DNA of 64,000 bases from Rhizobium subbaraonis (GTDB taxonomy: Bacteria; Pseudomonadota; Alphaproteobacteria; Rhizobiales; Rhizobiaceae), in assembly GCF_900220975.1 (NCBI RefSeq), contig NZ_OBQD01000007.1:1-64000 (forward strand), written 5' to 3'. Of this stretch, positions 1 through 64,000 are shown piece by piece (positions within the stretch are counted from its first letter, which is position 1; each line of letters begins with the position of its first letter). The notes below the pieces were generated by a model that worked only from the letters and a program-made list of their open reading frames with translations, did not search any database and was not told where the DNA came from. Position numbers and translations under genes: made by a program.

Positions 1-1349
1 CCTAGGCAGATGTTACCGGAGACAATATTTCTGTTGTTTTGGGCCGCCCCATCGAATCCGTACGTCCCGTTGTTCATCAGGCGGTTTCCGGTGAACGTTA
101 CCTCCGCCGCTATTGATCGCACCCCGGCGCCAGTGTTGTCACGCACCAATGACCCAACGATTGACGCTGAAATCAGTTCGTGATTGATAAATATACCTTG
201 GGACGTGTTGCCGATGGCGTCAAAGCCGGTGATGCTGACATCCAACGGCAGTAGAGGGTTGTCTTGGGACACAACAACTCCGTTTACCCCATTGCCTACG
301 GCCGAGCCGCCCTTAACCGTGATCACACCTTTGATGTTGGTGGCTAGGTCTCCCCGCCCGCGCAAATGAAATCCGGCATTCCCGTTGCCTTCTGCGTGGC
401 AGTCGGTGATATCGAGGAGGTAGGCGCGGGGATCGAAACCCTTCTGCGCGTTGTTCCAAGAGCGGACGCGAGTCAGCCACACGCGATTGGCCGACTTGAT
501 GTCAATCCCATCCCCGGAGGTGGGGCTGGATGTTGACCAACCACCATTGGCCTCAATGTCGCAGTCTGTGATACGCACGTCATATTCAAGATTCTCGATA
601 CCCTGCAAGCCGATGCCGTAATAGATCGCGTTCTTGACGTGAACGCGCTCGATTGTGAGCCCCTTCGTTCCGGCGCCGCGGATGCCGTGATACCCCGCCA
701 TGACCCCTTGGGGGTCTGCCTGCTTGTTCCCGTCCACAGTCAAGTCAAGAATCTGGACGTTCTCGGCAAAGGTCTGGCAGCTGATGACGTGCATCGCCGC
801 GCCGGCAATCCGTTTAAAGATCGTGATCCCCTTGCCGGCGCCTTGGATTGTGACATTCGAGGGGACAGAAAGCCCGACCCCACCGAGCATGATTGTGCCG
901 CGCGGAAAGAGAACGACTCCGCCTCCAAGTGCACTGGCAAAGTCTATAGCATTCTGCGCGGCCACCCGGTCGTCAACGATCCCGTTAGCCTTCACTCCAA
1001 GCCAACGGGCATCAATCCGAATGGTGTCGACCAGCCCCCACCACGCGCCGTCTGCGGTTTGAAACTTCGCTGCGTGAGACGGCTCGCTTTCCACCTTCGC
1101 ATACAGTGCCCCGCCGCCGTCCCCGGCGACTTGATAACCATCGACTGTTAGGGAATCCGTACTAGCGGGTATACCAATGCCGGCCATATCGGCTACTGAT
1201 GGATACGGCTGAACAGCGGTCCTGACTGTCTCCACTGTCGGCGCTAGGGATTCTGGCGTGACGGCGATCTCGCTCGACGTACCTTCCGCCACGTCGTCTG
1301 GGGTTGCAGTCGGGATCTCAAAAACATGCGTATGGTATTGTACGGCCAT
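1..1349 (-). CDS. Phage tailspike-like protein with pectate-lyase-type beta-helix, C-terminus beyond the window
   Basis: An open frame runs from ATG at 1349 (preceded by GGAAGGA) leftward without a stop to the window edge, about 449 codons. Around residues 105-165 the sequence has the start of a right-handed beta-helix of the Pectate_lyase_3 type: a stretch with GVKANGIVDD, then GGGVVLFPRGT, then VTIQGAGKG. The remainder shows helix-rung patterns such as repeated ITDCDIEANGG-like turns. Family members at this place in phage genomes are receptor-binding or glycan-degrading tailspikes. The first 60 residues probably attach to the virion. It is the last leftward gene visible here. The substrate cannot be predicted from sequence. 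Confidence 0.8.
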   Translation of the reverse strand, partial: MAVQYHTHVFEIPTATPDDVAEGTSSEIAVTPESLAPTVETVRTAVQPYPSVADMAGIGIPASTDSLTVDGYQVAGDGGGALYAKVESEPSHAAKFQTADGAWWGLVDTIRIDARWLGVKANGIVDDRVAAQNAIDFASALGGGVVLFPRGTIMLGGVGLSVPSNVTIQGAGKGITIFKRIAGAAMHVISCQTFAENVQILDLTVDGNKQADPQGVMAGYHGIRGAGTKGLTIERVHVKNAIYYGIGLQGIENLEYDVRITDCDIEANGGWSTSSPTSGDGIDIKSANRVWLTRVRSWNNAQKGFDPRAYLLDITDCHAEGNGNAGFHLRGRGDLATNIKGVITVKGGSAVGNGVNGVVVSQDNPLLPLDVSITGFDAIGNTSQGIFINHELISASIVGSLVRDNTGAGVRSIAAEVTFTGNRLMNNGTYGFDGAAQNNRNIVSGNICL

Positions 1350-1397
1350 AGGTCGTCCTTCCCGCGATGGCAGGGTGTTTATGTCGTGCTTCGGCTG

Positions 1398-1574
1398 TCA
1401 GGGGGTCTCTAGATCCTCGACCCGGCCCTCTAGGGCCGTCAGATCCTGCCTAAGCGCCTTGAGGAGAGCGCTCAGGGGTACGTGAACAAATTCCCCATTG
1501 ATGAAGATGACGACGCGAATGGTCTCAGGATCGGAGACATCCGAAATCGCCTGGATCGGGAACTTTTCGCTCAT
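1398..1574 (-). CDS. Small phage tail-region protein
   Basis: A 58-residue frame whose ATG at 1574 overlaps the TGA of the collar protein upstream (ATGA), so it is probably translated by coupling; an ATG four codons earlier is less likely. The C-terminal half (LSALLKALRQDLTALEGRVEDLE) looks like a short coiled coil. It lies between the collar protein and the tailspike. Size and position would fit a small chaperone or adaptor for the fibres, but that is inference; no family is recognised. Confidence 0.6.
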   Translation of the reverse strand: MSEKFPIQAISDVSDPETIRVVIFINGEFVHVPLSALLKALRQDLTALEGRVEDLETP

Positions 1575-2671
1575 GTCTTGATGCAATACAGCAAGGCCAC
1601 GTTCCGGGGGCGCGTCTCGGAACCGCCGGCCGCGTTGGTTGTGAACGAGTGGCTGTGTGTGTCAGTGTTGGTCGTGAACGAATGGCTGTGGCTGTCTGTT
1701 GACGTTGTGAAGCCGTGCGAGTGGCTCCCGTCGGTACTAGTGTTCGTCGACCGCGAATTCGCTCCATCGGAGGCATAGAGGATCTGGTTCCCAGGGTCTA
1801 TAACGCTCTGCGTGCTTGCTGGGGTTTGCCCCGAAACCGTGTGATTGTGGCTGCCGCCGGAGTTCGTGGTGCCGGTGTGGCTATGCGAATCGCTTGATGT
1901 CGTACCCGTGTGGCTATGAGAGTTGCTGGCCGTGGTGCCGGTATGGGTATGCTCGTCAAAAGCGTGCGCCTGAGTAGAGCCAAACACACGGCCTGTGTCC
2001 ACACTTCGGCCGTCCGCCCACCCGCGGATGAACTCGCCGCGAAGCTCTGGGACATTGAACGTCGTCGATCTGTTCCCAGCGCCGAACGCGGTTCCGATCG
2101 CGGAGAACAGACCGGCATATGTCGTTCTCGAAACCGCCGCTCCGTTGCACTTGAGCCATCCGCTCGGGGCTGAATTTCGGGCGAAAGCGGAAACTGCGCC
2201 AGGCGGGACTTCAACTGTGGCCGCTAAAGGTGTGGGGTTCAGCAGAAGCCATGCCCCGGCACCTCCGTTCAGGAGCGTCGAGTAGACGACCTCGTAGATT
2301 CCGCCTATTTTCACCTCACCGCCGGATAGAGCAGTCTCGCCTGACGTCGTGAACTTCACTACCGGCTTGGAGCCCAGGGAATTAACGTTCAGGGACGTGG
2401 CAGCGGAGTTGTTGTTTGACGCGCGGAACGCCACACGCAGCCCGTTCGCAAGGGCAGAGAACGGCGTGGGAGCCGATACGGCAATGCCGTTCGCTGTCCC
2501 GGTCGCCGAGGCCACGCCGCCGAGATCGTCCAGCAGCTCCTTGATGCGCTGCATCATCACCCGCGCGGAGTTATTCACGGTGGAGGGCGGCTGCCCCTCT
2601 GCCCAATTGATGCTGCTATCCGCGTTCGCGTTGTTAGCCGCGATCCGAGACCATTCAAAAATGCTGCTCAT
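1571..2671 (-). CDS. Phage tail fibre protein with tail-collar domain and HxH repeats
   Basis: 366 residues. Residues about 155-235 form a phage tail collar domain: PPGAVSAFARNSAPSGWLKC, then FNVPELRGEFIRGW. This is followed by two arrays rich in HSH/HTH motifs (residues 241-277 and 315-346). HxH motifs in T4 short and long tail fibres bind metal ions along the trimer axis, so a slender metal-stabilised fibre tip is likely here. The N-terminus is probably the virion-attachment part. ATG at 2671; the next gene overlaps by ATGA. The call is secure at the level of tail fibre; the host receptor is unknown. Confidence 0.85.
   Translation of the reverse strand: MSSIFEWSRIAANNANADSSINWAEGQPPSTVNNSARVMMQRIKELLDDLGGVASATGTANGIAVSAPTPFSALANGLRVAFRASNNNSAATSLNVNSLGSKPVVKFTTSGETALSGGEVKIGGIYEVVYSTLLNGGAGAWLLLNPTPLAATVEVPPGAVSAFARNSAPSGWLKCNGAAVSRTTYAGLFSAIGTAFGAGNRSTTFNVPELRGEFIRGWADGRSVDTGRVFGSTQAHAFDEHTHTGTTASNSHSHTGTTSSDSHSHTGTTNSGGSHNHTVSGQTPASTQSVIDPGNQILYASDGANSRSTNTSTDGSHSHGFTTSTDSHSHSFTTNTDTHSHSFTTNAAGGSETRPRNVALLYCIKT
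1634..1951 (-). repeat. Two arrays of 11-residue (33-nt) HxH-type tandem repeats in the tail fibre gene
   Basis: Units of the type SNSHSHTGTT / SDSHSHTGTT occur in the first array and TDSHSHSFTTN / TDTHSHSFTTN in the second, separated by about 40 residues of non-repeat sequence. The near-identical 33-nt units could recombine and change fibre length. Confidence 0.75.
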
Positions 2672-2674
2672 GAG

Positions 2675-3349
2675 CTATATCACCCTGATTCGGAGTGCCT
2701 GGACGAGTTGGGAGAGGCCTGATGCTTGATCCCCGGAGGGGCCTACGATCTGGACCGGGGAAAACTGCGGGCCTTGGTCCTGCGCCATCGCCAGCATCCC
2801 GAAAATGTCGTTCGCGGTTTCACGCTTGGTTTTCGGGGCAGCTGCTTGCTGGACGGCGGCCGGTATGTTCGCGGGTGTCGGGGATACCGAGGGCTGGGCC
2901 GTCATGGTGGGGACGCCGCCGAAGATCGGTTTGTAGCTCTCCTGCCCCTTGGGGCCGTCCGGGACTGCCGATGTGGCCGGGGCGCCGCCGATCCCCGCCC
3001 TATTGTCCAGGCCGATGGCTTTCGCCCCATACCAGCGGCCCCAACCGTCTCGCGCTGCGGTATCGAGAGCATAGTCAATGCCCTTGAACGCATTTTCCGG
3101 CTTTCGAGGGTCTAGACCGGTCTGGCGGATGAAATCGTTTCCAAGCCCCGCCGGGAAGCCAGTTCCCTCGCCCCCTACCAGAAGCTGGAATGGACCGTAG
3201 GATGGCTCTCGGATACCATTCTTCCTTGCGTCCGACTGGCGGACAGGATCGGATAAGCCGCCCTCTGACTTCGCCACCCTCACGGCAATGTCGGGGTCAA
3301 TGCCGCGCTGGCGGGCAGCCGCACGGATGTATTCCTCTATGGTGTTCAT
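2675..3349 (-). CDS. Phage lysozyme/transglycosylase-like protein
   Basis: 224 residues from ATG at 3349, which is preceded by AAAGGTG; an upstream in-frame start would add 21 unconserved-looking residues. The N-terminal 120 residues look like a goose-lysozyme/SLT fold: a helical start, AKSEGG with a candidate catalytic Glu, SYGPFQLL, and GWGRWYG. The C-terminal half is rich in Pro and Ala with a short final helix. It could be the endolysin or a virion-borne peptidoglycan hydrolase used at entry. It sits 45 bp from a divergent small membrane protein, which suggests a lysis role, but this is inference. Confidence 0.6.
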   Translation of the reverse strand: MNTIEEYIRAAARQRGIDPDIAVRVAKSEGGLSDPVRQSDARKNGIREPSYGPFQLLVGGEGTGFPAGLGNDFIRQTGLDPRKPENAFKGIDYALDTAARDGWGRWYGAKAIGLDNRAGIGGAPATSAVPDGPKGQESYKPIFGGVPTMTAQPSVSPTPANIPAAVQQAAAPKTKRETANDIFGMLAMAQDQGPQFSPVQIVGPSGDQASGLSQLVQALRIRVI

Positions 3350-3394
3350 AGGGGCACCTTTGATTTTCCGTAATTTCAGGTAGAATCGCCGGCT

Positions 3395-3580
3395 ATGACC
3401 AGAAACCAGCAAGGCTTCCTCGCCGCGATCGCCCTAATCCTGTTTGGGATTGTGATGGGCGTCATTCATTTCCTAATCAGCGGCGTCAGCGAACAGTTTG
3501 GCGCCGGGGTTGTCGTCGGCCTTCTAATCGGCTTCGGACTTTTGTTCCTCGCCTCACGCCAGGCTAGAGAAACCCCTTAG
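3395..3580 (+). CDS. Small two-helix membrane protein, holin candidate
   Basis: 61 residues. Two strongly hydrophobic segments (about residues 9-30 and 36-53) separated by a short Ser/Glu turn, with a basic tail (SRQARETP). AGGTAGAA lies upstream of the ATG. It is transcribed opposite to its tail-region neighbours, starts 45 bp from the lysozyme-like gene, and its stop overlaps the end of the next leftward gene by 4 bp. Size, topology and neighbour fit a class II holin, but many small phage membrane proteins look alike. Confidence 0.55.
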   Translation: MTRNQQGFLAAIALILFGIVMGVIHFLISGVSEQFGAGVVVGLLIGFGLLFLASRQARETP

Positions 3581-4824
3581 CGCTGCTGTGATCCGGCCAC
3601 AGGTATTGCTTGGATCAGGAGTCTTGCTTCATCTGCTGCGATCTCGCCGCGCTTTGCTGCTTCCTGTACAAGCTTTATGGCCTGCGTAGCCTCTTGCGGG
3701 CTGATTGCATCGGCTGTCAGAATACGCGCAAGTTCCTGGTTACCTCTTTCCTGCGACGCAGATCTGATGCCGCCTGTTATCTTGTCTAGCACTGCGCCAG
3801 CCGCGTCACCGAAGCGCATATTTGCCGCCATCTTGAAAATTCCGTCGCCTGATTTGCCAACGGTCACGTCATTCTGGGCTGCCAGGCGAGCGGCGCTTTC
3901 GCTGTTGCCCGTCACAACGTCGCGAGTCCGTGCGAACGCTGCTTCTGCGTCGAGGGCGCCAAGCATCCGCTTCGCTTCTTCCGGGCCAACGAGAAGTTCC
4001 AGTTTTTCCTTATTGTAGCCCTGCGAGAAGAGGTTGCGAGCCGCAAGAGCGTCGTTGCGTGCAGTGCCCATGACGTCGGCCACAGCGGCTCGGCCGCCCT
4101 GCATGAATGCTTCTTTCTGTCCCTCGTCCATTTTCAGAAGACTGGTGCGAAGCTGGTTCGGGGTCATGCTACGCTTGAACACGGATTGGCCTTCCTCCAA
4201 GGCGTCGAGCACCGACGAAGGTCCTGAAAAGGCTTTGCGGGCCGCGGCATACTCAGGAACAGCGTCGTCAATCATGCCCACGAGCATGTCTTTCTGCTGC
4301 TGGAGTATGCGAGCTTCGTTGTTGCTACCCGCCCTCTTTGCGGCGGAGATAACGTCGTCAAGTGCGCGCTTGGTGAGGTCAAGCTGGCGAACGTCTGGGG
4401 TCGGTTTCCACGCGATCCCTTCATCCGCCGCCAATTCCTGCGCCTTCTTGAGTGCACGGTCCATTGATGGCCGCTTGAGGAGGGTCTCAAGTTCCTTCGT
4501 GAAAGGAACGGACTTGCCATAGGCTGCCTCATATAGCGGGGCGGATGCGGCTGCCCGCTTTGCAATAATATCGTCGGCGAGAGCAATAGTGTCGACGTTC
4601 TGGCCGATTGCCTCGTCGAGTGACGATGCTATTCGGCTACCCGCCTGCGCTTGGCGCTGCGAGACGGCGCTTCTAATGGTTTGCTGCGCCTCACCTGGCA
4701 ACGACGCCAGCGCCCCGGCTTGCCGCTGCAGGTTCGGGCCAAGGTCCATGACCATCGCGTTGTCGCCGAGGTCGGCCAACTTGGTGGCGATTGGGCACAG
4801 GTCGAAGGAGATGCGCCCACCCAC
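3577..4824 (-). CDS. Phage virion-type helical protein, start uncertain, possibly 5'-truncated
   Basis: Long helical, Ala/Glu-rich protein (up to 415 residues) with no catalytic motif I recognise. It resembles C-terminal portions of large phage internal-virion or ejection proteins. The only start giving the full frame is GTG at 4824, which lacks a ribosome binding site; ATG at 4755 is an alternative. Just upstream the sequence runs into the start region of a rightward gene at 4883. The natural N-terminus therefore may have been lost by deletion. The frame itself is intact and ends normally with TAG at 3577. Confidence 0.6.
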   Translation of the reverse strand: MGGRISFDLCPIATKLADLGDNAMVMDLGPNLQRQAGALASLPGEAQQTIRSAVSQRQAQAGSRIASSLDEAIGQNVDTIALADDIIAKRAAASAPLYEAAYGKSVPFTKELETLLKRPSMDRALKKAQELAADEGIAWKPTPDVRQLDLTKRALDDVISAAKRAGSNNEARILQQQKDMLVGMIDDAVPEYAAARKAFSGPSSVLDALEEGQSVFKRSMTPNQLRTSLLKMDEGQKEAFMQGGRAAVADVMGTARNDALAARNLFSQGYNKEKLELLVGPEEAKRMLGALDAEAAFARTRDVVTGNSESAARLAAQNDVTVGKSGDGIFKMAANMRFGDAAGAVLDKITGGIRSASQERGNQELARILTADAISPQEATQAIKLVQEAAKRGEIAADEARLLIQAIPVAGSQQR

Positions 4825-4882
4825 TGGATGCCCTTGCCCGCCGCCCCCTCCCTTTCCTCTGGCGCAGGAAGGAGTGAGGAAC

Positions 4883-5371
4883 GTGGGTGAACCGCTCGAT
4901 CCAGCCTTTCACCTATTGCCGGCCGAGCAGATCGACCGCGTTCTCGGACAGCACATGTGCGATATTGACCCAACATTTCTTGGGTTCACGAACATCTACC
5001 TCGCGCTGGCGTCGGTCATCCCGAAGCACTGGACGATTGTGGACCTCGGCTGCGCCTACGCCCCGCAGGCCTTCATCTTCAAGGACCACGAAACCTACAT
5101 CGGCGTTGACCTTGGCATTGCTAAGGAGCGGTTCGAGGCCGGGAACACGACGCACTACACGATGCCCATAGCCGAATTTATCGACAAGTACGGCGCTGAC
5201 TTCCATCAGGAAACGACCTTTGCGATCTGTTCCTACGTTCCGCCGTGGCAAAACGACAATATGGCTTTGGCCCGTGGAGCGTTCAAAAACGTGTTCACGT
5301 ACTATCCGGCAAGCCCTCGGGACAGATTTATCGCCATCCGCCAGGCAGCTAGCGGGGAAAGCGGGACATGA
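4883..5371 (+). CDS. Phage-encoded protein with Rossmann/methyltransferase-like fold
   Basis: 162 residues from GTG at 4883, chosen because GGAAGGAG lies 8 bp upstream. IVDLGCAYAPQA (about residues 50-61) followed by YIGVDL resembles motifs I and II of class I SAM-dependent methyltransferases. The catalytic motif of DNA methyltransferases (N/DPPY) is not seen; a CSYVPPW stretch occupies a comparable place. It opens a rightward set in which the next gene starts by ATGA overlap, so it is probably co-expressed with the excisionase-like and integrase genes. Function is unproven. Confidence 0.55.
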   Translation: MGEPLDPAFHLLPAEQIDRVLGQHMCDIDPTFLGFTNIYLALASVIPKHWTIVDLGCAYAPQAFIFKDHETYIGVDLGIAKERFEAGNTTHYTMPIAEFIDKYGADFHQETTFAICSYVPPWQNDNMALARGAFKNVFTYYPASPRDRFIAIRQAASGESGT

Positions 5372-5652
5372 GCGCACGCCGACCTTCCGTGATACCGTTC
5401 GGAAGCTGGCCGCCCAGAATGTCCGCGGACATGGCGGCCGGATACTGCGGAGAAAAGCACGTTGAGGACTTCCTCGAACGTGTCGGCACAACCTACCCTG
5501 CCCCGCGCGTGGTTGACACGACGCGCCGCAAGTTCTGGTATCGAGACGATCTCGATAAGGCAATGAACATCGCAACGGCCACGGGATCGACTGGGATGGG
5601 GGCTCTGTTCCGTGAAAAGATCAGGGAAAAGCGGAACCGTGGAACTGCCTAA
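5368..5652 (+). CDS. Excisionase/AlpA-like small DNA-binding protein
   Basis: 94 residues. The start overlaps the upstream stop (ATGA). The segment from WPPRMSADMAAGYCG through RRKFWYRDDLDKAM has the layout of a winged helix-turn-helix of the MerR/AlpA/excisionase type: an AAxYLG-like helix, a variable recognition helix and a terminal aromatic wing. Such genes often precede integrase genes and set the direction of recombination. The integrase frame overlaps its 3' end. Confidence in excisionase rests on fold-like pattern and place, not on a diagnostic motif. Confidence 0.6.
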   Translation: MSARRPSVIPFGSWPPRMSADMAAGYCGEKHVEDFLERVGTTYPAPRVVDTTRRKFWYRDDLDKAMNIATATGSTGMGALFREKIREKRNRGTA

Positions 5653-6829
5653 GCACGTTCACCGAGTTACGAAGAAACGGAAAAGCGGCTCAACGACCGT
5701 CTATACGTTCTTCACTAAGTTCCGGAACACAAAGGCAGCGTGGCCGTCGATCGCCCTCCCCGAGCCTCTGGAGCGCGACTTCGAGGCGCGCCTTGCCATA
5801 TGCGAAACGCTGGATCGTGACGATAAAGGTTTCATCCTGGCTGGCACGCGCCTACCAGACCACAAGGCGCCAGACTTCTGGAAGATTGCGGAAAGAGCCT
5901 TCGAAGGTCATATCCGCCGCGGCAGAGAGGGAGTGAAAGACTTCCGGTCGCTTGTCGAAGCCTTCCAAAGCGAGGCAAACCCATTCTGGACAAATCTGGC
6001 AGCCTCTACGCGCCGCGGATACACAGCGTCGGGGAAAATGATTGTCGAGTGCTGGGGTGACAGGCTGCCCGCCGATCTAACAACGGTCGACGCGCAGGAC
6101 GCCATAGACGCGCTTGGCGAGACGCCTGCAACAGCGAACCAGTTCCGCGCCTTCCTATCCCGGCTCGTCGCTTGGGGAGTGCCGCGAGGTTACTGCACAG
6201 CCAACGTCGTTGAGAAGACGGAGAAGGTTCCAGGTGGCGAGCCTTGGGTGCCGTGGCCGAACTGGGCGTTCGAGACTCTTTTCGAGCATGCACCCTTCCA
6301 TCTGCAGATGATCGCAGTGTCGGCGTTTTTCACCGGTCAGCGTCAGGTTGACGTCATTGGGATGAAAAAGCCGAAGAGCGACGACAAGACGATCGAGGTG
6401 CGCGCCCAGAAGACTAAGAACACTGTCTGGATCCCGATCCACTCGGAATATCGAAAGTGGATCGACCGCGCCCCGAAGTCCGATAGCATCATGCTCCATG
6501 CCGGCGCCCGCTCAGCCTTCTACAAGACCGCGGATGGCTTCCGGACGGAATGGCAGAAGCTGATGTCGCAGGATGAGTTCAAGCGATTCAGGGAGGATCG
6601 TATCGTCTTCCATGGGCTCCGGAAGAATGCCGTCATCAACCTTCTGGAGGTTGGTTGCACCGAGAGCCAGGCCGGAGCGATCTGCAACATGTCTTCGCAG
6701 ATGGTCCAGCACTATGGGCGAGAGGTTGCCCTACGTAGCCTTGCGAAAGATGCGATGAGACTGATGGAAGAGCGTTGGTCGGAAATAGAACCGTTGGCAT
6801 TCCGAAATAACGGTGATAGACAGGTATAA
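5612..6829 (+). CDS. int: Tyrosine recombinase, phage integrase
   Basis: 405 residues. A core-binding domain (about 110-200) is followed by a catalytic domain with Arg244 (TGQRQVD), a beta-hairpin lysine near 267-269, the pair His334/Arg337 (HGLR) and the nucleophile Tyr368 (VQHYG). The usual LGHSS motif reads ICNMSS, so the second conserved His is missing, a known variation in the superfamily. GTG at 5612 lies inside the previous gene; a second GTG at 5639 is possible. It reads toward the tRNA fragment ending at 6980, which marks the attachment site it would use. Confidence 0.93.
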   Translation: MKRSGKSGTVELPKHVHRVTKKRKSGSTTVYTFFTKFRNTKAAWPSIALPEPLERDFEARLAICETLDRDDKGFILAGTRLPDHKAPDFWKIAERAFEGHIRRGREGVKDFRSLVEAFQSEANPFWTNLAASTRRGYTASGKMIVECWGDRLPADLTTVDAQDAIDALGETPATANQFRAFLSRLVAWGVPRGYCTANVVEKTEKVPGGEPWVPWPNWAFETLFEHAPFHLQMIAVSAFFTGQRQVDVIGMKKPKSDDKTIEVRAQKTKNTVWIPIHSEYRKWIDRAPKSDSIMLHAGARSAFYKTADGFRTEWQKLMSQDEFKRFREDRIVFHGLRKNAVINLLEVGCTESQAGAICNMSSQMVQHYGREVALRSLAKDAMRLMEERWSEIEPLAFRNNGDRQV

Positions 6830-6933
6830 TTGCGGTTGCCAATTCGCTAATTGTTCACGAGATGTCTCGTAGTTTAGGCGATTATGTTGGAAACCGAAAA
6901 GCCGGAAAACCGGGCTATTCTTCAAAACACGAC

Positions 6934-6980
6934 AACTCTTAATCAGCGGGTCCACGGTTCGAGCCCGTGATCACCCACCA
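6934..6980 (+). other. Attachment site: 3' half of tRNA-Lys(CTT) at the right prophage junction
   Basis: The sequence contains an anticodon loop CTCTTAA (anticodon CTT at 6938-6940), a perfect T-arm CACGG-TTCGAGC-CCGTG (6953-6969), acceptor strand ATCACCC, discriminator A and an encoded CCA. The D-arm and 5' acceptor strand are absent; the upstream bases cannot complete a tRNA. It is therefore the displaced 3' copy left by integration and not a working gene. Identity as Lys rests on the CTT anticodon. Confidence 0.85.
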
Positions 6981-7397
6981 GACCTCCCCTTAGGGTTCAA
7001 GTTCCTGGAATTGCAGAGATTTTTTTGCGCACGCGCGACGTCTTCCGGCGGCTGTGCAGCAAAGGCTGCAGATGGCTACGGCCGCAGTGAGCGCAAGGTT
7101 CGACTCTCGAGCGCCTTCGACGTCTACCGCCCCCCAGGATCAACACTGTTCGCCCTGCGCGTTCGCGAATCTTGGCCAGATCAGACTGATCGGTCGGCCT
7201 TATGCGGTGTGCCTCGACCGCGCGGGCCCTCGCAGCGCGGTGACCTTCTGCTGCCATCACATCGTGCATGAAAAGCCGATAGCGGAGCCGCCTCTCCCAT
7301 CAGCCCTGCCACTCGTTGCCACATCTCCAGAGACGGTCGAGATGGCGTAGGCATCAATCTTGTCTGAACAACTGTTGTGCCGGGGGCCTCACCCGGC
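6981..7397. other. Intergenic region after the attachment site, no gene recognised
   Basis: About 420 bp between the prophage edge and the ABC transporter operon. Short open frames exist on both strands but none has a convincing start, codon pattern or family resemblance. It may hold remnants of an older integration and the transcription end of the ABC operon. Confidence 0.5.
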
Positions 7398-8159
7398 TCA
7401 TCCCAGATAATGGATATGCGGACGGCCGTGATGCATCGACCTTTCCACCCGCGCCTTCACGGAGAAGACGTCGCGCAGCAGCGCTTCCGTCAGCACCTCC
7501 TCGGGGGTGCCGGCGGCGGCGACGCGCCCGTTCTGCAGCACGATCAGGTGGTCGCAGAACATCGCCGCATGGTTGAGGTCGTGGAGGGCGACGACGCTGG
7601 TAACCGGCAGGCCGGCGACGAGGCGCAGCAGGCCGATCTGGTGTTGGATGTCGAGATGATTGGTCGGTTCGTCGAGAATGAGCTCGCGGGGCGATTGCGC
7701 CAGCGCGCGGGCAATGTGGACGCGCTGCTTCTCGCCACCCGACAAGCTCTGCCAGAAGTCGTTGCGCTTCTCGCCCATCCCTGCCCGTTCCAGTGCTTCT
7801 TCCACCGCCACCTCGTCGGCTTCCGACCATCCGGAGAACATGGACCGGTGCGGGAAGCGGCCGAGCTTTACAACGTCGATCACGCGCAGGTTGACGTTGG
7901 TCGTGGCATGCTGCTCGACGAAGGCGACGCGCTTCGCCAGCGCTCGGCGGCCGACTTCGCCTATGTCCCGGCCGTCGAGCGTGATACGGCCGGCGGACGG
8001 GGTCTTCAGTCCCCCGAGCAGGCGCAGGAGCGAGGTCTTGCCGGAGCCGTTGGGGCCAAGCAGGCCGAGCAACCGCCCGGGCTCAGCCCGCAGCGACACA
8101 CCGTCGAGGACGGTGCGCTTGCCGATCTTCCAGACGAGATTGTCAGCCGTGATGCTCAT
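7398..8159 (-). CDS. ABC transporter ATPase, iron-siderophore/cobalamin family
   Basis: 253 residues; ATG at 8159 overlaps the stop of the permease gene (ATGA). Walker A GPNGSGKT (35-42), signature LSGGEKQR (139-146), Walker B LILDEPTNHLD (160-170) and a switch His in ALHDLNHA are all present, so it should be an active ATPase. It resembles the FecE/BtuD/HmuV branch. It is the third gene of a tightly coupled binding protein-permease-ATPase operon and would power uptake at the inner membrane. The substrate is not clear from sequence. Confidence 0.9.
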   Translation of the reverse strand: MSITADNLVWKIGKRTVLDGVSLRAEPGRLLGLLGPNGSGKTSLLRLLGGLKTPSAGRITLDGRDIGEVGRRALAKRVAFVEQHATTNVNLRVIDVVKLGRFPHRSMFSGWSEADEVAVEEALERAGMGEKRNDFWQSLSGGEKQRVHIARALAQSPRELILDEPTNHLDIQHQIGLLRLVAGLPVTSVVALHDLNHAAMFCDHLIVLQNGRVAAAGTPEEVLTEALLRDVFSVKARVERSMHHGRPHIHYLG

Positions 8160-9196
8160 GACGCGCGCTGGAACCGGTAAAGGACGAAGGAGAAGAATGG
8201 CACGCCGACCAGCGCCGTCACCACGCCGATCGGCAGCACTTGTTGCGGGATCAGGATGCGCGAGGCGATGTCGGCAAGCACCATGAAAATCGCACCCGCA
8301 ATGGCACATGCCGGCAGGAGGCGGATATGAAGCGGACCGACGAGGAAACGGGCCGCATGCGGCACGACGAGGCCGACAAAGCCGATCGTGCCGACCATGC
8401 TGACGATTGTCGCCGTCATCACCGCCGTCAGCGCAAAGAGCGCGATGCGGGCGCGGGCGACGTTGACGCCGAGCGAGGCGGCGGCCTCGTCGCCGAAGGC
8501 GAAGGCGTCGAGGACGCGGGCATAGAGCAGGCAGGGGATGAGGCAGAGGCCGACCACGGTGGAGACCAACATGAATTCCGGCCAGCGAACACCGCCGAAA
8601 CTGCCGAGCAGCCAGAACATAACGTCGCGTGCCTGCTGCGCATTGCCGGAGGTGGTGACGACGTAGGAGGTGGCGGCGTTGAACAGCTGCGAGGCGGCAA
8701 CGCCGGCAAGGATGGTTCGGTCGGCGCCACCGCGCGTGCCATTGGAGAGCAGCGCCACGAAGAAGAAGGCGGCAAAGGCCCCGGCAAAGGCGCCGGCCGA
8801 GAGCGAGACGGCACCGGCGCCGAGGCCGAGAATGACGACCGCCACCGCACCCGTCGAGGCGCCGGCGGAAATGCCGAGCACGTATGGCTCGGCGAGCGGG
8901 TTGCGCAAGAGCGCCTGCATGATGGCGCCCGATAGCGCCAGCCCCGCGCCGCAGAAGGCGGCGACCAGCGCGCGGCTGAGGCGGTAGTCCCAGATCACCG
9001 TCTCGTGGATCTGGTTGAGCTCGACCGCGCTCCAGCCCAGCTGGTTGGTGACGGCGGAGATGGTCGTCGACAGCGGGATCGGCAGGTCGCCGATCCCGAC
9101 GCTGATGGCAACCACCAGCCCGATCGCACCGCCGGAGAGAACCAGCAGCGCAAGCAGGGCGCCGAGCGCGCGGGCGGCCCCAATCGTCTGCGTCAC
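8156..9196 (-). CDS. ABC transporter permease, FecCD family
   Basis: 346 residues, strongly hydrophobic with eight to ten membrane helices. The family pattern GAIMQALLRNPLAEPYVLG is present, as is the cytoplasmic coupling region near the C-terminal GLVVPHAARFLVG. Start ATG at 9196 overlaps the end of the binding-protein gene; the stop overlaps the ATPase start, so the three products should be made in step. FecCD permeases work as homodimers for Fe-siderophores, haem or cobalamin. Confidence 0.92.
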   Translation of the reverse strand: MTQTIGAARALGALLALLVLSGGAIGLVVAISVGIGDLPIPLSTTISAVTNQLGWSAVELNQIHETVIWDYRLSRALVAAFCGAGLALSGAIMQALLRNPLAEPYVLGISAGASTGAVAVVILGLGAGAVSLSAGAFAGAFAAFFFVALLSNGTRGGADRTILAGVAASQLFNAATSYVVTTSGNAQQARDVMFWLLGSFGGVRWPEFMLVSTVVGLCLIPCLLYARVLDAFAFGDEAAASLGVNVARARIALFALTAVMTATIVSMVGTIGFVGLVVPHAARFLVGPLHIRLLPACAIAGAIFMVLADIASRILIPQQVLPIGVVTALVGVPFFSFVLYRFQRAS

Positions 9197-10218
9197 TTGG
9201 GCAGACCGAGCGCCTTCAGCTGCTCGGCCACCTGCTCGGCACCGTAGATGGTGCGGATGGTCGGGTTCATCGCCTGGCCGTCCATGACGACGATCGCCTT
9301 GTTTTTCACAGCCGGCATCTGACTCACGGCCGGATCGCCGTTGAGGAAGGCGATCTTGGCTTCCGGTTTATCGAGTTCCCAGCGGTTGCGGTCGAGGCTC
9401 GCGACGACGATGACGTCTGGATTGGCGGCGATGATGCTCTTCCAGCCCAGCGTTGGCCATTCGGCCTCGGAATCAATCGCGACCACGCCGCCCAGCACGT
9501 CGGCGACGAAACCGGAGGCGCCGTTCTTGCCACCGAGATAGGCGTCGGCCGAAGGTGCGGGACTTGAGAACCAGAACACGTAGGAGAGCTTCTTGCCGTT
9601 GGTTGGCACGTTTGCGCGCAGTGCCGCCTCGCGCTGCTTCAGGTCCTTGATCAGCACCTGGCCGCGATCGGCCACGTCGAAGATCTGCGACAGCTCATCG
9701 ATCTCCTTGTAGAGGAGATCCATGTTCCACAGCTTGTCACGGCTGCCGTACTGGTCTTTCACCTTGTCGGTGCTGAGGCAGGTACTGGGCGACAGATAGG
9801 TCGGAACACCGACCTTCTCGAAATCCTCGCGCTTGGCCACTTTGCTGGTCGGCCCGATCAGGCTTGGCAGGGCGGCGGCGACAAAATCCGGGTTCTCGGC
9901 CAGAAGTGATTCGAAGGTCGGGAATTCTACCGTCAGCAACTTGACCTTGGCATTCGCCTCCTCCAACTGCGGCATGACCTTGCTCGGCCAGAAGGCGGTG
10001 CCGACCATCTTGTCTTCAAGCCCGAGCATCAGCAGGATTTCGGCGCTGTTCTGGCCAAGACCGATCGCCCGCTCCGGCGCATGCGCGAAGGTGACTTGCG
10101 CGCCGCAGTTTTCAAGCGTCAGCGGATACCGGGTAGCGGCTGCGGACGCCGAGGTTGCGGCCAGAGCGGCGACGGAGGCAAAGACCGAGGCAGCGAGAAG
10201 CGATTTGAAAAGGTTCAC
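9193..10218 (-). CDS. Periplasmic substrate-binding protein of an iron/cobalamin-type ABC importer
   Basis: 341 residues with a signal peptide (about 1-26, cut after ASA) and the two-lobe BtuF/FhuD-type architecture: an N-terminal lobe with RAIGLGQNSAEILLMLGL, a long linking helix, and a C-terminal lobe with ANPDVIVVA. First gene of the operon. No Irr- or RirA-type operator is evident upstream, so iron control cannot be claimed. Some relatives of this transporter set carry other annotations, including coenzyme F420 precursors in actinobacteria, which is unlikely here. Confidence 0.85.
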   Translation of the reverse strand: MNLFKSLLAASVFASVAALAATSASAAATRYPLTLENCGAQVTFAHAPERAIGLGQNSAEILLMLGLEDKMVGTAFWPSKVMPQLEEANAKVKLLTVEFPTFESLLAENPDFVAAALPSLIGPTSKVAKREDFEKVGVPTYLSPSTCLSTDKVKDQYGSRDKLWNMDLLYKEIDELSQIFDVADRGQVLIKDLKQREAALRANVPTNGKKLSYVFWFSSPAPSADAYLGGKNGASGFVADVLGGVVAIDSEAEWPTLGWKSIIAANPDVIVVASLDRNRWELDKPEAKIAFLNGDPAVSQMPAVKNKAIVVMDGQAMNPTIRTIYGAEQVAEQLKALGLPK

Positions 10219-10546
10219 TGGGCGGATCCTGTCGTTGCGGTTGCCTGCCCTATAGCTTCGGCCACAGCAAAAACAAGACCTACTTAATCATATTTTCAGA
10301 CCTGGCTGCGCTGGGCGGCTCTCAATTCTGGCCGGCTAGCGCCACCAGTGGAACGACCGCTGTAACCACGGCTGGATAGGATCCGGGCGTGACAGCCGTC
10401 ACGTGCCAGCCACCAAAGGGTCGACAGACATCGGGCTCGCGATTGCGGGCCCGTTTTGTTGGGGGCTTCTTCCGGAATAGACGCCGTGCTGTTCGCGCAC
10501 GGCCGTGCATGCACCGGCCTTGCATGTACCGGCGGTGTGTCGCCCG
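10219..10546. other. Intergenic region upstream of the ABC importer
   Basis: About 330 bp between two leftward units. The part next to 10219 is AT-rich and should hold the importer promoter. Around 10505-10535 two related blocks, TGCATGCACCGGCC and TGCATGTACCGGCG, follow each other. No gene or known regulatory motif is recognised. Confidence 0.45.
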
Positions 10547-11461
10547 TCAGAATTCCAGCCATCCGCCGGCGACGCGCACCGCCTGGCCGCCGATGCGTGC
10601 ACCCACGATATGTCCGGCCGCGACGTCGAGATGAAGATGGATCATCGACGGTCGTTCCATCTCCACCCCCTGCTCGATCAGAATAGGGTGATGGCCGTCG
10701 ACCATCTGGTCGAAGAGCTGGAGGGCGCCGGACAGCGCCGCCACCGCCGACCCTGTCGCCGGATCCTCGCGCCCCATGTCGGAAGAGAACATCCGCGCGT
10801 GGAAGCGTGCCAGATGATTGACCGCGCCTCGACAGTATAGATAGGCGGAAGCGAGCCGTCCCTCGGCAAAGGGCACGCAACGCTGCCATATCATCGGGTC
10901 GAACTCGGCGTCGGAGGCGGCAGCAAGGTCGTGCACCGGCACCATCAAATAGGCGACACCAGCGCTCCACAGGGACGGTACGTGGTTTTCGAAGCCGATC
11001 TGGGTGACCTTGAGGCCGAAGGCGTCGGCGATCGCCTGCCGGTCCAGCGCCGCGTCCAGGCGAACGGACTTGCGCGGCAGGTCGAACTCGGCAAAGGGCG
11101 CGCCCTCACTCGGCAGCTTCACCGCACAACGGACAGGCCCGATATTCTCCTCCAGCACGCTCACCAGGTCGAGCGGACGCGTCCGTTCGCCGTTGCTGGC
11201 CTCGGCAATCGCTATCGCGGCCCCCACGGTAGGATGTCCTGCAAAAGGCAGCTCCTGCGCGGGCGTGAAGATGCGCAGGCGCGCGGCATGGGCGGCCACC
11301 TCCGCCTTGTGGACGAAAACGGTCTCCGAGAGGTTGAATTCCGTGGCGATCGCCTGCATTGCCGCATCGTCCAGCCCGTCGGCATCGAACACGACGGCGA
11401 GCGGATTGCCCGCGAGCTTGCGGTCGGTGAAAACGTCATAGACGGCGTATCGACGCGCCAC
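10547..11461 (-). CDS. PhzF family isomerase-like protein
   Basis: 304 residues from GTG at 11461 with AAGGAG 7 bp upstream. Family landmarks: GNPLAVV near residue 18, Glu46 in NLSET (the catalytic acid in PhzF), PFAGHPTVGAA near residue 73, and REDPATGSA in the second half. PhzF proteins have a diaminopimelate epimerase fold and isomerise small unsaturated acids. No phenazine genes are nearby, so the physiological substrate here is unknown, as for most YddE-type members. Probably cytosolic and dimeric. Confidence 0.88.
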   Translation of the reverse strand: MARRYAVYDVFTDRKLAGNPLAVVFDADGLDDAAMQAIATEFNLSETVFVHKAEVAAHAARLRIFTPAQELPFAGHPTVGAAIAIAEASNGERTRPLDLVSVLEENIGPVRCAVKLPSEGAPFAEFDLPRKSVRLDAALDRQAIADAFGLKVTQIGFENHVPSLWSAGVAYLMVPVHDLAAASDAEFDPMIWQRCVPFAEGRLASAYLYCRGAVNHLARFHARMFSSDMGREDPATGSAVAALSGALQLFDQMVDGHHPILIEQGVEMERPSMIHLHLDVAAGHIVGARIGGQAVRVAGGWLEF

Positions 11462-11527
11462 GGTTCACTCCTTCGAGAGATATCTGGGGCCAAACTGCAC
11501 GAGCACCCTGTGGCCGGCAAGCGCAAA

Positions 11528-12271
11528 TCACGCCTGTCCCCGCTGGAAGAACCATCGCAGGACCGGCGGCATGAAGGCGGCATAGGCGTGGCGCGCCGGA
11601 TCGCTGTCGCGGATGGCCACGGCGCCGTCGATCTCCGGTTCGGTCTCCGTTGCCATGTGATCGGCGATCGCAGCCAGCAGTTCCTCGGCCGTCCGCGCGA
11701 AGCGGTAGACACGAAGGACGGTGACCACGCTGTCGACATGCAGGGCATGCAGCACCGGTTCGGCCAGCGCGGTCGAGAGGTCGAGCCCCGTCTCCTCGGC
11801 CACCTCCCGCGCCATGTTCGCCTCGATGTCGCAGAAGCCGTCCTTGATGTCGTGCGCGTCCAGCGAACCGGCCGCGCAATAGACCTTGCCGGGATTGGCG
11901 GTGTGCCGACCCATGCGGATCGCGACGACCGCCCCGTCGGACGAGACGAGCAGCGGCAGGCCGAAGAGATGCAGACCGCCTGCCCTCGGACGCCGCTTCC
12001 GCCACAGCAGGAAGGTCGAAAAGGGAACGAGATGGCCGGTTGCAAGGACGCCGGCATCGCAGATGTCCACCGCGCTCTGCAGGAGCATTTCGCCATCGTA
12101 GAGCGCCGGATTGGCTGCACTTTCCTCCCGCCAGTTCCGCGCGATGGCGTCGCGCTCGGCCAGGAAAAACGGATGGGCCGCATCCGATACGCGGATTTCG
12201 ACCCGGCGAACCGGGAACACCTCCCCCTCGGGCGGCCAGGCGCGGAGCATCTTGTCGGCGGGCATGTCCAT
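11528..12271 (-). CDS. Nudix hydrolase family protein
   Basis: 247 residues; ATG at 12271 overlaps the stop of the upstream nuclease gene (TGATG), so the pair is translationally coupled. The core REVAEETGL of the Nudix box is present near residue 148, but the first part of the box is altered (a Cys stands where the first conserved Glu is expected). Catalysis is likely but metal binding may differ. Length and flanks do not point to a known substrate class such as ADP-ribose or dNTPs. Nudix enzymes hydrolyse nucleoside diphosphate derivatives. Confidence 0.75.
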   Translation of the reverse strand: MDMPADKMLRAWPPEGEVFPVRRVEIRVSDAAHPFFLAERDAIARNWREESAANPALYDGEMLLQSAVDICDAGVLATGHLVPFSTFLLWRKRRPRAGGLHLFGLPLLVSSDGAVVAIRMGRHTANPGKVYCAAGSLDAHDIKDGFCDIEANMAREVAEETGLDLSTALAEPVLHALHVDSVVTVLRVYRFARTAEELLAAIADHMATETEPEIDGAVAIRDSDPARHAYAAFMPPVLRWFFQRGQA

Positions 12272-13374
12272 CACACGTCCAGCGTCATGACGACGGGGCA
12301 ATGGTCGGAGGCCTTCGGGCGGTCCCAGCCGATGCGCGGATAGCGTTCGACCTCCTGCCCCGGCGGAAAGACGGTGCGGTACGGCTGTCCGCCGCGGATG
12401 ATCTCCGGCACGCGGGTGTGATTGCGGCGGGCAAGGGTCGGCGACAGCAGGATATAGTCGAGCTGGCACAGATGGCGCTCCTCGGGTCCCATGCTGTGAT
12501 AGAGCGTCCAGCGATCGTCCTCGGGTCGCCGCAGGACAGGATTTTCGACGAAACCGTCCCTCGTCAGCACGTCGAGGCAACTCTGGTCCTCGAGCACCCT
12601 GCGGAACGTGTATCCGTTGCGCCGGTCCCCCTCCACCGCCAGCTTCTCCTGATAGTCATTCAGGTCGCCGCAAATCGCGAAGGACTTCTTGGCCACGCCT
12701 CCGGCAGCGAACCGGTTCTCGATGATCCGGCGAACCGCGCGCGCCTCCGCAATCCGCAGCGGCATCGTCGAGGAGCGCCCGTCCAAGCCGTCGCGCCCCG
12801 GCCCCATCGACTTGAAATGCACGACGAAAAGGGTCAGCGGTCGGCCGCCGATCCGCAGGTCGAGTTCGAGGCAGTCGCGCTTGAACACGCGGTCTGTCGG
12901 ACGAAGGGGCGCAAGTTCCGGCGCGTAGATGCCGAGATCGTCATAGGTCACGGCGGCATGACTGCGCACGTCCACGCACTCGATCTTCTGCCCGTCGCGG
13001 GTCGTCTCCCGCATCAGAACGGCCACATCGATGCCGCGCGTGTCGTTGCCCTCGATCAGATAGCGCTGGCGATAGCCGTTGCCGACCATCTTGAACAGGT
13101 AGCCGTATTCGAAGGCCTGCAGCGACTCCATGTTGTCGACCTCCTGCAGGCAGAGGATGTCGGCGTCGGCATCGGCGATCGCCAGCGCCGATTGCTGGCG
13201 CGCGTCGTCGGCAAGCCCGATCGTGCGCGCCTCCTCCAGACGCTGGAACTCCGCCTCGCTGCGGATGCTGAACAGCCGCAGCACCCGATCCTGCCGGGTC
13301 TGGTTGCGAAATCCGGTGAAATCGAAGCGGGAAAGCAGGTTTTCGACGTTGAAGGTGGCAAGACGCAGGGACAT
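12271..13374 (-). CDS. Endonuclease/exonuclease/phosphatase family protein
   Basis: 367 residues from ATG at 13374. Characteristic Mg-dependent EEP motifs appear in order: TFNVENL (7-13), LQEVDN, VVHFKS, ICGDLND and the C-terminal SDHCPVV. No signal peptide is evident, so it is probably cytosolic. Family members cut DNA, RNA, phosphoesters or inositol phosphates; sequence alone does not choose. Coupling to the downstream Nudix gene suggests the two act on related nucleotide or phosphoester substrates, which is inference. Confidence 0.8.
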   Translation of the reverse strand: MSLRLATFNVENLLSRFDFTGFRNQTRQDRVLRLFSIRSEAEFQRLEEARTIGLADDARQQSALAIADADADILCLQEVDNMESLQAFEYGYLFKMVGNGYRQRYLIEGNDTRGIDVAVLMRETTRDGQKIECVDVRSHAAVTYDDLGIYAPELAPLRPTDRVFKRDCLELDLRIGGRPLTLFVVHFKSMGPGRDGLDGRSSTMPLRIAEARAVRRIIENRFAAGGVAKKSFAICGDLNDYQEKLAVEGDRRNGYTFRRVLEDQSCLDVLTRDGFVENPVLRRPEDDRWTLYHSMGPEERHLCQLDYILLSPTLARRNHTRVPEIIRGGQPYRTVFPPGQEVERYPRIGWDRPKASDHCPVVMTLDV

Positions 13375-13556
13375 GAGAAAAAACCGTTGAAACGGCGCGG
13401 AGTTTACCCGCCGACGCCGCGAAGGGAAGCGCCTTTCTCCGCAACGTGCGCGATTGCCGCGCGCCATCTGGCGCCGGTGGGGAAATGACGGCTTGTTTGT
13501 CGGCGGCACAGGCTCCATGATCGCGGCGGAAGAGCGGAATCGGTCGGGAGGACCGA

Positions 13557-15167
13557 ATGAGGGCTTGGACCATGATGGCGAGCGCCCTTGCGGCCGGGCT
13601 CTGCATTGCCCTGTTCGCCGCCTCAGTCCATGCTGCCGAAAGCTCCTACATCGCCGACGCGGGGGACGCCACGCGGGCGGTGGACGAAATCATCGCGCAG
13701 ACCGGGCGAAGCCCTCGCCTGCAATCGATCGAGCTGACCGATCGCCGCGTCACGGTCGATCTGGAGGGCAAGCGCAGCAGCGACATCGACGAATGGCAGA
13801 TTGGCCGCGTCACGCGCCTTTTCATGGAATTCGAGACGACGGTCGGCCCCCGCCCCTCCGGTTCGCCAGGCTTGGTGAGCGATGTTGAAAGCGGCTTCTT
13901 CGACCGCGGGGCGATCAATCTCGACATCGTTCCGGACATCGCCGCCCGTGCAGTCGCGTATGCCGACCTGGACGACGAGGCCCATGTCCAGTCGATCGAG
14001 ATTTCGCGCGACGTGACGATCCTTCCCCAACCGGCCTATGGCGACGTTCGCTGGTCGATCTATGTCACCTCCGGCCGCGAAAGCGCCATCATCCGCGCCG
14101 ACGCCGCCGGCAAAATCACCGGCGGTGATCTCGCCAACACCAACCGCGCCCGCAACATGGACCTGCTTGCCGATGCGAACTGGCCGCAGAAGCAGGCGAT
14201 GGACGCGCTCATGGCGGCGATCGGCGGCGACAGGCGGCTGCGCGAGCTGACCGTTCGCCCGCGCGCGCTCTCGGTCGCCGCCGATCATCCCACCGTTGCC
14301 GGACGGAAAGAGGACTACAACTGGACGATCTCCGGCGTCACGCGCTCGCCGCTGCTGTCCCCCCTCGTCCACGGCGCCAGCGCGGATGAGCTGTTTTCGC
14401 TCAGCGACGTCGACCTGTCCTCGCTGGCAAAGATCCGCAACATCGCGCGGCGGGAGTGGGGCGACGACAAGGCCCGCCTCGAATACATGACGCTGAAGCG
14501 CGTTGCCGGACCGCCGGGCGCCGCGGAGATGCGCTGGATCGCCTACTTCAACGATCTCGATACCGAAGGTGGCATCGCCGCTTCCGCCGGCAGCATCGAA
14601 ATCGCTCCTGACGGAAAGGTGCGCAAGGTCAACCGGCCGTCGTCGGAAGCTTCCGCGGCGGACTGGCTGGATCCAAAGGTGGTCGCAGAAACGTTCGTGC
14701 GCCTGGCGCGGGAATTCGGAACCGGCGCGCGCTTCGCGGAGATCACCTTCGACAGGGAAAAGGCGCGTATCCTCGCCGAAGATCCCGACAGGAACGAAAC
14801 GATGGCCGAATTCGTAGCCGGCCCCGCACAGACGAGTCGTTCAGACAAGTTGATGCCGTGGGACGCCGAATTCCGCGCCGAGCGCCTGTTCCCCCTCGAC
14901 GCTCTCGGTGCCTTCAACGCGCCGACAAAGCTGACCGGCTTCAAGGAGCGCGCCTATGCACTGCTCGGTGTCGACGAGAAATCCATGCCGCTTTCGCGCT
15001 ATACCTTCGCCATTGGCCAGACGATGGGGCCTGACGGCAGCTACAGGGTGCCCTCCCCTGACGGTCGGCCGACGCTGGAGGTGCGCGTCGAAAGTGCGGA
15101 CGGCCAGAAGATCGGCCGCGTCACCTTCTCCTCAGACGGCAGGGAAATCGACGTCGCAGCGCCTTGA
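13557..15167 (+). CDS. Exported protein of unknown function
   Basis: 536 residues from ATG at 13557 with GGGAGG upstream. Signal peptide about 1-26 ending VHA-AES. The mature part has repeated modules of about 100-130 residues: DEIIAQTG..LQSIELTDRRV, MDALMAAIGGDRRLRELTV and ETFVRLAREFGTGARFAEITF look like diverged copies in which a helix is followed by beta strands, comparable to PepSY-like or NTF2-like small domains. No catalytic motif is seen. It stands alone, convergent with the aminotransferase gene. Probably a periplasmic protein; function unknown. Confidence 0.75.
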   Translation: MRAWTMMASALAAGLCIALFAASVHAAESSYIADAGDATRAVDEIIAQTGRSPRLQSIELTDRRVTVDLEGKRSSDIDEWQIGRVTRLFMEFETTVGPRPSGSPGLVSDVESGFFDRGAINLDIVPDIAARAVAYADLDDEAHVQSIEISRDVTILPQPAYGDVRWSIYVTSGRESAIIRADAAGKITGGDLANTNRARNMDLLADANWPQKQAMDALMAAIGGDRRLRELTVRPRALSVAADHPTVAGRKEDYNWTISGVTRSPLLSPLVHGASADELFSLSDVDLSSLAKIRNIARREWGDDKARLEYMTLKRVAGPPGAAEMRWIAYFNDLDTEGGIAASAGSIEIAPDGKVRKVNRPSSEASAADWLDPKVVAETFVRLAREFGTGARFAEITFDREKARILAEDPDRNETMAEFVAGPAQTSRSDKLMPWDAEFRAERLFPLDALGAFNAPTKLTGFKERAYALLGVDEKSMPLSRYTFAIGQTMGPDGSYRVPSPDGRPTLEVRVESADGQKIGRVTFSSDGREIDVAAP

Positions 15168-15168
15168 C

Positions 15169-15192
15169 CCGCGCGCAAGTCGTCGCGCGCGG
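15169..15192. terminator. GC-rich hairpin between convergent genes
   Basis: Perfect 8-bp stem CCGCGCGC / GCGCGCGG with an 8-nt loop in the 42-bp gap between two converging genes. No U-tract on either strand, so intrinsic termination is only possible, not certain. Confidence 0.4.
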
Positions 15193-15209
15193 AGCTCACC
15201 GCACGCGGA

Positions 15210-16433
15210 TCAGGCCGCCATCTCCTCGCGAACCAGCGCGCCAAGCCGGGAGATGCCTTCGTCGATCGTCTTTTCGTCCGCGCAGGAGAACGAGATGCGG
15301 AAGGTGTTGGCGCCGCTGCCGTCGGCATGGAACGCCTTGCCCGGCACGAACGCCACCTTCTTCCGCTCGATCGCCTTGGCGAGCAGATCGGCGCCATCGA
15401 AGCCATCGGGCAGCGTCACCCAGATGAACATACCGCCCTCCGGCCGCGTCCAGCGAACGCCTTCGGGCATGTATTTGCCGAGCGCCTCGAGCATAGCGTC
15501 GCGACGCTTGCTGTAGGCGGCCTTGATCTTCTTCACCTGCGCCTCGAAGCCGCGCTCGGCGACCAGCGCAATGGCCATCTGGTTGATCGTCGAGGAATGC
15601 AGGTCGGCCGCCTGCTTCATCAGCACGAGCTTGCGGATGATGTCGGCGTTGGCGACGATGTAGCCGACGCGAAGACCCGGCGCCAGCGTCTTCGAAAAGC
15701 TGCCGCAATAGATCGTGCGCGTGGCGTTGATGTTGCCGCCCTTACGCGCCATTTCCAGCGCCAGGATTGGCGGAATGGCCTCTCCATCGTAGCGCAGCGA
15801 CTGATAGGCGGCGTCTTCGATTACGGCGACGTCTAGCTCTTCGGCCAGATCGAGCAGCTTCTCGCGGCCAGCGCGGTCGACGGTCTCGCCGGTCGGATTG
15901 GCGAAATCGACCGAGAGATAGGCGAACTTCACCCTGCCGCCCGCCTCCTGCGCCACCTTGCGATAGGAGTCCGGCGTGCGGTTGCCGTTCAACGTCAGCT
16001 GGTCGTAGGCAGGCTCATAGGCGTTGAAGGCCTGCAGCGCGCCGAGATAGGTCGGCCAGGTCACGAGCGCGGTATCGCCCGGCGAAAGGAACAGCTTGCC
16101 GAGATAGTCAAGCCCTTGCTGGGAGCCGGAAACGATGAAGACGTTGTCTGCCGTGCAGCCGATGCCGAGCTTGCCCATTTCGCCGGCAAGCCATTCGCGC
16201 AACGGCTTGTAGCCCTCGCTGACGGAATACTGCAGGGCCGCATTCACCGCACTGCCGGAAAAGATATCGGCGTACGCCTTCTTGAACTCCTGGTCTGGAA
16301 ACAGCGCCGGATCCGGAATGCCGCCGGCGAACGAGATGATGTCCGGTCGGTCGAGAAGCTTCAGCAGTTCACGGATTTCCGACGCCTTCATCCGGGATGA
16401 ACGCGTGGCAAAGATATCTTCCCAATTCAGCAT
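15210..16433 (-). CDS. PLP-dependent aminotransferase, class I/II (aminoadipate/MocR-type branch)
   Basis: 407 residues from ATG at 16433 with GAGGAAA upstream. Fold-type I features: ISFAGGIPDP near the N-terminus, SGSQQGLDYLGKLF, DFANPTGETV, the PLP lysine in CGSFSKTLAPGLRVG, and the C-terminal Arg in NTFRISFS that binds the substrate carboxylate. Closest in pattern to 2-aminoadipate/LysN-like and valine-pyruvate-like transaminases lacking a DNA-binding domain. Monocistronic. Substrate specificity is not determinable here. Confidence 0.88.
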   Translation of the reverse strand: MLNWEDIFATRSSRMKASEIRELLKLLDRPDIISFAGGIPDPALFPDQEFKKAYADIFSGSAVNAALQYSVSEGYKPLREWLAGEMGKLGIGCTADNVFIVSGSQQGLDYLGKLFLSPGDTALVTWPTYLGALQAFNAYEPAYDQLTLNGNRTPDSYRKVAQEAGGRVKFAYLSVDFANPTGETVDRAGREKLLDLAEELDVAVIEDAAYQSLRYDGEAIPPILALEMARKGGNINATRTIYCGSFSKTLAPGLRVGYIVANADIIRKLVLMKQAADLHSSTINQMAIALVAERGFEAQVKKIKAAYSKRRDAMLEALGKYMPEGVRWTRPEGGMFIWVTLPDGFDGADLLAKAIERKKVAFVPGKAFHADGSGANTFRISFSCADEKTIDEGISRLGALVREEMAA

Positions 16434-16587
16434 GGGGGTTTCCTCGGATTTTTTTGACGCGGGAGAGGACCACAGCGGCCACATTAAGTCAATAATACTG
16501 ACCTATCCTCCGGCACTCCCCGGGCAGGCCGTATCACCGCTGCCGGATTGCGGCAAGGCTTGTCTTTCCTGTGGTCGTCTGCAGTGT

Positions 16588-19182
16588 TCAGGCCCGGCTA
16601 GCCACCAGGCTGGCCTGGCTTCCATCGGTGCCCGTATCGGCTGCACCGTTCCTCCAGCGTTCAGAACGCACGAAGTCGATGACCTCGGCCGCAGGCATCG
16701 GCCGGGCGAGCGCAAAGCCCTGCAACGCGTCACAGCCCATGTCGCGCAGGACCTGCACATGGGCCGCCGTCTCCACGCCCTCCGCCGTCACCGTGATGTT
16801 GAGCGACCGCCCGATCTCGATGATTGTGCTGACCAGCCGGCGCTGTGCCGCCGAGCGCACGATCGGCCGGACGAGCTGGCGATCGATCTTCAACCGCCGC
16901 GGCAGCAGCTTCGTCAGGCTGACGATCGAGGCATGCCCCGTGCCGAAGTCATCGACCTCGATTTCGACGCCGAGCCTGCGGATCTCCGCAAGGTTATCGA
17001 GGATCTTGGGATCGCAGTCGTCGAGGAAGATCGATTCGAGAAGTTCGAACGACAGGCGCTCCTTGTGCAGCGGCATGGCGCGCAATGACGCGCAAAGGTC
17101 CGGATCCTGCAGGCGTCTGGACGAAACGTTCACAGACAGCTTCGGAATGACGACGCCCTGCATGTCCCAGGCAGCCAGGTCGAAGAGCGCCCGCTCCAGG
17201 ATCTGCCGGTCGATCGCAGCCACCGCATTGATGTCCTCGGCGATCGACAGGAACTCGCTCGGCGCGAGTATGCCGCGCTCGGGGTGATCCCAGCGCGCCA
17301 GCGTTTCCATGCCGACGATATCGAGCGTCCGGGCGCAGAACTGCGGCTGGTAGTAGGGCAGGAACCGCCGGCGCTCGAGGCCTGCCATGATCTCGTCGCC
17401 GGTCTTCCTGCTGACGATGATCTGCGCCTGGAAATCGCTGGTGAAGAATTCATGGCGCCCGCGACCGCGGTTCTTGGCGCGGTAGAGCGCCAGGTCGGCA
17501 TTGATCAGCAATTGCCGTCCGTCGATCGAACTGCCCACCGCGCTCGCAATCCCGATGCTCGCGCCGAAACGACAGACATGCCCCTCGAACAGCACCGGCG
17601 CGCGCATGGCCGTCACGATCCGCTCGGCAAGTTCGTCCAGCTTGCGCTGCTCCGTTCCGCAGGCGAGGAAGACGAATTCGTCACCGCCAATCCGGGCGAC
17701 GAAGTCGTCCGGTCCCATGTGCGCCCGCAACACCGCCGCCGCACGGTTCAGCATTGCATCCCCGGCCGTATGGCCCAGGGTGTCGTTGATCTCCTTGAAG
17801 CGATCGAGATCGATGTGGAGGATCGAAAGACGCGTGCCCTCCCGTCCGGCCCGCTGCGCCCGCTCCTCCAGCGTTGCATCGAGATAGCGTCGGTTCGGCA
17901 ATTGGGTGAGGTGGTCGTGCAGGGCGTTGTGTTCCAGCCGCCCGCGCGCCTCCTCAAGCGCCGCGCTGCGCGCTTCGGCCAGTTCCTTCGCATGCTTCAG
18001 CTCCTGCTGAAGCTGGACGTCCTCGGTCACGTCCCAGTTGGCGCCGACGAGCCATTTCACGCCGTCGCTGTCGACGAACAGGGCGCCACGTGAGCGCAGG
18101 TGCCGGATTTCGCCAGCGCCGCGAACGATCCGGAAGGCGTTGCTGTACTCGCCGCCCTCGACAATCGCCCGCTTGACCGCCTCGGTGGCCTGCGCCCGGT
18201 CTTCCGGGTGGATGGCATTTTCCCAGTCCAGCGGCCGGACCCGGCCCGCGCCCTTGCCGTAGATGTGCCGCAGCCGATCGTCCCAGGTCAGCGTGCGGGC
18301 CATGAGATTTGCCTCGAAGACGCCGATGCGGGAAATATCGAGCGCGAGCTCCAGGCGGCGGGAGAGCTGCTCCAGCAACTCCTCGGCCTTGCGGCGTTCG
18401 GTAACATCCGTGTCCGTTCCGGCAATGCGCGACGGCTTGCCGTCCGGACCATAGGCGACGACGGCGCCACGGCTTTCGATCCAGATCCAGTGCCCGTCCC
18501 GATGGCGCTCGCGGTAGCAGAAGACGTTGAAGGCAGCCTCGGCCGTTTCCTGCCGCGCAATTTCCCGCAGGACGTGCTCCCGGTCGTCGGGATGAACCGT
18601 CTCGATCCAGGTCTCCAGTCGGCCGTCCACCTCCGCATCGGCCGCCAGGCCGCGAATGGCCTTCCATTGCCTGGAATAGAACAGGTCGCCCTTTGCGAAG
18701 TCGTGGTCCCACACCCCCTGCCCCGCGCTTTCGAGCGCGTTGTTCCAGCGGCTCTCGCGATCGGCAAGCTCCAGCTCGCGCCGCTTCTGTGCGTCGATAT
18801 CGACGACCTGAAGCACGATCTGCGGACCATCGCGGCACTCGCTTCTGAAAATCGAAACCAGGCACCAGACCCCATCCCCGCTGGGCCTTCGCAGCATAAG
18901 CTCCAGCGCGTCGGACGGTGTGGCACCGACGAGGGCCGCAGACAGAAGCGTAACGAAACGCCCGTCGTCGGCGATCCTGTCGAGCGCCGGCAGTTCAGCG
19001 AGCTCGTTGACGCCGAAAATGCGCAGCAGCGCGGGATTTGCGGACACGAAGCTGAGCGTATCGTTGGCTATTCCCATGCCGAACGGCGACCGCCGACAAA
19101 CCGGGTCCACCGGTTCGCCCGCTGGCGAATTCGTCTCCGGATCGTGGAATGCCCCCATGCACGCGCATCCATTCGCAATCAT
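16588..19182 (-). CDS. Multi-PAS GGDEF-EAL protein, cyclic di-GMP turnover
   Basis: 864 residues if ATG at 19182 is used; no clear ribosome binding site, and ATG at 19158 is an alternative. Three PAS-like domains (about 36-126, 140-260, 275-390) lead by a short coiled coil to GGDEF (415-575, intact GGDEF at 499-503) and EAL (590-840). The inhibitory RxxD site is lost (GPDD). The EAL signature is ETL, but the other metal and catalytic residues are present: VNVS, DDFGTG, LKID, AEGVE, QGF. It has no membrane helices, so it is a soluble sensor that may make and degrade cyclic di-GMP. Confidence 0.9.
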   Translation of the reverse strand: MIANGCACMGAFHDPETNSPAGEPVDPVCRRSPFGMGIANDTLSFVSANPALLRIFGVNELAELPALDRIADDGRFVTLLSAALVGATPSDALELMLRRPSGDGVWCLVSIFRSECRDGPQIVLQVVDIDAQKRRELELADRESRWNNALESAGQGVWDHDFAKGDLFYSRQWKAIRGLAADAEVDGRLETWIETVHPDDREHVLREIARQETAEAAFNVFCYRERHRDGHWIWIESRGAVVAYGPDGKPSRIAGTDTDVTERRKAEELLEQLSRRLELALDISRIGVFEANLMARTLTWDDRLRHIYGKGAGRVRPLDWENAIHPEDRAQATEAVKRAIVEGGEYSNAFRIVRGAGEIRHLRSRGALFVDSDGVKWLVGANWDVTEDVQLQQELKHAKELAEARSAALEEARGRLEHNALHDHLTQLPNRRYLDATLEERAQRAGREGTRLSILHIDLDRFKEINDTLGHTAGDAMLNRAAAVLRAHMGPDDFVARIGGDEFVFLACGTEQRKLDELAERIVTAMRAPVLFEGHVCRFGASIGIASAVGSSIDGRQLLINADLALYRAKNRGRGRHEFFTSDFQAQIIVSRKTGDEIMAGLERRRFLPYYQPQFCARTLDIVGMETLARWDHPERGILAPSEFLSIAEDINAVAAIDRQILERALFDLAAWDMQGVVIPKLSVNVSSRRLQDPDLCASLRAMPLHKERLSFELLESIFLDDCDPKILDNLAEIRRLGVEIEVDDFGTGHASIVSLTKLLPRRLKIDRQLVRPIVRSAAQRRLVSTIIEIGRSLNITVTAEGVETAAHVQVLRDMGCDALQGFALARPMPAAEVIDFVRSERWRNGAADTGTDGSQASLVASRA

Positions 19183-19296
19183 TGGATTGCGAGCATCAAC
19201 GCATACCGTGAAATTCCGATTAATGACGCAGCTTCTGCGCGCGGAAGCGCTCAAAGTTTGTCAGGGGGAGCGGAACCCGGAGTTCCCGAACGCTCA

Positions 19297-19331
19297 GCGT
19301 CTGTCTGGATCAGAACAAACCGGACAGACGC
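19297..19331. repeat. Inverted repeat downstream of the serine hydrolase gene
   Basis: GCGTCTGTC (19297-19305) and GACAGACGC (19323-19331) are perfect complements with a 17-nt spacer. The repeat lies between the hydrolase stop and the GGDEF-EAL start. It could be a weak terminator without U-tract or an operator for the GGDEF-EAL gene. Confidence 0.45.
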
Positions 19332-19339
19332 AGGAAATA

Positions 19340-19894
19340 TCAGGGCTTGAGGCGACTGAGGAACTGCGCGAAGACCATCCCGCCTTCCGGCCAGGGGCCA
19401 TGGCCGGACTCCGCGTTCAGATGGCCGGAATCGCCGGCATCGATAATAAAGGAGCCCCAGGCATTGGCAATGTCGTCCGCATGTTCATAGCTGCCGAACG
19501 GATCGTTGCGGCTTGCCACCAGGAGGGAGGGGAACGGCAGCGGATCGCGCGGATAGGGTCCGAACGTCATCAGGTGCTTCGGCCGGATGGACGGATTTGC
19601 CACGTCCGGCGGCGCGACCAGAAACGCGCCGGCGACCTTGCTGCCGAGATGCGGAACCGCGTGGATTGCCGTCGCGACACCGAGCGAGTGCGCCACCAGC
19701 ACGACGGGCTTCGTCGCCGCCTCGACCTCTTCGACCACGCGCGCAACCCAGTCCTCGCGCACGGGCTTCGCCCACTCCGCCTGTTCGACGCGACGCGCGG
19801 TCGACAACTTGGCCTGCCAGCGGCTTTGCCAGTGCTCCGGGCCGGAGTTCGTGTAACCCGGAATGATCAGGATGTCTGCGTCGGATGCTTTCAT
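19340..19894 (-). CDS. RBBP9/YdeN-type serine hydrolase
   Basis: 184 residues from ATG at 19894; a TTG 36 bp upstream is possible but less likely. Landmarks: IPGYTNSGPEHWQ at the N-terminus, nucleophile elbow AHSLG, acid in SRNDPFG and His in GDSGHLN, giving a complete Ser-Asp-His triad in a compact alpha/beta-hydrolase of the usual family size. These proteins act as small-substrate esterases or serine hydrolases in the cytosol; the natural substrate is unknown. Confidence 0.85.
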   Translation of the reverse strand: MKASDADILIIPGYTNSGPEHWQSRWQAKLSTARRVEQAEWAKPVREDWVARVVEEVEAATKPVVLVAHSLGVATAIHAVPHLGSKVAGAFLVAPPDVANPSIRPKHLMTFGPYPRDPLPFPSLLVASRNDPFGSYEHADDIANAWGSFIIDAGDSGHLNAESGHGPWPEGGMVFAQFLSRLKP

Positions 19895-20064
19895 GGCTGG
19901 CGATGTGCGGTCGCCGCGCCCCCATGTCAAGGGCGAACCTCAAGAAGCAGGACAATCCGGGACAGGAATGCTATTGTCGGAGGACCATTGAGGGACCACC
20001 GTGCGGTGGCTCGAGGCCGTGCCACGGTGATCCTGCGGTTCGAACCGGCAAGGAGGACTGGAGC

Positions 20065-20865
20065 ATGGCCACATTTCACGTGATGTCGGACGCGCAACAC
20101 AGGGTCGCCCATCCACAGGTGCGCAAAATTACCGTGGGCGAAGTCTGGGACGCCTTTCTCCTGGGCATCGACGATTTCCGGGAGCAGCCATCGCATTACG
20201 CCTTTCTCTGCCTGCTGTTTCCGCTGTCCGGTGTCATCCTGATGATCTGGAGCTCCGGCGCCAATCTGATGCCGATCATGTTCCCGCTGACGGCAGGCTT
20301 CGCGCTGCTGGGTCCGTTGCTTGCACTCGGCCTCTATGAAATCAGCCGGCGCCGCGAGGCCGGGCTCGATACCTCCTGGTATCATGCCTTCGAGGTTCGC
20401 CGTTCGCCCGCCCTGCCCGCCATCCTTGCCGTCGGCGCCATGCTCGTGGTCCTGTTCATCGCATGGATCCTTGCTGCCGACCGGCTCTATGCAAGCCTGT
20501 TCGGTACCGAGCAGCCGCAGTCTCTTTCCATGTTCCTGTCGCAGGTTTTCGGCACGGCCGCTGGCTGGCAGATGATCATTCTCGGCCACCTGATCGGCTT
20601 CTGCTTCGCCGCCGTCGTGCTGGCAACGACCGTGATCGCGTTTCCGCTTCTGCTCGATCGGGATGTCGGCGCAGTTTCCGCCGTCGAGACGTCGCTGCGC
20701 GCCACGATGATGAACCCGATTCCGGTCGCGTTCTGGGGCCTGATCGTCGCCGCCTGCCTGATGCTCGGCTCCATCCCCGTCTTCGCCGGGCTTGCGGTGA
20801 TGATGCCTATCCTCGGCCATGCCACCTGGCATCTCTACCGCAAGCTGATCGTCGCCGAGAAATGA
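20065..20865 (+). CDS. DUF2189 family integral membrane protein
   Basis: 266 residues from ATG at 20065, with AAGGAGGA about 10 bp upstream. A soluble N-terminal stretch of about 45 residues is followed by six hydrophobic segments arranged in three pairs. The pattern (YAFLCLLFPLSG, FPLTAGFALLGPL, PVFAGLAVMMPILGHATWHLY) fits the DUF2189 family of inner-membrane proteins of unknown function in proteobacteria, sometimes near cytochrome or stress genes. Nothing nearby suggests a partner. No promoter motif is clear. Confidence 0.8.
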   Translation: MATFHVMSDAQHRVAHPQVRKITVGEVWDAFLLGIDDFREQPSHYAFLCLLFPLSGVILMIWSSGANLMPIMFPLTAGFALLGPLLALGLYEISRRREAGLDTSWYHAFEVRRSPALPAILAVGAMLVVLFIAWILAADRLYASLFGTEQPQSLSMFLSQVFGTAAGWQMIILGHLIGFCFAAVVLATTVIAFPLLLDRDVGAVSAVETSLRATMMNPIPVAFWGLIVAACLMLGSIPVFAGLAVMMPILGHATWHLYRKLIVAEK

Positions 20866-21158
20866 CCGGACGGGTCCCGCGCACCATCAGGTCGCGCGGG
20901 GCGGCCGGCCGGTCCTGTCGGATAGACGTGTTGGAGGGTCAAGTGCTGGCGGTCGCCCGCGGTTCGCAATCCGCTGGCCGAATGTTAGACACGGACGCGC
21001 GGCGCAACCTTCGAGTGCGCCGCGGCGGCGTGGCGTGTCGACGCGAGCGCGGGTCGAAGCAAGCACGGGCTCGCCGGCATCGGCAGCGCCGTCCACCAGG
21101 CAATACATTTCTAACAACGTCCAGCGACGCTGCCGAAAAACACCGCAAAATTCAACCT
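20866..21158. other. Intergenic stretch, no gene seen
   Basis: About 290 bp of high GC sequence between the DUF2189 gene and the microprotein gene. Frames are open by composition only and lack credible starts. Nothing further recognised. Confidence 0.4.
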
Positions 21159-21260
21159 TCAGGCTTTCGTCTGCCCCCAAAGGCTTGCCAGGATCAATGT
21201 GGCGATCGCTCCCAGGATGAACGCGTCGAACCAGGCGAAATGATATACGAACGTTGCCAT
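21159..21260 (-). CDS. 33-residue membrane microprotein, predicted general-stress gene
   Basis: ATG at 21260 follows GGGAGGATAGTGTG, an excellent ribosome binding site at the right distance; TGA ends at 21159. The peptide starts MATFVYHFAWFDAF, has one hydrophobic segment (about residues 9-28, FILGAIATLILASLW) and ends GQTKA, so a single-pass inner-membrane peptide is predicted. An EcfG-type promoter lies 23 bp upstream with no other gene between. The gene is too short for normal gene calling. Not recognised as CydX, KdpF or another known small subunit. It could act as a stress-responsive regulator or subunit of a membrane complex; this is inference. Confidence 0.7.
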   Translation of the reverse strand: MATFVYHFAWFDAFILGAIATLILASLWGQTKA

Positions 21261-21282
21261 CACACTATCCTCCCGATCGTGA

Positions 21283-21307
21283 AACGACTACGCCGAAATC
21301 ATGTTCC
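21283..21307 (-). promoter_or_regulatory. EcfG-type (RpoE2/sigma-EcfG) promoter for the 33-residue gene
   Basis: On the minus strand GGAAC (21307-21303) is followed after exactly 16 nt by CGTT (21286-21283). This matches the alphaproteobacterial general-stress consensus GGAAC-N16/17-CGTT. The start codon is 22 nt further on, leaving a short leader with the ribosome binding site. Confidence 0.75.
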
Positions 21308-21424
21308 CTTTCCGCCAAGATTGCAATCTTGTTCTGATGGGTATCATTGCTTGCGCCACCTGACGTACACGCAGCGCATGTCGATCAGGCCTTTCCTGTT
21401 CAATCATCAGTTATGCGGGCCGAC

Positions 21425-21772
21425 CTAACCGGCCTCAACCGGCGCAGCCGGGGTGGCTGCGGCTGTCGCTGGCCCGATCGATTTCACCGAGCCGCTGCTG
21501 TCGATGACGCAGGTGAACTTGCTGCCGGCTGCATCGAGATCAACACGGTAGTTCGTCGCGTCCAACTGGCTTGAGCTGGTCGGCAGGATCCTGCTGCTGT
21601 CGACGCCGGACGGAACCGCCGCAGCGGTGGCGCACATCAGCTGCAAATCCGCGGGCGCCGTCCCGAGGCTGGTCCGCGCCATGTCCTGCGGCGCCGGCGA
21701 CGACTGGCAGCCGGCCACCATTCCTGCTGCGGCCAGCGTCAGCCAGCCGAATGCTATCCCCCGTGCATCCAT
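21425..21772 (-). CDS. Small lipoprotein of unknown function
   Basis: 115 residues from ATG at 21772 (GAGGAT upstream). A short signal with the lipobox VAGC puts the acylated Cys at residue 22. The mature part has two further Cys (LMCATA and FTCVID) that could form a disulfide, and a YRVDL..GSKFTCVID strand pattern typical of small periplasmic beta-domains. It ends with a low-complexity Ala/Pro tail. It lies downstream of the L,D-transpeptidase gene on the same strand with a 77-bp gap. A cell-envelope role is likely; nothing more can be said. Confidence 0.7.
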   Translation of the reverse strand: MDARGIAFGWLTLAAAGMVAGCQSSPAPQDMARTSLGTAPADLQLMCATAAAVPSGVDSSRILPTSSSQLDATNYRVDLDAAGSKFTCVIDSSGSVKSIGPATAAATPAAPVEAG

Positions 21773-21849
21773 TCCAGACACATCCTCTCTTTCGGCCCTC
21801 GCGGCCGGTTGCGTCCTGCCGTCGTCATTTTCACTTTTGTGCCATCGCC

Positions 21850-22536
21850 TCACACGCCCTTGTAAAGGGCCGCCCCCTGCATCAGCACGATCACCTTCGC
21901 ACCGACGTCGACGCGATCGTAGAGGTCGATGACATCCTCGTTGTTCAGGCGAATGCAGCCGGACGAAACGTCCAGCCCGATCGTCCAGGGCTCGATCGTG
22001 CCGTGGATGCGGTAGATCGTGTCGCTGTCGCCGACGAACAGATACATAGCCCGCGGTCCGAGGGGATTGTCCGGTCGGCCGCCCGGCATGCCGGCGGCCC
22101 ACTTCGCCGCATGGGGATCGCGCGCCACCATCTCCGGCGGCGGCGTCCAGGTCGGGTTCTCCGCCTTGCGGCCGACACGAACCATGCCGGCCCAGCCAAA
22201 GCCTTCGCGCCCGACGCCGATCCCGTAGCGGATCGCCTGCCCGCCCGGCTGCACCAAATAGAGAAAATGCTGGTTGCCGTCGATGATGATGGTGCCCGGC
22301 GCTTCGGCGGTCCTGAACGGAACGATCTGCCGCTGGAAGGCTTCGGGCAGTTGCTTGTTGCGGGCGTAGAGCTGCCGGGCCTTCTTCTTGTCGTAGTTGA
22401 CCCATTTGCCCGTCTTGGAATCGTAGATCTGCGTTTGCGCCAGCGCCATGAGCGGAGCCAGCGCAATGCCGGCCGCTACCAGCCATCCGAGGCGGCCGAG
22501 CCGGCTCGTGCTTCTCTTTTCCCGAACAGCATTCAT
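21850..22536 (-). CDS. L,D-transpeptidase (YkuD domain)
   Basis: 228 residues. The start ATG at 22536 overlaps the stop of the binding-protein gene (ATGA). Signal peptide or anchor about 12-33, then the YkuD domain: GTIIIDGNQHFLYL, IGVGREGFGWAG, and the catalytic motif HGTIEPWTIG..VSSGCIRL with active-site Cys in SSGC. Such enzymes form 3-3 peptidoglycan crosslinks or attach outer-membrane proteins to peptidoglycan, a prominent activity in Rhizobiaceae. Complete and probably active in the periplasm. Confidence 0.92.
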   Translation of the reverse strand: MNAVREKRSTSRLGRLGWLVAAGIALAPLMALAQTQIYDSKTGKWVNYDKKKARQLYARNKQLPEAFQRQIVPFRTAEAPGTIIIDGNQHFLYLVQPGGQAIRYGIGVGREGFGWAGMVRVGRKAENPTWTPPPEMVARDPHAAKWAAGMPGGRPDNPLGPRAMYLFVGDSDTIYRIHGTIEPWTIGLDVSSGCIRLNNEDVIDLYDRVDVGAKVIVLMQGAALYKGV

Positions 22537-23486
22537 GGCTTGGCCCACCCCTCGACCCGCGCTTCGTTCTGCTCGACCCATTTCCGGGCGAATTCGAGCG
22601 GCTCCTGGCGCTCCACGCCGAGGGCGTAGCTCATCTGCGTCACCTCCTCGGCAGTGAAGTCCGCGTGCTCCAGAAAATTCGCGACATCGGGCCGCTTCTC
22701 GGTGAGTGCGGATGAATAGCCGATCTGGAAATGTGCCGCATCCCAGGCGGTCGTCGCACTCGACTTCTCGATCCAGAGCGGATCGCTGGCCGGCGCGAGC
22801 TTCCACTTGGCCGCATCGTGGGCCGGTTCTTCCAGCCGTGTCAGTTCGTGAAGCTGAAAGACGTGGTGCGGCGCGTAGCAGTAGAAGACCATCGGCTGAT
22901 CGGTGGCGATCGCCGCATCGACCGCCGCCATGGCGACATCCTCTTCCGCCTCGACCAGCGTCATGTTTTCACCGTAGCCATAGCTCTTGGCGCGAACCCG
23001 TTCGATCCCCGTCGAAAGCCAGGTCGCAGCGCCGATCCACATCTCGCCCTTCCCATCGCCGTCGGTATCCAGGACTTTCGTCTTCTCGGGATCGCCGAGG
23101 TCGCCTATGGACTTGATCGTCCTGGCTGCCGAAGGCGTGGCGCACAGCCCCTGCCACGCAGCGACGCTCTTGCCGGCCAGCGTGACGGCGCCCTTCTCGT
23201 CGACATACTTCCTGACGAGGTCGTCGAAATTCGGCCGCCAGATTTCCGGCTGCACGTCGACCGTTCCCTTTTCCAGTCCGACGAACGCGTTCATCGTGCC
23301 CATCGGCTTGACGTCGACCGCAAGACCCAGCGTCTTTTCGATGCCGATCTTGAGAATGTTTGCGGTCGCCTGCCCGGAGGGCCAGTTCGGCGCGGAGATG
23401 ACGAGATCAGCCGCCTGTGCGCCCGCAGCCGCAAGCACACTGGCAAGAACCGTCGACACTAGAAAATTCGATGCACGTCGCTTCAC
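22533..23486 (-). CDS. Orphan glycine betaine/choline-type ABC substrate-binding protein
   Basis: 317 residues from GTG at 23486 with GGGAG upstream. Signal peptide about 1-26 (ends AGAQA-ADL). The OpuAC-type fold is suggested by LVISAPNWPSGQATANIL, LEKGTVDVQPEIWRPN and the aromatic-rich stretches that cage quaternary amines. A DTDGDGKGEMWIG loop, seen in a subgroup of this family, resembles a calcium-binding loop. No permease or ATPase gene is nearby; the partner transporter must be elsewhere. ATGA coupling to an L,D-transpeptidase gene is unusual. Confidence 0.82.
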   Translation of the reverse strand: MKRRASNFLVSTVLASVLAAAGAQAADLVISAPNWPSGQATANILKIGIEKTLGLAVDVKPMGTMNAFVGLEKGTVDVQPEIWRPNFDDLVRKYVDEKGAVTLAGKSVAAWQGLCATPSAARTIKSIGDLGDPEKTKVLDTDGDGKGEMWIGAATWLSTGIERVRAKSYGYGENMTLVEAEEDVAMAAVDAAIATDQPMVFYCYAPHHVFQLHELTRLEEPAHDAAKWKLAPASDPLWIEKSSATTAWDAAHFQIGYSSALTEKRPDVANFLEHADFTAEEVTQMSYALGVERQEPLEFARKWVEQNEARVEGWAKP

Positions 23487-23824
23487 AGCACACTCCCAGG
23501 AATTCCAGAAAGAACTGCATGCACGCAAAGGCAATCATGTTGATGGATTTGACGCCGGCTCGCTTCTCTCGTGAAGCCTTCCCCTCCGGCGACGTCCCTC
23601 ACCGCGCTGGCGAAGATGCACCGACTTGCCGGGGGCGTCAACGTGCCCTCGGACCGGGATCATACAAAAGAGGTGTAAAACGAAGAAACAGTGCAAGTCC
23701 GCACCGGAACAGTGCTGCAAAATTCCGGCAGACCGCGACGTGTGGCTAACAACTGTGGCAGATTATTTCTTCTTTTCTCTGACAGTACAGAACTATCAGG
23801 GGCCGCTCTTCCTTCGCAGGGAGA
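23487..23824. other. Intergenic region, AT-richer, with small hairpin
   Basis: No protein gene is convincing here. CCGGAA (from about 23704) and TTCCGG (to about 23729) form an inverted repeat with a 13-nt spacer. The region ends the protease operon and contains the promoter of the binding-protein/transpeptidase operon. A small RNA cannot be excluded. Confidence 0.4.
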
Positions 23825-24058
23825 TCAAAACGTTCTGACAGCCCCAACGACATCGACGACCACATCGAGGCCATCAAATTTCTTCGGAAGCTTCTGCACA
23901 ATCGCCTGCTTCGAGACTTGAACGTTTATGGCAAGATCGTCGTGCTTGTCATTCAGGCTGATTCCGATACCGACCACACCGCTTTCATTGGCATACGCTT
24001 CCTCGAAGTCCTTCTGGATCGCGGTCGCCTGGTCGATCGAATGCCGCAACGCACCCAT
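23825..24058 (-). CDS. Small protein resembling the N-terminal domain of Nal1-like proteases
   Basis: 77 residues, ATG at 24058 with GAGGAT upstream, 10 bp after the protease gene. The segment VVGIGISLNDKHDDLAINVQV..LPKKFDGLDVVVDVVG has the beta-alpha-beta pattern (VVGVGxG..aIxVxV..iPxxxdGxpVxV) that in many bacterial trypsin-fold proteases precedes the catalytic domain within one protein. Here it is a separate product. It may act in trans as inhibitor, chaperone or substrate-docking unit for the protease next door. That role is inferred from domain layout only. Confidence 0.6.
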   Translation of the reverse strand: MGALRHSIDQATAIQKDFEEAYANESGVVGIGISLNDKHDDLAINVQVSKQAIVQKLPKKFDGLDVVVDVVGAVRTF

Positions 24059-24068
24059 CGCAAAATCC

Positions 24069-25142
24069 TCAGATCAGTATTACGCCCAACTGAGCCTTGA
24101 CCGACGATATAGGATTTCCGCCAGTGATGCCAAGATTTCCTGCACCGCCCGATTGCGAGCCTGCAAACAGCAGCGCCACCGGAACGCCCTGGCCATCGAC
24201 GATCAGAGAACCACTGTCGCCGGGCGCGGAAAACGCGCGAGCGGGACTGTTGTTCATTTCGAACGTGATCTGGCCGTCGAAACGCGCAAGCCCGATCCCC
24301 ATGTTGACGACATAGTTGTTCACGTTGACCGCCCGCACCTTGCCGGCCGTATGCCTCGTTGTCCGCCCGGTCTTGAACACCGGCATGCCCGGAAACGCCT
24401 GCACGACACCCGTCGGCTGCAGCGTCAACACCTGGACCGGAGGCGTACGGCTATCGTAGATGCCGCGCGTGTCCATGCCTCGCCCGTGGTCGCTCAACTC
24501 TGCGAACGCGGCATCCACGGCATTCGGCAAGCCGCCGAACTGTATCGGGACGAAGCGTGTCAGATTGCCAACCACATCGTTCACCCGGTGCCCCGCGTCG
24601 CCTGCCGCCTGCTGGATGACGGGCGTGCCTATCGGCACCTGGTTCACATCGGCCAGCACGTGGTTGTTTGAGAGAATACCCGCCTTGTCGCCTTGAGCGT
24701 CCCGGCAGAAGCAGCCAAGGGTGCCACTGTAGTTCACCGTTGCCGGCGATGTGCTGCATCCGATGCGGAGCGGCTGGTTCCGGGTCTGCGTCCACAGCGG
24801 GACTTGCCGGCCGATGTAGATGATCTCCGCCTCGCGCCGCGAGAGGGCTCGGATCTCGTCGACCACCGAACTGTTCATCAGCAGGTGGTTTTGAACGAGC
24901 ACGGCCAGTTGCGCTTCCTCGTCCCCGGGTCCCTCCGCGACCCCGAGCGCAATATCTTCGGCGATACGCCGGCGGGCTCTGGCCAGCGAGCGACGGCGGG
25001 CTTGCTCCTCGTCCATGAGGACCGGATCGACAAAGGTGGAAGCCACCGGCGCCTCGCCGACAGCGGCCATCGGCATCTCTTCAAATTTGAAGATCTTGCG
25101 GAAGACCTCTCCCTGTAATTCCAATGCGGACTGCAGTCTCAC
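24069..25142 (-). CDS. Trypsin-fold serine protease, Nal1-like
   Basis: 357 residues from GTG at 25142, chosen for GGAGG 8 bp upstream. A charged helical N-terminal region (1-120) without signal peptide precedes the protease domain: GTLGCFCRD, ILSNNHVLAD (His161), VDAAFAEL (Asp210) and APGDSGSLI (Ser310) give a complete triad. The GTPVIQQ..GD stretch after the His is typical of this family. It appears cytosolic. With the 77-residue downstream gene it forms a two-gene unit. Natural substrates are unknown. Confidence 0.78.
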   Translation of the reverse strand: MRLQSALELQGEVFRKIFKFEEMPMAAVGEAPVASTFVDPVLMDEEQARRRSLARARRRIAEDIALGVAEGPGDEEAQLAVLVQNHLLMNSSVVDEIRALSRREAEIIYIGRQVPLWTQTRNQPLRIGCSTSPATVNYSGTLGCFCRDAQGDKAGILSNNHVLADVNQVPIGTPVIQQAAGDAGHRVNDVVGNLTRFVPIQFGGLPNAVDAAFAELSDHGRGMDTRGIYDSRTPPVQVLTLQPTGVVQAFPGMPVFKTGRTTRHTAGKVRAVNVNNYVVNMGIGLARFDGQITFEMNNSPARAFSAPGDSGSLIVDGQGVPVALLFAGSQSGGAGNLGITGGNPISSVKAQLGVILI

Positions 25143-25303
25143 GGCACGCCCTCCATCGGTCAGATACAACCAAAGGTAAAATAGCAGAAACAATGCCCGC
25201 AGGGAATGTTCTGTCGAAAGGCGGCGCCTGCATGTACGCCACGCAGGATAAACGGCCCGAGAGGCCCGTGTTAAACCCTAACAATCACGCTCAACGAAAA
25301 CAT

Positions 25304-25333
25304 GAAAAAACCGGACGGTTGCCCGCCCGGTTT
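25304..25333 (-). terminator. Rho-independent terminator of ilvC
   Basis: On the minus strand AAACCGGGCGGG and CCGTCCGGTTT pair around a short loop and are followed by a run of six T. It lies about 45 bp after the ilvC stop. Confidence 0.88.
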
Positions 25334-25376
25334 CAGCGATGTGATGCAAGCTCGCCTCAGCGAGACGGCTAAACGA

Positions 25377-26441
<1,065 letters not shown>

Positions 26442-27128
26442 CTATGCGTCGGCCATTGCACCTACGCCGTAGAGGGTGAGGAACGACGTCACCGCCCGTT
26501 CCGCCCGCCCGGCGAATTCCTTTTTCATGGCCCGCGGATCCTCGCCCAGCAGCATGCGCAGATGGGCATCCGTCACGATCAGTCCGTAGAGCGTACCGTA
26601 GGCCTCGTCCGCATCATCGAACGCCAGCAGGCCCGCCTTTCGCCCGGCCTCCAGCAACGTCGTCGCGCGGCGGCCGATCTGACGGCGCCCGCGCTCCTCC
26701 AGCAACCGACCCAGCGTCGCCCCGCCGCTCGCCGCACCGCCACGACGCTCGCCCCTGACCGTCTGGCCAATCGCCAGCCTGTTCAGCGCCAGCGACACGT
26801 CGCCGGAAAGAACGTCGAGCAGGTCGAGCGCGAAGGCGGACAGATGCCGGCGCAGCCCCTCCACCGTAAGGCTCTCGGCCCTGACCTCGACGGTCCGGAC
26901 CTTGCCCGCCTGATAGCCGATCATCGCCGACAGCAGACCGTCGCGATCGCCGAACCACTTGTAGAGGCTCTCCTTGGAGCAGTTCGCTGCGCGCGCGACG
27001 CCGGCGGTCGTCACCGCCTTTTCGCCGCCGTCCACGAGGAGGTTGAGCGCGCTTTCCAGCACGGCGCTCTGGCGCTCGGTCAGACCGGCCCCACTCGCTT
27101 TTGCTGCGCTCTCCTCGACGACCTGCAC
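26442..27128 (-). CDS. TetR family transcriptional regulator
   Basis: 228 residues. N-terminal helix-turn-helix with the family pattern VLESALNLLVDGGEKAVTT..VARAANCSKESLYKWFGDRDGLL (about 23-66). The C-terminal ligand domain (about 80-225) shows no recognisable class. ATG at 27128. A perfect palindrome lies about 27 bp upstream and is the likely autoregulatory operator. The gene is followed by ilvC after 45 bp; control of ilvC is possible but unproven. Confidence 0.9.
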   Translation of the reverse strand: MQVVEESAAKASGAGLTERQSAVLESALNLLVDGGEKAVTTAGVARAANCSKESLYKWFGDRDGLLSAMIGYQAGKVRTVEVRAESLTVEGLRRHLSAFALDLLDVLSGDVSLALNRLAIGQTVRGERRGGAASGGATLGRLLEERGRRQIGRRATTLLEAGRKAGLLAFDDADEAYGTLYGLIVTDAHLRMLLGEDPRAMKKEFAGRAERAVTSFLTLYGVGAMADA

Positions 27129-27154
27129 GATCCACCCTTAAACAGTCAAGCTTG

Positions 27155-27170
27155 CGTACCGTACGGTACG
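27155..27170. promoter_or_regulatory. Perfect 16-bp palindrome, candidate TetR operator
   Basis: CGTACCGTACGGTACG is identical to its reverse complement. Size and place, just upstream of a tetR-type start, are typical of TetR operators. Confidence 0.7.
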
Positions 27171-27536
27171 GTTCGGCGCCGTTCTAGGCCGTTTGACACA
27201 GACCGTCAACAGCAAATCCGCCATACGGCTCACGATCCCGCACGAACGCGTCAAAATCCGACCGGTCGACATGATTCCTCAGCGCATCTTCAGTTCACAG
27301 ACGCAAAATTGTCCTTCTGCCGCTATGAATCTGCACATGAGAACATTTGCTCAACCGATTGAATGGAAACAAAATTTCCTCACAACCCTAAATTTCCGCC
27401 CGTTCGCGCATCATTTTTCCCTTCCCAAGACATTTCATCTCGATAGAATTGGTGAGGTCGCTTTCCGGGATGCAAGCAACCTGGGGGCGATCGCTGCAGG
27501 AGTAAGCAGCTAAACCCGACGCCAAGGAGACAGAAA
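27171..27536. other. Intergenic region between the TetR gene and a rightward gene
   Basis: About 370 bp, clearly AT-richer from 27290 to 27470. No gene recognised. It should contain the promoter of the 127-residue protein; no strong promoter pair stands out apart from an isolated TTGACA at 27193. Confidence 0.4.
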
Positions 27537-27920
27537 ATGATGAGTTTCCTGCCTGACCTTCACGAAGGACACGCTCCAATAACCCTGCAACTTCTTTTTC
27601 GCGACGCGATCGATGCCTTCCATGATTGGAAACTCGGCGAGCCGGAACCATCGGTGATGCACGAAGGCACGCTCGTGCCGATCAGCACAGTCTTTGATGC
27701 GATGCGGGGCTGCACGGATATCATGCCCAAGACCACCACCGAGCTTGTGACCGAACGCCTGACCAAGCCCTGGGACGGGCAAGGCCCGCTGGATGTCATG
27801 ACGTTCTCCACGGCCGCCCGGGTCATGGGCGTCCTCATCCGCAAGCGCCGCCTGCAGGAGGTCGAGACCCCATCGGTCTACGTTCAGGCGGAAGGCTGCG
27901 CCGCATCGCCGCTTCATTGA
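27537..27920 (+). CDS. Conserved-looking protein of unknown function
   Basis: 127 residues. AAGGAG lies 8 bp before ATG at 27537 (a second ATG follows at once). The sequence is acidic to neutral with no signal or membrane segment: ITLQLLFRDAIDAFHDW is a predicted helix, and LVPISTVFDAMRGCTDIMP suggests a small alpha/beta protein. Codon use fits the chromosome. No family is recognised and the neighbours give no hint. Confidence 0.6.
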   Translation: MMSFLPDLHEGHAPITLQLLFRDAIDAFHDWKLGEPEPSVMHEGTLVPISTVFDAMRGCTDIMPKTTTELVTERLTKPWDGQGPLDVMTFSTAARVMGVLIRKRRLQEVETPSVYVQAEGCAASPLH

Positions 27921-27944
27921 TGCATGAATTGGCCGCCGCGCCAC

Positions 27945-28166
27945 TCAGCGGCGCGGCGGATTTCGTCCGGATGATACGCCGAGGGGTCGGGTGCCCTCTG
28001 CATACGCGGCCTCCAAAAAGAGCGCTTTTCGCCTAGCAAGGCGCGTGGCTCGTGCCTTGACCTCGTCAAGCGAACCAATTATTTCTCTTGGATCGACAAT
28101 TGAACGACGACTTTTGCTTTTGCGCTTCAGCGCAGTTTGACGAACTTCCCCTTCAATTTCGACCAA
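27945..28166 (-). CDS. Possible small basic protein, no ATG start
   Basis: Up to 73 residues with TTG at 28166 as the only likely start; an upstream TAG limits extension. It is rich in Arg and Lys ([21 protein letters not shown]) with a helix [22 protein letters not shown]. Codon pattern looks protein-like, but the lack of a normal start or ribosome binding site and the overlap with the cold-shock leader make it doubtful. Confidence 0.3.
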
Positions 28167-28227
28167 ATCGAGTTCTTCGGTCCCACGACCGGTGAGCTAT
28201 CAGCAATGCCACAGAAAGGGTTTCGTC

Positions 28228-28437
28228 ATGGCAACTGGTACCGTTAAATGGTTCAACACCACCAAAGGCTACGGCTTCATCGCTCCCGATAACGGCGAGC
28301 CGGACGTTTTCGTACATATCTCGGCCGTACAGCGCGCGGGCCTCGCAGGCCTGAACGAAGGTCAGAAGGTCAGCTACGAGCTCATCCGTGACCGCAAGTC
28401 GGGCAAGATGTCCGCCGACCAGCTGGTCGCCGCCTGA
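28228..28437 (+). CDS. Cold-shock family protein (CspA-like)
   Basis: 69 residues from ATG at 28228; the start is fixed by the conserved [13 protein letters not shown]-binding motifs KGYGFI (RNP1) and VFVHIS (RNP2) are present. These small OB-fold proteins bind single-stranded nucleic acid and melt mRNA structure. About 60 bp of leader precede it. A strong terminator follows, so it is monocistronic. Confidence 0.97.
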
Positions 28438-28483
28438 TTTTTCAAGGCAGCGCCGCCGATTTCGGCAGCCCGCAATAATTTGG

Positions 28484-28511
28484 AAAGGCCGGAGCGATCC
28501 GGCCTTTTTTC
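28484..28511 (+). terminator. Rho-independent terminator of the cold-shock gene
   Basis: AAAGGCCGGA and TCCGGCCTTT form a perfect 10-bp stem with a GCGA loop, followed by T residues. Confidence 0.93.
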
Positions 28512-28544
28512 ATTGCGTTCACCACACGGCGAGCCGAGACACGC

Positions 28545-29828
28545 CTAGGCTCCCCCCCGGCTTTCCCGTTGCTGAATCGTTTCCCTCTGCGTGATCAGAC
28601 GGGCACTGTGCTGGCCGCTGAGGAATATCCACAGCCAGCTCCAGGCGACGGCAAAACGGCTGCGCGTGCCGATCAGGAAGTAGATGTGGGCGATACCCCA
28701 CAACCACCAGGCAAACGCGCCCTTCAGCTTGAACTTTCCGAATTCGATGATCGCCGCACGCCTGCCGATCGTGGCAAGGCTCCCCTGATGCCAGTAACGG
28801 AACGGCCCCGGCGCGGGCTTGCCCGATAGCCTGGCGCGGATCAGACGGGCGAGGTAGGTGCCCTGCTGCTTGGCGGCAGGCGCGATACCCGGCACGGGTT
28901 TGCCGCCCTCCTGCATCACCGAGGCGGTGTCGCCGATCACGAACACATCAGGGACGCCGGGCGCCGACAGGTCCGGCCCGACGATCGCCCGCCCGGCCCG
29001 GTCGGAGGGAATGCCGAGCCAGCGCGCGGCCGGCGAGGCCTGCACCCCGGCCGCCCAGACGAGCGTGCGGCTCGGCACGAACGCGTCGCCGATCGTCACA
29101 CCTTCCGCCGTGCAGGCGGTCACCGGCACGCCGGTGCGCACCTCTACGCCCAGCGTCTCCAGCGAACGCCGGGCATAGTCCGACAGCTGTTCGCTGAAGG
29201 CCGCTAGAATGCGCGGTCCGGCTTCGACCAGAATGACCTTCGCCTGACGCGTATCGATGTGGCGGAATTCTGCCGGCAGGGTGCGCTGCGCCAGCTCGGC
29301 GATGATGCCGGCGAGTTCGACGCCCGTCGGGCCGGCGCCGATGATGACGAAGGTCAGAAGCGCCTCGCGCTCCGCCGGGTCACTCGCAAGCTCCGCCCGC
29401 TCGAAGGCAAGCAGGATGCGGCGGCGGATGGTCGTGGCGTCCTCCAGTGTCTTGAGGCCGGGAGCGACAGGCTCCCACTCGTCATGGCCGAAATAGGCGT
29501 GCGTCGCGCCTGTGGCGAGTACCAGCGTGTCGTAGGCGACCGTGCCACCGCTGCCAAGCTGCACGGTCTTTGTCGCCGGATCGACGCCCACGACCTCGTC
29601 CAGCAGCGTCGTGACCTCCGCCCGGTGGCGGTAGAGATGGCGGATCGGCCAGGCGACCTCCGAGGTCGCCAGGACCGTGGTTGCGACCTGATAGAGCAGC
29701 GGCTGGAAGAGATGATGGTTGCGGCGGTCAATCAGCGTGATCCGAAGGGGCGCACCCTTCAGCGAATTGACGAGCTGAAGGCCGCCAAATCCGCCGCCGA
29801 CGACTACGAGGTGATGAAGATCCTGCAT
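28545..29828 (-). CDS. ndh: Type II NADH:quinone oxidoreductase (NDH-2)
   Basis: 427 residues. FAD-binding GGGFGG (11-16), the second dinucleotide motif IIGAGPTGVELAG, and the quinone-site region near PGIAPAAKQQG are present. The C-terminal part (about 365-405) has hydrophobic/aromatic helices (FAWWLWGIAHIYFLIG) that dock the enzyme to the inner membrane. It oxidises NADH without pumping protons. Convergent with the cold-shock gene; the start ATG at 29828 is followed upstream by a small inverted repeat. Confidence 0.92.
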   Translation of the reverse strand: MQDLHHLVVVGGGFGGLQLVNSLKGAPLRITLIDRRNHHLFQPLLYQVATTVLATSEVAWPIRHLYRHRAEVTTLLDEVVGVDPATKTVQLGSGGTVAYDTLVLATGATHAYFGHDEWEPVAPGLKTLEDATTIRRRILLAFERAELASDPAEREALLTFVIIGAGPTGVELAGIIAELAQRTLPAEFRHIDTRQAKVILVEAGPRILAAFSEQLSDYARRSLETLGVEVRTGVPVTACTAEGVTIGDAFVPSRTLVWAAGVQASPAARWLGIPSDRAGRAIVGPDLSAPGVPDVFVIGDTASVMQEGGKPVPGIAPAAKQQGTYLARLIRARLSGKPAPGPFRYWHQGSLATIGRRAAIIEFGKFKLKGAFAWWLWGIAHIYFLIGTRSRFAVAWSWLWIFLSGQHSARLITQRETIQQRESRGGA

Positions 29829-29870
29829 TCCGAAATTCCGCCTGCTTTGTGCCCGGCATCACCATCGAGA

Positions 29871-29886
29871 CCTGACGAATGTCAGG
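29871..29886. repeat. Inverted repeat upstream of NDH-2
   Basis: CCTGAC-GAAT-GTCAGG, a perfect 6-bp inverted repeat about 43 bp upstream of the ndh start. It may be an operator or part of the promoter region. Confidence 0.4.
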
Positions 29887-30034
29887 CGATGCGCCTAGAG
29901 CTACAATCTTCGCGACAGTAGATGGGCACAACGGCTTTCTTTTCATGCGAGCCGTGCACTGAGAACAGCGGTCAGGCTTGGACGGGGTCGGCGATAGTCG
30001 GGCCCGTGCTGTCGGGACGATTGAATGCGCGAGC

Positions 30035-30445
30035 CTAGTCCCTGCCCTGTCCATCGAAGGCGCTGCGCGCCCTCCGGATGGCGGGATGATTGTCCTGCGA
30101 CCACTGGACGAGCGTCCGCAGCGGCACCAGCAGGGATTGCCCGAGCTCGGTCAGCGCATATTCGACACTGGGCGGCTGGGTGGGATAGACCGTGCGGATC
30201 AGGTAGCCGTCGCGCTGCAGATCACGCAGGGTCTGGGTCAGCATGCGCTGCGAGATGTCCGGAATGAAACGGCGAAGCTGCGAAAAGCGCATCGGCCCGT
30301 CGGCAAGCGCCAGGATCATCAGCGAGTTCCATTTTCCGCCGATATGATCGAGCACGTCCCGCACCGGGCAATTGTCCATCGACATGGCGACGCCGTCGAT
30401 GATGATCACCCGTTCACCTTCGGTCCGCTGCGTCATCCTGTTCAT
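30035..30445 (-). CDS. HxlR family regulator (QorR/YtfH-like)
   Basis: 136 residues. A winged helix typical of Hxl[44 protein letters not shown] single Cys (Cys26 in DNCPVRDVL) sits just before the DNA-binding domain, the position used for thiol redox sensing in QorR, HypR and YodB. It is divergent from an NAD(P)H:quinone oxidoreductase gene, the same arrangement as E. coli ytfH/ytfG. It probably represses that gene until electrophiles or quinones modify the Cys. Confidence 0.88.
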
Positions 30446-30525
30446 GGCGAGGTTCCTTCCAGGTAACCACGGAAGCCAAAACTGCCTCCTTTACAAGCGC
30501 CGTTCATAGCATAGAACAGGATAAA

Positions 30526-30540
30526 GTCTCAATACGAGAC
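30526..30540. promoter_or_regulatory. Inverted repeat in the hxlR/qorB divergent region, candidate operator
   Basis: GTCTC-AATAC-GAGAC, a perfect 5-bp inverted repeat with 5-nt centre, 52 bp upstream of the oxidoreductase start. HxlR dimers bind comparable short inverted repeats. Confidence 0.5.
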
Positions 30541-30592
30541 CATAAAACGGAAGGGAACCATCTCTCCCGAAGGACCTAGAAAGGGAACTGCC

Positions 30593-31480
30593 ATGTCCGA
30601 GACCATTCTCATCACCGGCGCCGCCGGCCAGCTCGGCCGCATCGTGCTCGACCAATTGCTCGCATCGGGCCAGATCGCCCCCTCCTCCATCATCGCCGCC
30701 TCCCGCGACACGGCAAAGCTTGCGGACTACGGCGCCCGAGGCGTTGCCCTCCGCAGGGTCGATTTCGACGATCCGTCCAGCCTGCCCGCGGCCTTTGCCG
30801 GCGTCGACAAGGCACTGATCATCTCGACGGATGCGCTGGGCGAACCGGGCAAGCGGCTCAACCAGCACAAGGCCGCCGTCGAAGCCGCCGCGAAGGCGGG
30901 CGTGGGGCGCATCCTGTACACCTCCCTGCCGCAGCCCGACGACTCCCGCGTCACCTTTGCCGGCGATCATCTTGGAACGGAAAATGCGATCAAGGCGACC
31001 GGCATCCCCTGCACCATCTTCCGCAACGGCTGGTATCTGGAAAACCTGTTCATGGCGCTGCCGCATGCCCTGAAGACCGGCCAGTGGTACAGCGCCTCCG
31101 GCAAGGGCGTGATCGCCCATGTCGCACGCGCCGATATCGGCGCGGCGATTGCGGCATCCCTTCTCTCGCAGGACAAAGACAGCAAGATCTATACGTTCAC
31201 CGGCCCGGTCGCCCATACCGTCGACGAGATCGCCGCCGCCGCCGCCAAGGCCACCGACCTGCCGCTGCACGTCGTCCACGTCAGCGACGAGCAGCTCGCC
31301 GAGGGGTTGAAGAGTGCCGGCCTGCCGGACTTCCTGATCCCGACGATCGTCTCGTTCGACACCAACACCCGCGACGGCAAGATCGCGATGGTGACAGGCG
31401 ATATCGAAGCCCTGACAGGGCGCAAGCCGCAGACCCTGGAAACTTTCCTCGAACAGAACGCGAAAGCCCTGACGGCTTGA
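30593..31480 (+). CDS. NAD(P)H:quinone oxidoreductase of the NmrA/QorB type
   Basis: 295 residues. Glycine-rich Rossmann start ILITGAAGQLG, an NmrA-like atypical short-chain dehydrogenase architecture, and a C-terminal half that resembles QorB (YtfG): VARADIGAAIA, IYTFTGP, LTGRKPQTLETFL. It should reduce quinones with NAD(P)H in the cytosol as detoxification. Divergent from the HxlR regulator, with an inverted repeat between the two. Confidence 0.88.
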   Translation: MSETILITGAAGQLGRIVLDQLLASGQIAPSSIIAASRDTAKLADYGARGVALRRVDFDDPSSLPAAFAGVDKALIISTDALGEPGKRLNQHKAAVEAAAKAGVGRILYTSLPQPDDSRVTFAGDHLGTENAIKATGIPCTIFRNGWYLENLFMALPHALKTGQWYSASGKGVIAHVARADIGAAIAASLLSQDKDSKIYTFTGPVAHTVDEIAAAAAKATDLPLHVVHVSDEQLAEGLKSAGLPDFLIPTIVSFDTNTRDGKIAMVTGDIEALTGRKPQTLETFLEQNAKALTA

Positions 31481-31493
31481 AGCCACCCGCCGG

Positions 31494-31515
31494 CGAGGCC
31501 GCGCGGGCGGCCTCG
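31494..31515. terminator. GC-rich hairpin after qorB-type gene
   Basis: CGAGGCCGC and GCGGCCTCG form a perfect 9-bp stem with a 4-nt loop, 14 bp after the stop. No U-tract follows, so efficiency is uncertain; pdxJ converges from the other side. Confidence 0.5.
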
Positions 31516-31630
31516 CGACCAGCCCGCGAAGTCCGTGCTTCCGATCACGGTTTGCCTGACGCAACCGGTCGGGCGCTCTTCGTGCGGGTTCAGCGTCCGA
31601 AATCGGATCTCGCGCTGATGGAGATCGGCT

Positions 31631-32383
31631 TCAGACCGCTTCGCCGCAGGCCCGGCGAAAGCGGCGAACCGTCTCGGCCATGCCGTATTCCAGCGCGTCT
31701 GCGGTCAGGCCGTGGCCGATCGACACTTCGGCAAGTGCGGGAATGCGTGCGGCCAGTGCGGGAAGGTTTGCCACGGTCAGATCGTGGCCGGCATTGACGG
31801 CGAGCCCGAGGTCGACTGCGATATCCGCGGTCCTGCCCAGTTCCTCGGCAAGTTGCCCAGCACGCACCGGATCGTCGAAGCAGCCGCCGTAGGGGCCGGT
31901 ATAGAGCTCGATCCGGTCCGCGCCGACCTCGCGCGCGATCGCCAGCGCGTCGCGATCCGGCGTGCCGTCTGCGAAAAGCGAAACCCTGAGGCCCAGCGCC
32001 TTGAGGCGCCCCACCACAACCTCCAGCAGCTTGCGCTCCTTGCGAAAGTCCCAGCCGTGGTCGGACGTCGCCTGGGCGGGATCATCTGGCACAAGCGTCA
32101 CCTGCTCCGGGCGATGTTCCTCGACGAGCCGCAGGAAGCCTTCTTCCGGATAGCCCTCCATATTGAATTCGGCATCGGGAAAAGAGCCATCGATCAGCGC
32201 CCTGATCGGCCCAAGGTCCGAAAAGCGGATATGGCGCTGGTCGGGGCGCGGATGCACGGTAAGCCCGCTTGCCCCCGCTTCAAGCGCAATCCGGCCGAGA
32301 CCGGTAACGCTCGGCCACGGCAGGTCGCGCCGGTTGCGCAGCATCGCGATCGCATTCAGGTTCACCGACAGTTTCGCAGGCAT
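31631..32383 (-). CDS. pdxJ: Pyridoxine 5'-phosphate synthase
   Basis: 250 residues from ATG at 32383 (GGAAGAGA upstream). Landmarks: [15 protein letters not shown] at the N-terminus, [45 protein letters not shown] and VNAGHDLTV, the loop and active-site pattern of PdxJ. It condenses 1-deoxyxylulose 5-phosphate with 3-amino-2-oxopropyl phosphate, the closing step of DXP-dependent vitamin B6 synthesis. No pdxA or acpS beside it here. Confidence 0.96.
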
Positions 32384-32636
32384 GGCAGTCTCTTCCCTAT
32401 TGGCCTGACCAAGCTCTAGCCTGTCGCCCTCGCGCATTCAATCTCCATGCGGCGTGAGCGACGGCCGCAATGCAATCAGCAGGAATGGCGTCGGCATTGG
32501 GAGAACCGTGGGTAATCGGTGCCGACACTTGCCGAAACGCAAGAATCTTCGCTACGCTTAAGCCGGCGCAGAGACCGCGCCAAATCACGAATCGAATGGA
32601 CGGGGTATCGGTCATCGGCATGACTGCGACAGTTTG

Positions 32637-33761
32637 ATGGACGGTGATCGCGCACTTCCCCCGCCACTCGTGCGGGCCTGTGTCGATGACATTCTGGCGA
32701 GCAAGAGTTTTTCTCGCTCCGGCCGCCTGCGCGCGTTCCTCTCCTATGTCGTCGAATGCGAACTTGCCGGCAAGGCTGCGCAACTGAAGGGCTATACGAT
32801 CGGTGTCGATGTCTTCGGACGGCCGGAAGGTTTCGATGCTGGCAGCGATCCCATCGTTCGCGTCCAGGCAGGCAAGCTGCGCAAGCTTCTTGATCAGTAC
32901 TATGAAATCGAGGGTGCCGATGCGCCCTTGCGCATCCGCGTCCCGGTCGGCAGCTATGCCCCGGAATACGAATGGCGCCATACCGAAGTTCAAGACGCAA
33001 CCGCAGTCCACAACCCGTCGACGACGGCGCTGCCGTCTGGTTCGTTTTCAGTGACCGGGATGCCACCCAAAGCGCGGGAAGAACGGCGCACTCCGGCTTA
33101 TCGCTGCTGGAAACCCGCGCCGATCTCCTCGCACCTGGCCCTGCTGACGCTTCTGCCACTGTTGGTGATGGCGCCGGTTTCGTATTCGGAACTTTCCGCA
33201 AACTCGATCGAAAACGTGCGCGTCTATGTCGAGAACGCACGCGCGGAACTGGACAAGAGCACCGAGCTTCCAAGCATCCGCATCGAGCGCTGCTGGCCCG
33301 GTACCGATGCATGCCGACAATTGGCGGACGCGATCGAGCGGGCGGCGCGATACTACAAGACGGTTCGCCTCGTCGAACGCCGCGCTGAGGGCGAGGAGAC
33401 ACCCCTCGCCTATCGGATACGCATCGAAACGACGCGCGACGGTGGTGAAATCTACGCACGGCTCGTTCATGAGCAGAGCAACGTCACGGTCTATGCCGGC
33501 CATTTTCCGGCGGGCAGGCTCGATGATTCGGCCAGCGCCTACCATGCGTTCCGATTCGCCACCCGGGCGCTCTCCACCAATGGCCGGCTTTACAGTCATG
33601 CCCGCAGCAGCGGTCTTTCGAGCAGCAGGATGCTCTGCCTGCAGGCGGCCGAAGCCGGACGGAATGCCTGTCTTCGGGAGCATCAGAAGGCGGCGGCGGG
33701 CGTTCGGTCGCAGCCGGGCCTCGTTGACGAAGATGTCCGGGCCGACCGGGCGGCTCGTTGA
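32637..33761 (+). CDS. Membrane protein with adenylate-cyclase-associated N-terminal regulatory domain
   Basis: 374 residues from ATG at 32637. The N-terminal block ILASKSFSRSGRLRAFLSYV through PIVRVQAGKLRKLLDQYY and RIRVPVGSYAPEY is the domain found at the start of many rhizobial adenylate-cyclase-like and TPR-containing regulators. One membrane helix (about 170-185) follows, then a periplasmic part that resembles the TolB-like section of those proteins. Relatives usually continue into TPR repeats; this one stops short, so it may be a truncated or minimal form. Function unknown. Confidence 0.65.
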   Translation: MDGDRALPPPLVRACVDDILASKSFSRSGRLRAFLSYVVECELAGKAAQLKGYTIGVDVFGRPEGFDAGSDPIVRVQAGKLRKLLDQYYEIEGADAPLRIRVPVGSYAPEYEWRHTEVQDATAVHNPSTTALPSGSFSVTGMPPKAREERRTPAYRCWKPAPISSHLALLTLLPLLVMAPVSYSELSANSIENVRVYVENARAELDKSTELPSIRIERCWPGTDACRQLADAIERAARYYKTVRLVERRAEGEETPLAYRIRIETTRDGGEIYARLVHEQSNVTVYAGHFPAGRLDDSASAYHAFRFATRALSTNGRLYSHARSSGLSSSRMLCLQAAEAGRNACLREHQKAAAGVRSQPGLVDEDVRADRAAR

Positions 33762-33972
33762 AGGTGCAGCATAAATTGCCCTTGCCCCCTAGATATGGGG
33801 GTATCAAAGATCGCACGCCGACGCTAACCTCCCTGCATTCGAAGCAGCGGTGCGCTCCTTCGTATTTTGCAAAGATGGCGGACGCGGCCTTGCCACATCG
33901 AGGGGTGCCGGCTGGGCTGCGACATGAAGGGAAAAGTGCCGATGCTGGCAAATTCTGTAGGTGGCCGTTCTG

Positions 33973-34644
33973 ATGAACGGTGAAACCGTGAAGACGACCG
34001 AATCCGGCTCACGTACGATCCGCTTCCTGCCGGCCGCACCTTTGCCCGAAAACCTCCCGCAGGGCCGGCTGGCGATCGCGGACATGGCAAATGCCTTCGG
34101 CGTCACCCATCGCACCTTGCACTTCTATGAGGAAAAAGGGCTGCTGACCGCAGACCGCGTCGGCCCCATGCGCGTCTACGGCCCCCGGGAAATCCAGCAG
34201 ATGGCGGTCGTCAATACCTGCCGCGAAACCGGAATGCCGGTAGCCGCCATCCAGGAATTACTCGATGCCCTCTGCCGGGCGGCCGACCAGGGCGAGGCCG
34301 ATGCGATCTTCCGCGGCGCGATGATCTCGCGCAAGCGCGAACTGGCCGCCCAGCAATCGACGATCCGCCGCCAAATGCAGCAGATCGGCGAACTTCTCGA
34401 GTTCAATGGCGGTCCGGAAATCGAGATGAACGACAACACCCGGCCGGAAGTGCTGTCCGATGAGGAGTTGCGCTGCCTGACGCTGATGGCCGAGGGCTAT
34501 CCGACGACGCGCATCGCCCGCGCGCTGGACGTGGATCCGGGCCAGGTGCAGTCGATGGAGAAGGAAATCATCCGAAAATTCAGCAGCAACAATCGCTTTC
34601 AGGCGGTCGCCAAGGCTGTGCTGCTCGGGATCATCGGCCACTGA
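33973..34644 (+). CDS. MerR-LuxR fusion transcription factor
   Basis: 223 residues from ATG at 33973 (a GTG 12 bp upstream lacks a ribosome binding site). A MerR-type N-terminal winged helix (about residues 32-100: IADMANAFGVTHRTLHFYEEKGLL, MRVYGPREIQQM) is followed by a helical dimerisation segment and then by a LuxR/GerE-type HTH at the C-terminus (about 163-223: LSDEELRCLTLMAEGYPTTRIARALDV..VQSMEKEIIRKF). Two DNA-binding domains from different families in one short protein is unusual. No ligand Cys is obvious. Targets unknown. Confidence 0.8.
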   Translation: MNGETVKTTESGSRTIRFLPAAPLPENLPQGRLAIADMANAFGVTHRTLHFYEEKGLLTADRVGPMRVYGPREIQQMAVVNTCRETGMPVAAIQELLDALCRAADQGEADAIFRGAMISRKRELAAQQSTIRRQMQQIGELLEFNGGPEIEMNDNTRPEVLSDEELRCLTLMAEGYPTTRIARALDVDPGQVQSMEKEIIRKFSSNNRFQAVAKAVLLGIIGH

Positions 34645-34749
34645 AGTTCCGGCGCCTGCCGCCGGAATACGCCTGGGCGCAGCCTCACAGCTGCTGTCTG
34701 GCCTCCACGGATTGCAATCCGTCCCGGCAGCGCATCTTTCCGGCTGCGG

Positions 34750-35877
34750 TCAGCGCACGATCGTCAGGGTCTCCGCCGCCCGCGTGATTGCGGTGTAGAG
34801 CCAGCGCTCGCGCGTGTCGCGAAACGCCCAGCTTTCGTCGAACAGCACGACGTCGTTCCACTGCGAGCCCTGCGCCTTGTGAACGGTCAGGGCATAGCCG
34901 TAGTCGAATTCGTCGTATCGCTTGCGCGTCGACCAGGGAATTTCCTCCTCGACGTTCTCGAAAGCAGCCTTCAGCAGCTTGATCTTCGCAGCGCCCCTGT
35001 CCATGTCGTCGTCCTCGGGACGGATCATCAGGTTGATGCCCGGCTTCACCGTCTCCTTGGACGAGGTCATCACCTGCCATAGCGAGCCGTTCAACAGGCC
35101 CTTGGCCGGATCGTTGCGCAGGCACACGAGCTTGTCGCCCGATTGCGGATAGCCGGTCGAAAAACCCTTCAGCTCCCGCAGGCGCATATTGTAGCGTCGC
35201 CGGGTCTTGTTCGTGCCGACAAGCACCTGGTCGGCCTCCAGCACGAGCGGCTGCGTCACCTCGCCCTTCGGGATCACCTTGGCCGTGCCCCAGTCGCCAT
35301 ACAGGATCTCCTTGCCCTCGCGCACATGCATGGCGAGCTGGATGATCGGGTTGTCGCGTGCCTGCCGGTGGATGTCGGTCAGCAGATAGTCCGGCTCCTG
35401 GCTGGTGAAGTAGCCGCCGCCAGTAACCGGGGGCAACTGCCCCGGATCGCCGAGAACGAGGATGGGCGTGCCGAAGCTCATCAGGTCCTTGCCGAGCGCC
35501 TCGTCCACCATCGAGCATTCGTCGACGATGATCAGCGCGGCCTTGGCGACGGGGCTCTGGCGATTGATCGAGAACATCGGCGCGATCGACGTCTTGCCGG
35601 TCTCCTCGTCGGATACCTCTTCCTCGCCGCGCGGCCGGTAGATCAGGGAATGGATGGTGCGGGCATTGCTGGCGCCCTTGGATCGCAGCACCTGCGCAGC
35701 CTTTCCGGTAAAGGCCGCAAACAGCACGTCGCCGTCGACATGCTCGGCGAAGTGGCGCGCAAGCGTGGTCTTTCCCGTGCCGGCGTAGCCGAAAAGCCGG
35801 AAGAGCGGCGAACGCCCCTCCTTCAGCCAGCGCGAAACGGCCTTGAGGGCCTCGTCTTGTTGTGGTGCGAATTCCAT
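34750..35877 (-). CDS. RecD-like/PIF1-type ATP-dependent DNA helicase
   Basis: 375 residues. Superfamily 1B motifs: Walker A GYAGTGKT (30-37), motif II ALIIVDECSM, motif III LVLGDPGQLPPV, and the C-terminal UvrD_C_2 block ALTVHKAQGSQW with TAITRA. It lacks the RecD N-terminal domain and is short, like phage Dda or stand-alone RecD-like helicases in Rhizobiales. Probably a 5'-3' helicase acting in DNA repair or replication restart. Divergent from the AbrB-type transporter gene. Confidence 0.88.
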   Translation of the reverse strand: MEFAPQQDEALKAVSRWLKEGRSPLFRLFGYAGTGKTTLARHFAEHVDGDVLFAAFTGKAAQVLRSKGASNARTIHSLIYRPRGEEEVSDEETGKTSIAPMFSINRQSPVAKAALIIVDECSMVDEALGKDLMSFGTPILVLGDPGQLPPVTGGGYFTSQEPDYLLTDIHRQARDNPIIQLAMHVREGKEILYGDWGTAKVIPKGEVTQPLVLEADQVLVGTNKTRRRYNMRLRELKGFSTGYPQSGDKLVCLRNDPAKGLLNGSLWQVMTSSKETVKPGINLMIRPEDDDMDRGAAKIKLLKAAFENVEEEIPWSTRKRYDEFDYGYALTVHKAQGSQWNDVVLFDESWAFRDTRERWLYTAITRAAETLTIVR

Positions 35878-36014
35878 GGGGCGACTTGGCAGGATTCGTT
35901 ATTCCGAAGCAAGGAAAACCGCATGCATCCACTGCTTCCGCCCCGTTCGCATCCAAGCCCCGCCGGTCGGTTCGAGCACGATATTCCGGCACAGGCAGGA
36001 TTTCGCAATAGAAA

Positions 36015-37166
36015 ATGTCATTTGAACGCAATATCAAGGCGACGACCTCTCCCGGCACAGCGCATCGGAAATCGCCCTTGAACGCCAAGCATCCCAATTG
36101 CGATCCAGACAATGCGGTGACCGGCTTCGGCCGCCTGAAGCCCCATGCCCAATGGGTTTTGCTGGCAGCGCTGTCGGTTCCGCTTGCAGCGGCACTCGAA
36201 TTCGCCGGCATCCCGGCGGGGCTGATGATGGGCCCGATGGTTGCAGCCGTGATCGTCGGCGTGAACGGCGGAACGATCCGGCTCCCCCGCATCTTCTTTT
36301 TCGGTGTTCAGGTCGTGCTGGCGATGATGATCGCCAGCATGGTCTCGCCCCATCTGGTTAGCACCTTTCTTTCGCGCTGGCCGCTGTTCCTTTTGATCGT
36401 CCTTGCCGTCATCGCCATGAGCACGTTTTGCGGCTGGGTCATTACCCGCATGCAGATCCTGCCCGGCACGACCGCCATCTGGGGCTCCTCAGCCGGTGCC
36501 GCCTCGACCATGCTGCTGATGGCGGGAGCCTACGGCGCCGACGTGCGTCTCGTCGCCTTCATGCAGTACCTGCGTGTCGTGTTCGTCGCGACCCTTGCCA
36601 CCCTCATTGCCCATTTCGGCGGCCATCAGGCGGTCGGCGCCGACCAGCGCGCGCTGTTTGCGCCGTTCGACGCCGGCAACGTCGCGCTGACGCTGGGCAT
36701 TGGCGTTGTGTTCGGGCTCATCGGCCGCTGGCTGCGGCTTCCGGCCGGATCGTTCCTCACCCCGTTTGCCGTCGGCTCGGCGTTGACGATGACAGGAACG
36801 GTGCACTTCGAACTGCCGCAATGGCTGCTGGCAATCGCGTTTGCCCTCCTCGGCTGGAACATCGGTCTGGGTTTCACCCGCTCCATCCTCCGCCATGCGC
36901 GCCGCGCGTTTGCGCCCACCGCCATCTCGATCATCGCGCTGCTTTCCTTCTCCGGACTGCTGGCATTCGCGCTCGTCGCATGGCTCGGCATCGATCCGAT
37001 GACGGCCTATCTGGCAACGAGCCCCGGGGGCCTCGATTCGATTGCCGTCATTGCCGCATCGAGCAACGTGGATCTCTCCTTCGTCATGGCGCTGCAGACG
37101 GCCCGGCTGGTCATCATCACGCTCATCGGCCCCGTCATCGCCCGTTTCGTCGCCGACAAGGCTTGA
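36015..37166 (+). CDS. AbrB family integral membrane transporter-like protein
   Basis: 383 residues; about nine to ten membrane helices in two repeated halves, each with the AbrB duplication pattern (PAGLMMGPMVAAVIVG / ATSPGGLDSIAVIAA). The family was once annotated as ammonia monooxygenase regulator but is now taken as transporter-like, with suggested roles in small-molecule export. The N-terminal 45 residues are hydrophilic; a start further in is possible. No partner genes. Confidence 0.82.
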   Translation: MSFERNIKATTSPGTAHRKSPLNAKHPNCDPDNAVTGFGRLKPHAQWVLLAALSVPLAAALEFAGIPAGLMMGPMVAAVIVGVNGGTIRLPRIFFFGVQVVLAMMIASMVSPHLVSTFLSRWPLFLLIVLAVIAMSTFCGWVITRMQILPGTTAIWGSSAGAASTMLLMAGAYGADVRLVAFMQYLRVVFVATLATLIAHFGGHQAVGADQRALFAPFDAGNVALTLGIGVVFGLIGRWLRLPAGSFLTPFAVGSALTMTGTVHFELPQWLLAIAFALLGWNIGLGFTRSILRHARRAFAPTAISIIALLSFSGLLAFALVAWLGIDPMTAYLATSPGGLDSIAVIAASSNVDLSFVMALQTARLVIITLIGPVIARFVADKA

Positions 37167-37246
37167 GAGGCTTGACCCCGGGGCCTGCCTCCCGGTGTTG
37201 CCAAGACGGGAATGACCGCTACCATGTCCTCCTGGGAGGATGAGCG

Positions 37247-38122
37247 ATGGTGGATTTCGTCGAGATCGTCGAGATGGCCGCGCGCGACGGCCTGCAGAAC
37301 GAAAAGCGCATCATTCCCGCCGCCGAAAAGGTCGCGCTGATCGACCGCCTGTCGGCCTGCGGCTTCCGGCGCATCGAGGCGACGAGCTTCGTCAGCCCGA
37401 AATGGGTACCCCAACTGGCCGATGGGTCGGAGGTCATGGCGAACATTAAAAGGCGCCCCGGCGTTCGCTACGCCGCGCTCGTGCCGAACCTGAAAGGCTA
37501 CGAGGCGGCCAGGACCGCCGGCGCCGACGAGGTTGCGATCTTCGTCTCCGCCTCCGAAGGGTTCTCGCGCGCCAACATCAACTGCTCGATCGCCGAGAGC
37601 CTCGAGCGGTTGAAACCCGTCGCCGAACAGGCTCAGGCAGACGGGATCGCGCTCCGGGGCTATGTCAGTTGCGTCGTCATCTGCCCCTATGACGGGCCGA
37701 CACCGCCGGAAGCCGTCGCCGACGTGACGCAAAGGCTGCTGGCGCTCGGTTGCCACGAGGTGAGCCTGGGCGACACGATCGGCCGCGCCCGGCCGCCCGA
37801 GATCGCCACCATGCTGTCAGCGGTCCTCGCCCTTGCACCGCCGAACCGGCTTGCCGGTCACTATCACGACACCAGCGGCCGGGCGCTGGACAACATCCGC
37901 GTCAGCCTCGACATGGGCCTTCGTGTGTTCGACGCCTCTGCGGGCGGTCTCGGTGGCTGCCCCTATGCGCCGGGCGCCAAAGGCAATGTGGACACGCGGG
38001 CCGTCGCCGCCCTGCTGGAGAACCTCGGCTATTCGACAGGACTGGATATGGTGCGGCTTTCCGAGGCTGCGGACTTCGCCCGCGCGCTCGTCGCAGCCCC
38101 CGGAGAGGAACAGAGCCGATGA
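37247..38122 (+). CDS. mvaB: Hydroxymethylglutaryl-CoA lyase
   Basis: 291 residues from ATG at 37247 (GGGAGGAT upstream). Signature of the HMG-CoA lyase group of DRE-TIM metallolyases: EMAARDGLQNE at the N-terminus, ATSFVSPKWVPQLAD, and GGLGGCPYAPGAKGN with the catalytic Cys near residue 233. It splits HMG-CoA to acetoacetate and acetyl-CoA, the last step of leucine breakdown. The next gene overlaps by ATGA and encodes the preceding pathway step's enzyme type. The rest of the liu set is not upstream here. Confidence 0.95.
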   Translation: MVDFVEIVEMAARDGLQNEKRIIPAAEKVALIDRLSACGFRRIEATSFVSPKWVPQLADGSEVMANIKRRPGVRYAALVPNLKGYEAARTAGADEVAIFVSASEGFSRANINCSIAESLERLKPVAEQAQADGIALRGYVSCVVICPYDGPTPPEAVADVTQRLLALGCHEVSLGDTIGRARPPEIATMLSAVLALAPPNRLAGHYHDTSGRALDNIRVSLDMGLRVFDASAGGLGGCPYAPGAKGNVDTRAVAALLENLGYSTGLDMVRLSEAADFARALVAAPGEEQSR

Positions 38123-38928
38123 CATTTCCGACCGCCGCATTCCAGACCATCGGGCTGTCCACGGATAGTCGCGGGGTAGCCACGCTGATGTTGTCGCGGC
38201 CCGCACAGCACAATGCGTTGTCGGCCGAAATGATCGCCGAACTCACGCAGGCTGCCGCCGCCATCGCACACGCCCCTTCCATCCGGGTGGTCATTCTGAC
38301 CGGCGCGGGGGCGAGCTTCTGCGCCGGCGGCGATCTCAACTGGATGAAGGCACAGGTGGAGGCTGATCGAACAGAACGCATGTCGCAATCCCGCAAGCTC
38401 GCCCTGATGCTGAAGGCGCTGCGGGATCTGCCGAAGCCGTTGATCGCCCGCGTCAACGGCCAGGCCTATGGCGGCGGCGTCGGCCTCATCAGCATATGCG
38501 ACGCCGCAATATCCGTTTCGGACGCCCGTTTCGGCCTCACCGAAACCCGACTGGGCCTGATCCCGGCCACCATAAGCCCCTATGTCATCGCCAGGATCGG
38601 CGCGGCAAACGCCATGCGCTACTTCACCTCCGCACGCATCTTCGACGCGACGGAGGCGCGCACCACCGGCCTGCTCAACGCCGTGGTCGATGCAGAAGCG
38701 CTGGACGACGCGATCGAGGCGGAAATTGCGCCCTATTTCGCCACCGCCCCCGCTGCTGTCGCCGCAGCCAAGGCATTGGTTCACGCCATAAGCGCTCCCC
38801 TCGACGCCCCGATCATCGAGGACACGCTGAAACGGCTGGCGGACACATGGGAGACACCCGAAGCGGCCGAAGGCATATCCGCCTTCCTGCAGAAGCGGCC
38901 TCCGGCATGGAAGACCGAGACGCGGTAA
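38119..38928 (+). CDS. Enoyl-CoA hydratase, probable methylglutaconyl-CoA hydratase
   Basis: 269 residues, start overlapping the lyase stop (ATGA). Crotonase-fold motifs: LSRPAQHNALS, oxyanion-hole segments GAGASFCAGGDLNWM and NGQAYGGGVGLISICD, and catalytic acids around FGLTETRLGLIP. In this context the likely reaction is hydration of 3-methylglutaconyl-CoA to HMG-CoA for the coupled lyase. Specificity is inferred from gene order; a general enoyl-CoA hydratase is the alternative. Confidence 0.88.
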   Translation: MTFPTAAFQTIGLSTDSRGVATLMLSRPAQHNALSAEMIAELTQAAAAIAHAPSIRVVILTGAGASFCAGGDLNWMKAQVEADRTERMSQSRKLALMLKALRDLPKPLIARVNGQAYGGGVGLISICDAAISVSDARFGLTETRLGLIPATISPYVIARIGAANAMRYFTSARIFDATEARTTGLLNAVVDAEALDDAIEAEIAPYFATAPAAVAAAKALVHAISAPLDAPIIEDTLKRLADTWETPEAAEGISAFLQKRPPAWKTETR

Positions 38929-38991
38929 ACGCCACCGCAACAGCGGTATCAAGGGGCGATGTAAAGTCGTCCGCAACCGGGTTATACTGGC

Positions 38992-39016
38992 GGAACAAAC
39001 CAAAGTGGCAGGCGTT
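38992..39016 (+). promoter_or_regulatory. EcfG-type general stress promoter of ku-ligD
   Basis: GGAAC (38992-38996), 16-nt spacer, CGTT (39013-39016), 31 nt before the ku start codon. Matches the alphaproteobacterial EcfG/RpoE2 consensus. It would switch on end joining in stress and stationary phase. Confidence 0.8.
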
Positions 39017-39047
39017 CAGTTCCGATGCAGCATCGAGGACATCGCAG

Positions 39048-39911
39048 ATGGCACCGCGCGCGCAATGGAAAGGCTTCCTGAAATTCGGCGAGGTTGTTTG
39101 CCCGGTCTCGCTCTATACGGCTGCGTCCACCTCCGAGCGCATCGCCTTCCACACGATCAACCGCGAGACGGGGAATCGCGTTCGCCGCGAATTCGTCGAC
39201 GGCGTCACTGGCAACCCGGTCGGTCGCGAGGACCAGGTGAAGGGCTACGAGATCGGCAAGGATGACTACATCGTCCTGGAACCGGAGGAAGTGGCAGCCG
39301 CGGTGCCCGAAAGCGACAAGACGCTGGAAGTCGGCTCCTTCGTCAACCTCTCGGACGTCGACGACGTCTATTTCGACAAGCCCTATTATCTGGCGCCGGG
39401 CGATCGCATGGCGGACGAAGCCTATGTCCTGCTGCGAGACGCGTTGCGCAAGTCGCACTCCGCAGCGCTCGGCCAGGCCGTGCTGTTTCGCCGCGTCCGC
39501 TCCCTCCTCATCCGCGCTGAAGGCGATGGCCTGATCGCGACGACGCTGACCTTCAACTACGAGATCCGGTCGGCGAAGGAGGCCTTTGCCGACATCCCCG
39601 ACATGGAAATCAAGGGCGAAATGCTGGATCTCGCCCGCCACATCATTACCACCAAGGCGGGCACCTATGATCCGGCCGCGTTCCACGACAGGTATGAGGA
39701 AGCGGTGGCCGAACTCGTGAAGGCGAAGATCGAGGGCCGGACGATCGAACGCAAGAAGGAACCGAAGCGCGAGAACGTTACCGACCTGATGGACGCGTTG
39801 CGCCAGAGCGCCGCCGCATTAGGCGCGGCGGAAAAACCCGCACCCCGGCGCGCGGGGAAGGCGCAATCCAAGTCTTCGAAATCCGCGTCGAGCCACCGCA
39901 AGGCCGGCTGA
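39048..39911 (+). CDS. ku: Ku homolog, DNA end-binding protein (first copy)
   Basis: 287 residues from ATG at 39048 with GAGGA upstream. Ku core: WKGFLKFGEVVCPVSLYTAA, FHTINRETGNRVRREFVD, GYEIGKDDYIVLE, and the helical arm with ITTKAGTYDPAAFHDRYEEA. The C-terminal 35 residues are Lys/Ser/Ala-rich, a DNA-binding tail typical of bacterial Ku. It forms a ring on double-strand ends and recruits LigD, whose gene starts 3 bp downstream. Controlled by the EcfG-type promoter just upstream. Confidence 0.96.
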   Translation: MAPRAQWKGFLKFGEVVCPVSLYTAASTSERIAFHTINRETGNRVRREFVDGVTGNPVGREDQVKGYEIGKDDYIVLEPEEVAAAVPESDKTLEVGSFVNLSDVDDVYFDKPYYLAPGDRMADEAYVLLRDALRKSHSAALGQAVLFRRVRSLLIRAEGDGLIATTLTFNYEIRSAKEAFADIPDMEIKGEMLDLARHIITTKAGTYDPAAFHDRYEEAVAELVKAKIEGRTIERKKEPKRENVTDLMDALRQSAAALGAAEKPAPRRAGKAQSKSSKSASSHRKAG

Positions 39912-39914
39912 TCG

Positions 39915-42527
39915 ATGGCGCTCGAAACCTATCATCGCAAGCGCGACTTCCAAAAGACCCCGGAGCCGAAGGGCCGGACGACGAAGGCACAGGGCAACAG
40001 CTTCGTCGTGCAGAAGCATGACGCGCGCCGCCTTCACTACGATTTCCGGCTCGAGATGGACGGTGTCCTGAAAAGCTGGGCCGTCACACGCGGGCCGAGC
40101 CTGGTGCCCGGCGAAAAGCGCCTTGCCGTCCATGTCGAGGACCATCCGCTGGAGTATGGCGGCTTCGAAGGAACGATCCCCAAGGGCGAATATGGCGGCG
40201 GCACCGTCATCGTCTGGGACCGCGGCACGTGGGAGCCGCTCGAAGATCCGCACAAGGGCTACAAGAAGGGGCACCTCGAATTCGAGCTGCATGGCGAAAA
40301 GTTGAACGGCCTGTGGCATCTCGTACGAATGCACGGCAAGCCCGGCGAAAAGGCGGACAACTGGCTGCTGATCAAGGGCGAGGACGAATACGCCCGACCG
40401 GAAGATGCGCCCGACATTCTGGAGGAACGTCCGGAATCGGTAAAAACAGGACGGGAAATCGCGGACGTCTCCGGCGAAGAGCCGGGCTGGTCGTCGAAAA
40501 CCGGAAAGATCACGAGGAACAAAGCCCGCAAGACGAAGGATAAGGCCGATCAGGCCGAGGGCGAGGCAGATCCCGCCCCCAAGACAGCCACACCCGCAGA
40601 CCCGTCAAAGGAAGAGGGGGCGGTCAAGGCGCGGCTGCCGGCATTCGTCGAGCCGTCCCTCGCCTCGCTGACTCAAAAGCCGCCGGCGGGATCACGATGG
40701 CTTCACGAGATCAAGTTCGACGGCTACCGGCTGCAGGCACGGATCGAGGCTGGGAAGGTCAAGCTTCTGACGCGCGGCGGGCTCGACTGGTCGGCGAAGT
40801 TCGGCAAGACCGTCCTGTCCGCCTTCCAGGAGCTGCCGGTCGGAAGCGCGCTGATTGACGGCGAACTGATCGTCGAGGGGCAGTCGGGCATTTCCGATTT
40901 CTCGGCGCTTCAGGCTGATCTGAGCGAGGGCCGCACCAACCGTTTCGTCTATTACGCCTTCGACCTGCTCCACCTGGACGGCTACGACGTGACCGCCCTT
41001 CCCCTCATCCGCCGCAAGGAACTGCTTCACACGATCATTGCCACGGAGACGGGCTCCTTGCGCTATAGCGCGCATTTCCTGGAGGACGGCGACCTGCTGC
41101 TGACGCAGGCCTGCCGCCTCGGGCTGGAAGGGATCGTCTCGAAGGTCGCGGACGATCGCTACCGTTCCGGCCGTGGCAAGAGTTGGCAGAAGGCCAAGTG
41201 CGCTCATGCGCAGGAGTTCGTCATCGCCGGCTGGGTGCCGTCGACGACTGCGCGCAAGGCGGTGGGCTCGCTTGTACTTGGAGTCTACGAAGACGGAAAG
41301 CTGCAGCATGTCGGCCGGGTCGGCACCGGCTTCAGCCACACGGTCGCCGCCGAGCTTGCGCGGCGGCTGGAGCGGATCAGGATCGAAACCAGCCCCTTCG
41401 CAACGCCGCTCACAGGCAACGAGGCCCGCGGCGTGCGTTACGTCCGCCCCGAGCTCGTGGCCGAAGTCGAGTTCCGTGCCTGGACCGCCGACGGCCACCT
41501 TCGCCACGCCTCGTTCCGCGGCCTGCGCGAGGACAAGCCGGCAAGCGAAATCGTCCGCGAGGAGAGCAAGGCCGCCGCCACTGCCGGAAAGGGCCGCAGC
41601 ACGAACAAGGAGACGACGATGGCCAAACCTGCATCGAGACCGGCCTCGAAGGTCCAGTTGACGCATCCCGACCGCGTCTACTGGCCGAAGGAGGGCGTGA
41701 CCAAGGGCGGCCTTGCCGACTACTATGCCGAGGTGTGGCCGTACATGGAGCCCTACGTCGTAGATCGCCCCCTGGCGCTTCTGCGTTGTCCCGACGGGAT
41801 CGACGGCCAGCAGTTTTTCCAGAAGCACGGATGGAAAGGCATCAACGCGGCCATCCTGCAGGTCGAGGATCCGAAGGAACCCGGCGAGGCGCCCTATATC
41901 GCCATCAAGGATTTCGACGGGTTGATCGGGCTGGTGCAGGCGGCCTCGCTCGAAATCCACCCCTGGGGTTCGACCGTCGGCGACTGGGAGAGGCCCGATA
42001 TGCTGATCATGGACCTCGATCCGGGGCCGGACGTCGGCTGGGCAAGTGTCATCGCCGCGGCGGAGGAAATCCGGGATAGGCTGCAGGACATGGGCCTGCA
42101 CGCCTATGTCAAGACATCGGGCGGCAAGGGACTGCATGTTGTCTCCCCGCTGAAACCTTCGGCGGAGTGGCCGCAATTGAAGGGCTTCGCCAAGGATATG
42201 GCCGACCAGATGGCCGCGGACAGCCCGGGAAAATACGTCTCCACCATCGCCAAGGCGAAACGGCACGGCAAGATCCTGATCGACTACCTCAGAAACCAGC
42301 GCGGCCAGACAGCAGTGGCGCCGTATTCGACGCGTGCCCGTCCGGGCGCCCCCGTCTCCATGCCGCTCGGCTGGGAAGAACTCGATCCCGCAATCGGCCC
42401 TGCGCACTTCACCGTTTCGAACGCGCCGACGCGACTGGCAAAGCTCGCCTCAGACCCGTGGGCGGATTTCGGCCGTGACGCGGTCCCGCTTCCGGTCAAG
42501 CGGCAGCGGCGGGGGAACGCGGCCTGA
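39915..42527 (+). CDS. ligD: Multifunctional DNA ligase D (phosphoesterase-ligase-polymerase)
   Basis: 870 residues in the PE-Lig-Pol order used by Pseudomonas and Rhizobiales. 3'-Phosphoesterase domain about 1-165 (KHDARRLHYDFRLE, HPLEYGGFEG). Charged linker 165-235 rich in Lys/Asp/Ala. ATP-dependent ligase about 240-550 with adenylated Lys267 in KFDGYR. Archaeo-eukaryotic primase-type polymerase about 580-850 with LTHPDRVYWPKEG, the metal-binding MDLDPGPD and SGGKGLH. It tidies, fills and seals double-strand breaks with Ku. Ends 3 bp from the stop of the second ku gene. Confidence 0.97.
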   Translation: MALETYHRKRDFQKTPEPKGRTTKAQGNSFVVQKHDARRLHYDFRLEMDGVLKSWAVTRGPSLVPGEKRLAVHVEDHPLEYGGFEGTIPKGEYGGGTVIVWDRGTWEPLEDPHKGYKKGHLEFELHGEKLNGLWHLVRMHGKPGEKADNWLLIKGEDEYARPEDAPDILEERPESVKTGREIADVSGEEPGWSSKTGKITRNKARKTKDKADQAEGEADPAPKTATPADPSKEEGAVKARLPAFVEPSLASLTQKPPAGSRWLHEIKFDGYRLQARIEAGKVKLLTRGGLDWSAKFGKTVLSAFQELPVGSALIDGELIVEGQSGISDFSALQADLSEGRTNRFVYYAFDLLHLDGYDVTALPLIRRKELLHTIIATETGSLRYSAHFLEDGDLLLTQACRLGLEGIVSKVADDRYRSGRGKSWQKAKCAHAQEFVIAGWVPSTTARKAVGSLVLGVYEDGKLQHVGRVGTGFSHTVAAELARRLERIRIETSPFATPLTGNEARGVRYVRPELVAEVEFRAWTADGHLRHASFRGLREDKPASEIVREESKAAATAGKGRSTNKETTMAKPASRPASKVQLTHPDRVYWPKEGVTKGGLADYYAEVWPYMEPYVVDRPLALLRCPDGIDGQQFFQKHGWKGINAAILQVEDPKEPGEAPYIAIKDFDGLIGLVQAASLEIHPWGSTVGDWERPDMLIMDLDPGPDVGWASVIAAAEEIRDRLQDMGLHAYVKTSGGKGLHVVSPLKPSAEWPQLKGFAKDMADQMAADSPGKYVSTIAKAKRHGKILIDYLRNQRGQTAVAPYSTRARPGAPVSMPLGWEELDPAIGPAHFTVSNAPTRLAKLASDPWADFGRDAVPLPVKRQRRGNAA

Positions 42528-42530
42528 GGC

Positions 42531-43334
42531 TCACTTCTTGTTCTTCTTGGCAGCCGCCACGCTTTTGCGAAGCGCATCCATGATGTTGATGACGTTGGAG
42601 GACGGCGCCGGCACCTCGGTCTTTTCCTTCACCGGTTTCTTCCGCCCCTTCTTCTTCGCCGCGATGATCTCCAGAAGTTTTTCCTGAACGGGATCGTCGG
42701 CTACGTCAGGGGACCATTTGCGGGTATTCTCGGCGATGAACGTTTCGGCGAGTTTCATCATCGACGGTTCCAGCTTCACCTTGCCGATCCCCTCGAAATA
42801 GGCATCGGCCGGGCGGACCTCCTCGCCGTAGCGAAGCGTCCACAGCACGATGCCCTTCTCTCGCGGCTCCAGCAGCACGGCACGCTCGCGCCGATACATG
42901 ACCAGGCGCGATATTCCCACCATGTCGGCGGCCTTCATCGCGTCACGAATGACGCTGAAGGCCTCCTCTCCGACGGGATCGTTGGGTGTCAGGTAGTGTG
43001 GCTTGTCGAACCAGATCCAGTCGATGCTGTCGCGGCTGACGAATTTCTCGATGTCGATCGTCCGCGTGCTCTCGAGCGCCACGGCGTCCAGCTCCTCGTC
43101 TTCGAGTACGATGAAATCGCCCTCGCCGCGCTCGTATCCCTTCGCTTCCTCGTCCTCATCCACCACCTTGCCCGTTTCGGAATCGACGTAGCGGCTGACC
43201 ACCCGGTTCTTCGTCGCGCGATTGAGCGTATGGAAGCGGACCTTCTCGTCCGCGCTCGTCGCCGGCATCATCGCCACCGGACAGGTGACGAGCGAGAGCT
43301 TCAGATAGCCTTTCCAGAAAATGCGTGGCGCCAT
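42531..43334 (-). CDS. ku: Ku homolog, second copy
   Basis: 267 residues from ATG at 43334 with GAGGGG 7 bp upstream. Same Ku core pattern (FWKGYLKLSLVTCPVAMMPA, FHTLNRATKNRVVSRYVD, GYERGEGDFIVLEDEE) but clearly diverged from the first copy, with a long Lys-rich C-terminus (AAKKKGRKKPVKEK and a final KKNKK). Convergent with ligD. Having two diverged Ku proteins around one LigD suggests different homo- or heterodimers, as known for Sinorhizobium. Its own EcfG-type promoter lies 29 nt upstream. Confidence 0.96.
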   Translation of the reverse strand: MAPRIFWKGYLKLSLVTCPVAMMPATSADEKVRFHTLNRATKNRVVSRYVDSETGKVVDEDEEAKGYERGEGDFIVLEDEELDAVALESTRTIDIEKFVSRDSIDWIWFDKPHYLTPNDPVGEEAFSVIRDAMKAADMVGISRLVMYRRERAVLLEPREKGIVLWTLRYGEEVRPADAYFEGIGKVKLEPSMMKLAETFIAENTRKWSPDVADDPVQEKLLEIIAAKKKGRKKPVKEKTEVPAPSSNVINIMDALRKSVAAAKKNKK

Positions 43335-43363
43335 GGCTGCCCCCTCGCGAAGCATCGTCAAAA

Positions 43364-43388
43364 AACGCGCCTCGCGCGTCTTGGTTCC
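43364..43388 (-). promoter_or_regulatory. EcfG-type general stress promoter of the second ku
   Basis: On the minus strand GGAAC (43388-43384), 16-nt spacer, CGTT (43367-43364), 29 nt before the start codon. Confidence 0.8.
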
Positions 43389-43545
43389 GCTTTCCCGATC
43401 TGCCGGGCAGAAATCTTGCGCCCTCGGGGCGCATCCGACAAGCGCGCTTCCACGACCGGCGCGGGAATATTATCGTCAACCGCGGTGTCTCACGGCTGCA
43501 CCCGCCTTTGCGGTGTCCATCCACCGGGCACAGGAACCAAGCGCC

Positions 43546-43923
43546 ATGAGAAAACTGCTCCTCGCTTCAGCCGCCTTCATCCTCGCAAGCGCCGCCGCCG
43601 CCGTTGCGGCCGCTCCGGTCAAGACCGTCAAGACCGACAAGGGCGAAGTCCTTGCCGGCGAGAACGGCATGACCCTCTATACCTACAAGAACGACATGAA
43701 GGACATGTCCATGTGCTACGACCAGTGCGCGACCAACTGGCCGCCCTACATGGCCGCAGCCGACGCCAAGGCTGAGGGCGCCTATACGCTCGTCAAACGC
43801 AAGGACGGCCAGATGCAGTGGGCCAAGGACGGCATGCCGCTCTATTTCTGGATCAAGGACAGGAAGCAGGGTGATGCGACCGGCGATGGGGTGAAAGGCG
43901 TCTGGAATGCCGCACGGCCCTGA
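43546..43923 (+). CDS. Secreted repeat protein of the Lipoprotein_15/COG4315 family
   Basis: 125 residues from ATG at 43546. Signal peptide about 1-22 (ASAAAAVAAA), no lipobox Cys, so periplasmic or secreted. Two copies of the family motif: MTLYTYKNDMKD and MPLYFWIKD, with a conserved Cys pair in MCYDQCATNWPP. Function unknown in bacteria at large. Its end overlaps the sigma factor start by 17 bp, so it is the first gene of a three-gene unit with sigma and anti-sigma factors and a likely target or sensor component of that system. Confidence 0.85.
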   Translation: MRKLLLASAAFILASAAAAVAAAPVKTVKTDKGEVLAGENGMTLYTYKNDMKDMSMCYDQCATNWPPYMAAADAKAEGAYTLVKRKDGQMQWAKDGMPLYFWIKDRKQGDATGDGVKGVWNAARP

Positions 43924-44437
43924 CGACGGCGCCGCTGCCGCCTCGTTCGAAGAGGCTCTCCTGGCGCTCGTGCCCGGCTTGCGGCGTTATTCGCGGAGCC
44001 TGACGCGAACAGATGCCGACGGCGAGGACCTGTTGCAGGACTGCGTCGAAGCAGCACTCGCACGCCGCGCCCAGTGGCGCGGCGCCAATCTCCGCAGTTG
44101 GGCCTTCACCATCATGACCAACCTGTTCCGCAACCGCTACCGGGCGATGATGCGGCGCCCGACGGCGGCGATCGAGGAGGCCGAGCAGGTGGCGCTTGCC
44201 GATGACGACGGCGATCCCCTAGAGCGGACCCGTATCCGGGCGGCGCTGGAGGCGCTGACGCCCGACTATCGCACGACGCTGATGCTGGTGGTGGTCGAAG
44301 GCTATTCCTACCAGGAGACCGCGGACATGATGCGCGTTCCGATCGGCACCGTCATGTCCCGCCTGTCGCGCGCACGACACCAGCTTGCCTCCCGGCTGGC
44401 CCAGGATAACATCGTCCCCCTCAGGAGATCCAAATGA
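43907..44437 (+). CDS. ECF-family RNA polymerase sigma factor
   Basis: 176 residues. Sigma2 region (DGEDLLQDCVEAALARRAQW..LRSWAFTIMTNLFRNRYR) and sigma4 region (LEALTPDYRTTLMLVVVEGYSYQETADMMRVPIGTVMSRLSRAR) are complete. It begins inside the secreted-protein gene and its stop overlaps the anti-sigma start (ATGA). The sequence is not that of EcfG, and the partner is a membrane anti-sigma factor instead of NepR. It probably autoregulates this operon. Confidence 0.92.
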   Translation: MPHGPDDGAAAASFEEALLALVPGLRRYSRSLTRTDADGEDLLQDCVEAALARRAQWRGANLRSWAFTIMTNLFRNRYRAMMRRPTAAIEEAEQVALADDDGDPLERTRIRAALEALTPDYRTTLMLVVVEGYSYQETADMMRVPIGTVMSRLSRARHQLASRLAQDNIVPLRRSK

Positions 44438-45216
44438 TCCAAGCGACCGGCACAGTCGGCGAAAACGATCTGCATGCCTTCGTCGACGGCCTGCTGGATG
44501 AAGGCCGCCGCGCTGAGGTCGAAGCCTGGCTTCAGACAAACCCGCAGGATGCCGAGCGCGTGGCAAGCTGGTCGAGCCAGAACGAGCGCATACGGGAGGT
44601 GTTTGCCCGCGACTTCGTCTCCCGCGGCAGCGACGCCGAGATGCTCCGGCGCAATCGCCAGTCGCTCGGGTCGCGGTTCACCCGCCCCGCGATTGCCGCC
44701 GCCGCCGCACTGCTGATCTTCGCCGCCGGCTTCGGCAGCGGCCGGCTGACCATGGCGACGACTGCCCCGCCGTCCGGGGCGGCCACTGCCTCTCTTGCGC
44801 AGGAGGCGCGTTCCGCCTTCCTCGTCTACACCAGCGAGGTGCGCCATCCCGTCGAAGTCGCGGCCGACCAGCAGGACCATCTTGCCGCCTGGCTTGGCAA
44901 GCGGCTGGACTATCGTTTGCGACTGCCGGACCTTTCCGCGCTCGGCTACAGCCTTGTCGGCGGCAGGCTGCTGCCGGTCGGCGGCCAGCCGGGTGCGCTG
45001 CTGATGTACCAGAACGCCGGAGGCCAGCGGCTGACGATCATCGTCGGCCGCAACGCGGAACACCGGGAAACGAGCTTCCGCCTCGACACGGACGGTCCCG
45101 TCCGCACCTTCTACTGGATCGACGGCACAATCGGCTATGCCGTGACCGGAGAGATCCCGGCGGACGAACTTCGCGCCGTCGCCGACGAGTGCTACCGGCA
45201 GATGGAGGAAGCTTAG
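44434..45216 (+). CDS. Transmembrane anti-sigma factor
   Basis: 260 residues with AGGAG before the ATG. The N-terminal cytosolic segment [24 protein letters not shown] is the standard sigma-binding helix of this group (without a zinc Cys pair). One membrane helix about 84-104, then a periplasmic domain of about 150 residues that would sense the signal. It should hold the upstream ECF sigma factor inactive at the membrane. Confidence 0.9.
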
Positions 45217-45329
45217 GGTCACCTCGGAGTTCTGCATCAGCCGTTCTCGCCGGCACACGCGTGGAAGCACCCGCCGAAACTTGGCATAGTGCCCGGCAAC
45301 AGGACGAATCATCAGTTGAGGACGTAAAT

Positions 45330-46172
45330 ATGGTCGGCATTCGCGACATCACACTGCCGGGCGGCGGCAGCGTTCCCGCCCTCGGCCAGGGGACCTGGCA
45401 CATGGGCGAAAGCAGAGCGGCGGCGCAAGGCGAGATCCGCGCTTTGCAGGCCGGGATCGACCTCGGCATGACGCTGATCGACACGGCCGAAATGTATGCG
45501 GACGGCGGCGCGGAAGAGGTTGTCGGCCGCGCCGTCGAGGGACGGCGCGACAGCGTGTTCATCGTCAGCAAGGTTCTTCCGTCGAATGCCAGCCGCAAGG
45601 GTACGGTCGCCGCCTGCGAGGCAAGCCTGAACCGGCTGGGAACAGACAGAATCGACCTCTACCTCCTGCATTGGCGCGGCCGCCATCCCCTTTCCGAGAC
45701 CGTCGCGGCGTTCGAGGCTTTGAGGGCGGCCGGCAAGATCGGCGCATGGGGCGTTTCCAATTTCGACGTCGACGATATGGAGGAGCTTTTGTCGGTTGCT
45801 GGCGGCGACCACGTCGCCGCGAACCAGGTGCTCTATAATCCCGCCCGCCGCGGCATCGAGTTCGACCTTCTGCCCTGGTCCGACGCACGCGGGCTCGCCA
45901 CCATGGCCTACTCGCCGCTCGACGAGGGCCGCCTCGTGCGCCATCCTGCCCTAGCCCGTATCGCCGCAAGCCACGGCGCCAGCGCGCCACAGGTCGCGCT
46001 GGCCTTCCTGCTTTCGCGCCGGCACGTCATCGTCATTCCGAAGTCCGGCTCGCCCGAACGCGTCGCGGAAAACCGCAAGGCCGCCGATCTGATCCTCACG
46101 TCCGACGATATGGCCGCCCTCGACGCAGCCTTCCCGCCGCCAAGGCGCAAGCAGCCGCTGGAAATGATATGA
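45330..46172 (+). CDS. Aldo/keto reductase
   Basis: 280 residues from ATG at 45330 with GAGGA upstream. Catalytic tetrad pattern: Asp and Tyr in [12 protein letters not shown], Lys in IVSKVLPSN, His in [13 protein letters not shown]-binding end: [19 protein letters not shown]-barrel AKR close to the YeaE/DkgA type. Reduces aldehydes or ketones with NADPH in the cytosol. No operon partner. Confidence 0.93.
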
Positions 46173-46238
46173 CACACCTCCAAAACGCCATAAAGCTGCA
46201 CAAACTCGAAAGCTCCCCCACCCACTAAAGCGTTGGCA

Positions 46239-46760
46239 ATGGTGTTTCGAACTTTTTGTCGGTTAGGACTGGCTGGCGTGGCTGCCCTAAGTATCGGCCA
46301 TACATCGAAAGCCACAGCTGCGGAGAACGGAAAAAATCGATCATCGACAATCCGCTTTGGCATCATTTTCGCGGATGGAAGAAAGCACCAACGGGAGACA
46401 CGATGCAACGAGGCTGAGACTTGCGAGATTTATCGCAACGATGATTTGGGAGTGACGATCGCAATATTGAAAGAGAGAGAACCAAGGCGAAAAATATCGA
46501 AAACCGTTCGAATATCATGCAAGGATTTCGATTGTTTCTTTGAAAATTCCCAATCCATTATAGAGATATACGGTTCACAGCCTGTCCGTTTCCACAAGGG
46601 AGAGCGTCCCAGAGGATTGGAGTGGCAACAAAACGAACATTACGGAAGTCTCGCAATTCAGTTCGAGACAAAGGCGAAAACGCAATCTTTGATAAAGGAA
46701 ACGTCAATCGAACTCGGCGGTCCACCCGACAAGAGTCGGGCAGACCAGCGCAAAATTTAG
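46239..46760 (+). CDS. AT-rich orphan exported protein
   Basis: 173 residues from ATG at 46239 (a TTG two codons upstream is possible). A signal peptide (about 1-27, ending KATA-AEN) is followed by a basic mature protein with four Cys (TRCNEAETCEIYR, ISCKDFDCFF) suited to two disulfides. Base composition is much lower in GC than both neighbours, and codon use differs, which suggests acquisition by transfer. No family recognised. It sits alone between an aldo/keto reductase and ilvH. Confidence 0.6.
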   Translation: MVFRTFCRLGLAGVAALSIGHTSKATAAENGKNRSSTIRFGIIFADGRKHQRETRCNEAETCEIYRNDDLGVTIAILKEREPRRKISKTVRISCKDFDCFFENSQSIIEIYGSQPVRFHKGERPRGLEWQQNEHYGSLAIQFETKAKTQSLIKETSIELGGPPDKSRADQRKI

Positions 46761-46787
46761 CCGGCAGCGGCTGAATCGTAGTTTGGC

Positions 46788-47360
46788 TCACATCCCCTGC
46801 GGGCCGCGGTTCATCGCGGCGATGCCGGTGCGGCAGACCTCGATCAGGCCGAGCGGCTTCATGATGGCGATGAACTGGTCGATCTTCGACACCTTGCCGG
46901 TGATCTCGAAGACGAAGTGCTCGGTGTTGGCATCGATGACCGAAGCGCGGAAGGCATCGGCAAGCCGCAACGCCTCGACCCGGTGATCGCCGGTGCCCGA
47001 CACCTTGACCAGCGCCAGTTCGCGCTCCAGCGGCCGCTCATGGCCGAGGTCCTTGGCGCGGACGGTCAGGTCGACGACCCGGTGCACCGGAACGATACGC
47101 TCCAGTTGCGCCTTGATCTGCTCCAGCACGTGCGGGGTGCCGCGGGTGACGATGGTGATGCGCGACAGATGCGCCTGATGCTCCGTCTCCGAAACGGTCA
47201 GGCTTTCGATGTTGTATCCGCGGCCGGAAAACAGGCCGATGACGCGGGCCAGCACGCCCGGCTCGTTGTCGACGAGGACCGATAGCGTGTGGCTTTCCGA
47301 AACCTGCGTCTCGGGAGCGATGAAATAGGCCGAACCGGTCGGCTGAAGATGTGCGTTCAT
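46788..47360 (-). CDS. ilvH: Acetolactate synthase small (regulatory) subunit
   Basis: 190 residues from ATG at 47360 with GGGAGGAA. N-terminal ACT domain (SHTLSVLVDNEPGVLARVIGLFSGRGYNIESL) that binds valine for feedback inhibition, and the C-terminal small-subunit domain (LALVKV..EHFVFEITGKVSKIDQFI). It activates the large subunit encoded 21 bp upstream. Both are under the attenuator at 49218-49334. Confidence 0.97.
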   Translation of the reverse strand: MNAHLQPTGSAYFIAPETQVSESHTLSVLVDNEPGVLARVIGLFSGRGYNIESLTVSETEHQAHLSRITIVTRGTPHVLEQIKAQLERIVPVHRVVDLTVRAKDLGHERPLERELALVKVSGTGDHRVEALRLADAFRASVIDANTEHFVFEITGKVSKIDQFIAIMKPLGLIEVCRTGIAAMNRGPQGM

Positions 47361-47381
47361 GGACTTCGTTCCTCCCGTATA

Positions 47382-49160
47382 TCAGACTAGCTGGCGACCC
47401 TTGGCGTCGATCGCGTTCGCGACCGCCTCGTCCGTCGCCTCGTCGGGCAGCAGCATCTCGTTGTGCGCCTTGCCGGACGGGATCATCGGGAAGCAGTTTG
47501 CCAGGTTGGCAACGCGGCAATCGAAGATCACCGGCTTCTTGACCGAGATCATTTCCTGGATTGCGCCATCCAGATCGGCTGGCTTGTCGCAACGCAGGCC
47601 GACGGCGCCATAGGCTTCGGCGAGTTTGACGAAGTCAGGCATTGCCTCGGTGTAGGAATGCGACAGACGGTTGCCGTGCAAGAGCTGCTGCCACTGGCGG
47701 ACCATCCCCATGTACTGGTTGTTGAGGATGAAGATCTTGATTGGCGCCTCGTACTGGATCGCAGCCGACATCTCCTGGATGCACATCTGGATGGAAGCGT
47801 CGCCGGCGATGTCGATGACGAGCGCGTCGGGATGGGCGATCTGCACGCCGAGGGCGGCCGGCAGGCCATAGCCCATCGTGCCGAGCCCGCCGGAGGTCAT
47901 CCAGTGGTTCGGCTGCTCGAAGCCGAAGAACTGCGCAGCCCACATCTGGTGCTGGCCGACTTCGGTGGTGATGTAGGTGTCGCGATGCTTGGTCAGCTCG
48001 TACAGCCGCTGGATCGCGTATTGCGGCATGATGACGTCATCGTTGGGCTTGTAGGCCAGCGAGTTGCGCGCACGCCACTTGCTGATCGAGGTCCACCAGT
48101 CGGCCAGGTGTTCCTTGCCCGTGGTCTTTGCGGAGGCGCGCCACAGCCGGACCATGTCTTCGAGGACGCGGCCGACGTCACCCAGGATCGGAATGTCGAC
48201 CCGGACGTTCTTGTTGATCGAGGACGGATCGATATCGATGTGGATCTTCTTCGAATTGGGCGAAAACGCATTCAGGCGGCCGGTAATGCGGTCGTCGAAG
48301 CGCGCGCCGATGCAGACCATGACGTCACAGTCATGCATCGCCATGTTGGCCTCGTAGGTGCCGTGCATGCCCAGCATGCCGAGCCAGTTCTTGCCGGATG
48401 CGGGATAGGCGCCGAGCCCCATCAGCGTCGAGGTGATCGGGAAACCGGTCAGTTCGACCAGTTCGCGCAGCAGGTGCGAAGCCTCGGGGCCAGAATTGAC
48501 GACGCCGCCGCCGGAATAGATCACCGGCTTTCGGGCGCCCTGCATCAGGGCTACGGCCTCGCGGATGCGGTCGAGGTCGCCTTGGACCTTCGGCTCGTAG
48601 ACGTGCTGCGAGGGCGTGGCGGACGGGGCGACATAGGTGCCGGTGGCGAACTGGATATCCTTCGGGATGTCGACAACGACCGGGCCGGGACGGCCGCTCT
48701 TGGCGACACGGAAGGCCTCGTGGATGGTGCGCGCCAGCTGGTTGACGTCCTTGACCAGCCAGTTGTGCTTGGTGCAGGGCCGGGTGATGCCAACCGTGTC
48801 GCATTCCTGGAACGCGTCCGAACCGATCAGCGAGGTCGGGACCTGGCCGCTGAGGCAGACGAGCGGGATCGAATCCATCAGCGCGTCCTGCAGCGGCGTG
48901 ACGGCATTGGTCGCGCCGGGGCCGGAGGTCACCAGCATAACGCCGACCTTGCCGGTGGCGCGCGCATAGCCTTCGGCGGCGTGCCCTGCCCCCTGCTCGT
49001 GACGGACGAGGATGTGCTGTATCTCGTCCTGCTGGAAGATCTCGTCGTAGATCGGCAGGACGGCGCCGCCCGGATAGCCGAAGATGTGCTCGACGCCATT
49101 GTCCTTCAGTGCCTGCAGGACGATTTCGGCGCCCGTCATCTGGTTCTCAGTTCCACTCAT
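47382..49160 (-). CDS. ilvI: Acetolactate synthase large (catalytic) subunit
   Basis: 592 residues if ATG at 49160 is used (GGAAAC 8 bp before); ATG at 49184 has no ribosome binding site. ThDP enzyme: N-terminal FGYPGGAVLPIYDEIF with catalytic Glu in VRHEQGAGHAAEGYARA, central FAD-binding domain, and C-terminal ThDP motif GDASIQMCIQEMSAAIQYEAPIKIFILNN (GDx..NN). First common step of branched-chain amino acid synthesis. Expression depends on escape from the upstream attenuator. Confidence 0.97.
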   Translation of the reverse strand: MSGTENQMTGAEIVLQALKDNGVEHIFGYPGGAVLPIYDEIFQQDEIQHILVRHEQGAGHAAEGYARATGKVGVMLVTSGPGATNAVTPLQDALMDSIPLVCLSGQVPTSLIGSDAFQECDTVGITRPCTKHNWLVKDVNQLARTIHEAFRVAKSGRPGPVVVDIPKDIQFATGTYVAPSATPSQHVYEPKVQGDLDRIREAVALMQGARKPVIYSGGGVVNSGPEASHLLRELVELTGFPITSTLMGLGAYPASGKNWLGMLGMHGTYEANMAMHDCDVMVCIGARFDDRITGRLNAFSPNSKKIHIDIDPSSINKNVRVDIPILGDVGRVLEDMVRLWRASAKTTGKEHLADWWTSISKWRARNSLAYKPNDDVIMPQYAIQRLYELTKHRDTYITTEVGQHQMWAAQFFGFEQPNHWMTSGGLGTMGYGLPAALGVQIAHPDALVIDIAGDASIQMCIQEMSAAIQYEAPIKIFILNNQYMGMVRQWQQLLHGNRLSHSYTEAMPDFVKLAEAYGAVGLRCDKPADLDGAIQEMISVKKPVIFDCRVANLANCFPMIPSGKAHNEMLLPDEATDEAVANAIDAKGRQLV

Positions 49161-49218
49161 CGGAATGTTTCCGTTCGTTACCATGGTTTGAAAGTGTGAT
49201 TAGCGAAATCGTGGGCAT

Positions 49219-49242
49219 AAAAAAAGGCCCCTTTCGGAGCCT
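49219..49242 (-). terminator. Attenuator terminator of the ilvIH leader
   Basis: On the minus strand AGGCTCC-GAAA-GGGGCCT (49242-49225) with one G-T pair is followed directly by a run of seven T (to 49219). It lies between the leader peptide and ilvI, 58 bp before the ilvI start. Confidence 0.9.
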
Positions 49243-49249
49243 GCTTACC

Positions 49250-49296
49250 GCGCATGGGTGCTTTCGCCCGGTGGTCACACCACCTTGCCCATGCGC
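49250..49296 (-). promoter_or_regulatory. ilvIH leader: pause/antitermination hairpins
   Basis: GCGCATGGG (49296-49288) and CCCATGCGC (49258-49250) are perfect 9-bp complements and enclose a smaller hairpin GGTGG-tgtga-CCACC. The first arm lies inside the leader peptide codons, so ribosome position will decide whether this structure forms. Its 3' arm ends 7 nt before the terminator stem, which lets the structures compete. Confidence 0.75.
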
Positions 49297-49334
49297 CTTC
49301 CCACCACAAGAATCTTCGCGATATTCGAAATCAT
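49275..49334 (-). CDS. ilvIH leader peptide, 19 residues, rich in branched-chain residues
   Basis: ATG at 49334 to TGA at 49275 reads MISNIAKILVVGRRMGKVV: three Ile, one Leu and four Val in 19 codons. No ribosome binding site precedes it; the promoter suggests transcription starts at or within 2 nt of the ATG, so it should be read from leaderless mRNA. When charged Ile, Leu or Val tRNA is scarce the ribosome stalls and the downstream terminator should fail to form. Attenuation of this kind is established for proteobacterial ilv operons. Confidence 0.85.
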   Translation of the reverse strand: MISNIAKILVVGRRMGKVV

Positions 49335-49342
49335 GAGGCGGA

Positions 49343-49371
49343 TTGATAATCGCTAAAGCGTTGATCGTCAA
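49343..49371 (-). promoter_or_regulatory. Predicted sigma-70 promoter of the ilvIH leader
   Basis: TTGACG (49371-49366), 17-nt spacer, TATCAA (49348-49343). The expected start point falls at about 49336-49334, the A of the leader ATG. Confidence 0.6.
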
Positions 49372-49499
49372 CCGCCGTTGATTGCTTCGTTTCGGCACAA
49401 CCGAACGACAACCGGGAATGGTTCAGGCTGGCACGGCCTACGACCAGGATACGCATTGTTAAGCGAGCGCTGTTATTCTCGCCTCAAAAGGGGCAAGGA

Positions 49500-51590
49500 G
49501 TGCCTGCGTTGCGTAACACTGATTTACATCGTTCGTCGGCAGCCGGCGAACAGGATCGGCGAGACGACGATACACCTGGGAACCGTCTCTTGGGACGCGT
49601 CGTCGCCTGCAGCGGCTCGCGGGCGACCATCAGCGCGGTGGCCGAGGAAGGCCAGACCTCGCTGACGGAACTCTGGTCCGTCGGACGCCTGATCTCCATC
49701 TCGGTCGGCGACAACCGCATCGTGGCGCTCGTATATGCCATGGCGACCGACCAGCAGAGCTGGTCGACGAACGGCGACACGCTCTTTCACGTCGAGGTCG
49801 AGCTTCTCGGCGAGGTCCACATGGGACCGGACGGACGCGAGGAGTTTTCCGCCGGCATATCCGCCTATCCCTATCTCGGCGCGATCGCGCACCGTATCCG
49901 CGCCTCCGACCTCGCCAAAGTCTACGACACCGGCATGAACGACGTCTGCGTGATCGGCAAGCTGACGCAGGACGAGTCGCTGGACGCCACCATTCACGTC
50001 CCCTCGATGCTGTCCAAGCACTTCGCGATCGTGGGCACCACCGGCGTCGGCAAGTCGACAGCAGTCACGCTGCTCCTGCACAAGGCGATCCAGTCCGATC
50101 CGAAGCTGCGTGTGCTGATCCTCGACCCGCACAACGAATTCGCAGCCGCCTTCCCCGACCACGCGGTCGTCATCGAGACCGACACGCTCGACCTGCCGTT
50201 CTGGCTGTTCAAGCTGGAGGAGTTCGCAGAGGTCGTGTTCCGCGGCCGGCCGGCCGTCCCCGAAGAGATAGATGTGCTGCGCGACCTCATCCCCGAAGCG
50301 AAAAAGGCCTTTCGCGGCTCCGGCGAGGGCGGGCTGATGCGCCGTACCAACGAGAAGAGTTCGATCACGGCCGACACGCCGGTGCCCTTCCGCATCGCCG
50401 ACCTGCTGGCGCTGATCGACGAGCGCATCGGCCGCCTCGAGGGGCGCACCGAAAAGCCGCACCTTCGCTCGCTGAAGGTCAAGATCATGTCTGCGATCAA
50501 CGATCCTCGCTATCACTTCATGTTCTCCTCGAACACGATCACCGATACGATCCTGGATACGGTCGCGCGCATCTTCCGCATTCCGGGCAACGGCCGGCCG
50601 ATCACCACGTTCCAGCTCGCCGGCATCCCCTCCGAGGTGGTCAACTCCGTCGCGTCCGTCCTCTGCCGCATGGCCTTCGAGATCGGCCTGTGGAGCAATG
50701 GCGGCGTCCACATGCTGGTCGTATGCGAGGAGGCGCACCGTTACGTGCCCGCCGACGCCAGCGCCGGCTTCCTGCCGACCCGGCAGGCGATCGCCCGCAT
50801 TGCAAAGGACGGCCGCAAGTACGGCGTCTCACTCGGCGTCATCACCCAGCGCCCCGGCGAACTCGACCCCACGATCCTGTCGCAGTGCTCCACCGTGTTC
50901 GCCATGCGGCTTGCCAACGATCAGGACCAGGAGATCATCCGCTCCGCCATCCCCAATTCGTCCTCGTCCACGACGAGCTTCATCTCCTCGATCGGCAACG
51001 GCGAGGCGATCGCATTCGGCGAGGCAGTGGCCGTGCCGATGCGGATGAAGTTCTCCCGCGTCTCGGAAAGCCGCCTGCCGAAGGCAAACGGCGTCGTCGT
51101 CAAGGCAAGCGAGGATACGCCCGATACCGTCGACCTGCGCTCGATCGTCGGGCGCATGCGCTCGGTCTCCGGGCCGGACATCTCGTCCTTCCAGAGCTCC
51201 ATCCTCGCCGCGGAAAACGACGCTTCGGCAATGCGCAGCACCTTCGCCGAGCCCCCGCCTTCCCGGCTGGACCGCGTAGACGACTATCGGGAAACGCAGC
51301 ACGCCCAGCAGACCGTGTCGTCAAATGGCGATGCGGCGATGAGCGAACCGGACATCCAGCCCTATCGCCCGGACATGCTGCCGGGTGTCCCGGCAGGACC
51401 TTCGCCGCTCTCGGCGCACGACCGCTTCGAGGCGCTGCGGCGGGAGCTGAATGCCGGCCACGACGCGAGCCCTTCCCAGCCCAACAGGCCAGCGCGGCCC
51501 GCATTCGGCGAGACCGGTGAGACCCGGCGCGAAGGCTCCATCCGCGAACAGTTGCTGAAGAAGCCTCTCAGCAGCCTCGTGCGCAAGTAG
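49500..51590 (+). CDS. HerA/DUF87-type ATPase
   Basis: About 696 residues. N-terminal HAS-barrel-like beta domain (about 28-110), then a FtsK/HerA ATPase core: Walker A GTTGVGKST (179-187), DPHNEFAAAFPDH, Walker B LVVCEEAH and the arginine-finger region. The C-terminal 150 residues are low in complexity and end KPLSSLVRK. GTG at 49500 overlaps the AAGGAG box; TTG at 49509 has better spacing and may be the true start. HerA proteins form hexameric DNA translocases, often with NurA; no nuclease gene is beside it. Could act in DNA end processing. Confidence 0.85.
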   Translation: MPALRNTDLHRSSAAGEQDRRDDDTPGNRLLGRVVACSGSRATISAVAEEGQTSLTELWSVGRLISISVGDNRIVALVYAMATDQQSWSTNGDTLFHVEVELLGEVHMGPDGREEFSAGISAYPYLGAIAHRIRASDLAKVYDTGMNDVCVIGKLTQDESLDATIHVPSMLSKHFAIVGTTGVGKSTAVTLLLHKAIQSDPKLRVLILDPHNEFAAAFPDHAVVIETDTLDLPFWLFKLEEFAEVVFRGRPAVPEEIDVLRDLIPEAKKAFRGSGEGGLMRRTNEKSSITADTPVPFRIADLLALIDERIGRLEGRTEKPHLRSLKVKIMSAINDPRYHFMFSSNTITDTILDTVARIFRIPGNGRPITTFQLAGIPSEVVNSVASVLCRMAFEIGLWSNGGVHMLVVCEEAHRYVPADASAGFLPTRQAIARIAKDGRKYGVSLGVITQRPGELDPTILSQCSTVFAMRLANDQDQEIIRSAIPNSSSSTTSFISSIGNGEAIAFGEAVAVPMRMKFSRVSESRLPKANGVVVKASEDTPDTVDLRSIVGRMRSVSGPDISSFQSSILAAENDASAMRSTFAEPPPSRLDRVDDYRETQHAQQTVSSNGDAAMSEPDIQPYRPDMLPGVPAGPSPLSAHDRFEALRRELNAGHDASPSQPNRPARPAFGETGETRREGSIREQLLKKPLSSLVRK

Positions 51591-51624
51591 CGCGGGAGCG
51601 GAACGGTTTCGTCCGCCGTCGCGC

Positions 51625-51643
51625 CGCCACCGGACGGGTGGCG
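51625..51643. terminator. Hairpin between converging herA-type and miaA genes
   Basis: CGCCACC and GGTGGCG (7-bp stem, 5-nt loop) in the 90-bp gap. No U-tract; termination function uncertain. Confidence 0.4.
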
Positions 51644-51680
51644 CCTCGGCGTGCAACGCTCGCAGGCGCCCGGCCCTTTG

Positions 51681-52571
51681 TCAGAACGGCACTGGCGAAA
51701 CCGCGTCCCAGCGCAGCCAGCTTTCGTCCATCTGGTTGCGGAACCAGGTCATTTGCCGCTTGGCATATTGCCGTGTCGCCGCAGCCCCCCGTTCGACGAC
51801 GTCGGCTTCGCCCATGGAGCCAACAAGCAAAGCTGCAATCTGTGGCACGCCGATCGCCTTCATCACCGGCATCTCCGGCGGCAGGCGGAGCGCCAATAGC
51901 GTACGCACCTCGTCAACGGCGCCGGATTGAAGCATCGCCGCAAAGCGCCGGTCGATGCGCTCGTGCAGCAGTGCGCGTTCGGGCAGAACGACGATCTTCA
52001 ACGCCCGGGCCGGATCGATCACCGCAGGGGCTGCGGCAGATTGCAGTTCGCGAATGGAGCGGCCGCTGACCTCAAGAATTTCCAGCGCCCGCAGGATACG
52101 CTGCCCGTCATTGGCGCGGATCGCCTCGGCCGAGCGTGGGTCGCGCTGCCCAAGCTCCGCATGCAGGGCAGGCGCTCCCTCGTCCGCAAGGCGCGCGCGC
52201 AATTTCTGGCGCACCGCATCGGGGACTGCCGGCATGTCGGAAAGGCCGCCCGTCAGCGCCTTGAAATAAAGGCCCGTCCCCCCGACGAAAACGGGAAGCT
52301 TCGACCTGCGGCGCAGATCCGCCACGACGTCCGTCGCCTGCCGCAGCCATTCGCCGCTCGAATAGGCCTGTCCCGCCGGCGTGTGCCCGTAGAGCAGGTG
52401 TTCGATACCGCCCATCTCGTCCGGCTGCGGGCGCGCCGTCAGCACGTTCAGCGTATCGTACACCTGCATGCTGTCGGCATTGACGACGACCCCGCCATGC
52501 GCCTGCGCCAGCCGTACTGCCAGCGCGGACTTGCCGCTGGCCGTCGGGCCGGTTATCAGGATCGCGTCCAT
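51681..52571 (-). CDS. miaA: tRNA dimethylallyltransferase
   Basis: 296 residues from ATG at 52571, preceded by GAAGGTGAC; upstream in-frame ATGs would overlap serB. P-loop GPTASGKSALA at the N-terminus, then VNADSMQVYDTLNVLTARP, VGGTGLYFKALTGGL, and KAIGVPQ and AAATRQYAKRQMTWFRNQ that hold the tRNA. It adds the dimethylallyl group to A37 of tRNAs reading UNN codons. Divergent from serB with only 22 bp between the start codons. Confidence 0.97.
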   Translation of the reverse strand: MDAILITGPTASGKSALAVRLAQAHGGVVVNADSMQVYDTLNVLTARPQPDEMGGIEHLLYGHTPAGQAYSSGEWLRQATDVVADLRRRSKLPVFVGGTGLYFKALTGGLSDMPAVPDAVRQKLRARLADEGAPALHAELGQRDPRSAEAIRANDGQRILRALEILEVSGRSIRELQSAAAPAVIDPARALKIVVLPERALLHERIDRRFAAMLQSGAVDEVRTLLALRLPPEMPVMKAIGVPQIAALLVGSMGEADVVERGAAATRQYAKRQMTWFRNQMDESWLRWDAVSPVPF

Positions 52572-52593
52572 GTCACCTTCAGGAATCCTCATC

Positions 52594-53493
52594 ATGGCTC
52601 TCGTTGCCACGCTTATCGCCAATCCGTCAAATCCGGTCCTTGCATCCCAAATGGGGGAGCGGGCCGCGGATGCGGTCAATGCCTCCGGCCTCTACTGGCT
52701 GGCCGACGGGGTGGCCTGCGACATCGCGCTGCGCGAAGGCACTGATGCAGCGTCTGCGCGCCACGCGATCGCCGCCGTCATCGGCGCAGCCCCGCTCGAC
52801 CTCGTCATCCAGGAGGCGGAGACGCGGCGCAAGAAGCTTCTGATCGCGGACATGGACTCCACCATGATCGGGCAGGAATGCATAGACGAGCTCGCAGCCG
52901 AAGTCGGCCTGAAGGAGCGCGTTTCAGAGATCACCGCCCGCGCGATGAACGGCGAGATCGCCTTCGAGCCGGCCTTGCGCGAACGCGTCGCCCTGTTGAA
53001 GGGCCTGCCGATCACCGTCGTCGACGAGGTCATCGCCAAGCGCATCACCCTGACCCCGGGTGGCCCGGAGCTCATCGCGACGATGAAGGCCCGCGGGCAC
53101 TATACCGCGCTGGTTTCCGGCGGCTTCACCGTCTTTACCGGCAGGATCGCCGCACGCCTCGGCTTCGACGAGAACCGTGCCAACATCCTGCTGGAGAACG
53201 GCGGGCTGCTCACGGGCGAAGTCGCCGAACCCATTCTCGGCAAGCAGGCGAAGGTCGATGCGCTTCAGGACATTTCCGACCGGCTCGGCATCTCGGTCGA
53301 AGAAGCGATGGCGGTCGGCGACGGCGCCAACGACCTCGGCATGCTGCACCTTTCGGGAGCCGGCGTCGCCCTGCACGCAAAACCTGCGGTAGCCGCCGAG
53401 GCCAGGATGCGCATCGATCACGGCGACCTGACGGCACTGCTCTACATCCAGGGATACCGCAGGTCGGACTTCGCCGCACCGGCGCAGCCATGA
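52594..53493 (+). CDS. serB: Phosphoserine phosphatase
   Basis: 299 residues from ATG at 52594 with AGGAA upstream. HAD motifs: DMDSTM (nucleophile Asp), SGGFTVFTG (motif II Ser), the Lys in GKQAKVDAL, and GDGANDLGML (motif III). An N-terminal ACT-like part of about 85 residues precedes the catalytic domain. Last step of serine synthesis. The following acetyltransferase gene overlaps by ATGA. Confidence 0.97.
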   Translation: MALVATLIANPSNPVLASQMGERAADAVNASGLYWLADGVACDIALREGTDAASARHAIAAVIGAAPLDLVIQEAETRRKKLLIADMDSTMIGQECIDELAAEVGLKERVSEITARAMNGEIAFEPALRERVALLKGLPITVVDEVIAKRITLTPGGPELIATMKARGHYTALVSGGFTVFTGRIAARLGFDENRANILLENGGLLTGEVAEPILGKQAKVDALQDISDRLGISVEEAMAVGDGANDLGMLHLSGAGVALHAKPAVAAEARMRIDHGDLTALLYIQGYRRSDFAAPAQP

Positions 53494-54086
53494 CGACCGG
53501 CGTCATCACCCGGACAGGCCGGCTGACGGTCCGCAACTGGATCGAAGGCGACCGCGATCTCTTCCATGAGATCAACTCCGAGCCCGAGGTGATGCGCTAC
53601 TTTCCGTTCCGCCGCTCCCGCGCGCAGTCCGACGAATTGTTCGACCGGCTCCGCGCCATGATCGGCGAGACCGGCTTCGGCTTCTTCGCCATCGCGCTGC
53701 GCCGCGACGACCGACCCATCGGCTTCTGCGGCCTTGCCCGCACCGATCTCGCCCCGTTCCTGCCGGACGGCACCGTCGAGATCGGCTGGCGGCTGGCCCG
53801 TCCCTACTGGGGCAACGGCTACGTCACCGAGGCAGCTTCCGCGCTTCTTGCGCACGGGTTCGAAAAATGCGGTCTGGAGGAGATCGTCTCCTTCGCCGTC
53901 CCCGAAAATGCGCGCTCGACATCGGTGATGACGCGGATCGGCATGCGGCGCGATCCCGGCCGCGACTTCGATCATCCGCGCGTGCCCGAGAGCCACCCGC
54001 ACCTGATCCGCCACGCGCTCTACGCCATCACCCGAGGCGAATGGCAGGCAAGGCGGCCCGCGAACGCGATCTCGCAGGCCCATTGA
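53490..54086 (+). CDS. GNAT family N-acetyltransferase (RimJ/RimL-type)
   Basis: 198 residues, start overlapping the serB stop (ATGA). RimJ/L-like pattern: RLTVRNWIEGDRDLFHEINSEPEVMRYF, GWRLARPYWGNGYVTEA (acetyl-CoA loop) and VPENARSTSVMTRIGM. These enzymes acetylate N-termini of ribosomal proteins or small molecules. Coupling to serB suggests stoichiometric expression but no functional link is evident. A strong hairpin follows. Confidence 0.9.
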   Translation: MTTGVITRTGRLTVRNWIEGDRDLFHEINSEPEVMRYFPFRRSRAQSDELFDRLRAMIGETGFGFFAIALRRDDRPIGFCGLARTDLAPFLPDGTVEIGWRLARPYWGNGYVTEAASALLAHGFEKCGLEEIVSFAVPENARSTSVMTRIGMRRDPGRDFDHPRVPESHPHLIRHALYAITRGEWQARRPANAISQAH

Positions 54087-54112
54087 ACCGAAATCTGACG
54101 TTGAATCAAATT

Positions 54113-54145
54113 GCGAGGGCGGTGACTCCGCTTCACCGCCCTCGC
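54113..54145. terminator. Bidirectional hairpin between converging acetyltransferase and degP genes
   Basis: GCGAGGGCGGTGA and TCACCGCCCTCGC form a perfect 13-bp stem with a 7-nt loop. No long U-tract on either side, but stem length and place favour transcription end for both genes. Confidence 0.65.
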
Positions 54146-54172
54146 CTGCAAGCCATTGATCTAAATATATAA

Positions 54173-55807
54173 CTACTCGATCCGAACCGTGACGAAGCGC
54201 AGCGCGCCCGTCTTGTCGGCGATCATCAGAAGCGCATTCCGGCGGTCCTGGGATTTCAGTTCGGCGATACGCTTGGACACTTCCTCCGGGCTCGACACGG
54301 CTTCCTGGCCGATCTCCACGATCACGTCGCCTGCCTGAATCCGCCGCTCGGCCGCAGCCGACGTCTCGTCGACAGCGGTGACGACCACGCCCTTGACGGT
54401 GTCGACGATCGAATAGGTCTTGCGAGCCGCCTCGTCCAGGGCGCCGAGCGTCATGCCCAGGATCACCGGCGCAGGCTTGGCGGGCTCGGCCGGAGCCTTC
54501 TCGCCGCCGTTGTCCTCGCCCGGCTGGGATTCGTTCTCTGCAAGCTTCTCCCCGTCCTCGAGACGGCCGAGCGTCACCTTGACGTCGACCTCCTTGCCGT
54601 CGCGGATGACCACCACATCCACGGCCTTTCCGACTGGGCTTTCTGCCACGACGCGCGGCAGATCTCGCATTTCCTCGACGTCCTTTCCGTCGAAGCGGAC
54701 GATCACGTCGCCGGTCTTGATCACCCCGTTGTCCACCGGTCCGCCCTTGATGACGCCGGCGACCAGCGCGCCCTTCGCAGCCGCCATGCCGAGGCTCTCG
54801 GCGATGTCGTCGGTGACCGGCTGGATCCGCACGCCGAGCCAGCCGCGCCGCGTCTCGCCGAATTCCCGAAGCTGCGCGATAACGTTTTCAGCAAGTTCCG
54901 TCGGCACGGAGAAGCCGATGCCGATCGAACCGCCGGACGGCGAGATGATGGCCGTGTTGATGCCGATCACCTCACCCTTCATGTTGAACAGCGGGCCGCC
55001 GGAATTGCCGCGGTTGATGGCCGCGTCAGTCTGGATGAAGTTGTCGTAGGGACCGGCATTGATGTTGCGCCCTCGCGCGGAGACGATGCCCACCGTCACC
55101 GACCCGCCGAGCCCGAACGGATTGCCGATCGCCATCACCCAGTCTCCGATGCGTATCTGGCGGGAATCGCCGAACGGAACCGCCACAAGGGGCTCCTCCG
55201 GCTCGACCTTCAGCAGAGCCAGGTCCGTCTTGCTGTCGACGCCGACGAGCTTGGCCTTTAGCTTAGAGCCGTCGGCAAAGTTCGCCTCGATATCGTCGGC
55301 GCCCTCGATCACGTGGTTGTTGGTGACGATGAAGCCGGTCGGATCGATGACGAAACCGGAGCCGAGCGAATTGACCGTGCGCGGGCTGCCGCCCTCGCCT
55401 TCCTCGCCCTTGAAGAACTCATCGAAGAAATCCTGGAAGGGCGAACCCTCGGGCACCTGCGGCGCTGGCGCGTCATCGTCCGACTTCACGTTCTGGGAGG
55501 TCGAGATGTTGACCACGGCGCCGAGGAGGCGCTCTGCCAGATCGGCCACCGATTGCGGTCCCTGCGGCACCTGCAGCGGCGACTGCACCTGTGCCTGTGC
55601 CTGGGGCTGCGGCGAAGGCTTCTGCGGCTGGACCGGAGCCGGCACCTGGGCCTGAACCGGGGCGTGAATGGGGGCCTGCACCGGAGGCTGGATCTGAGCC
55701 TGCGCACGAGCGATTGCTGGCAGCATCCCCGTGCTTGCGAGCAGTGCCGAAAGAACCGTCGCCAGCACCCGCGTGCCAATCTGCCGTGACCTGCTGCTCG
55801 ATGCCAT
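54173..55807 (-). CDS. degP: Periplasmic DegP/Do-type serine protease
   Basis: 544 residues from ATG at 55807 with AAAGGACA upstream. Signal peptide about 1-35, then an unusual Gln/Pro/Ala low-complexity stretch (36-84), the trypsin-like domain with His165 (NNHVIEG), Asp195 (SKTDLALL) and Ser269 (RGNSGGP), and two PDZ domains (about 330-425 and 450-540). It degrades or refolds damaged envelope proteins. It lies downstream of hflK-hflC-DUF2065, the usual alphaproteobacterial order, but after a 237-bp gap, so it may have its own promoter. Confidence 0.95.
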   Translation of the reverse strand: MASSSRSRQIGTRVLATVLSALLASTGMLPAIARAQAQIQPPVQAPIHAPVQAQVPAPVQPQKPSPQPQAQAQVQSPLQVPQGPQSVADLAERLLGAVVNISTSQNVKSDDDAPAPQVPEGSPFQDFFDEFFKGEEGEGGSPRTVNSLGSGFVIDPTGFIVTNNHVIEGADDIEANFADGSKLKAKLVGVDSKTDLALLKVEPEEPLVAVPFGDSRQIRIGDWVMAIGNPFGLGGSVTVGIVSARGRNINAGPYDNFIQTDAAINRGNSGGPLFNMKGEVIGINTAIISPSGGSIGIGFSVPTELAENVIAQLREFGETRRGWLGVRIQPVTDDIAESLGMAAAKGALVAGVIKGGPVDNGVIKTGDVIVRFDGKDVEEMRDLPRVVAESPVGKAVDVVVIRDGKEVDVKVTLGRLEDGEKLAENESQPGEDNGGEKAPAEPAKPAPVILGMTLGALDEAARKTYSIVDTVKGVVVTAVDETSAAAERRIQAGDVIVEIGQEAVSSPEEVSKRIAELKSQDRRNALLMIADKTGALRFVTVRIE

Positions 55808-56044
55808 CTGCACTGTCCTTTCGCGTTGTCCTGGCCGCCATCTTCGCCACGGATGCGGCGGAAATGCGGATAGCCGGAATGCCGGCCGCGTCGCGCTGGC
55901 CTCGCCGGTGACATCTCGATGATTCGCCGACAAGAGGCCAGCAGTTGATGACACCTTACACCGTTCGTCCCACGGCCGTTGATCAAATCACCGACAGCGC
56001 AAGCGCCTCCAACCACGCAGAAACGCGTGCACGCTCCTGCGCCC

Positions 56045-56230
56045 CTAGCCCCGTACCAGCCAGATCAGCCCGACGCCGCCCGCGATGGCGGCAAGACCGG
56101 CAAGCCTCAGATGGCCCTCGGGAATGGACGGCAGGATCGCCGCCATGCGCTTCAAAGACGAAGGGGCCAGCGCGTACGCCAGCCCCTCGATGACCAGAAA
56201 GAACGCGAATCCCGTCAGAAGATCCGCCAT
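56045..56230 (-). CDS. DUF2065 family small membrane protein
   Basis: 61 residues. Two hydrophobic helices (about 5-22 and 40-58) with the family pattern FFLVIEGLAYALAPSSLKRM. The conserved place between hflC and degP supports the call. YjeT-type proteins have no known function; a role as a small partner of the HflKC complex is possible. ATG at 56230, 10 bp after hflC. Confidence 0.85.
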   Translation of the reverse strand: MADLLTGFAFFLVIEGLAYALAPSSLKRMAAILPSIPEGHLRLAGLAAIAGGVGLIWLVRG

Positions 56231-56240
56231 GGCACCGGCC

Positions 56241-57185
56241 TCAGTCTGCCGGTGCGGGTGCAGTCGGGGGTACCGGCGCGGCGGGAGCAGCTGCGCCGGG
56301 CTGTGACTGGCCGCTGAGGCTGCCGAAATAACGGAAGAATTCCGAATCCGGCGACAGCACCAGCGTCGTGTCGCTGACGCCGAGGCTCTGACGATAGGCC
56401 TCCATCGAGCGATAGAAGGCGAAGAACGCAGGATCGCGTTCGAACGCCTCGCCGAAGACGCGGTTGCGTTCGGCGTCGCCCTGACCGCGGATGATCTCCG
56501 ACTCGCGCTGTGCTTCCGCCACGATCTCGACGACCTGGCGGTCGGCGACGGCCCGGCGGGTCTGGCCGCGCTCGTTACCGCGGGCACGGATCAGCTCGGC
56601 CTCGGCAAGACGCTCGGCCTTCATCCGCTCGAACGTCTGCTGGGAGACTTCCTGCGTCAGGTCGGTACGGCGGATGCGCACGTCGGTGATCGTCAGCCCG
56701 AGATTCTGGGCGTCCTGCGCAAGTTCGTTGCGGACCTCGCGCATCATCGACGCGCGCTCGTCCGAAAGGGCCGCCTCGAAACCGCGCAGACCGTAGACGC
56801 GGCGAAGTGCCGCATCCAGTCGGGTGCGCAGCCGTGCCTCGGCGGCATCGCGGTCGGCCGAAACGGCCTCCCGGAACCGGCGGGCATCGCTGATGTGGTA
56901 GACGACGAAGGCATCGACCTCATAGAACTTGCCGCCCGAAACCTGCACGCGGATGTTGTCCAGGTCGAAGCGAAGCGCCTGATCGGACACGTACCGCACG
57001 CGATCTGCGTCCATGAAGGCAAACGGCAGCTTGAAGTACAGGCCAGGCTCCGTCTTGACCGACTGGATCTCACCGAAGCGGACGACCACCGCCTGCTGGC
57101 GGGCATTGACGATGAAGATCGACGAATAGGCGAGGAAAAGCACGACGGCGAGGCCAACGAGGATGGCCGGCAAACGGTTACCCAT
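56241..57185 (-). CDS. hflC: HflC, SPFH-domain protein of the FtsH regulator complex
   Basis: 314 residues. One N-terminal membrane helix (about 5-25), SPFH domain with VNARQQAVVVRFGEI, YFKLPF, and ITDVRIRRTDLTQEVSQQTFERMKAERLAEAE leading to the long coiled coil. The start overlaps the hflK stop (TAATG). With HflK it builds a large inner-membrane assembly that restrains the protease FtsH. The C-terminus is a Pro/Ala tail. Confidence 0.96.
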   Translation of the reverse strand: MGNRLPAILVGLAVVLFLAYSSIFIVNARQQAVVVRFGEIQSVKTEPGLYFKLPFAFMDADRVRYVSDQALRFDLDNIRVQVSGGKFYEVDAFVVYHISDARRFREAVSADRDAAEARLRTRLDAALRRVYGLRGFEAALSDERASMMREVRNELAQDAQNLGLTITDVRIRRTDLTQEVSQQTFERMKAERLAEAELIRARGNERGQTRRAVADRQVVEIVAEAQRESEIIRGQGDAERNRVFGEAFERDPAFFAFYRSMEAYRQSLGVSDTTLVLSPDSEFFRYFGSLSGQSQPGAAAPAAPVPPTAPAPAD

Positions 57186-58303
57186 TACTGCGTGCCTCCC
57201 TGCTGCTGCGCCGGCGTGGTCCTGCCGAGCTCGTTGAGCGGCAGGAAGGGAACGACACCCTGTCCGCCCTGCTTTTCGTCGATGACGACGGTCTTGGAGC
57301 CCTTCAGGACGCCCTCCATGGTTTCAAGGAACATGCGCTGACGGGTCACGTCGGGCGCGAGCTTGTACTGATCGTAGATCGAGATGAAACGCTGCGCCTC
57401 ACCTTCCGCCTCGTTGACGACGCGGTTCTTGTAGGCCGCGGCTTCTTCGCGGATCTGTGCGGCCTGACCGCGGGCGAGACCGAGCTTCTGGTTGGCGTAC
57501 TGGTTGGCCTCTTCGACGAAGCGATCCTCGTCCTGCTCGGCGCGCTGCACCTCGTCGAACGCGTCGGCGACTTCGCGCGGCGGGGCCGCATCTTCGATTG
57601 CAACCGTGTTGATCGCAATGCCCGAACCGTACTCATCCATGGTCGACTGGATCGTGGCCTTGACGGCTTCAGCGATCGCCTGACGGTTGTCGCGGAAGAT
57701 GTCCTGCGCCGGACGCCGGCCCACGACCTCGCGCATCGCGCTTTCGGCGACCTGCTGGAGGGTGGCGGACGGGTTTTCGAGGTTGAACAGATAGGCGCGC
57801 GGATCGGTGATCGAATAGAGCACCGAGAACTGCACGTTCACGATGTTCTGGTCGCCCGAAAGCATCAGTCCGCTGTCTTCGGCGTTTACCGACGCACCGC
57901 GGCGGCCGATGTTCTGCTGCTGCTCGGTGACCGTCACGATCTCGACGGTCTCGAACGGCCAGAAGTGGAAGTGCAGGCCGGGCATGGAAATTTCGTCCTT
58001 CGGCTTGCCGAAGCGCAGTTCCACGCCGCGTTCGTCCGGCTGGACGGTGTAGATCGAGTTCATCAGCCAGAAGACGCCGATCAGAAGCGCCGCGATGACG
58101 AAGATGCCGCCGTTGAAGCCACCGGGAACCACGTTTTTCAGCTGGTCCTGTCCGCGCCGGATGATCTCTTCGAGATCCGGCGGACCGCCGCTGCCGCTAC
58201 CGCCGCCGCGCGGGCGGTTCGGTCCCTGCCCCCAGGGTCCCTGATTGTTGCCGCCGCCGCCCCCCCAAGGGCCGCCGCCGCCGTTCTGATTGCTCCAGGG
58301 CAT
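57185..58303 (-). CDS. hflK: HflK, SPFH-domain protein of the FtsH regulator complex
   Basis: 372 residues from ATG at 58303. A Gly/Asn/Trp-rich cytosolic N-terminus (1-45), a membrane helix (about 66-84), then the SPFH domain with YTVQPDERGVELRFG, PGLHFHFWPFETVE, and the ERM-like coiled coil through EEANQYANQKLGLARGQAAQI. First gene of hflK-hflC-DUF2065. A good promoter lies 70-98 bp upstream. Confidence 0.96.
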   Translation of the reverse strand: MPWSNQNGGGGPWGGGGGNNQGPWGQGPNRPRGGGSGSGGPPDLEEIIRRGQDQLKNVVPGGFNGGIFVIAALLIGVFWLMNSIYTVQPDERGVELRFGKPKDEISMPGLHFHFWPFETVEIVTVTEQQQNIGRRGASVNAEDSGLMLSGDQNIVNVQFSVLYSITDPRAYLFNLENPSATLQQVAESAMREVVGRRPAQDIFRDNRQAIAEAVKATIQSTMDEYGSGIAINTVAIEDAAPPREVADAFDEVQRAEQDEDRFVEEANQYANQKLGLARGQAAQIREEAAAYKNRVVNEAEGEAQRFISIYDQYKLAPDVTRQRMFLETMEGVLKGSKTVVIDEKQGGQGVVPFLPLNELGRTTPAQQQGGTQ

Positions 58304-58372
58304 CAATACCTCTTTCTCTGGAAATCCCGCTCTCGTGCGCGCGAAGTCTCCTTCGGCACATGATGTGAACCC

Positions 58373-58401
58373 GTTATATGTATCCCCCATGCCGCTTTCA
58401 A
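58373..58401 (-). promoter_or_regulatory. Predicted promoter of the hflK operon
   Basis: TTGAAA (58401-58396), 17-nt spacer, TATAAC (58378-58373) on the minus strand. The expected start leaves a 5' leader of about 60 nt. A heat-shock sigma factor could also use a variant of this sequence. Confidence 0.6.
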
Positions 58402-58455
58402 CGGAGCGGGTCTAACTTCCGGGCAAATGGGGCAAAATAGTTCGTGAACAGACCC

Positions 58456-58989
58456 TTAGAGGGCCAAATCGGGGTCAGAGCGCCTGACATAGGTCAGGAA
58501 ATGCATGCCGTGGCTGTCTTTCTCGCCCTGCGGGATCTCCTCCTCCTGAGCAATCTCGAAAACGGCTGGATCGATCATTGGGAAGCGGGTGTCGCCCTCC
58601 ACCTCGGCTTGAACCTGGGTGAGGTGGATGGCATCGGCGGTTGCGATCGTCTGGCGATAGATGTCTCCACCGCCGATGATGCAGATTTCGTCGACGCCGA
58701 GCGCCTGCGCCTCGCGGCGGGCATAGACGAGCGCCTCGTCCAGCGAACGGGCGACAATCACCCCGTCGGGACGAAAGGCGGTGTCGCGGGTAACGACGAT
58801 GTTCGGCCGGCCCGGCAGCGGCTTGCCGATCGACTGGTAGGTCCTGCGCCCCATCACCACCGGCTTGCCGATCGTCACCTGCTTGAAGCGCTTCAGGTCT
58901 GACGGCAGCCGCCATGGCAGATCGCCGTCACGCCCGATCACGCCATTCAGCGCCGCGGCCACCACCAGAACGATCTTCGGTTCACTCAT
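58456..58989 (-). CDS. folA: Dihydrofolate reductase
   Basis: 177 residues. IVLVVAAALNGVIGRDGDLPWRLPSDLKRFKQ, MGRRTYQSIGKPLPGR and ICIIGGGDIYRQTI are the folate- and NADPH-binding motifs. ATG at 58989 with AGAGGCAT. Regenerates tetrahydrofolate after thymidylate synthase, whose gene is close upstream with only a glutathione S-transferase gene between. Probably one operon from thyA. Confidence 0.96.
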   Translation of the reverse strand: MSEPKIVLVVAAALNGVIGRDGDLPWRLPSDLKRFKQVTIGKPVVMGRRTYQSIGKPLPGRPNIVVTRDTAFRPDGVIVARSLDEALVYARREAQALGVDEICIIGGGDIYRQTIATADAIHLTQVQAEVEGDTRFPMIDPAVFEIAQEEEIPQGEKDSHGMHFLTYVRRSDPDLAL

Positions 58990-59022
58990 TGCAATGCCTC
59001 TTTTCGCTGCGCCAGGCGCATT

Positions 59023-59610
59023 CTACGCATCATCGCGCGCCTGTGCGCGGGCGAGTGCCGGCCTTGCGGCCATGCGGGCGACATAAGCGTCGATCGCGGC
59101 GCTTTCGGGGAGGATGGCGCGAAACCACATCAGCGAGCTCGCCAGAATGACGTCGACCGAACAGGGCCGCTCGCCAAGCAGGTAGGGATGCTGCGTCAAG
59201 GTGGCGATGAAGCGTTCCGACATCGCCTTGTAGGTCCGCCCAGCCTCCGCGTTCGTCGCCGTCCAGCCGGTCATCTGCGCAACCGCCGAGGGCTCGCCGA
59301 CGCCGGCGTAATAGGAAAGCCAGGAAAGATAGGGGCCGCGCTCGGAGGTCCCGATATCGCGTCCCATTGCGCAGCCGGGGAAAAGGTCGCTCAGGTACAG
59401 CGCGATCGCCGTCGTTTCCGTCACCAGCACGCCGTCATGCAGCAGCGCCGGCACCTGCCGGTGCGGGTGCGGATTGTCCGCATCCGGCTCACCCGAACCG
59501 TCGGCGCGCCGAATGCTCACCTTGCGGATGTCATACTCCGCCCCGAGCTCCTCCAGAAGCCAGAGCATGCGAAACGACCGCGATCGCGGCGCGTGAACGA
59601 GCGTCAGCAT
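59023..59610 (-). CDS. Glutathione S-transferase family protein
   Basis: 195 residues from ATG at 59610 with GGAGGAAG upstream. Thioredoxin-like N-terminal domain (LTLVHAPRSRSFRMLWLLEELG, RQVPALLHDG, VTETTAIALYL) and helical C-terminal domain. Typical of bacterial GSTs of no fixed class. It lies between thyA and folA on the same strand, where a GST is often found in Rhizobiales; no link to folate chemistry is known. Confidence 0.85.
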   Translation of the reverse strand: MLTLVHAPRSRSFRMLWLLEELGAEYDIRKVSIRRADGSGEPDADNPHPHRQVPALLHDGVLVTETTAIALYLSDLFPGCAMGRDIGTSERGPYLSWLSYYAGVGEPSAVAQMTGWTATNAEAGRTYKAMSERFIATLTQHPYLLGERPCSVDVILASSLMWFRAILPESAAIDAYVARMAARPALARAQARDDA

Positions 59611-59639
59611 GGCTTCCTCCTCTGCCAGCGCTTTTGCCG

Positions 59640-60434
59640 CTAGACGGCAATCGGCGCCTTGATGCTCGCGTCAGCCTCATAGCCGACAAGCTCGAAGTCT
59701 TCGTAGCGGAAGCCGAAGAGATCCTTCACCTCCGGATTGATCTTCATGAACGGCAAGGGCTTCGGCTTGCGCCCAAGCTGCTGCTCCGCCTGCTCGAAAT
59801 GGTTCGAATAGATATGGGCGTCGCCAAGCGTATGAACGAAATCGCCGGGGAGGAGATCGGTGACCTGCGCCACCATCATCGTCAGGAGCGCATAGGAGGC
59901 GATGTTGAACGGCACGCCGAGGAAGATGTCGGCCGAGCGCTGGTAGAGCTGGCAGGAGAGCCGGCCGTCGCTGACGTAGAACTGGAAGAGGCAGTGGCAC
60001 GGCGGCAGCGCCATCTCGTCCACCAGAGCCGGATTCCATGCCGACACGATATGGCGGCGCGAATGGGGGTTCTTGCGGATCGCCTCCACCAGGCCGGCGA
60101 TCTGGTCGATGTGTCGCCCGTCCGGCGCCGGCCAGGACCGCCACTGGTAGCCGTAGACCGGGCCGAGATCACCGTTCTCGTCCGCCCACTCGTCCCAGAT
60201 GGTGACGCCGTTGTCGCGCAGGTAGGCGATGTTCGTGTCGCCCTTCAGGAACCAGAGCAGTTCGTGAATGATCGAGCGCAGATGCAGCTTCTTCGTCGTC
60301 AGGACCGGAAAGCCCTCGGAAAGATCAAAGCGCATCTGGTAGCCGAAGACCGAGCGCGTGCCCGTGCCCGTCCGGTCCGAACGGTCGGAGCCGTTGGCCA
60401 TCACGTGACTGAGGAGGTCGAGATACTGCTTCAT
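59640..60434 (-). CDS. thyA: Thymidylate synthase
   Basis: 264 residues, the canonical length. Catalytic Cys146 in [19 protein letters not shown] near residue 20, [19 protein letters not shown], and [19 protein letters not shown]. It methylates dUMP using methylene-tetrahydrofolate and yields dihydrofolate for FolA encoded downstream. Homodimer in the cytosol. Confidence 0.98.
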
Positions 60435-60562
60435 GTGTCGGCCACCGATTCTGATACCGCTCCCAATCTAGGGCGAGGATGACGTCCGACCAATGCGGAA
60501 AAGGAAATTTCCAGTGCTTTTCGGCCCGCCGGCGACGGACCGGCGGGCCGAGCGCATGGCTC

Positions 60563-60874
60563 TCAGGCAAGTGCGCTCAGCTTGTCGAGTTCCTTGGCAG
60601 TGAGGTAGTAGAATGTCACGCGCGACTTCGAGCGGTCATCGGCCATGGCGGCGCAGACATTCTCCACCGCCTTTTCGGCCGCCTCGCCGGTAACGCCCAG
60701 CTTCTTGCCGCACCACTTTTCCTTGACCCGATCCAGTTCCTCCGGATCCGAGCAGGAGACGAGCGCGGAATCGCGGTTGCGCAGCGCAATGCCGAGGTGG
60801 CTTACGATCTTCTTGACGACGGCTTCATCCGCACCGCTGTCATATTTGCGGACGTCTGCGAGATAGTCGGTCAT
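60563..60874 (-). CDS. DUF2853 family protein
   Basis: 103 residues from ATG at 60874 with GAGGAGA. All-helical with three Cys; pattern DYLADVRKYDSGADEAVVKKIV..HLGIALRNRDSALVSCSD..ELDRVKEKW is that of DUF2853. A small cytosolic protein of unknown function common in alphaproteobacteria. Stands between ssrA and thyA as its own unit. Confidence 0.85.
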   Translation of the reverse strand: MTDYLADVRKYDSGADEAVVKKIVSHLGIALRNRDSALVSCSDPEELDRVKEKWCGKKLGVTGEAAEKAVENVCAAMADDRSKSRVTFYYLTAKELDKLSALA

Positions 60875-61071
60875 GCTGTCTCCTCTTCAGTTGCCGGGCC
60901 AGGGACCGGGTCGGCGCCTCGTGCCGAGGCTGGCAGTTTTTCACGCAAAAATGGCAAGTCAAGCGCAAAGAGGCCCCCTGGTGGAGTATCGCTCCCCGGC
61001 GCCTTGTCGGAATGGCTAAAGAATTGTCACAAGGACCTTTTCTTGGGCGCGCGAAACTCTTATATGTCGAT

Positions 61072-61395
61072 TGCTGCCTTGTGCAGCTATGGCAATAAAC
61101 GGGCGGTGTAATAAACCCATTGGACCCGGGGGCGGTACCCGGCGCCTCCACCAAAAACCGATCTGCGCGATCGGCTTTTGATGGGGGCGAAATAGGATCG
61201 ACAAGGGCGTAAAGATCGACTTTTTGCTCGGCATTGTACCACCGTTATCGGGCTAAACTTATAGTTGCAAACGACAACTATGCTGAAGCACGTCTCGCTG
61301 CTTAATCGCGGTGCGACACTTCAAATCAAGTCCTTGCGGGTAGCACTGTAAGGCGGGGTCCGAAGGCACCTGGCAACAGAAGCCTTCACCTTCTC
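61072..61395 (+). ncRNA. ssrA: Circularly permuted two-piece tmRNA
   Basis: The acceptor piece comes first and ends CGCCTCC-ACCA at 61153. After an intervening hairpin (61154-61182) the coding piece starts at 61183 with GGGGGCGA, whose first 7 nt pair with CGCCTCC to make the tRNA-like acceptor stem. The tag reading frame 61267-61305 is ANDNYAEARLAA then TAA. Pseudoknot sequence follows. The 5' end is estimated from TTATAT at 61060 and the 3' end is approximate. Rescues stalled ribosomes and marks the product for ClpXP. Confidence 0.95.
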
Positions 61396-61567
61396 CCCTC
61401 TTTCGAAATGGTTTATAGCTGTCGATCGGATGACTCGCGCCGCATCGCGACTTGCGGGTTTTCGACAGGTAGTGAACGGGCCGGCGAGGCCGATCGCATT
61501 TGACGTCGGCGACCGATTTCGGCAAAAGGCGACAAAGCATGCGAAACGAGAAGAAAGACGGGCTCTG

Positions 61568-62077
61568 ATGGCGCAAGACCACATCCGCTATGACATACTG
61601 GCTCAGGACGCGCTCCGTAGCGTCATCCGCAAAGTCCTGAGCGAAGTGGCGGCAACGGGCCATCTTCCTGGCGACCATCATTTCTTCATCACCTTTCTGA
61701 CCGGCGCCCCCGGCGTGCGGATTTCCCAGCACCTGAAGTCCAAGTATCCCGAGCAGATGACCATCGTCATCCAGCACCAGTTCTGGGAACTCAAGGTCAC
61801 AGAAAGCCTGTTCGAGATCGGCCTTTCCTTCTCCGATACGCCTGAAAAGCTGGTGATTCCGTTCAACGCCATCCGGGGCTTCTACGACCCGTCCGTCAGC
61901 TTCGAACTCGAGTTCGACGTCGCGATCGACGAGGAGGAGGAAGAAGCCCCGGCGGCCGAGATCACCGCCTATCCGCTCGACAAGGCCGAGGACGAGGCGC
62001 CGAAGACCGGTGGGGACGACGACAAGAAGCCGGGTGGCTCGGTCGTCTCCCTCGACTCTTTCCGCAAGAAGAACTGA
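61568..62077 (+). CDS. sspB: SspB, adaptor for ssrA-tagged proteins (alpha type)
   Basis: 169 residues from ATG at 61568. The folded domain (about 1-125: IRYDILAQDALRSVIRKVL, HHFFITF..PGVRISQHLK, MTIVIQHQFWELKV, LVIPFNAIRGFYDPSV) binds the tmRNA tag; a flexible acidic linker leads to the ClpX-binding tail VVSLDSFRKK. Its gene directly follows ssrA, which makes a compact tagging-and-delivery locus. Delivers tagged proteins to ClpXP. Confidence 0.96.
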   Translation: MAQDHIRYDILAQDALRSVIRKVLSEVAATGHLPGDHHFFITFLTGAPGVRISQHLKSKYPEQMTIVIQHQFWELKVTESLFEIGLSFSDTPEKLVIPFNAIRGFYDPSVSFELEFDVAIDEEEEEAPAAEITAYPLDKAEDEAPKTGGDDDKKPGGSVVSLDSFRKKN

Positions 62078-62091
62078 GGAAAGGCGGCGGC

Positions 62092-62277
62092 ATGAGCGGC
62101 GACGTCGTCAATCTCCGCCAGTTTCGCAAGCAGAAGGCCCGCTCCGAGAAGGAGCGGCAGGCCGAGCAGAACCGCATCTCCTTCGGCCGCACCAAGGCCG
62201 AGAAGAACCTGACCCGCGCCCTGAACGAGAAGGCAGAAAAGACGCTCGACCAGGGCCATATCGACAAGCCGGAATGA
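62092..62277 (+). CDS. DUF4169 family small protein
   Basis: 61 residues, ATG at 62092 with GAGGAAAGG upstream, 14 bp after sspB. Very rich in Lys, Arg, Glu and Gln: VVNLRQFRKQKARSEKERQAEQNRISFGRTKAEK is the DUF4169 pattern, a long charged helix. Function unknown. Probably cotranscribed with sspB. Confidence 0.85.
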   Translation: MSGDVVNLRQFRKQKARSEKERQAEQNRISFGRTKAEKNLTRALNEKAEKTLDQGHIDKPE

Positions 62278-62304
62278 CCGGCGGCTTCCAGAAATTTCAT
62301 ACAC

Positions 62305-62595
62305 TTGCGGGATGACGATGATGCGGTACGCAAGCGACCTGAATCGGATTGCGAGCAAAAGCCGTTGATCCGCAAGCACTCAGCCACCCTGCACGGCCAT
62401 CGCACCAGCTTCTCGCTGGAGGAACCATTCTGGCAGGAACTGAAGACGATTGCCGCCGGTCGCGGTATTGCCCTTGCCACCCTGTTGACCGAGATCGACG
62501 ACGCCCGCCCGCCCGAGAGCAACCTCTCCTCGGCCCTGCGCGTTCATGTCCTGGAAGCGCTGAAGACGCGTATTCGCCAAGGCGCAACCGAATAG
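62305..62595 (+). CDS. Ribbon-helix-helix domain protein
   Basis: Up to 96 residues. Conserved part IRKHSATLHGHRTSFSLEEPFWQELKTIAAGRGIALATLLTEID matches the ribbon-helix-helix (RHH_4) proteins that follow DUF4169 in many alphaproteobacteria. No ATG is available: TTG at 62305 or, better matching family starts, TTG at 62365. The gene ends the short sspB cluster. Probably a small DNA-binding protein. Confidence 0.75.
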   Translation: MRDDDDAVRKRPESDCEQKPLIRKHSATLHGHRTSFSLEEPFWQELKTIAAGRGIALATLLTEIDDARPPESNLSSALRVHVLEALKTRIRQGATE

Positions 62596-62694
62596 GCGCC
62601 CTGCAACAGGATGTCGCGCGGGCGTGTCACCGCGCCAGCCCAGAGCGAGCCGCCCCGCCCTCCCGCCAATGTTCCCACGCAGGAGCCGGACGGT

Positions 62695-64000
62695 TCAGTT
62701 CACACCGGGAAGCGCGTCGAAATTCAGGCTGTCGCCGCTGATCGGCGGCAGGGGTTCGCGGACAACCCCCTCGCTCGGATCGACGCGGAATCCCTCGCCG
62801 GGCTGCGCCGGCCGCTGCTGCTCGGCCGCGCGGCGCTCGGCCTCGGCGCGGGCCGCCTGTTCCGCCCTCACCTGCTCGGCGCGCCTGCGCGCCTCCGCGC
62901 GTTTGCGTTCTTCTTCGGCTGCGCGAAGCCTTGCCGCTTCCGCAATCGCAGCGCGCTCCTGCGCACGGGACCGGTAGAGAGCCGCCTCGCGGCGCAAGCG
63001 CTGCTTTTCGAGAGCGCTCGCCTGCAGGATTTCGACGCGCCGCCGCTCCCGCTCGAACCGCCGCAGCGACAGGTAATTGCCGAGCGGCTGGGCATCGAGG
63101 CGCATCCTGGGCTCTGCGATCGGTCCGTCGAAGAAGAGCGTCACCTCGGGCTCGCCCCCGGCCATGGCTTCCTCACCGGCACGCAGCCGCATTCCCACCT
63201 GCCCCGCAAGCGTCCGGTCGGCCAGATTGATTTCGACGCCGCCGCTGAAGGTCGCAGCGCCGTCCGTCCCCGTTACCGCATCGGCGCGAAGCTTGCCGGA
63301 GGCGATCGTGAAGGGAATGTTGACGGCGCCGAGCAGCGCGTCGCCGCCGAGCGTCTCGCCACGCGCAATCTCCTCGGAACGGCTTTCGGTGATATCTCCC
63401 TCCGTCACGTCCGCTGCAGCCAGGATCGCCCCGAAGCCGTCGCTCCGCAGACCGCGCAGTTTCAGTCCATTGAGACGCGCTTCCCCCGAACCGCTGGCGG
63501 CCGCGATCATCGCAGCCGCGCTCTCGCCGGAAGCGTCGAGCGCAAGGGTGATGTCGCCGCGGCCTTCGGCGACAGGACTGCCCGAGGCCGTCCAGACCAT
63601 CTGCGAAACATCAGCGCCCGAAAGCCTCAGGCGCGTTTCCAGGAGGCCGGTCGTACCGGCATTCGAAAGCTTGAAGCGGCCGCCGAGCTTTCCGCCCAGC
63701 CAGTCGCCGCCGACGTCGTCCAGCGCGATGTCTCCCCCGGTCCAGGCGAGCGTTCCGCCAAAATTCTCGACCGGCCCGTAAAAGCCCGTCCAGAAGCGGG
63801 CCGCCGTCAGTTGGACGTTCACATCGGCGTTTTCACGTGCGGGACTTGCCACGGGCTCCGCACTGAACCCTTCTCCGTCCACACTCTCGATCGGCCCGAG
63901 GATCCCCTCCGCAAGCCAGGCCAGATCCAGCGTATCGAAGGCAAGCGCGCCCGTCGCCTTCGGCGCGGACGCCGTCCGGTCGATGCGCAGTTCGCCCGAA
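62695..64000 (-). CDS. AsmA family protein, N-terminus beyond the window
   Basis: The frame is open through the right edge; 435 C-terminal residues are visible. Repeated beta-strand patterns (GGTLAWTGGDIALDDVGGDWLGGKLGGRFKL, GEARLNGLKLRGL, FTIASGKLRADAV..ATFSGGVEI) are those of the AsmA/AsmA-2 domain. A charged coiled coil rich in Arg/Ala/Glu (about 270-385 of the visible part) and a short Pro-rich end follow. AsmA-like proteins bridge inner and outer membrane and help move phospholipid. The coiled-coil tail is a variation seen in Rhizobiaceae. Confidence 0.85.
   Translation of the reverse strand, partial: SGELRIDRTASAPKATGALAFDTLDLAWLAEGILGPIESVDGEGFSAEPVASPARENADVNVQLTAARFWTGFYGPVENFGGTLAWTGGDIALDDVGGDWLGGKLGGRFKLSNAGTTGLLETRLRLSGADVSQMVWTASGSPVAEGRGDITLALDASGESAAAMIAAASGSGEARLNGLKLRGLRSDGFGAILAAADVTEGDITESRSEEIARGETLGGDALLGAVNIPFTIASGKLRADAVTGTDGAATFSGGVEINLADRTLAGQVGMRLRAGEEAMAGGEPEVTLFFDGPIAEPRMRLDAQPLGNYLSLRRFERERRRVEILQASALEKQRLRREAALYRSRAQERAAIAEAARLRAAEEERKRAEARRRAEQVRAEQAARAEAERRAAEQQRPAQPGEGFRVDPSEGVVREPLPPISGDSLNFDALPGVN

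What the first reader, a model, noticed from the sequence alone, without database searches (positions are those of the whole stretch)
21159..21307. Unannotated 33-residue membrane microprotein under a perfect EcfG-type promoter
Directly visible: ATG with an ideal ribosome binding site (GGGAGGA), one hydrophobic helix, and upstream GGAAC-N16-CGTT with a short leader. Established: GGAAC-N16/17-CGTT is the promoter used by EcfG/RpoE2 in the alphaproteobacterial general stress response. The gene is too short for usual gene finders and may be a new member of that regulon, perhaps a small subunit or regulator of a membrane complex.
Basis: partly seen in the sequence, partly recalled or inferred. Interest (0 to 1): 0.75.

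Follow-up and report, generated by a model that had tools for sequence, protein, structure and literature searches.

The report
Overlooked 33-residue membrane protein in rhizobia
A tiny, unannotated membrane protein gene is real and has been kept by natural selection in a family of soil and plant-associated bacteria, and in the genome studied it sits under what looks like a stress-response switch overlapping a second, always-on type of switch.

Summary
Window 21159-21260 (-) encodes MATFVYHFAWFDAFILGAIATLILASLWGQTKA, with GGGAGGA 7 nt before the ATG and an exact GGAAC-N16-CGTT upstream. The gene is conserved: 7 of 7 held genomes of its genus (Mycoplana), 21 of 21 of the Shinella-type genus g115 and 26 of 26 of genus g143. 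I accept 49 of 394 sampled family genomes, in 13 genera. It shows purifying selection (median dN/dS 0.07-0.29 in five groups). In 17 of 25 loci it lies between ilvC and a PLP aminotransferase. No convincing Pfam, NCBIfam or PDB match. The helix has one conserved face carrying an invariant Asp. The EcfG reading is only partly supported: the exact box occurs in 28 of 84 distinct upstream regions, 5 of 13 genera, and 3 of 7 Mycoplana. A sigma70-like TTG-N17-YANNNT is present in 65 of 84, including all 28. Best reading: a new family of single-pass membrane microproteins, driven in this lineage by overlapping housekeeping and EcfG-type promoters, probably docking on a larger membrane protein. Regulation and docking are inferred; partner and function are unknown.

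The parts
21159..21260 (-). microprotein CDS, 33 codons plus stop: MATFVYHFAWFDAFILGAIATLILASLWGQTKA
   Evidence: translation; orthologues in 7/7, 21/21 and 26/26 genomes of three genera; dN/dS well below 1
21268..21274 (-). ribosome binding site GGGAGGA, 7 nt before the ATG
   Evidence: sequence; GGAGG within 20 nt of the start in 84 of 84 distinct family members
21303..21307 (-). EcfG-type -35 element GGAAC
   Evidence: exact box in 28 of 84 distinct upstream regions
21283..21286 (-). EcfG-type -10 element CGTT, 16 nt downstream of GGAAC
   Evidence: same N16 form in 10 of 10 NepR loci fetched
21321..21326 (-). sigma70-like -35 element TTGCAA
   Evidence: TTG-N17-YANNNT in 7 of 7 Mycoplana upstream regions; only 4 of 6 letters of the E. 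coli hexamer, and not reported by the consensus scan
21298..21303 (-). sigma70-like -10 element CATGAT, 17 nt from TTGCAA, sharing its first C with the end of GGAAC
   Evidence: weak match to the E. coli consensus

Best explanation
This is a gene for a single-pass inner-membrane microprotein of a family that I did not find in Pfam or NCBIfam. SHOWN by computation: the frame is conserved and under purifying selection; the predicted product is one hydrophobic helix; the most conserved residues F8, F11, D12, I15, I19, L22 and S26 lie on one helix face. INFERRED: it is its own transcription unit, and two overlapping promoters drive it in this lineage: a housekeeping sigma70-like one (TTGCAA-N17-CATGAT; start near 21291; leader about 30 nt) giving a basal level, and an EcfG one (GGAAC-N16-CGTT; start near 21277; leader about 17 nt) raising expression in general stress. 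INFERRED: the peptide inserts as one transmembrane helix, and its conserved face, with the Asp buried, packs against a helix of a larger membrane protein (or itself), tuning or stabilising that protein. The partner is unknown; no constant neighbour gene points to it.
For: Conservation: 7/7 Mycoplana, 21/21 genus g115, 26/26 genus g143, 49 accepted of 394 family genomes in 13 genera. Selection: median dN/dS 0.29, 0.12, 0.13, 0.14, 0.07 in five groups holding 64 of the 84 distinct sequences. Helix: AlphaFold2 on 6 Mycoplana sequences, mean pLDDT 91, helix 2-32; conservation over positions 4-27 peaks at 100 degrees per residue, permutation p 0.002. Kept although the neighbours change. EcfG box: exact in 28 of 84 upstream regions, 5 of 13 genera; form equal to R. 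etli EcfG1 (PMC3892343 passage); exact N16 site in 10 of 10 NepR loci, 0 for the reversed control; in 20 Shinella-type upstream regions the nine EcfG columns and nine sigma70 columns are each more conserved than random columns (p 0.0017 and 0.004).
Against: The exact EcfG box is missing in 56 of 84 upstream regions and in 4 of 7 Mycoplana (one of them GGATC). Genome-wide the motif is no commoner than its reversed control. The sigma70-like element was noticed by eye before it was counted, is missing in 19 of 84 regions (all 18 from g19, g30, g46, g111, g124 and g146, and one of g143), and falls below the E. coli consensus threshold; in Shinella-type sequences its TTG is also the arm of a conserved inverted repeat, and the stretch -100 to -71 is as conserved as 0.80 against 0.73 for the rest, so conservation there need not mean a promoter. 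A9 is nearly as conserved (59 of 65) but lies off the conserved face. End charges are mixed, so topology is uncertain. No terminator-like hairpin was found in 20860-21450. No transcript, protein or partner was tested.
Confidence: 0.45

Rival explanations
1. The microprotein is real, but only a housekeeping sigma70-type promoter drives it; GGAAC ahead of the -10 and CGTT in the leader are incidental or serve something else (for example the leader).
For: TTG-N17-YANNNT is found in 65 of 84 upstream regions, including all 28 with the EcfG box and 7 of 7 Mycoplana against 3 of 7 for EcfG. CGTT stays in regions that lack GGAAC (six of seven g134 rows; 4 of 4 EcfG-lacking Mycoplana). The motif is not enriched genome-wide.
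Against: GGAA and CGTT are both conserved in Shinella-type sequences where neighbouring columns vary (p 0.0037 without the shared C), and a sigma70 promoter needs neither. Exact spacing N16/17 recurs in five genera.
Confidence: 0.33
2. A small hydrophobic toxin of a type I toxin-antitoxin pair.
For: Size and single hydrophobic helix are typical of such toxins (general knowledge, not from a call).
Against: One copy in the own genome, kept in 54 of 54 genomes of three genera, invariant polar Asp on a conserved face, no Rfam match on either strand at 20800-21900, no confirmed relative in viral contigs. No antisense RNA search beyond Rfam was made.
Confidence: 0.06
3. A small subunit of a terminal oxidase or other respiratory complex, like CydX of cytochrome bd.
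For: Similar size, one helix, F-A-W near the N-terminus (resemblance to CydX is recalled, not tested by alignment).
Against: None of the families listed for the 23 members at E<=1 in Pfam or NCBIfam is a CydX family, no PDB match to the profile, and no oxidase gene among the neighbours tested or recognised (the neighbours were read by eye, not searched against a library).
Confidence: 0.08
4. A leader (attenuation) peptide rich in Ile/Leu/Val for the downstream aminotransferase.
For: In 13 of the 25 loci the gene lies about 80-400 nt upstream of the PLP aminotransferase on the same strand, often with ilvC on the other side.
Against: In the window the aminotransferase is 4.7 kb away with an opposite-strand gene between; in the g111 locus examined it is 4.5 kb away and in the two g30 loci it is not present. 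Conservation is of a helix face and an Asp.
Confidence: 0.03

Closest known systems
EcfG/RpoE2-type promoters of the alphaproteobacterial general stress response (R. etli EcfG1: GGAAC-N16-CGTT, PMC3892343 passage)
   Same: Exact elements and spacing; same N16 form near the NepR gene in 10 of 10 loci of the genus.
   Different: Overlaps a sigma70-like site; not kept across the gene family (28 of 84); dependence untested.
CydX and similar accessory single-helix subunits
   Same: About 30-40 residues, one transmembrane helix, aromatic N-terminal part (recalled).
   Different: No family match, no oxidase neighbour recognised, invariant Asp inside the helix.
Small membrane proteins found by Ribo-seq in S. 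meliloti (SEP4, SEP6, SEP13, SEP16, and annotated SEP20; PMC10117765 passages)
   Same: Single-helix small proteins of Rhizobiaceae.
   Different: The main-text passages I saw give no sequence or place that identifies this gene; supplementary tables could not be read, so identity with a listed sORF is open.

Membership tests
EcfG/RpoE2-dependent promoter | GGAAC-N16/17-CGTT at a suitable distance from the start | tested here: met
   exact, N16, GGAAC begins 47 nt before the ATG
EcfG/RpoE2-dependent promoter | an EcfG-type general stress system in the same genome | tested here: met
   NepR (PF18557) over the cut-off in 7 of 7 genus genomes, two copies each; EcfG and PhyR themselves were not searched
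EcfG/RpoE2-dependent promoter | box conserved in orthologues | tested here: inconclusive
   28 of 84 distinct upstream regions, 5 of 13 genera, 3 of 7 Mycoplana
EcfG/RpoE2-dependent promoter | transcription depends on EcfG | not testable with these tools
   needs 5' RACE or RNA-seq with a mutant
sigma70-type promoter | -35 and -10 hexamers near the consensus, 16-18 nt apart | tested here: inconclusive
   TTGCAA-N17-CATGAT, 8 of 12 letters; the E. coli consensus scan (9 of 12) reported none; pattern present in 7 of 7 Mycoplana
CydX (cytochrome bd small subunit) | match to a CydX-type profile | tested here: not met
   no such family among those listed for 23 members in Pfam or NCBIfam at E<=1
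CydX (cytochrome bd small subunit) | encoded with cydAB | tested here: inconclusive
   window neighbours are ilvC, LDT, OpuAC, DUF2189 and others; neighbours in other loci were only read by eye
type I toxin-antitoxin toxin | paired antisense RNA | tested here: inconclusive
   no Rfam match; no de novo search

The most novel reading that the evidence does not exclude
A previously unnamed Rhizobiaceae family of stress-tuned membrane microproteins that dock through a fixed helix face with a buried Asp onto a conserved membrane machine, with lineages repeatedly gaining or losing an EcfG box laid over the same housekeeping promoter: a natural series for studying how genes enter and leave a general stress regulon.
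Probability: 0.3. Interest if true: 0.7.

Novelty: new member of a known kind. Interest (0 to 1): 0.5.

Why it matters
It adds a conserved protein family, apparently overlooked by annotation, to well-studied rhizobia, S. meliloti included, and a compact case (one gene, an EcfG box present or absent over a shared promoter region) for asking how stress-regulon membership evolves. The conserved helix face makes its partner a tractable target.

Tried and rejected
Leader peptide, type I toxin and CydX-type subunit were considered and are listed as rivals. Phage origin: 83 stretches of viral contigs matched a peptide pattern, none was confirmed. RNA families: none at 20800-21900. Consensus promoter/terminator scan: nothing in 20860-21450. 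A constant neighbour as partner: none; the block ilvC - gene - PLP aminotransferase is complete in 17 of 25 loci (16, L183 with the position), and broken or cut off in 8. ilvC tree of 17 rows to decide whether the EcfG box is ancestral: too poorly resolved (10 of 14 inner branches open). Naming genera g143 and g111 by plasmid matches: inconclusive. g46 is called Sinorhizobium because the peptide of one member differs by one residue from that of S. meliloti CP090106; g115 is called Shinella because of Shinella sp. PSBB067. Full-text searches for family peptide strings: 3 irrelevant papers and 0 papers.

Rows dropped or chosen: upstream regions were de-duplicated by gene plus 60 nt, giving 81, plus 3 divergent members placed by hand (L171, L181, L183); genus labels were assigned by hand. 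Script 41 by itself picked wrong frames for those three loci (scores 10-15); their positions come. The footprint test used 20 Shinella-type rows (19 of 21 of g115, plus G730) and left out the divergent L094 and L095. dN/dS used codons 2-28 of 64 of the 84 sequences in five groups, left out L095 and L050 and the smaller genera, and dropped identical pairs and pairs with saturated or tiny dS. Of 51 matches I discarded two lying in long frames (G267, G166). In one search all 65 distinct proteins were anchored on the Asp. The helix-face pattern and the promoter elements tested were noticed by eye first, so their p-values are not those of blind tests.

Full report
OBSERVATION. The - strand of the window carries, from 21260 to 21159, an ATG-started frame of 33 codons. 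GGGAGGA stands 7 nt before the ATG, and GGAAC (21307-21303), 16 nt, CGTT (21286-21283) stands upstream. Over the whole 6.58-Mb genome the pattern GGAAC-N16/17-CGTT is no commoner (136) than its reversed control (137). In 20000 dinucleotide shuffles of the 90-nt upstream region it appeared 17 times.

IS IT A GENE? Yes. The peptide matches once in its own genome and in 7 of 7 held genomes of its genus. Profile searches found it in 21 of 21 genomes of genus g115, called Shinella from Shinella sp. PSBB067, in 26 of 26 of genus g143, and in 51 of 394 family genomes at E<=0.005, of which I accept 49 in 13 genera. The other 343 sampled family genomes gave no match at that threshold. In 397 genomes drawn from the order, the only strong match outside the family is G730; seven further ones have E 0.0046-0.0096 and lie in frames of 183-783 residues. 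In 289 genomes drawn from the class, only the own genome matched at E<=0.001. No confirmed relative was found in viral contigs. Median dN/dS is 0.29 (Mycoplana), 0.12 (g115), 0.13 (g143a), 0.14 (g134) and 0.07 (g111). All 84 distinct members have GGAGG within 20 nt of the start. In S. meliloti CP090106 the orthologue carries no feature in the available gene table; that table is stated to be incomplete.

CONTEXT. In 17 of 25 loci the gene lies between ilvC and the PLP aminotransferase, sometimes with the lipoprotein-LDT-OpuAC block in between. In the two g30 loci neither neighbour is present; in the g111, g10 and one g46 locus one of them is missing. I infer a stand-alone gene without a constant operon partner; no terminator-like hairpin was found in the window region to prove it.

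PROTEIN. AlphaFold2 gives one helix, residues 2-32, mean pLDDT 91. In 65 distinct proteins D12 is invariant (rows were anchored on it, and each row has it), and F8, F11, I15, I19, L22 and S26 are kept in 58-64 of 65. Conservation has its peak at 100 degrees per residue (permutation p 0.002), and these residues lie within about 53 degrees of one face; A9 (59 of 65) is an exception on another face. A conserved face in a membrane helix suggests packing against another helix; this is inference. No convincing family match: best E for a single member 0.039 in NCBIfam and 0.093 in Pfam, and no PDB sequence at E<=10.

PROMOTER. The exact EcfG form was found in 28 of 84 distinct upstream regions: 3 of 7 Mycoplana, 19 of 21 g115, 3 of 3 in a g143 sub-group, 1 of 1 g12, 1 of 1 g97, and G730. 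It is absent from the regions examined of g10 (2), g111 (7), g134 (7), g143a (23), g30 (4), Sinorhizobium g46 (4) and g19 (1); g146 and g124 (1 each) have GGAAC-N16-GGTT and -TGTT. GGAAC-N16-CGTT is the form reported for R. etli EcfG1 (PMC3892343, passage). As a positive control, an exact N16 site lies within the 3.1-kb stretch around the NepR gene in 10 of 10 NepR loci fetched (of 14 matches), with 0 for the reversed pattern; which gene each site precedes was not worked out. A sigma70-like TTGNNN-N17-YANNNT is found in 65 of 84 regions, in all 28 with the EcfG box, and in 7 of 7 Mycoplana. In g143a it lies about 16 nt nearer the start and is probably a different arrangement; it is missing in 19 regions, among them all of g19, g30, g46, g111, g124 and g146. 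In shuffles of seven upstream regions such a site appeared at the same distance in 18-84 of 3000. In 20 Shinella-type regions both sets of columns are more conserved than random ones (p 0.0017 and 0.004), but the TTG there is also part of a conserved inverted repeat. By the E. coli consensus the sigma70-like site is too weak to be reported; the S. meliloti sigma70 -10 region is described as poorly conserved (PMC3616915, passage).

VERDICT. The gene and its hydrophobic helix are secure. The EcfG promoter is credible for this lineage but is not a family trait, and it overlaps a more widely found housekeeping-type site. Function is unknown; docking on a larger membrane protein through the conserved face is the best-supported guess.

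Noticed in passing
window 21316-21331 (-): Perfect 16-bp palindrome CAAGATTGCAATCTTG centred on the sigma70-like -35; shortened in L002 and not seen in the other Mycoplana upstream regions. Shinella-type upstream regions have a conserved GCAAG-N7-CTTGC ending in the same place. Possible operators.
   Followed up: partly
L037, L008, L038, L044-L050 upstream regions: GGAAC is replaced by GGCGC in three lineages (one g115 species, g10, g134; one g134 row has AGCGC), while the sigma70-like site stays. The repeated same change is unexplained.
   Followed up: no
G730, locus L186: A genome placed in another family (86% complete, 4% contamination) carries a Shinella-like copy with Shinella-like upstream region and neighbours; probably contamination.
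   Followed up: partly
CP090106.1: Record titled S. meliloti plasmid pSymB is 3.72 Mb and holds ilvC, rpsU and cold-shock genes, so it may be the chromosome mislabelled.
   Followed up: no
window 24069-25193 (-): Trypsin-like serine protease candidate with weak Pfam matches (best E 1.9e-5, below the curated cut-offs), between ilvC and OpuAC; a relative was found in 1 of 25 related loci.
   Followed up: no
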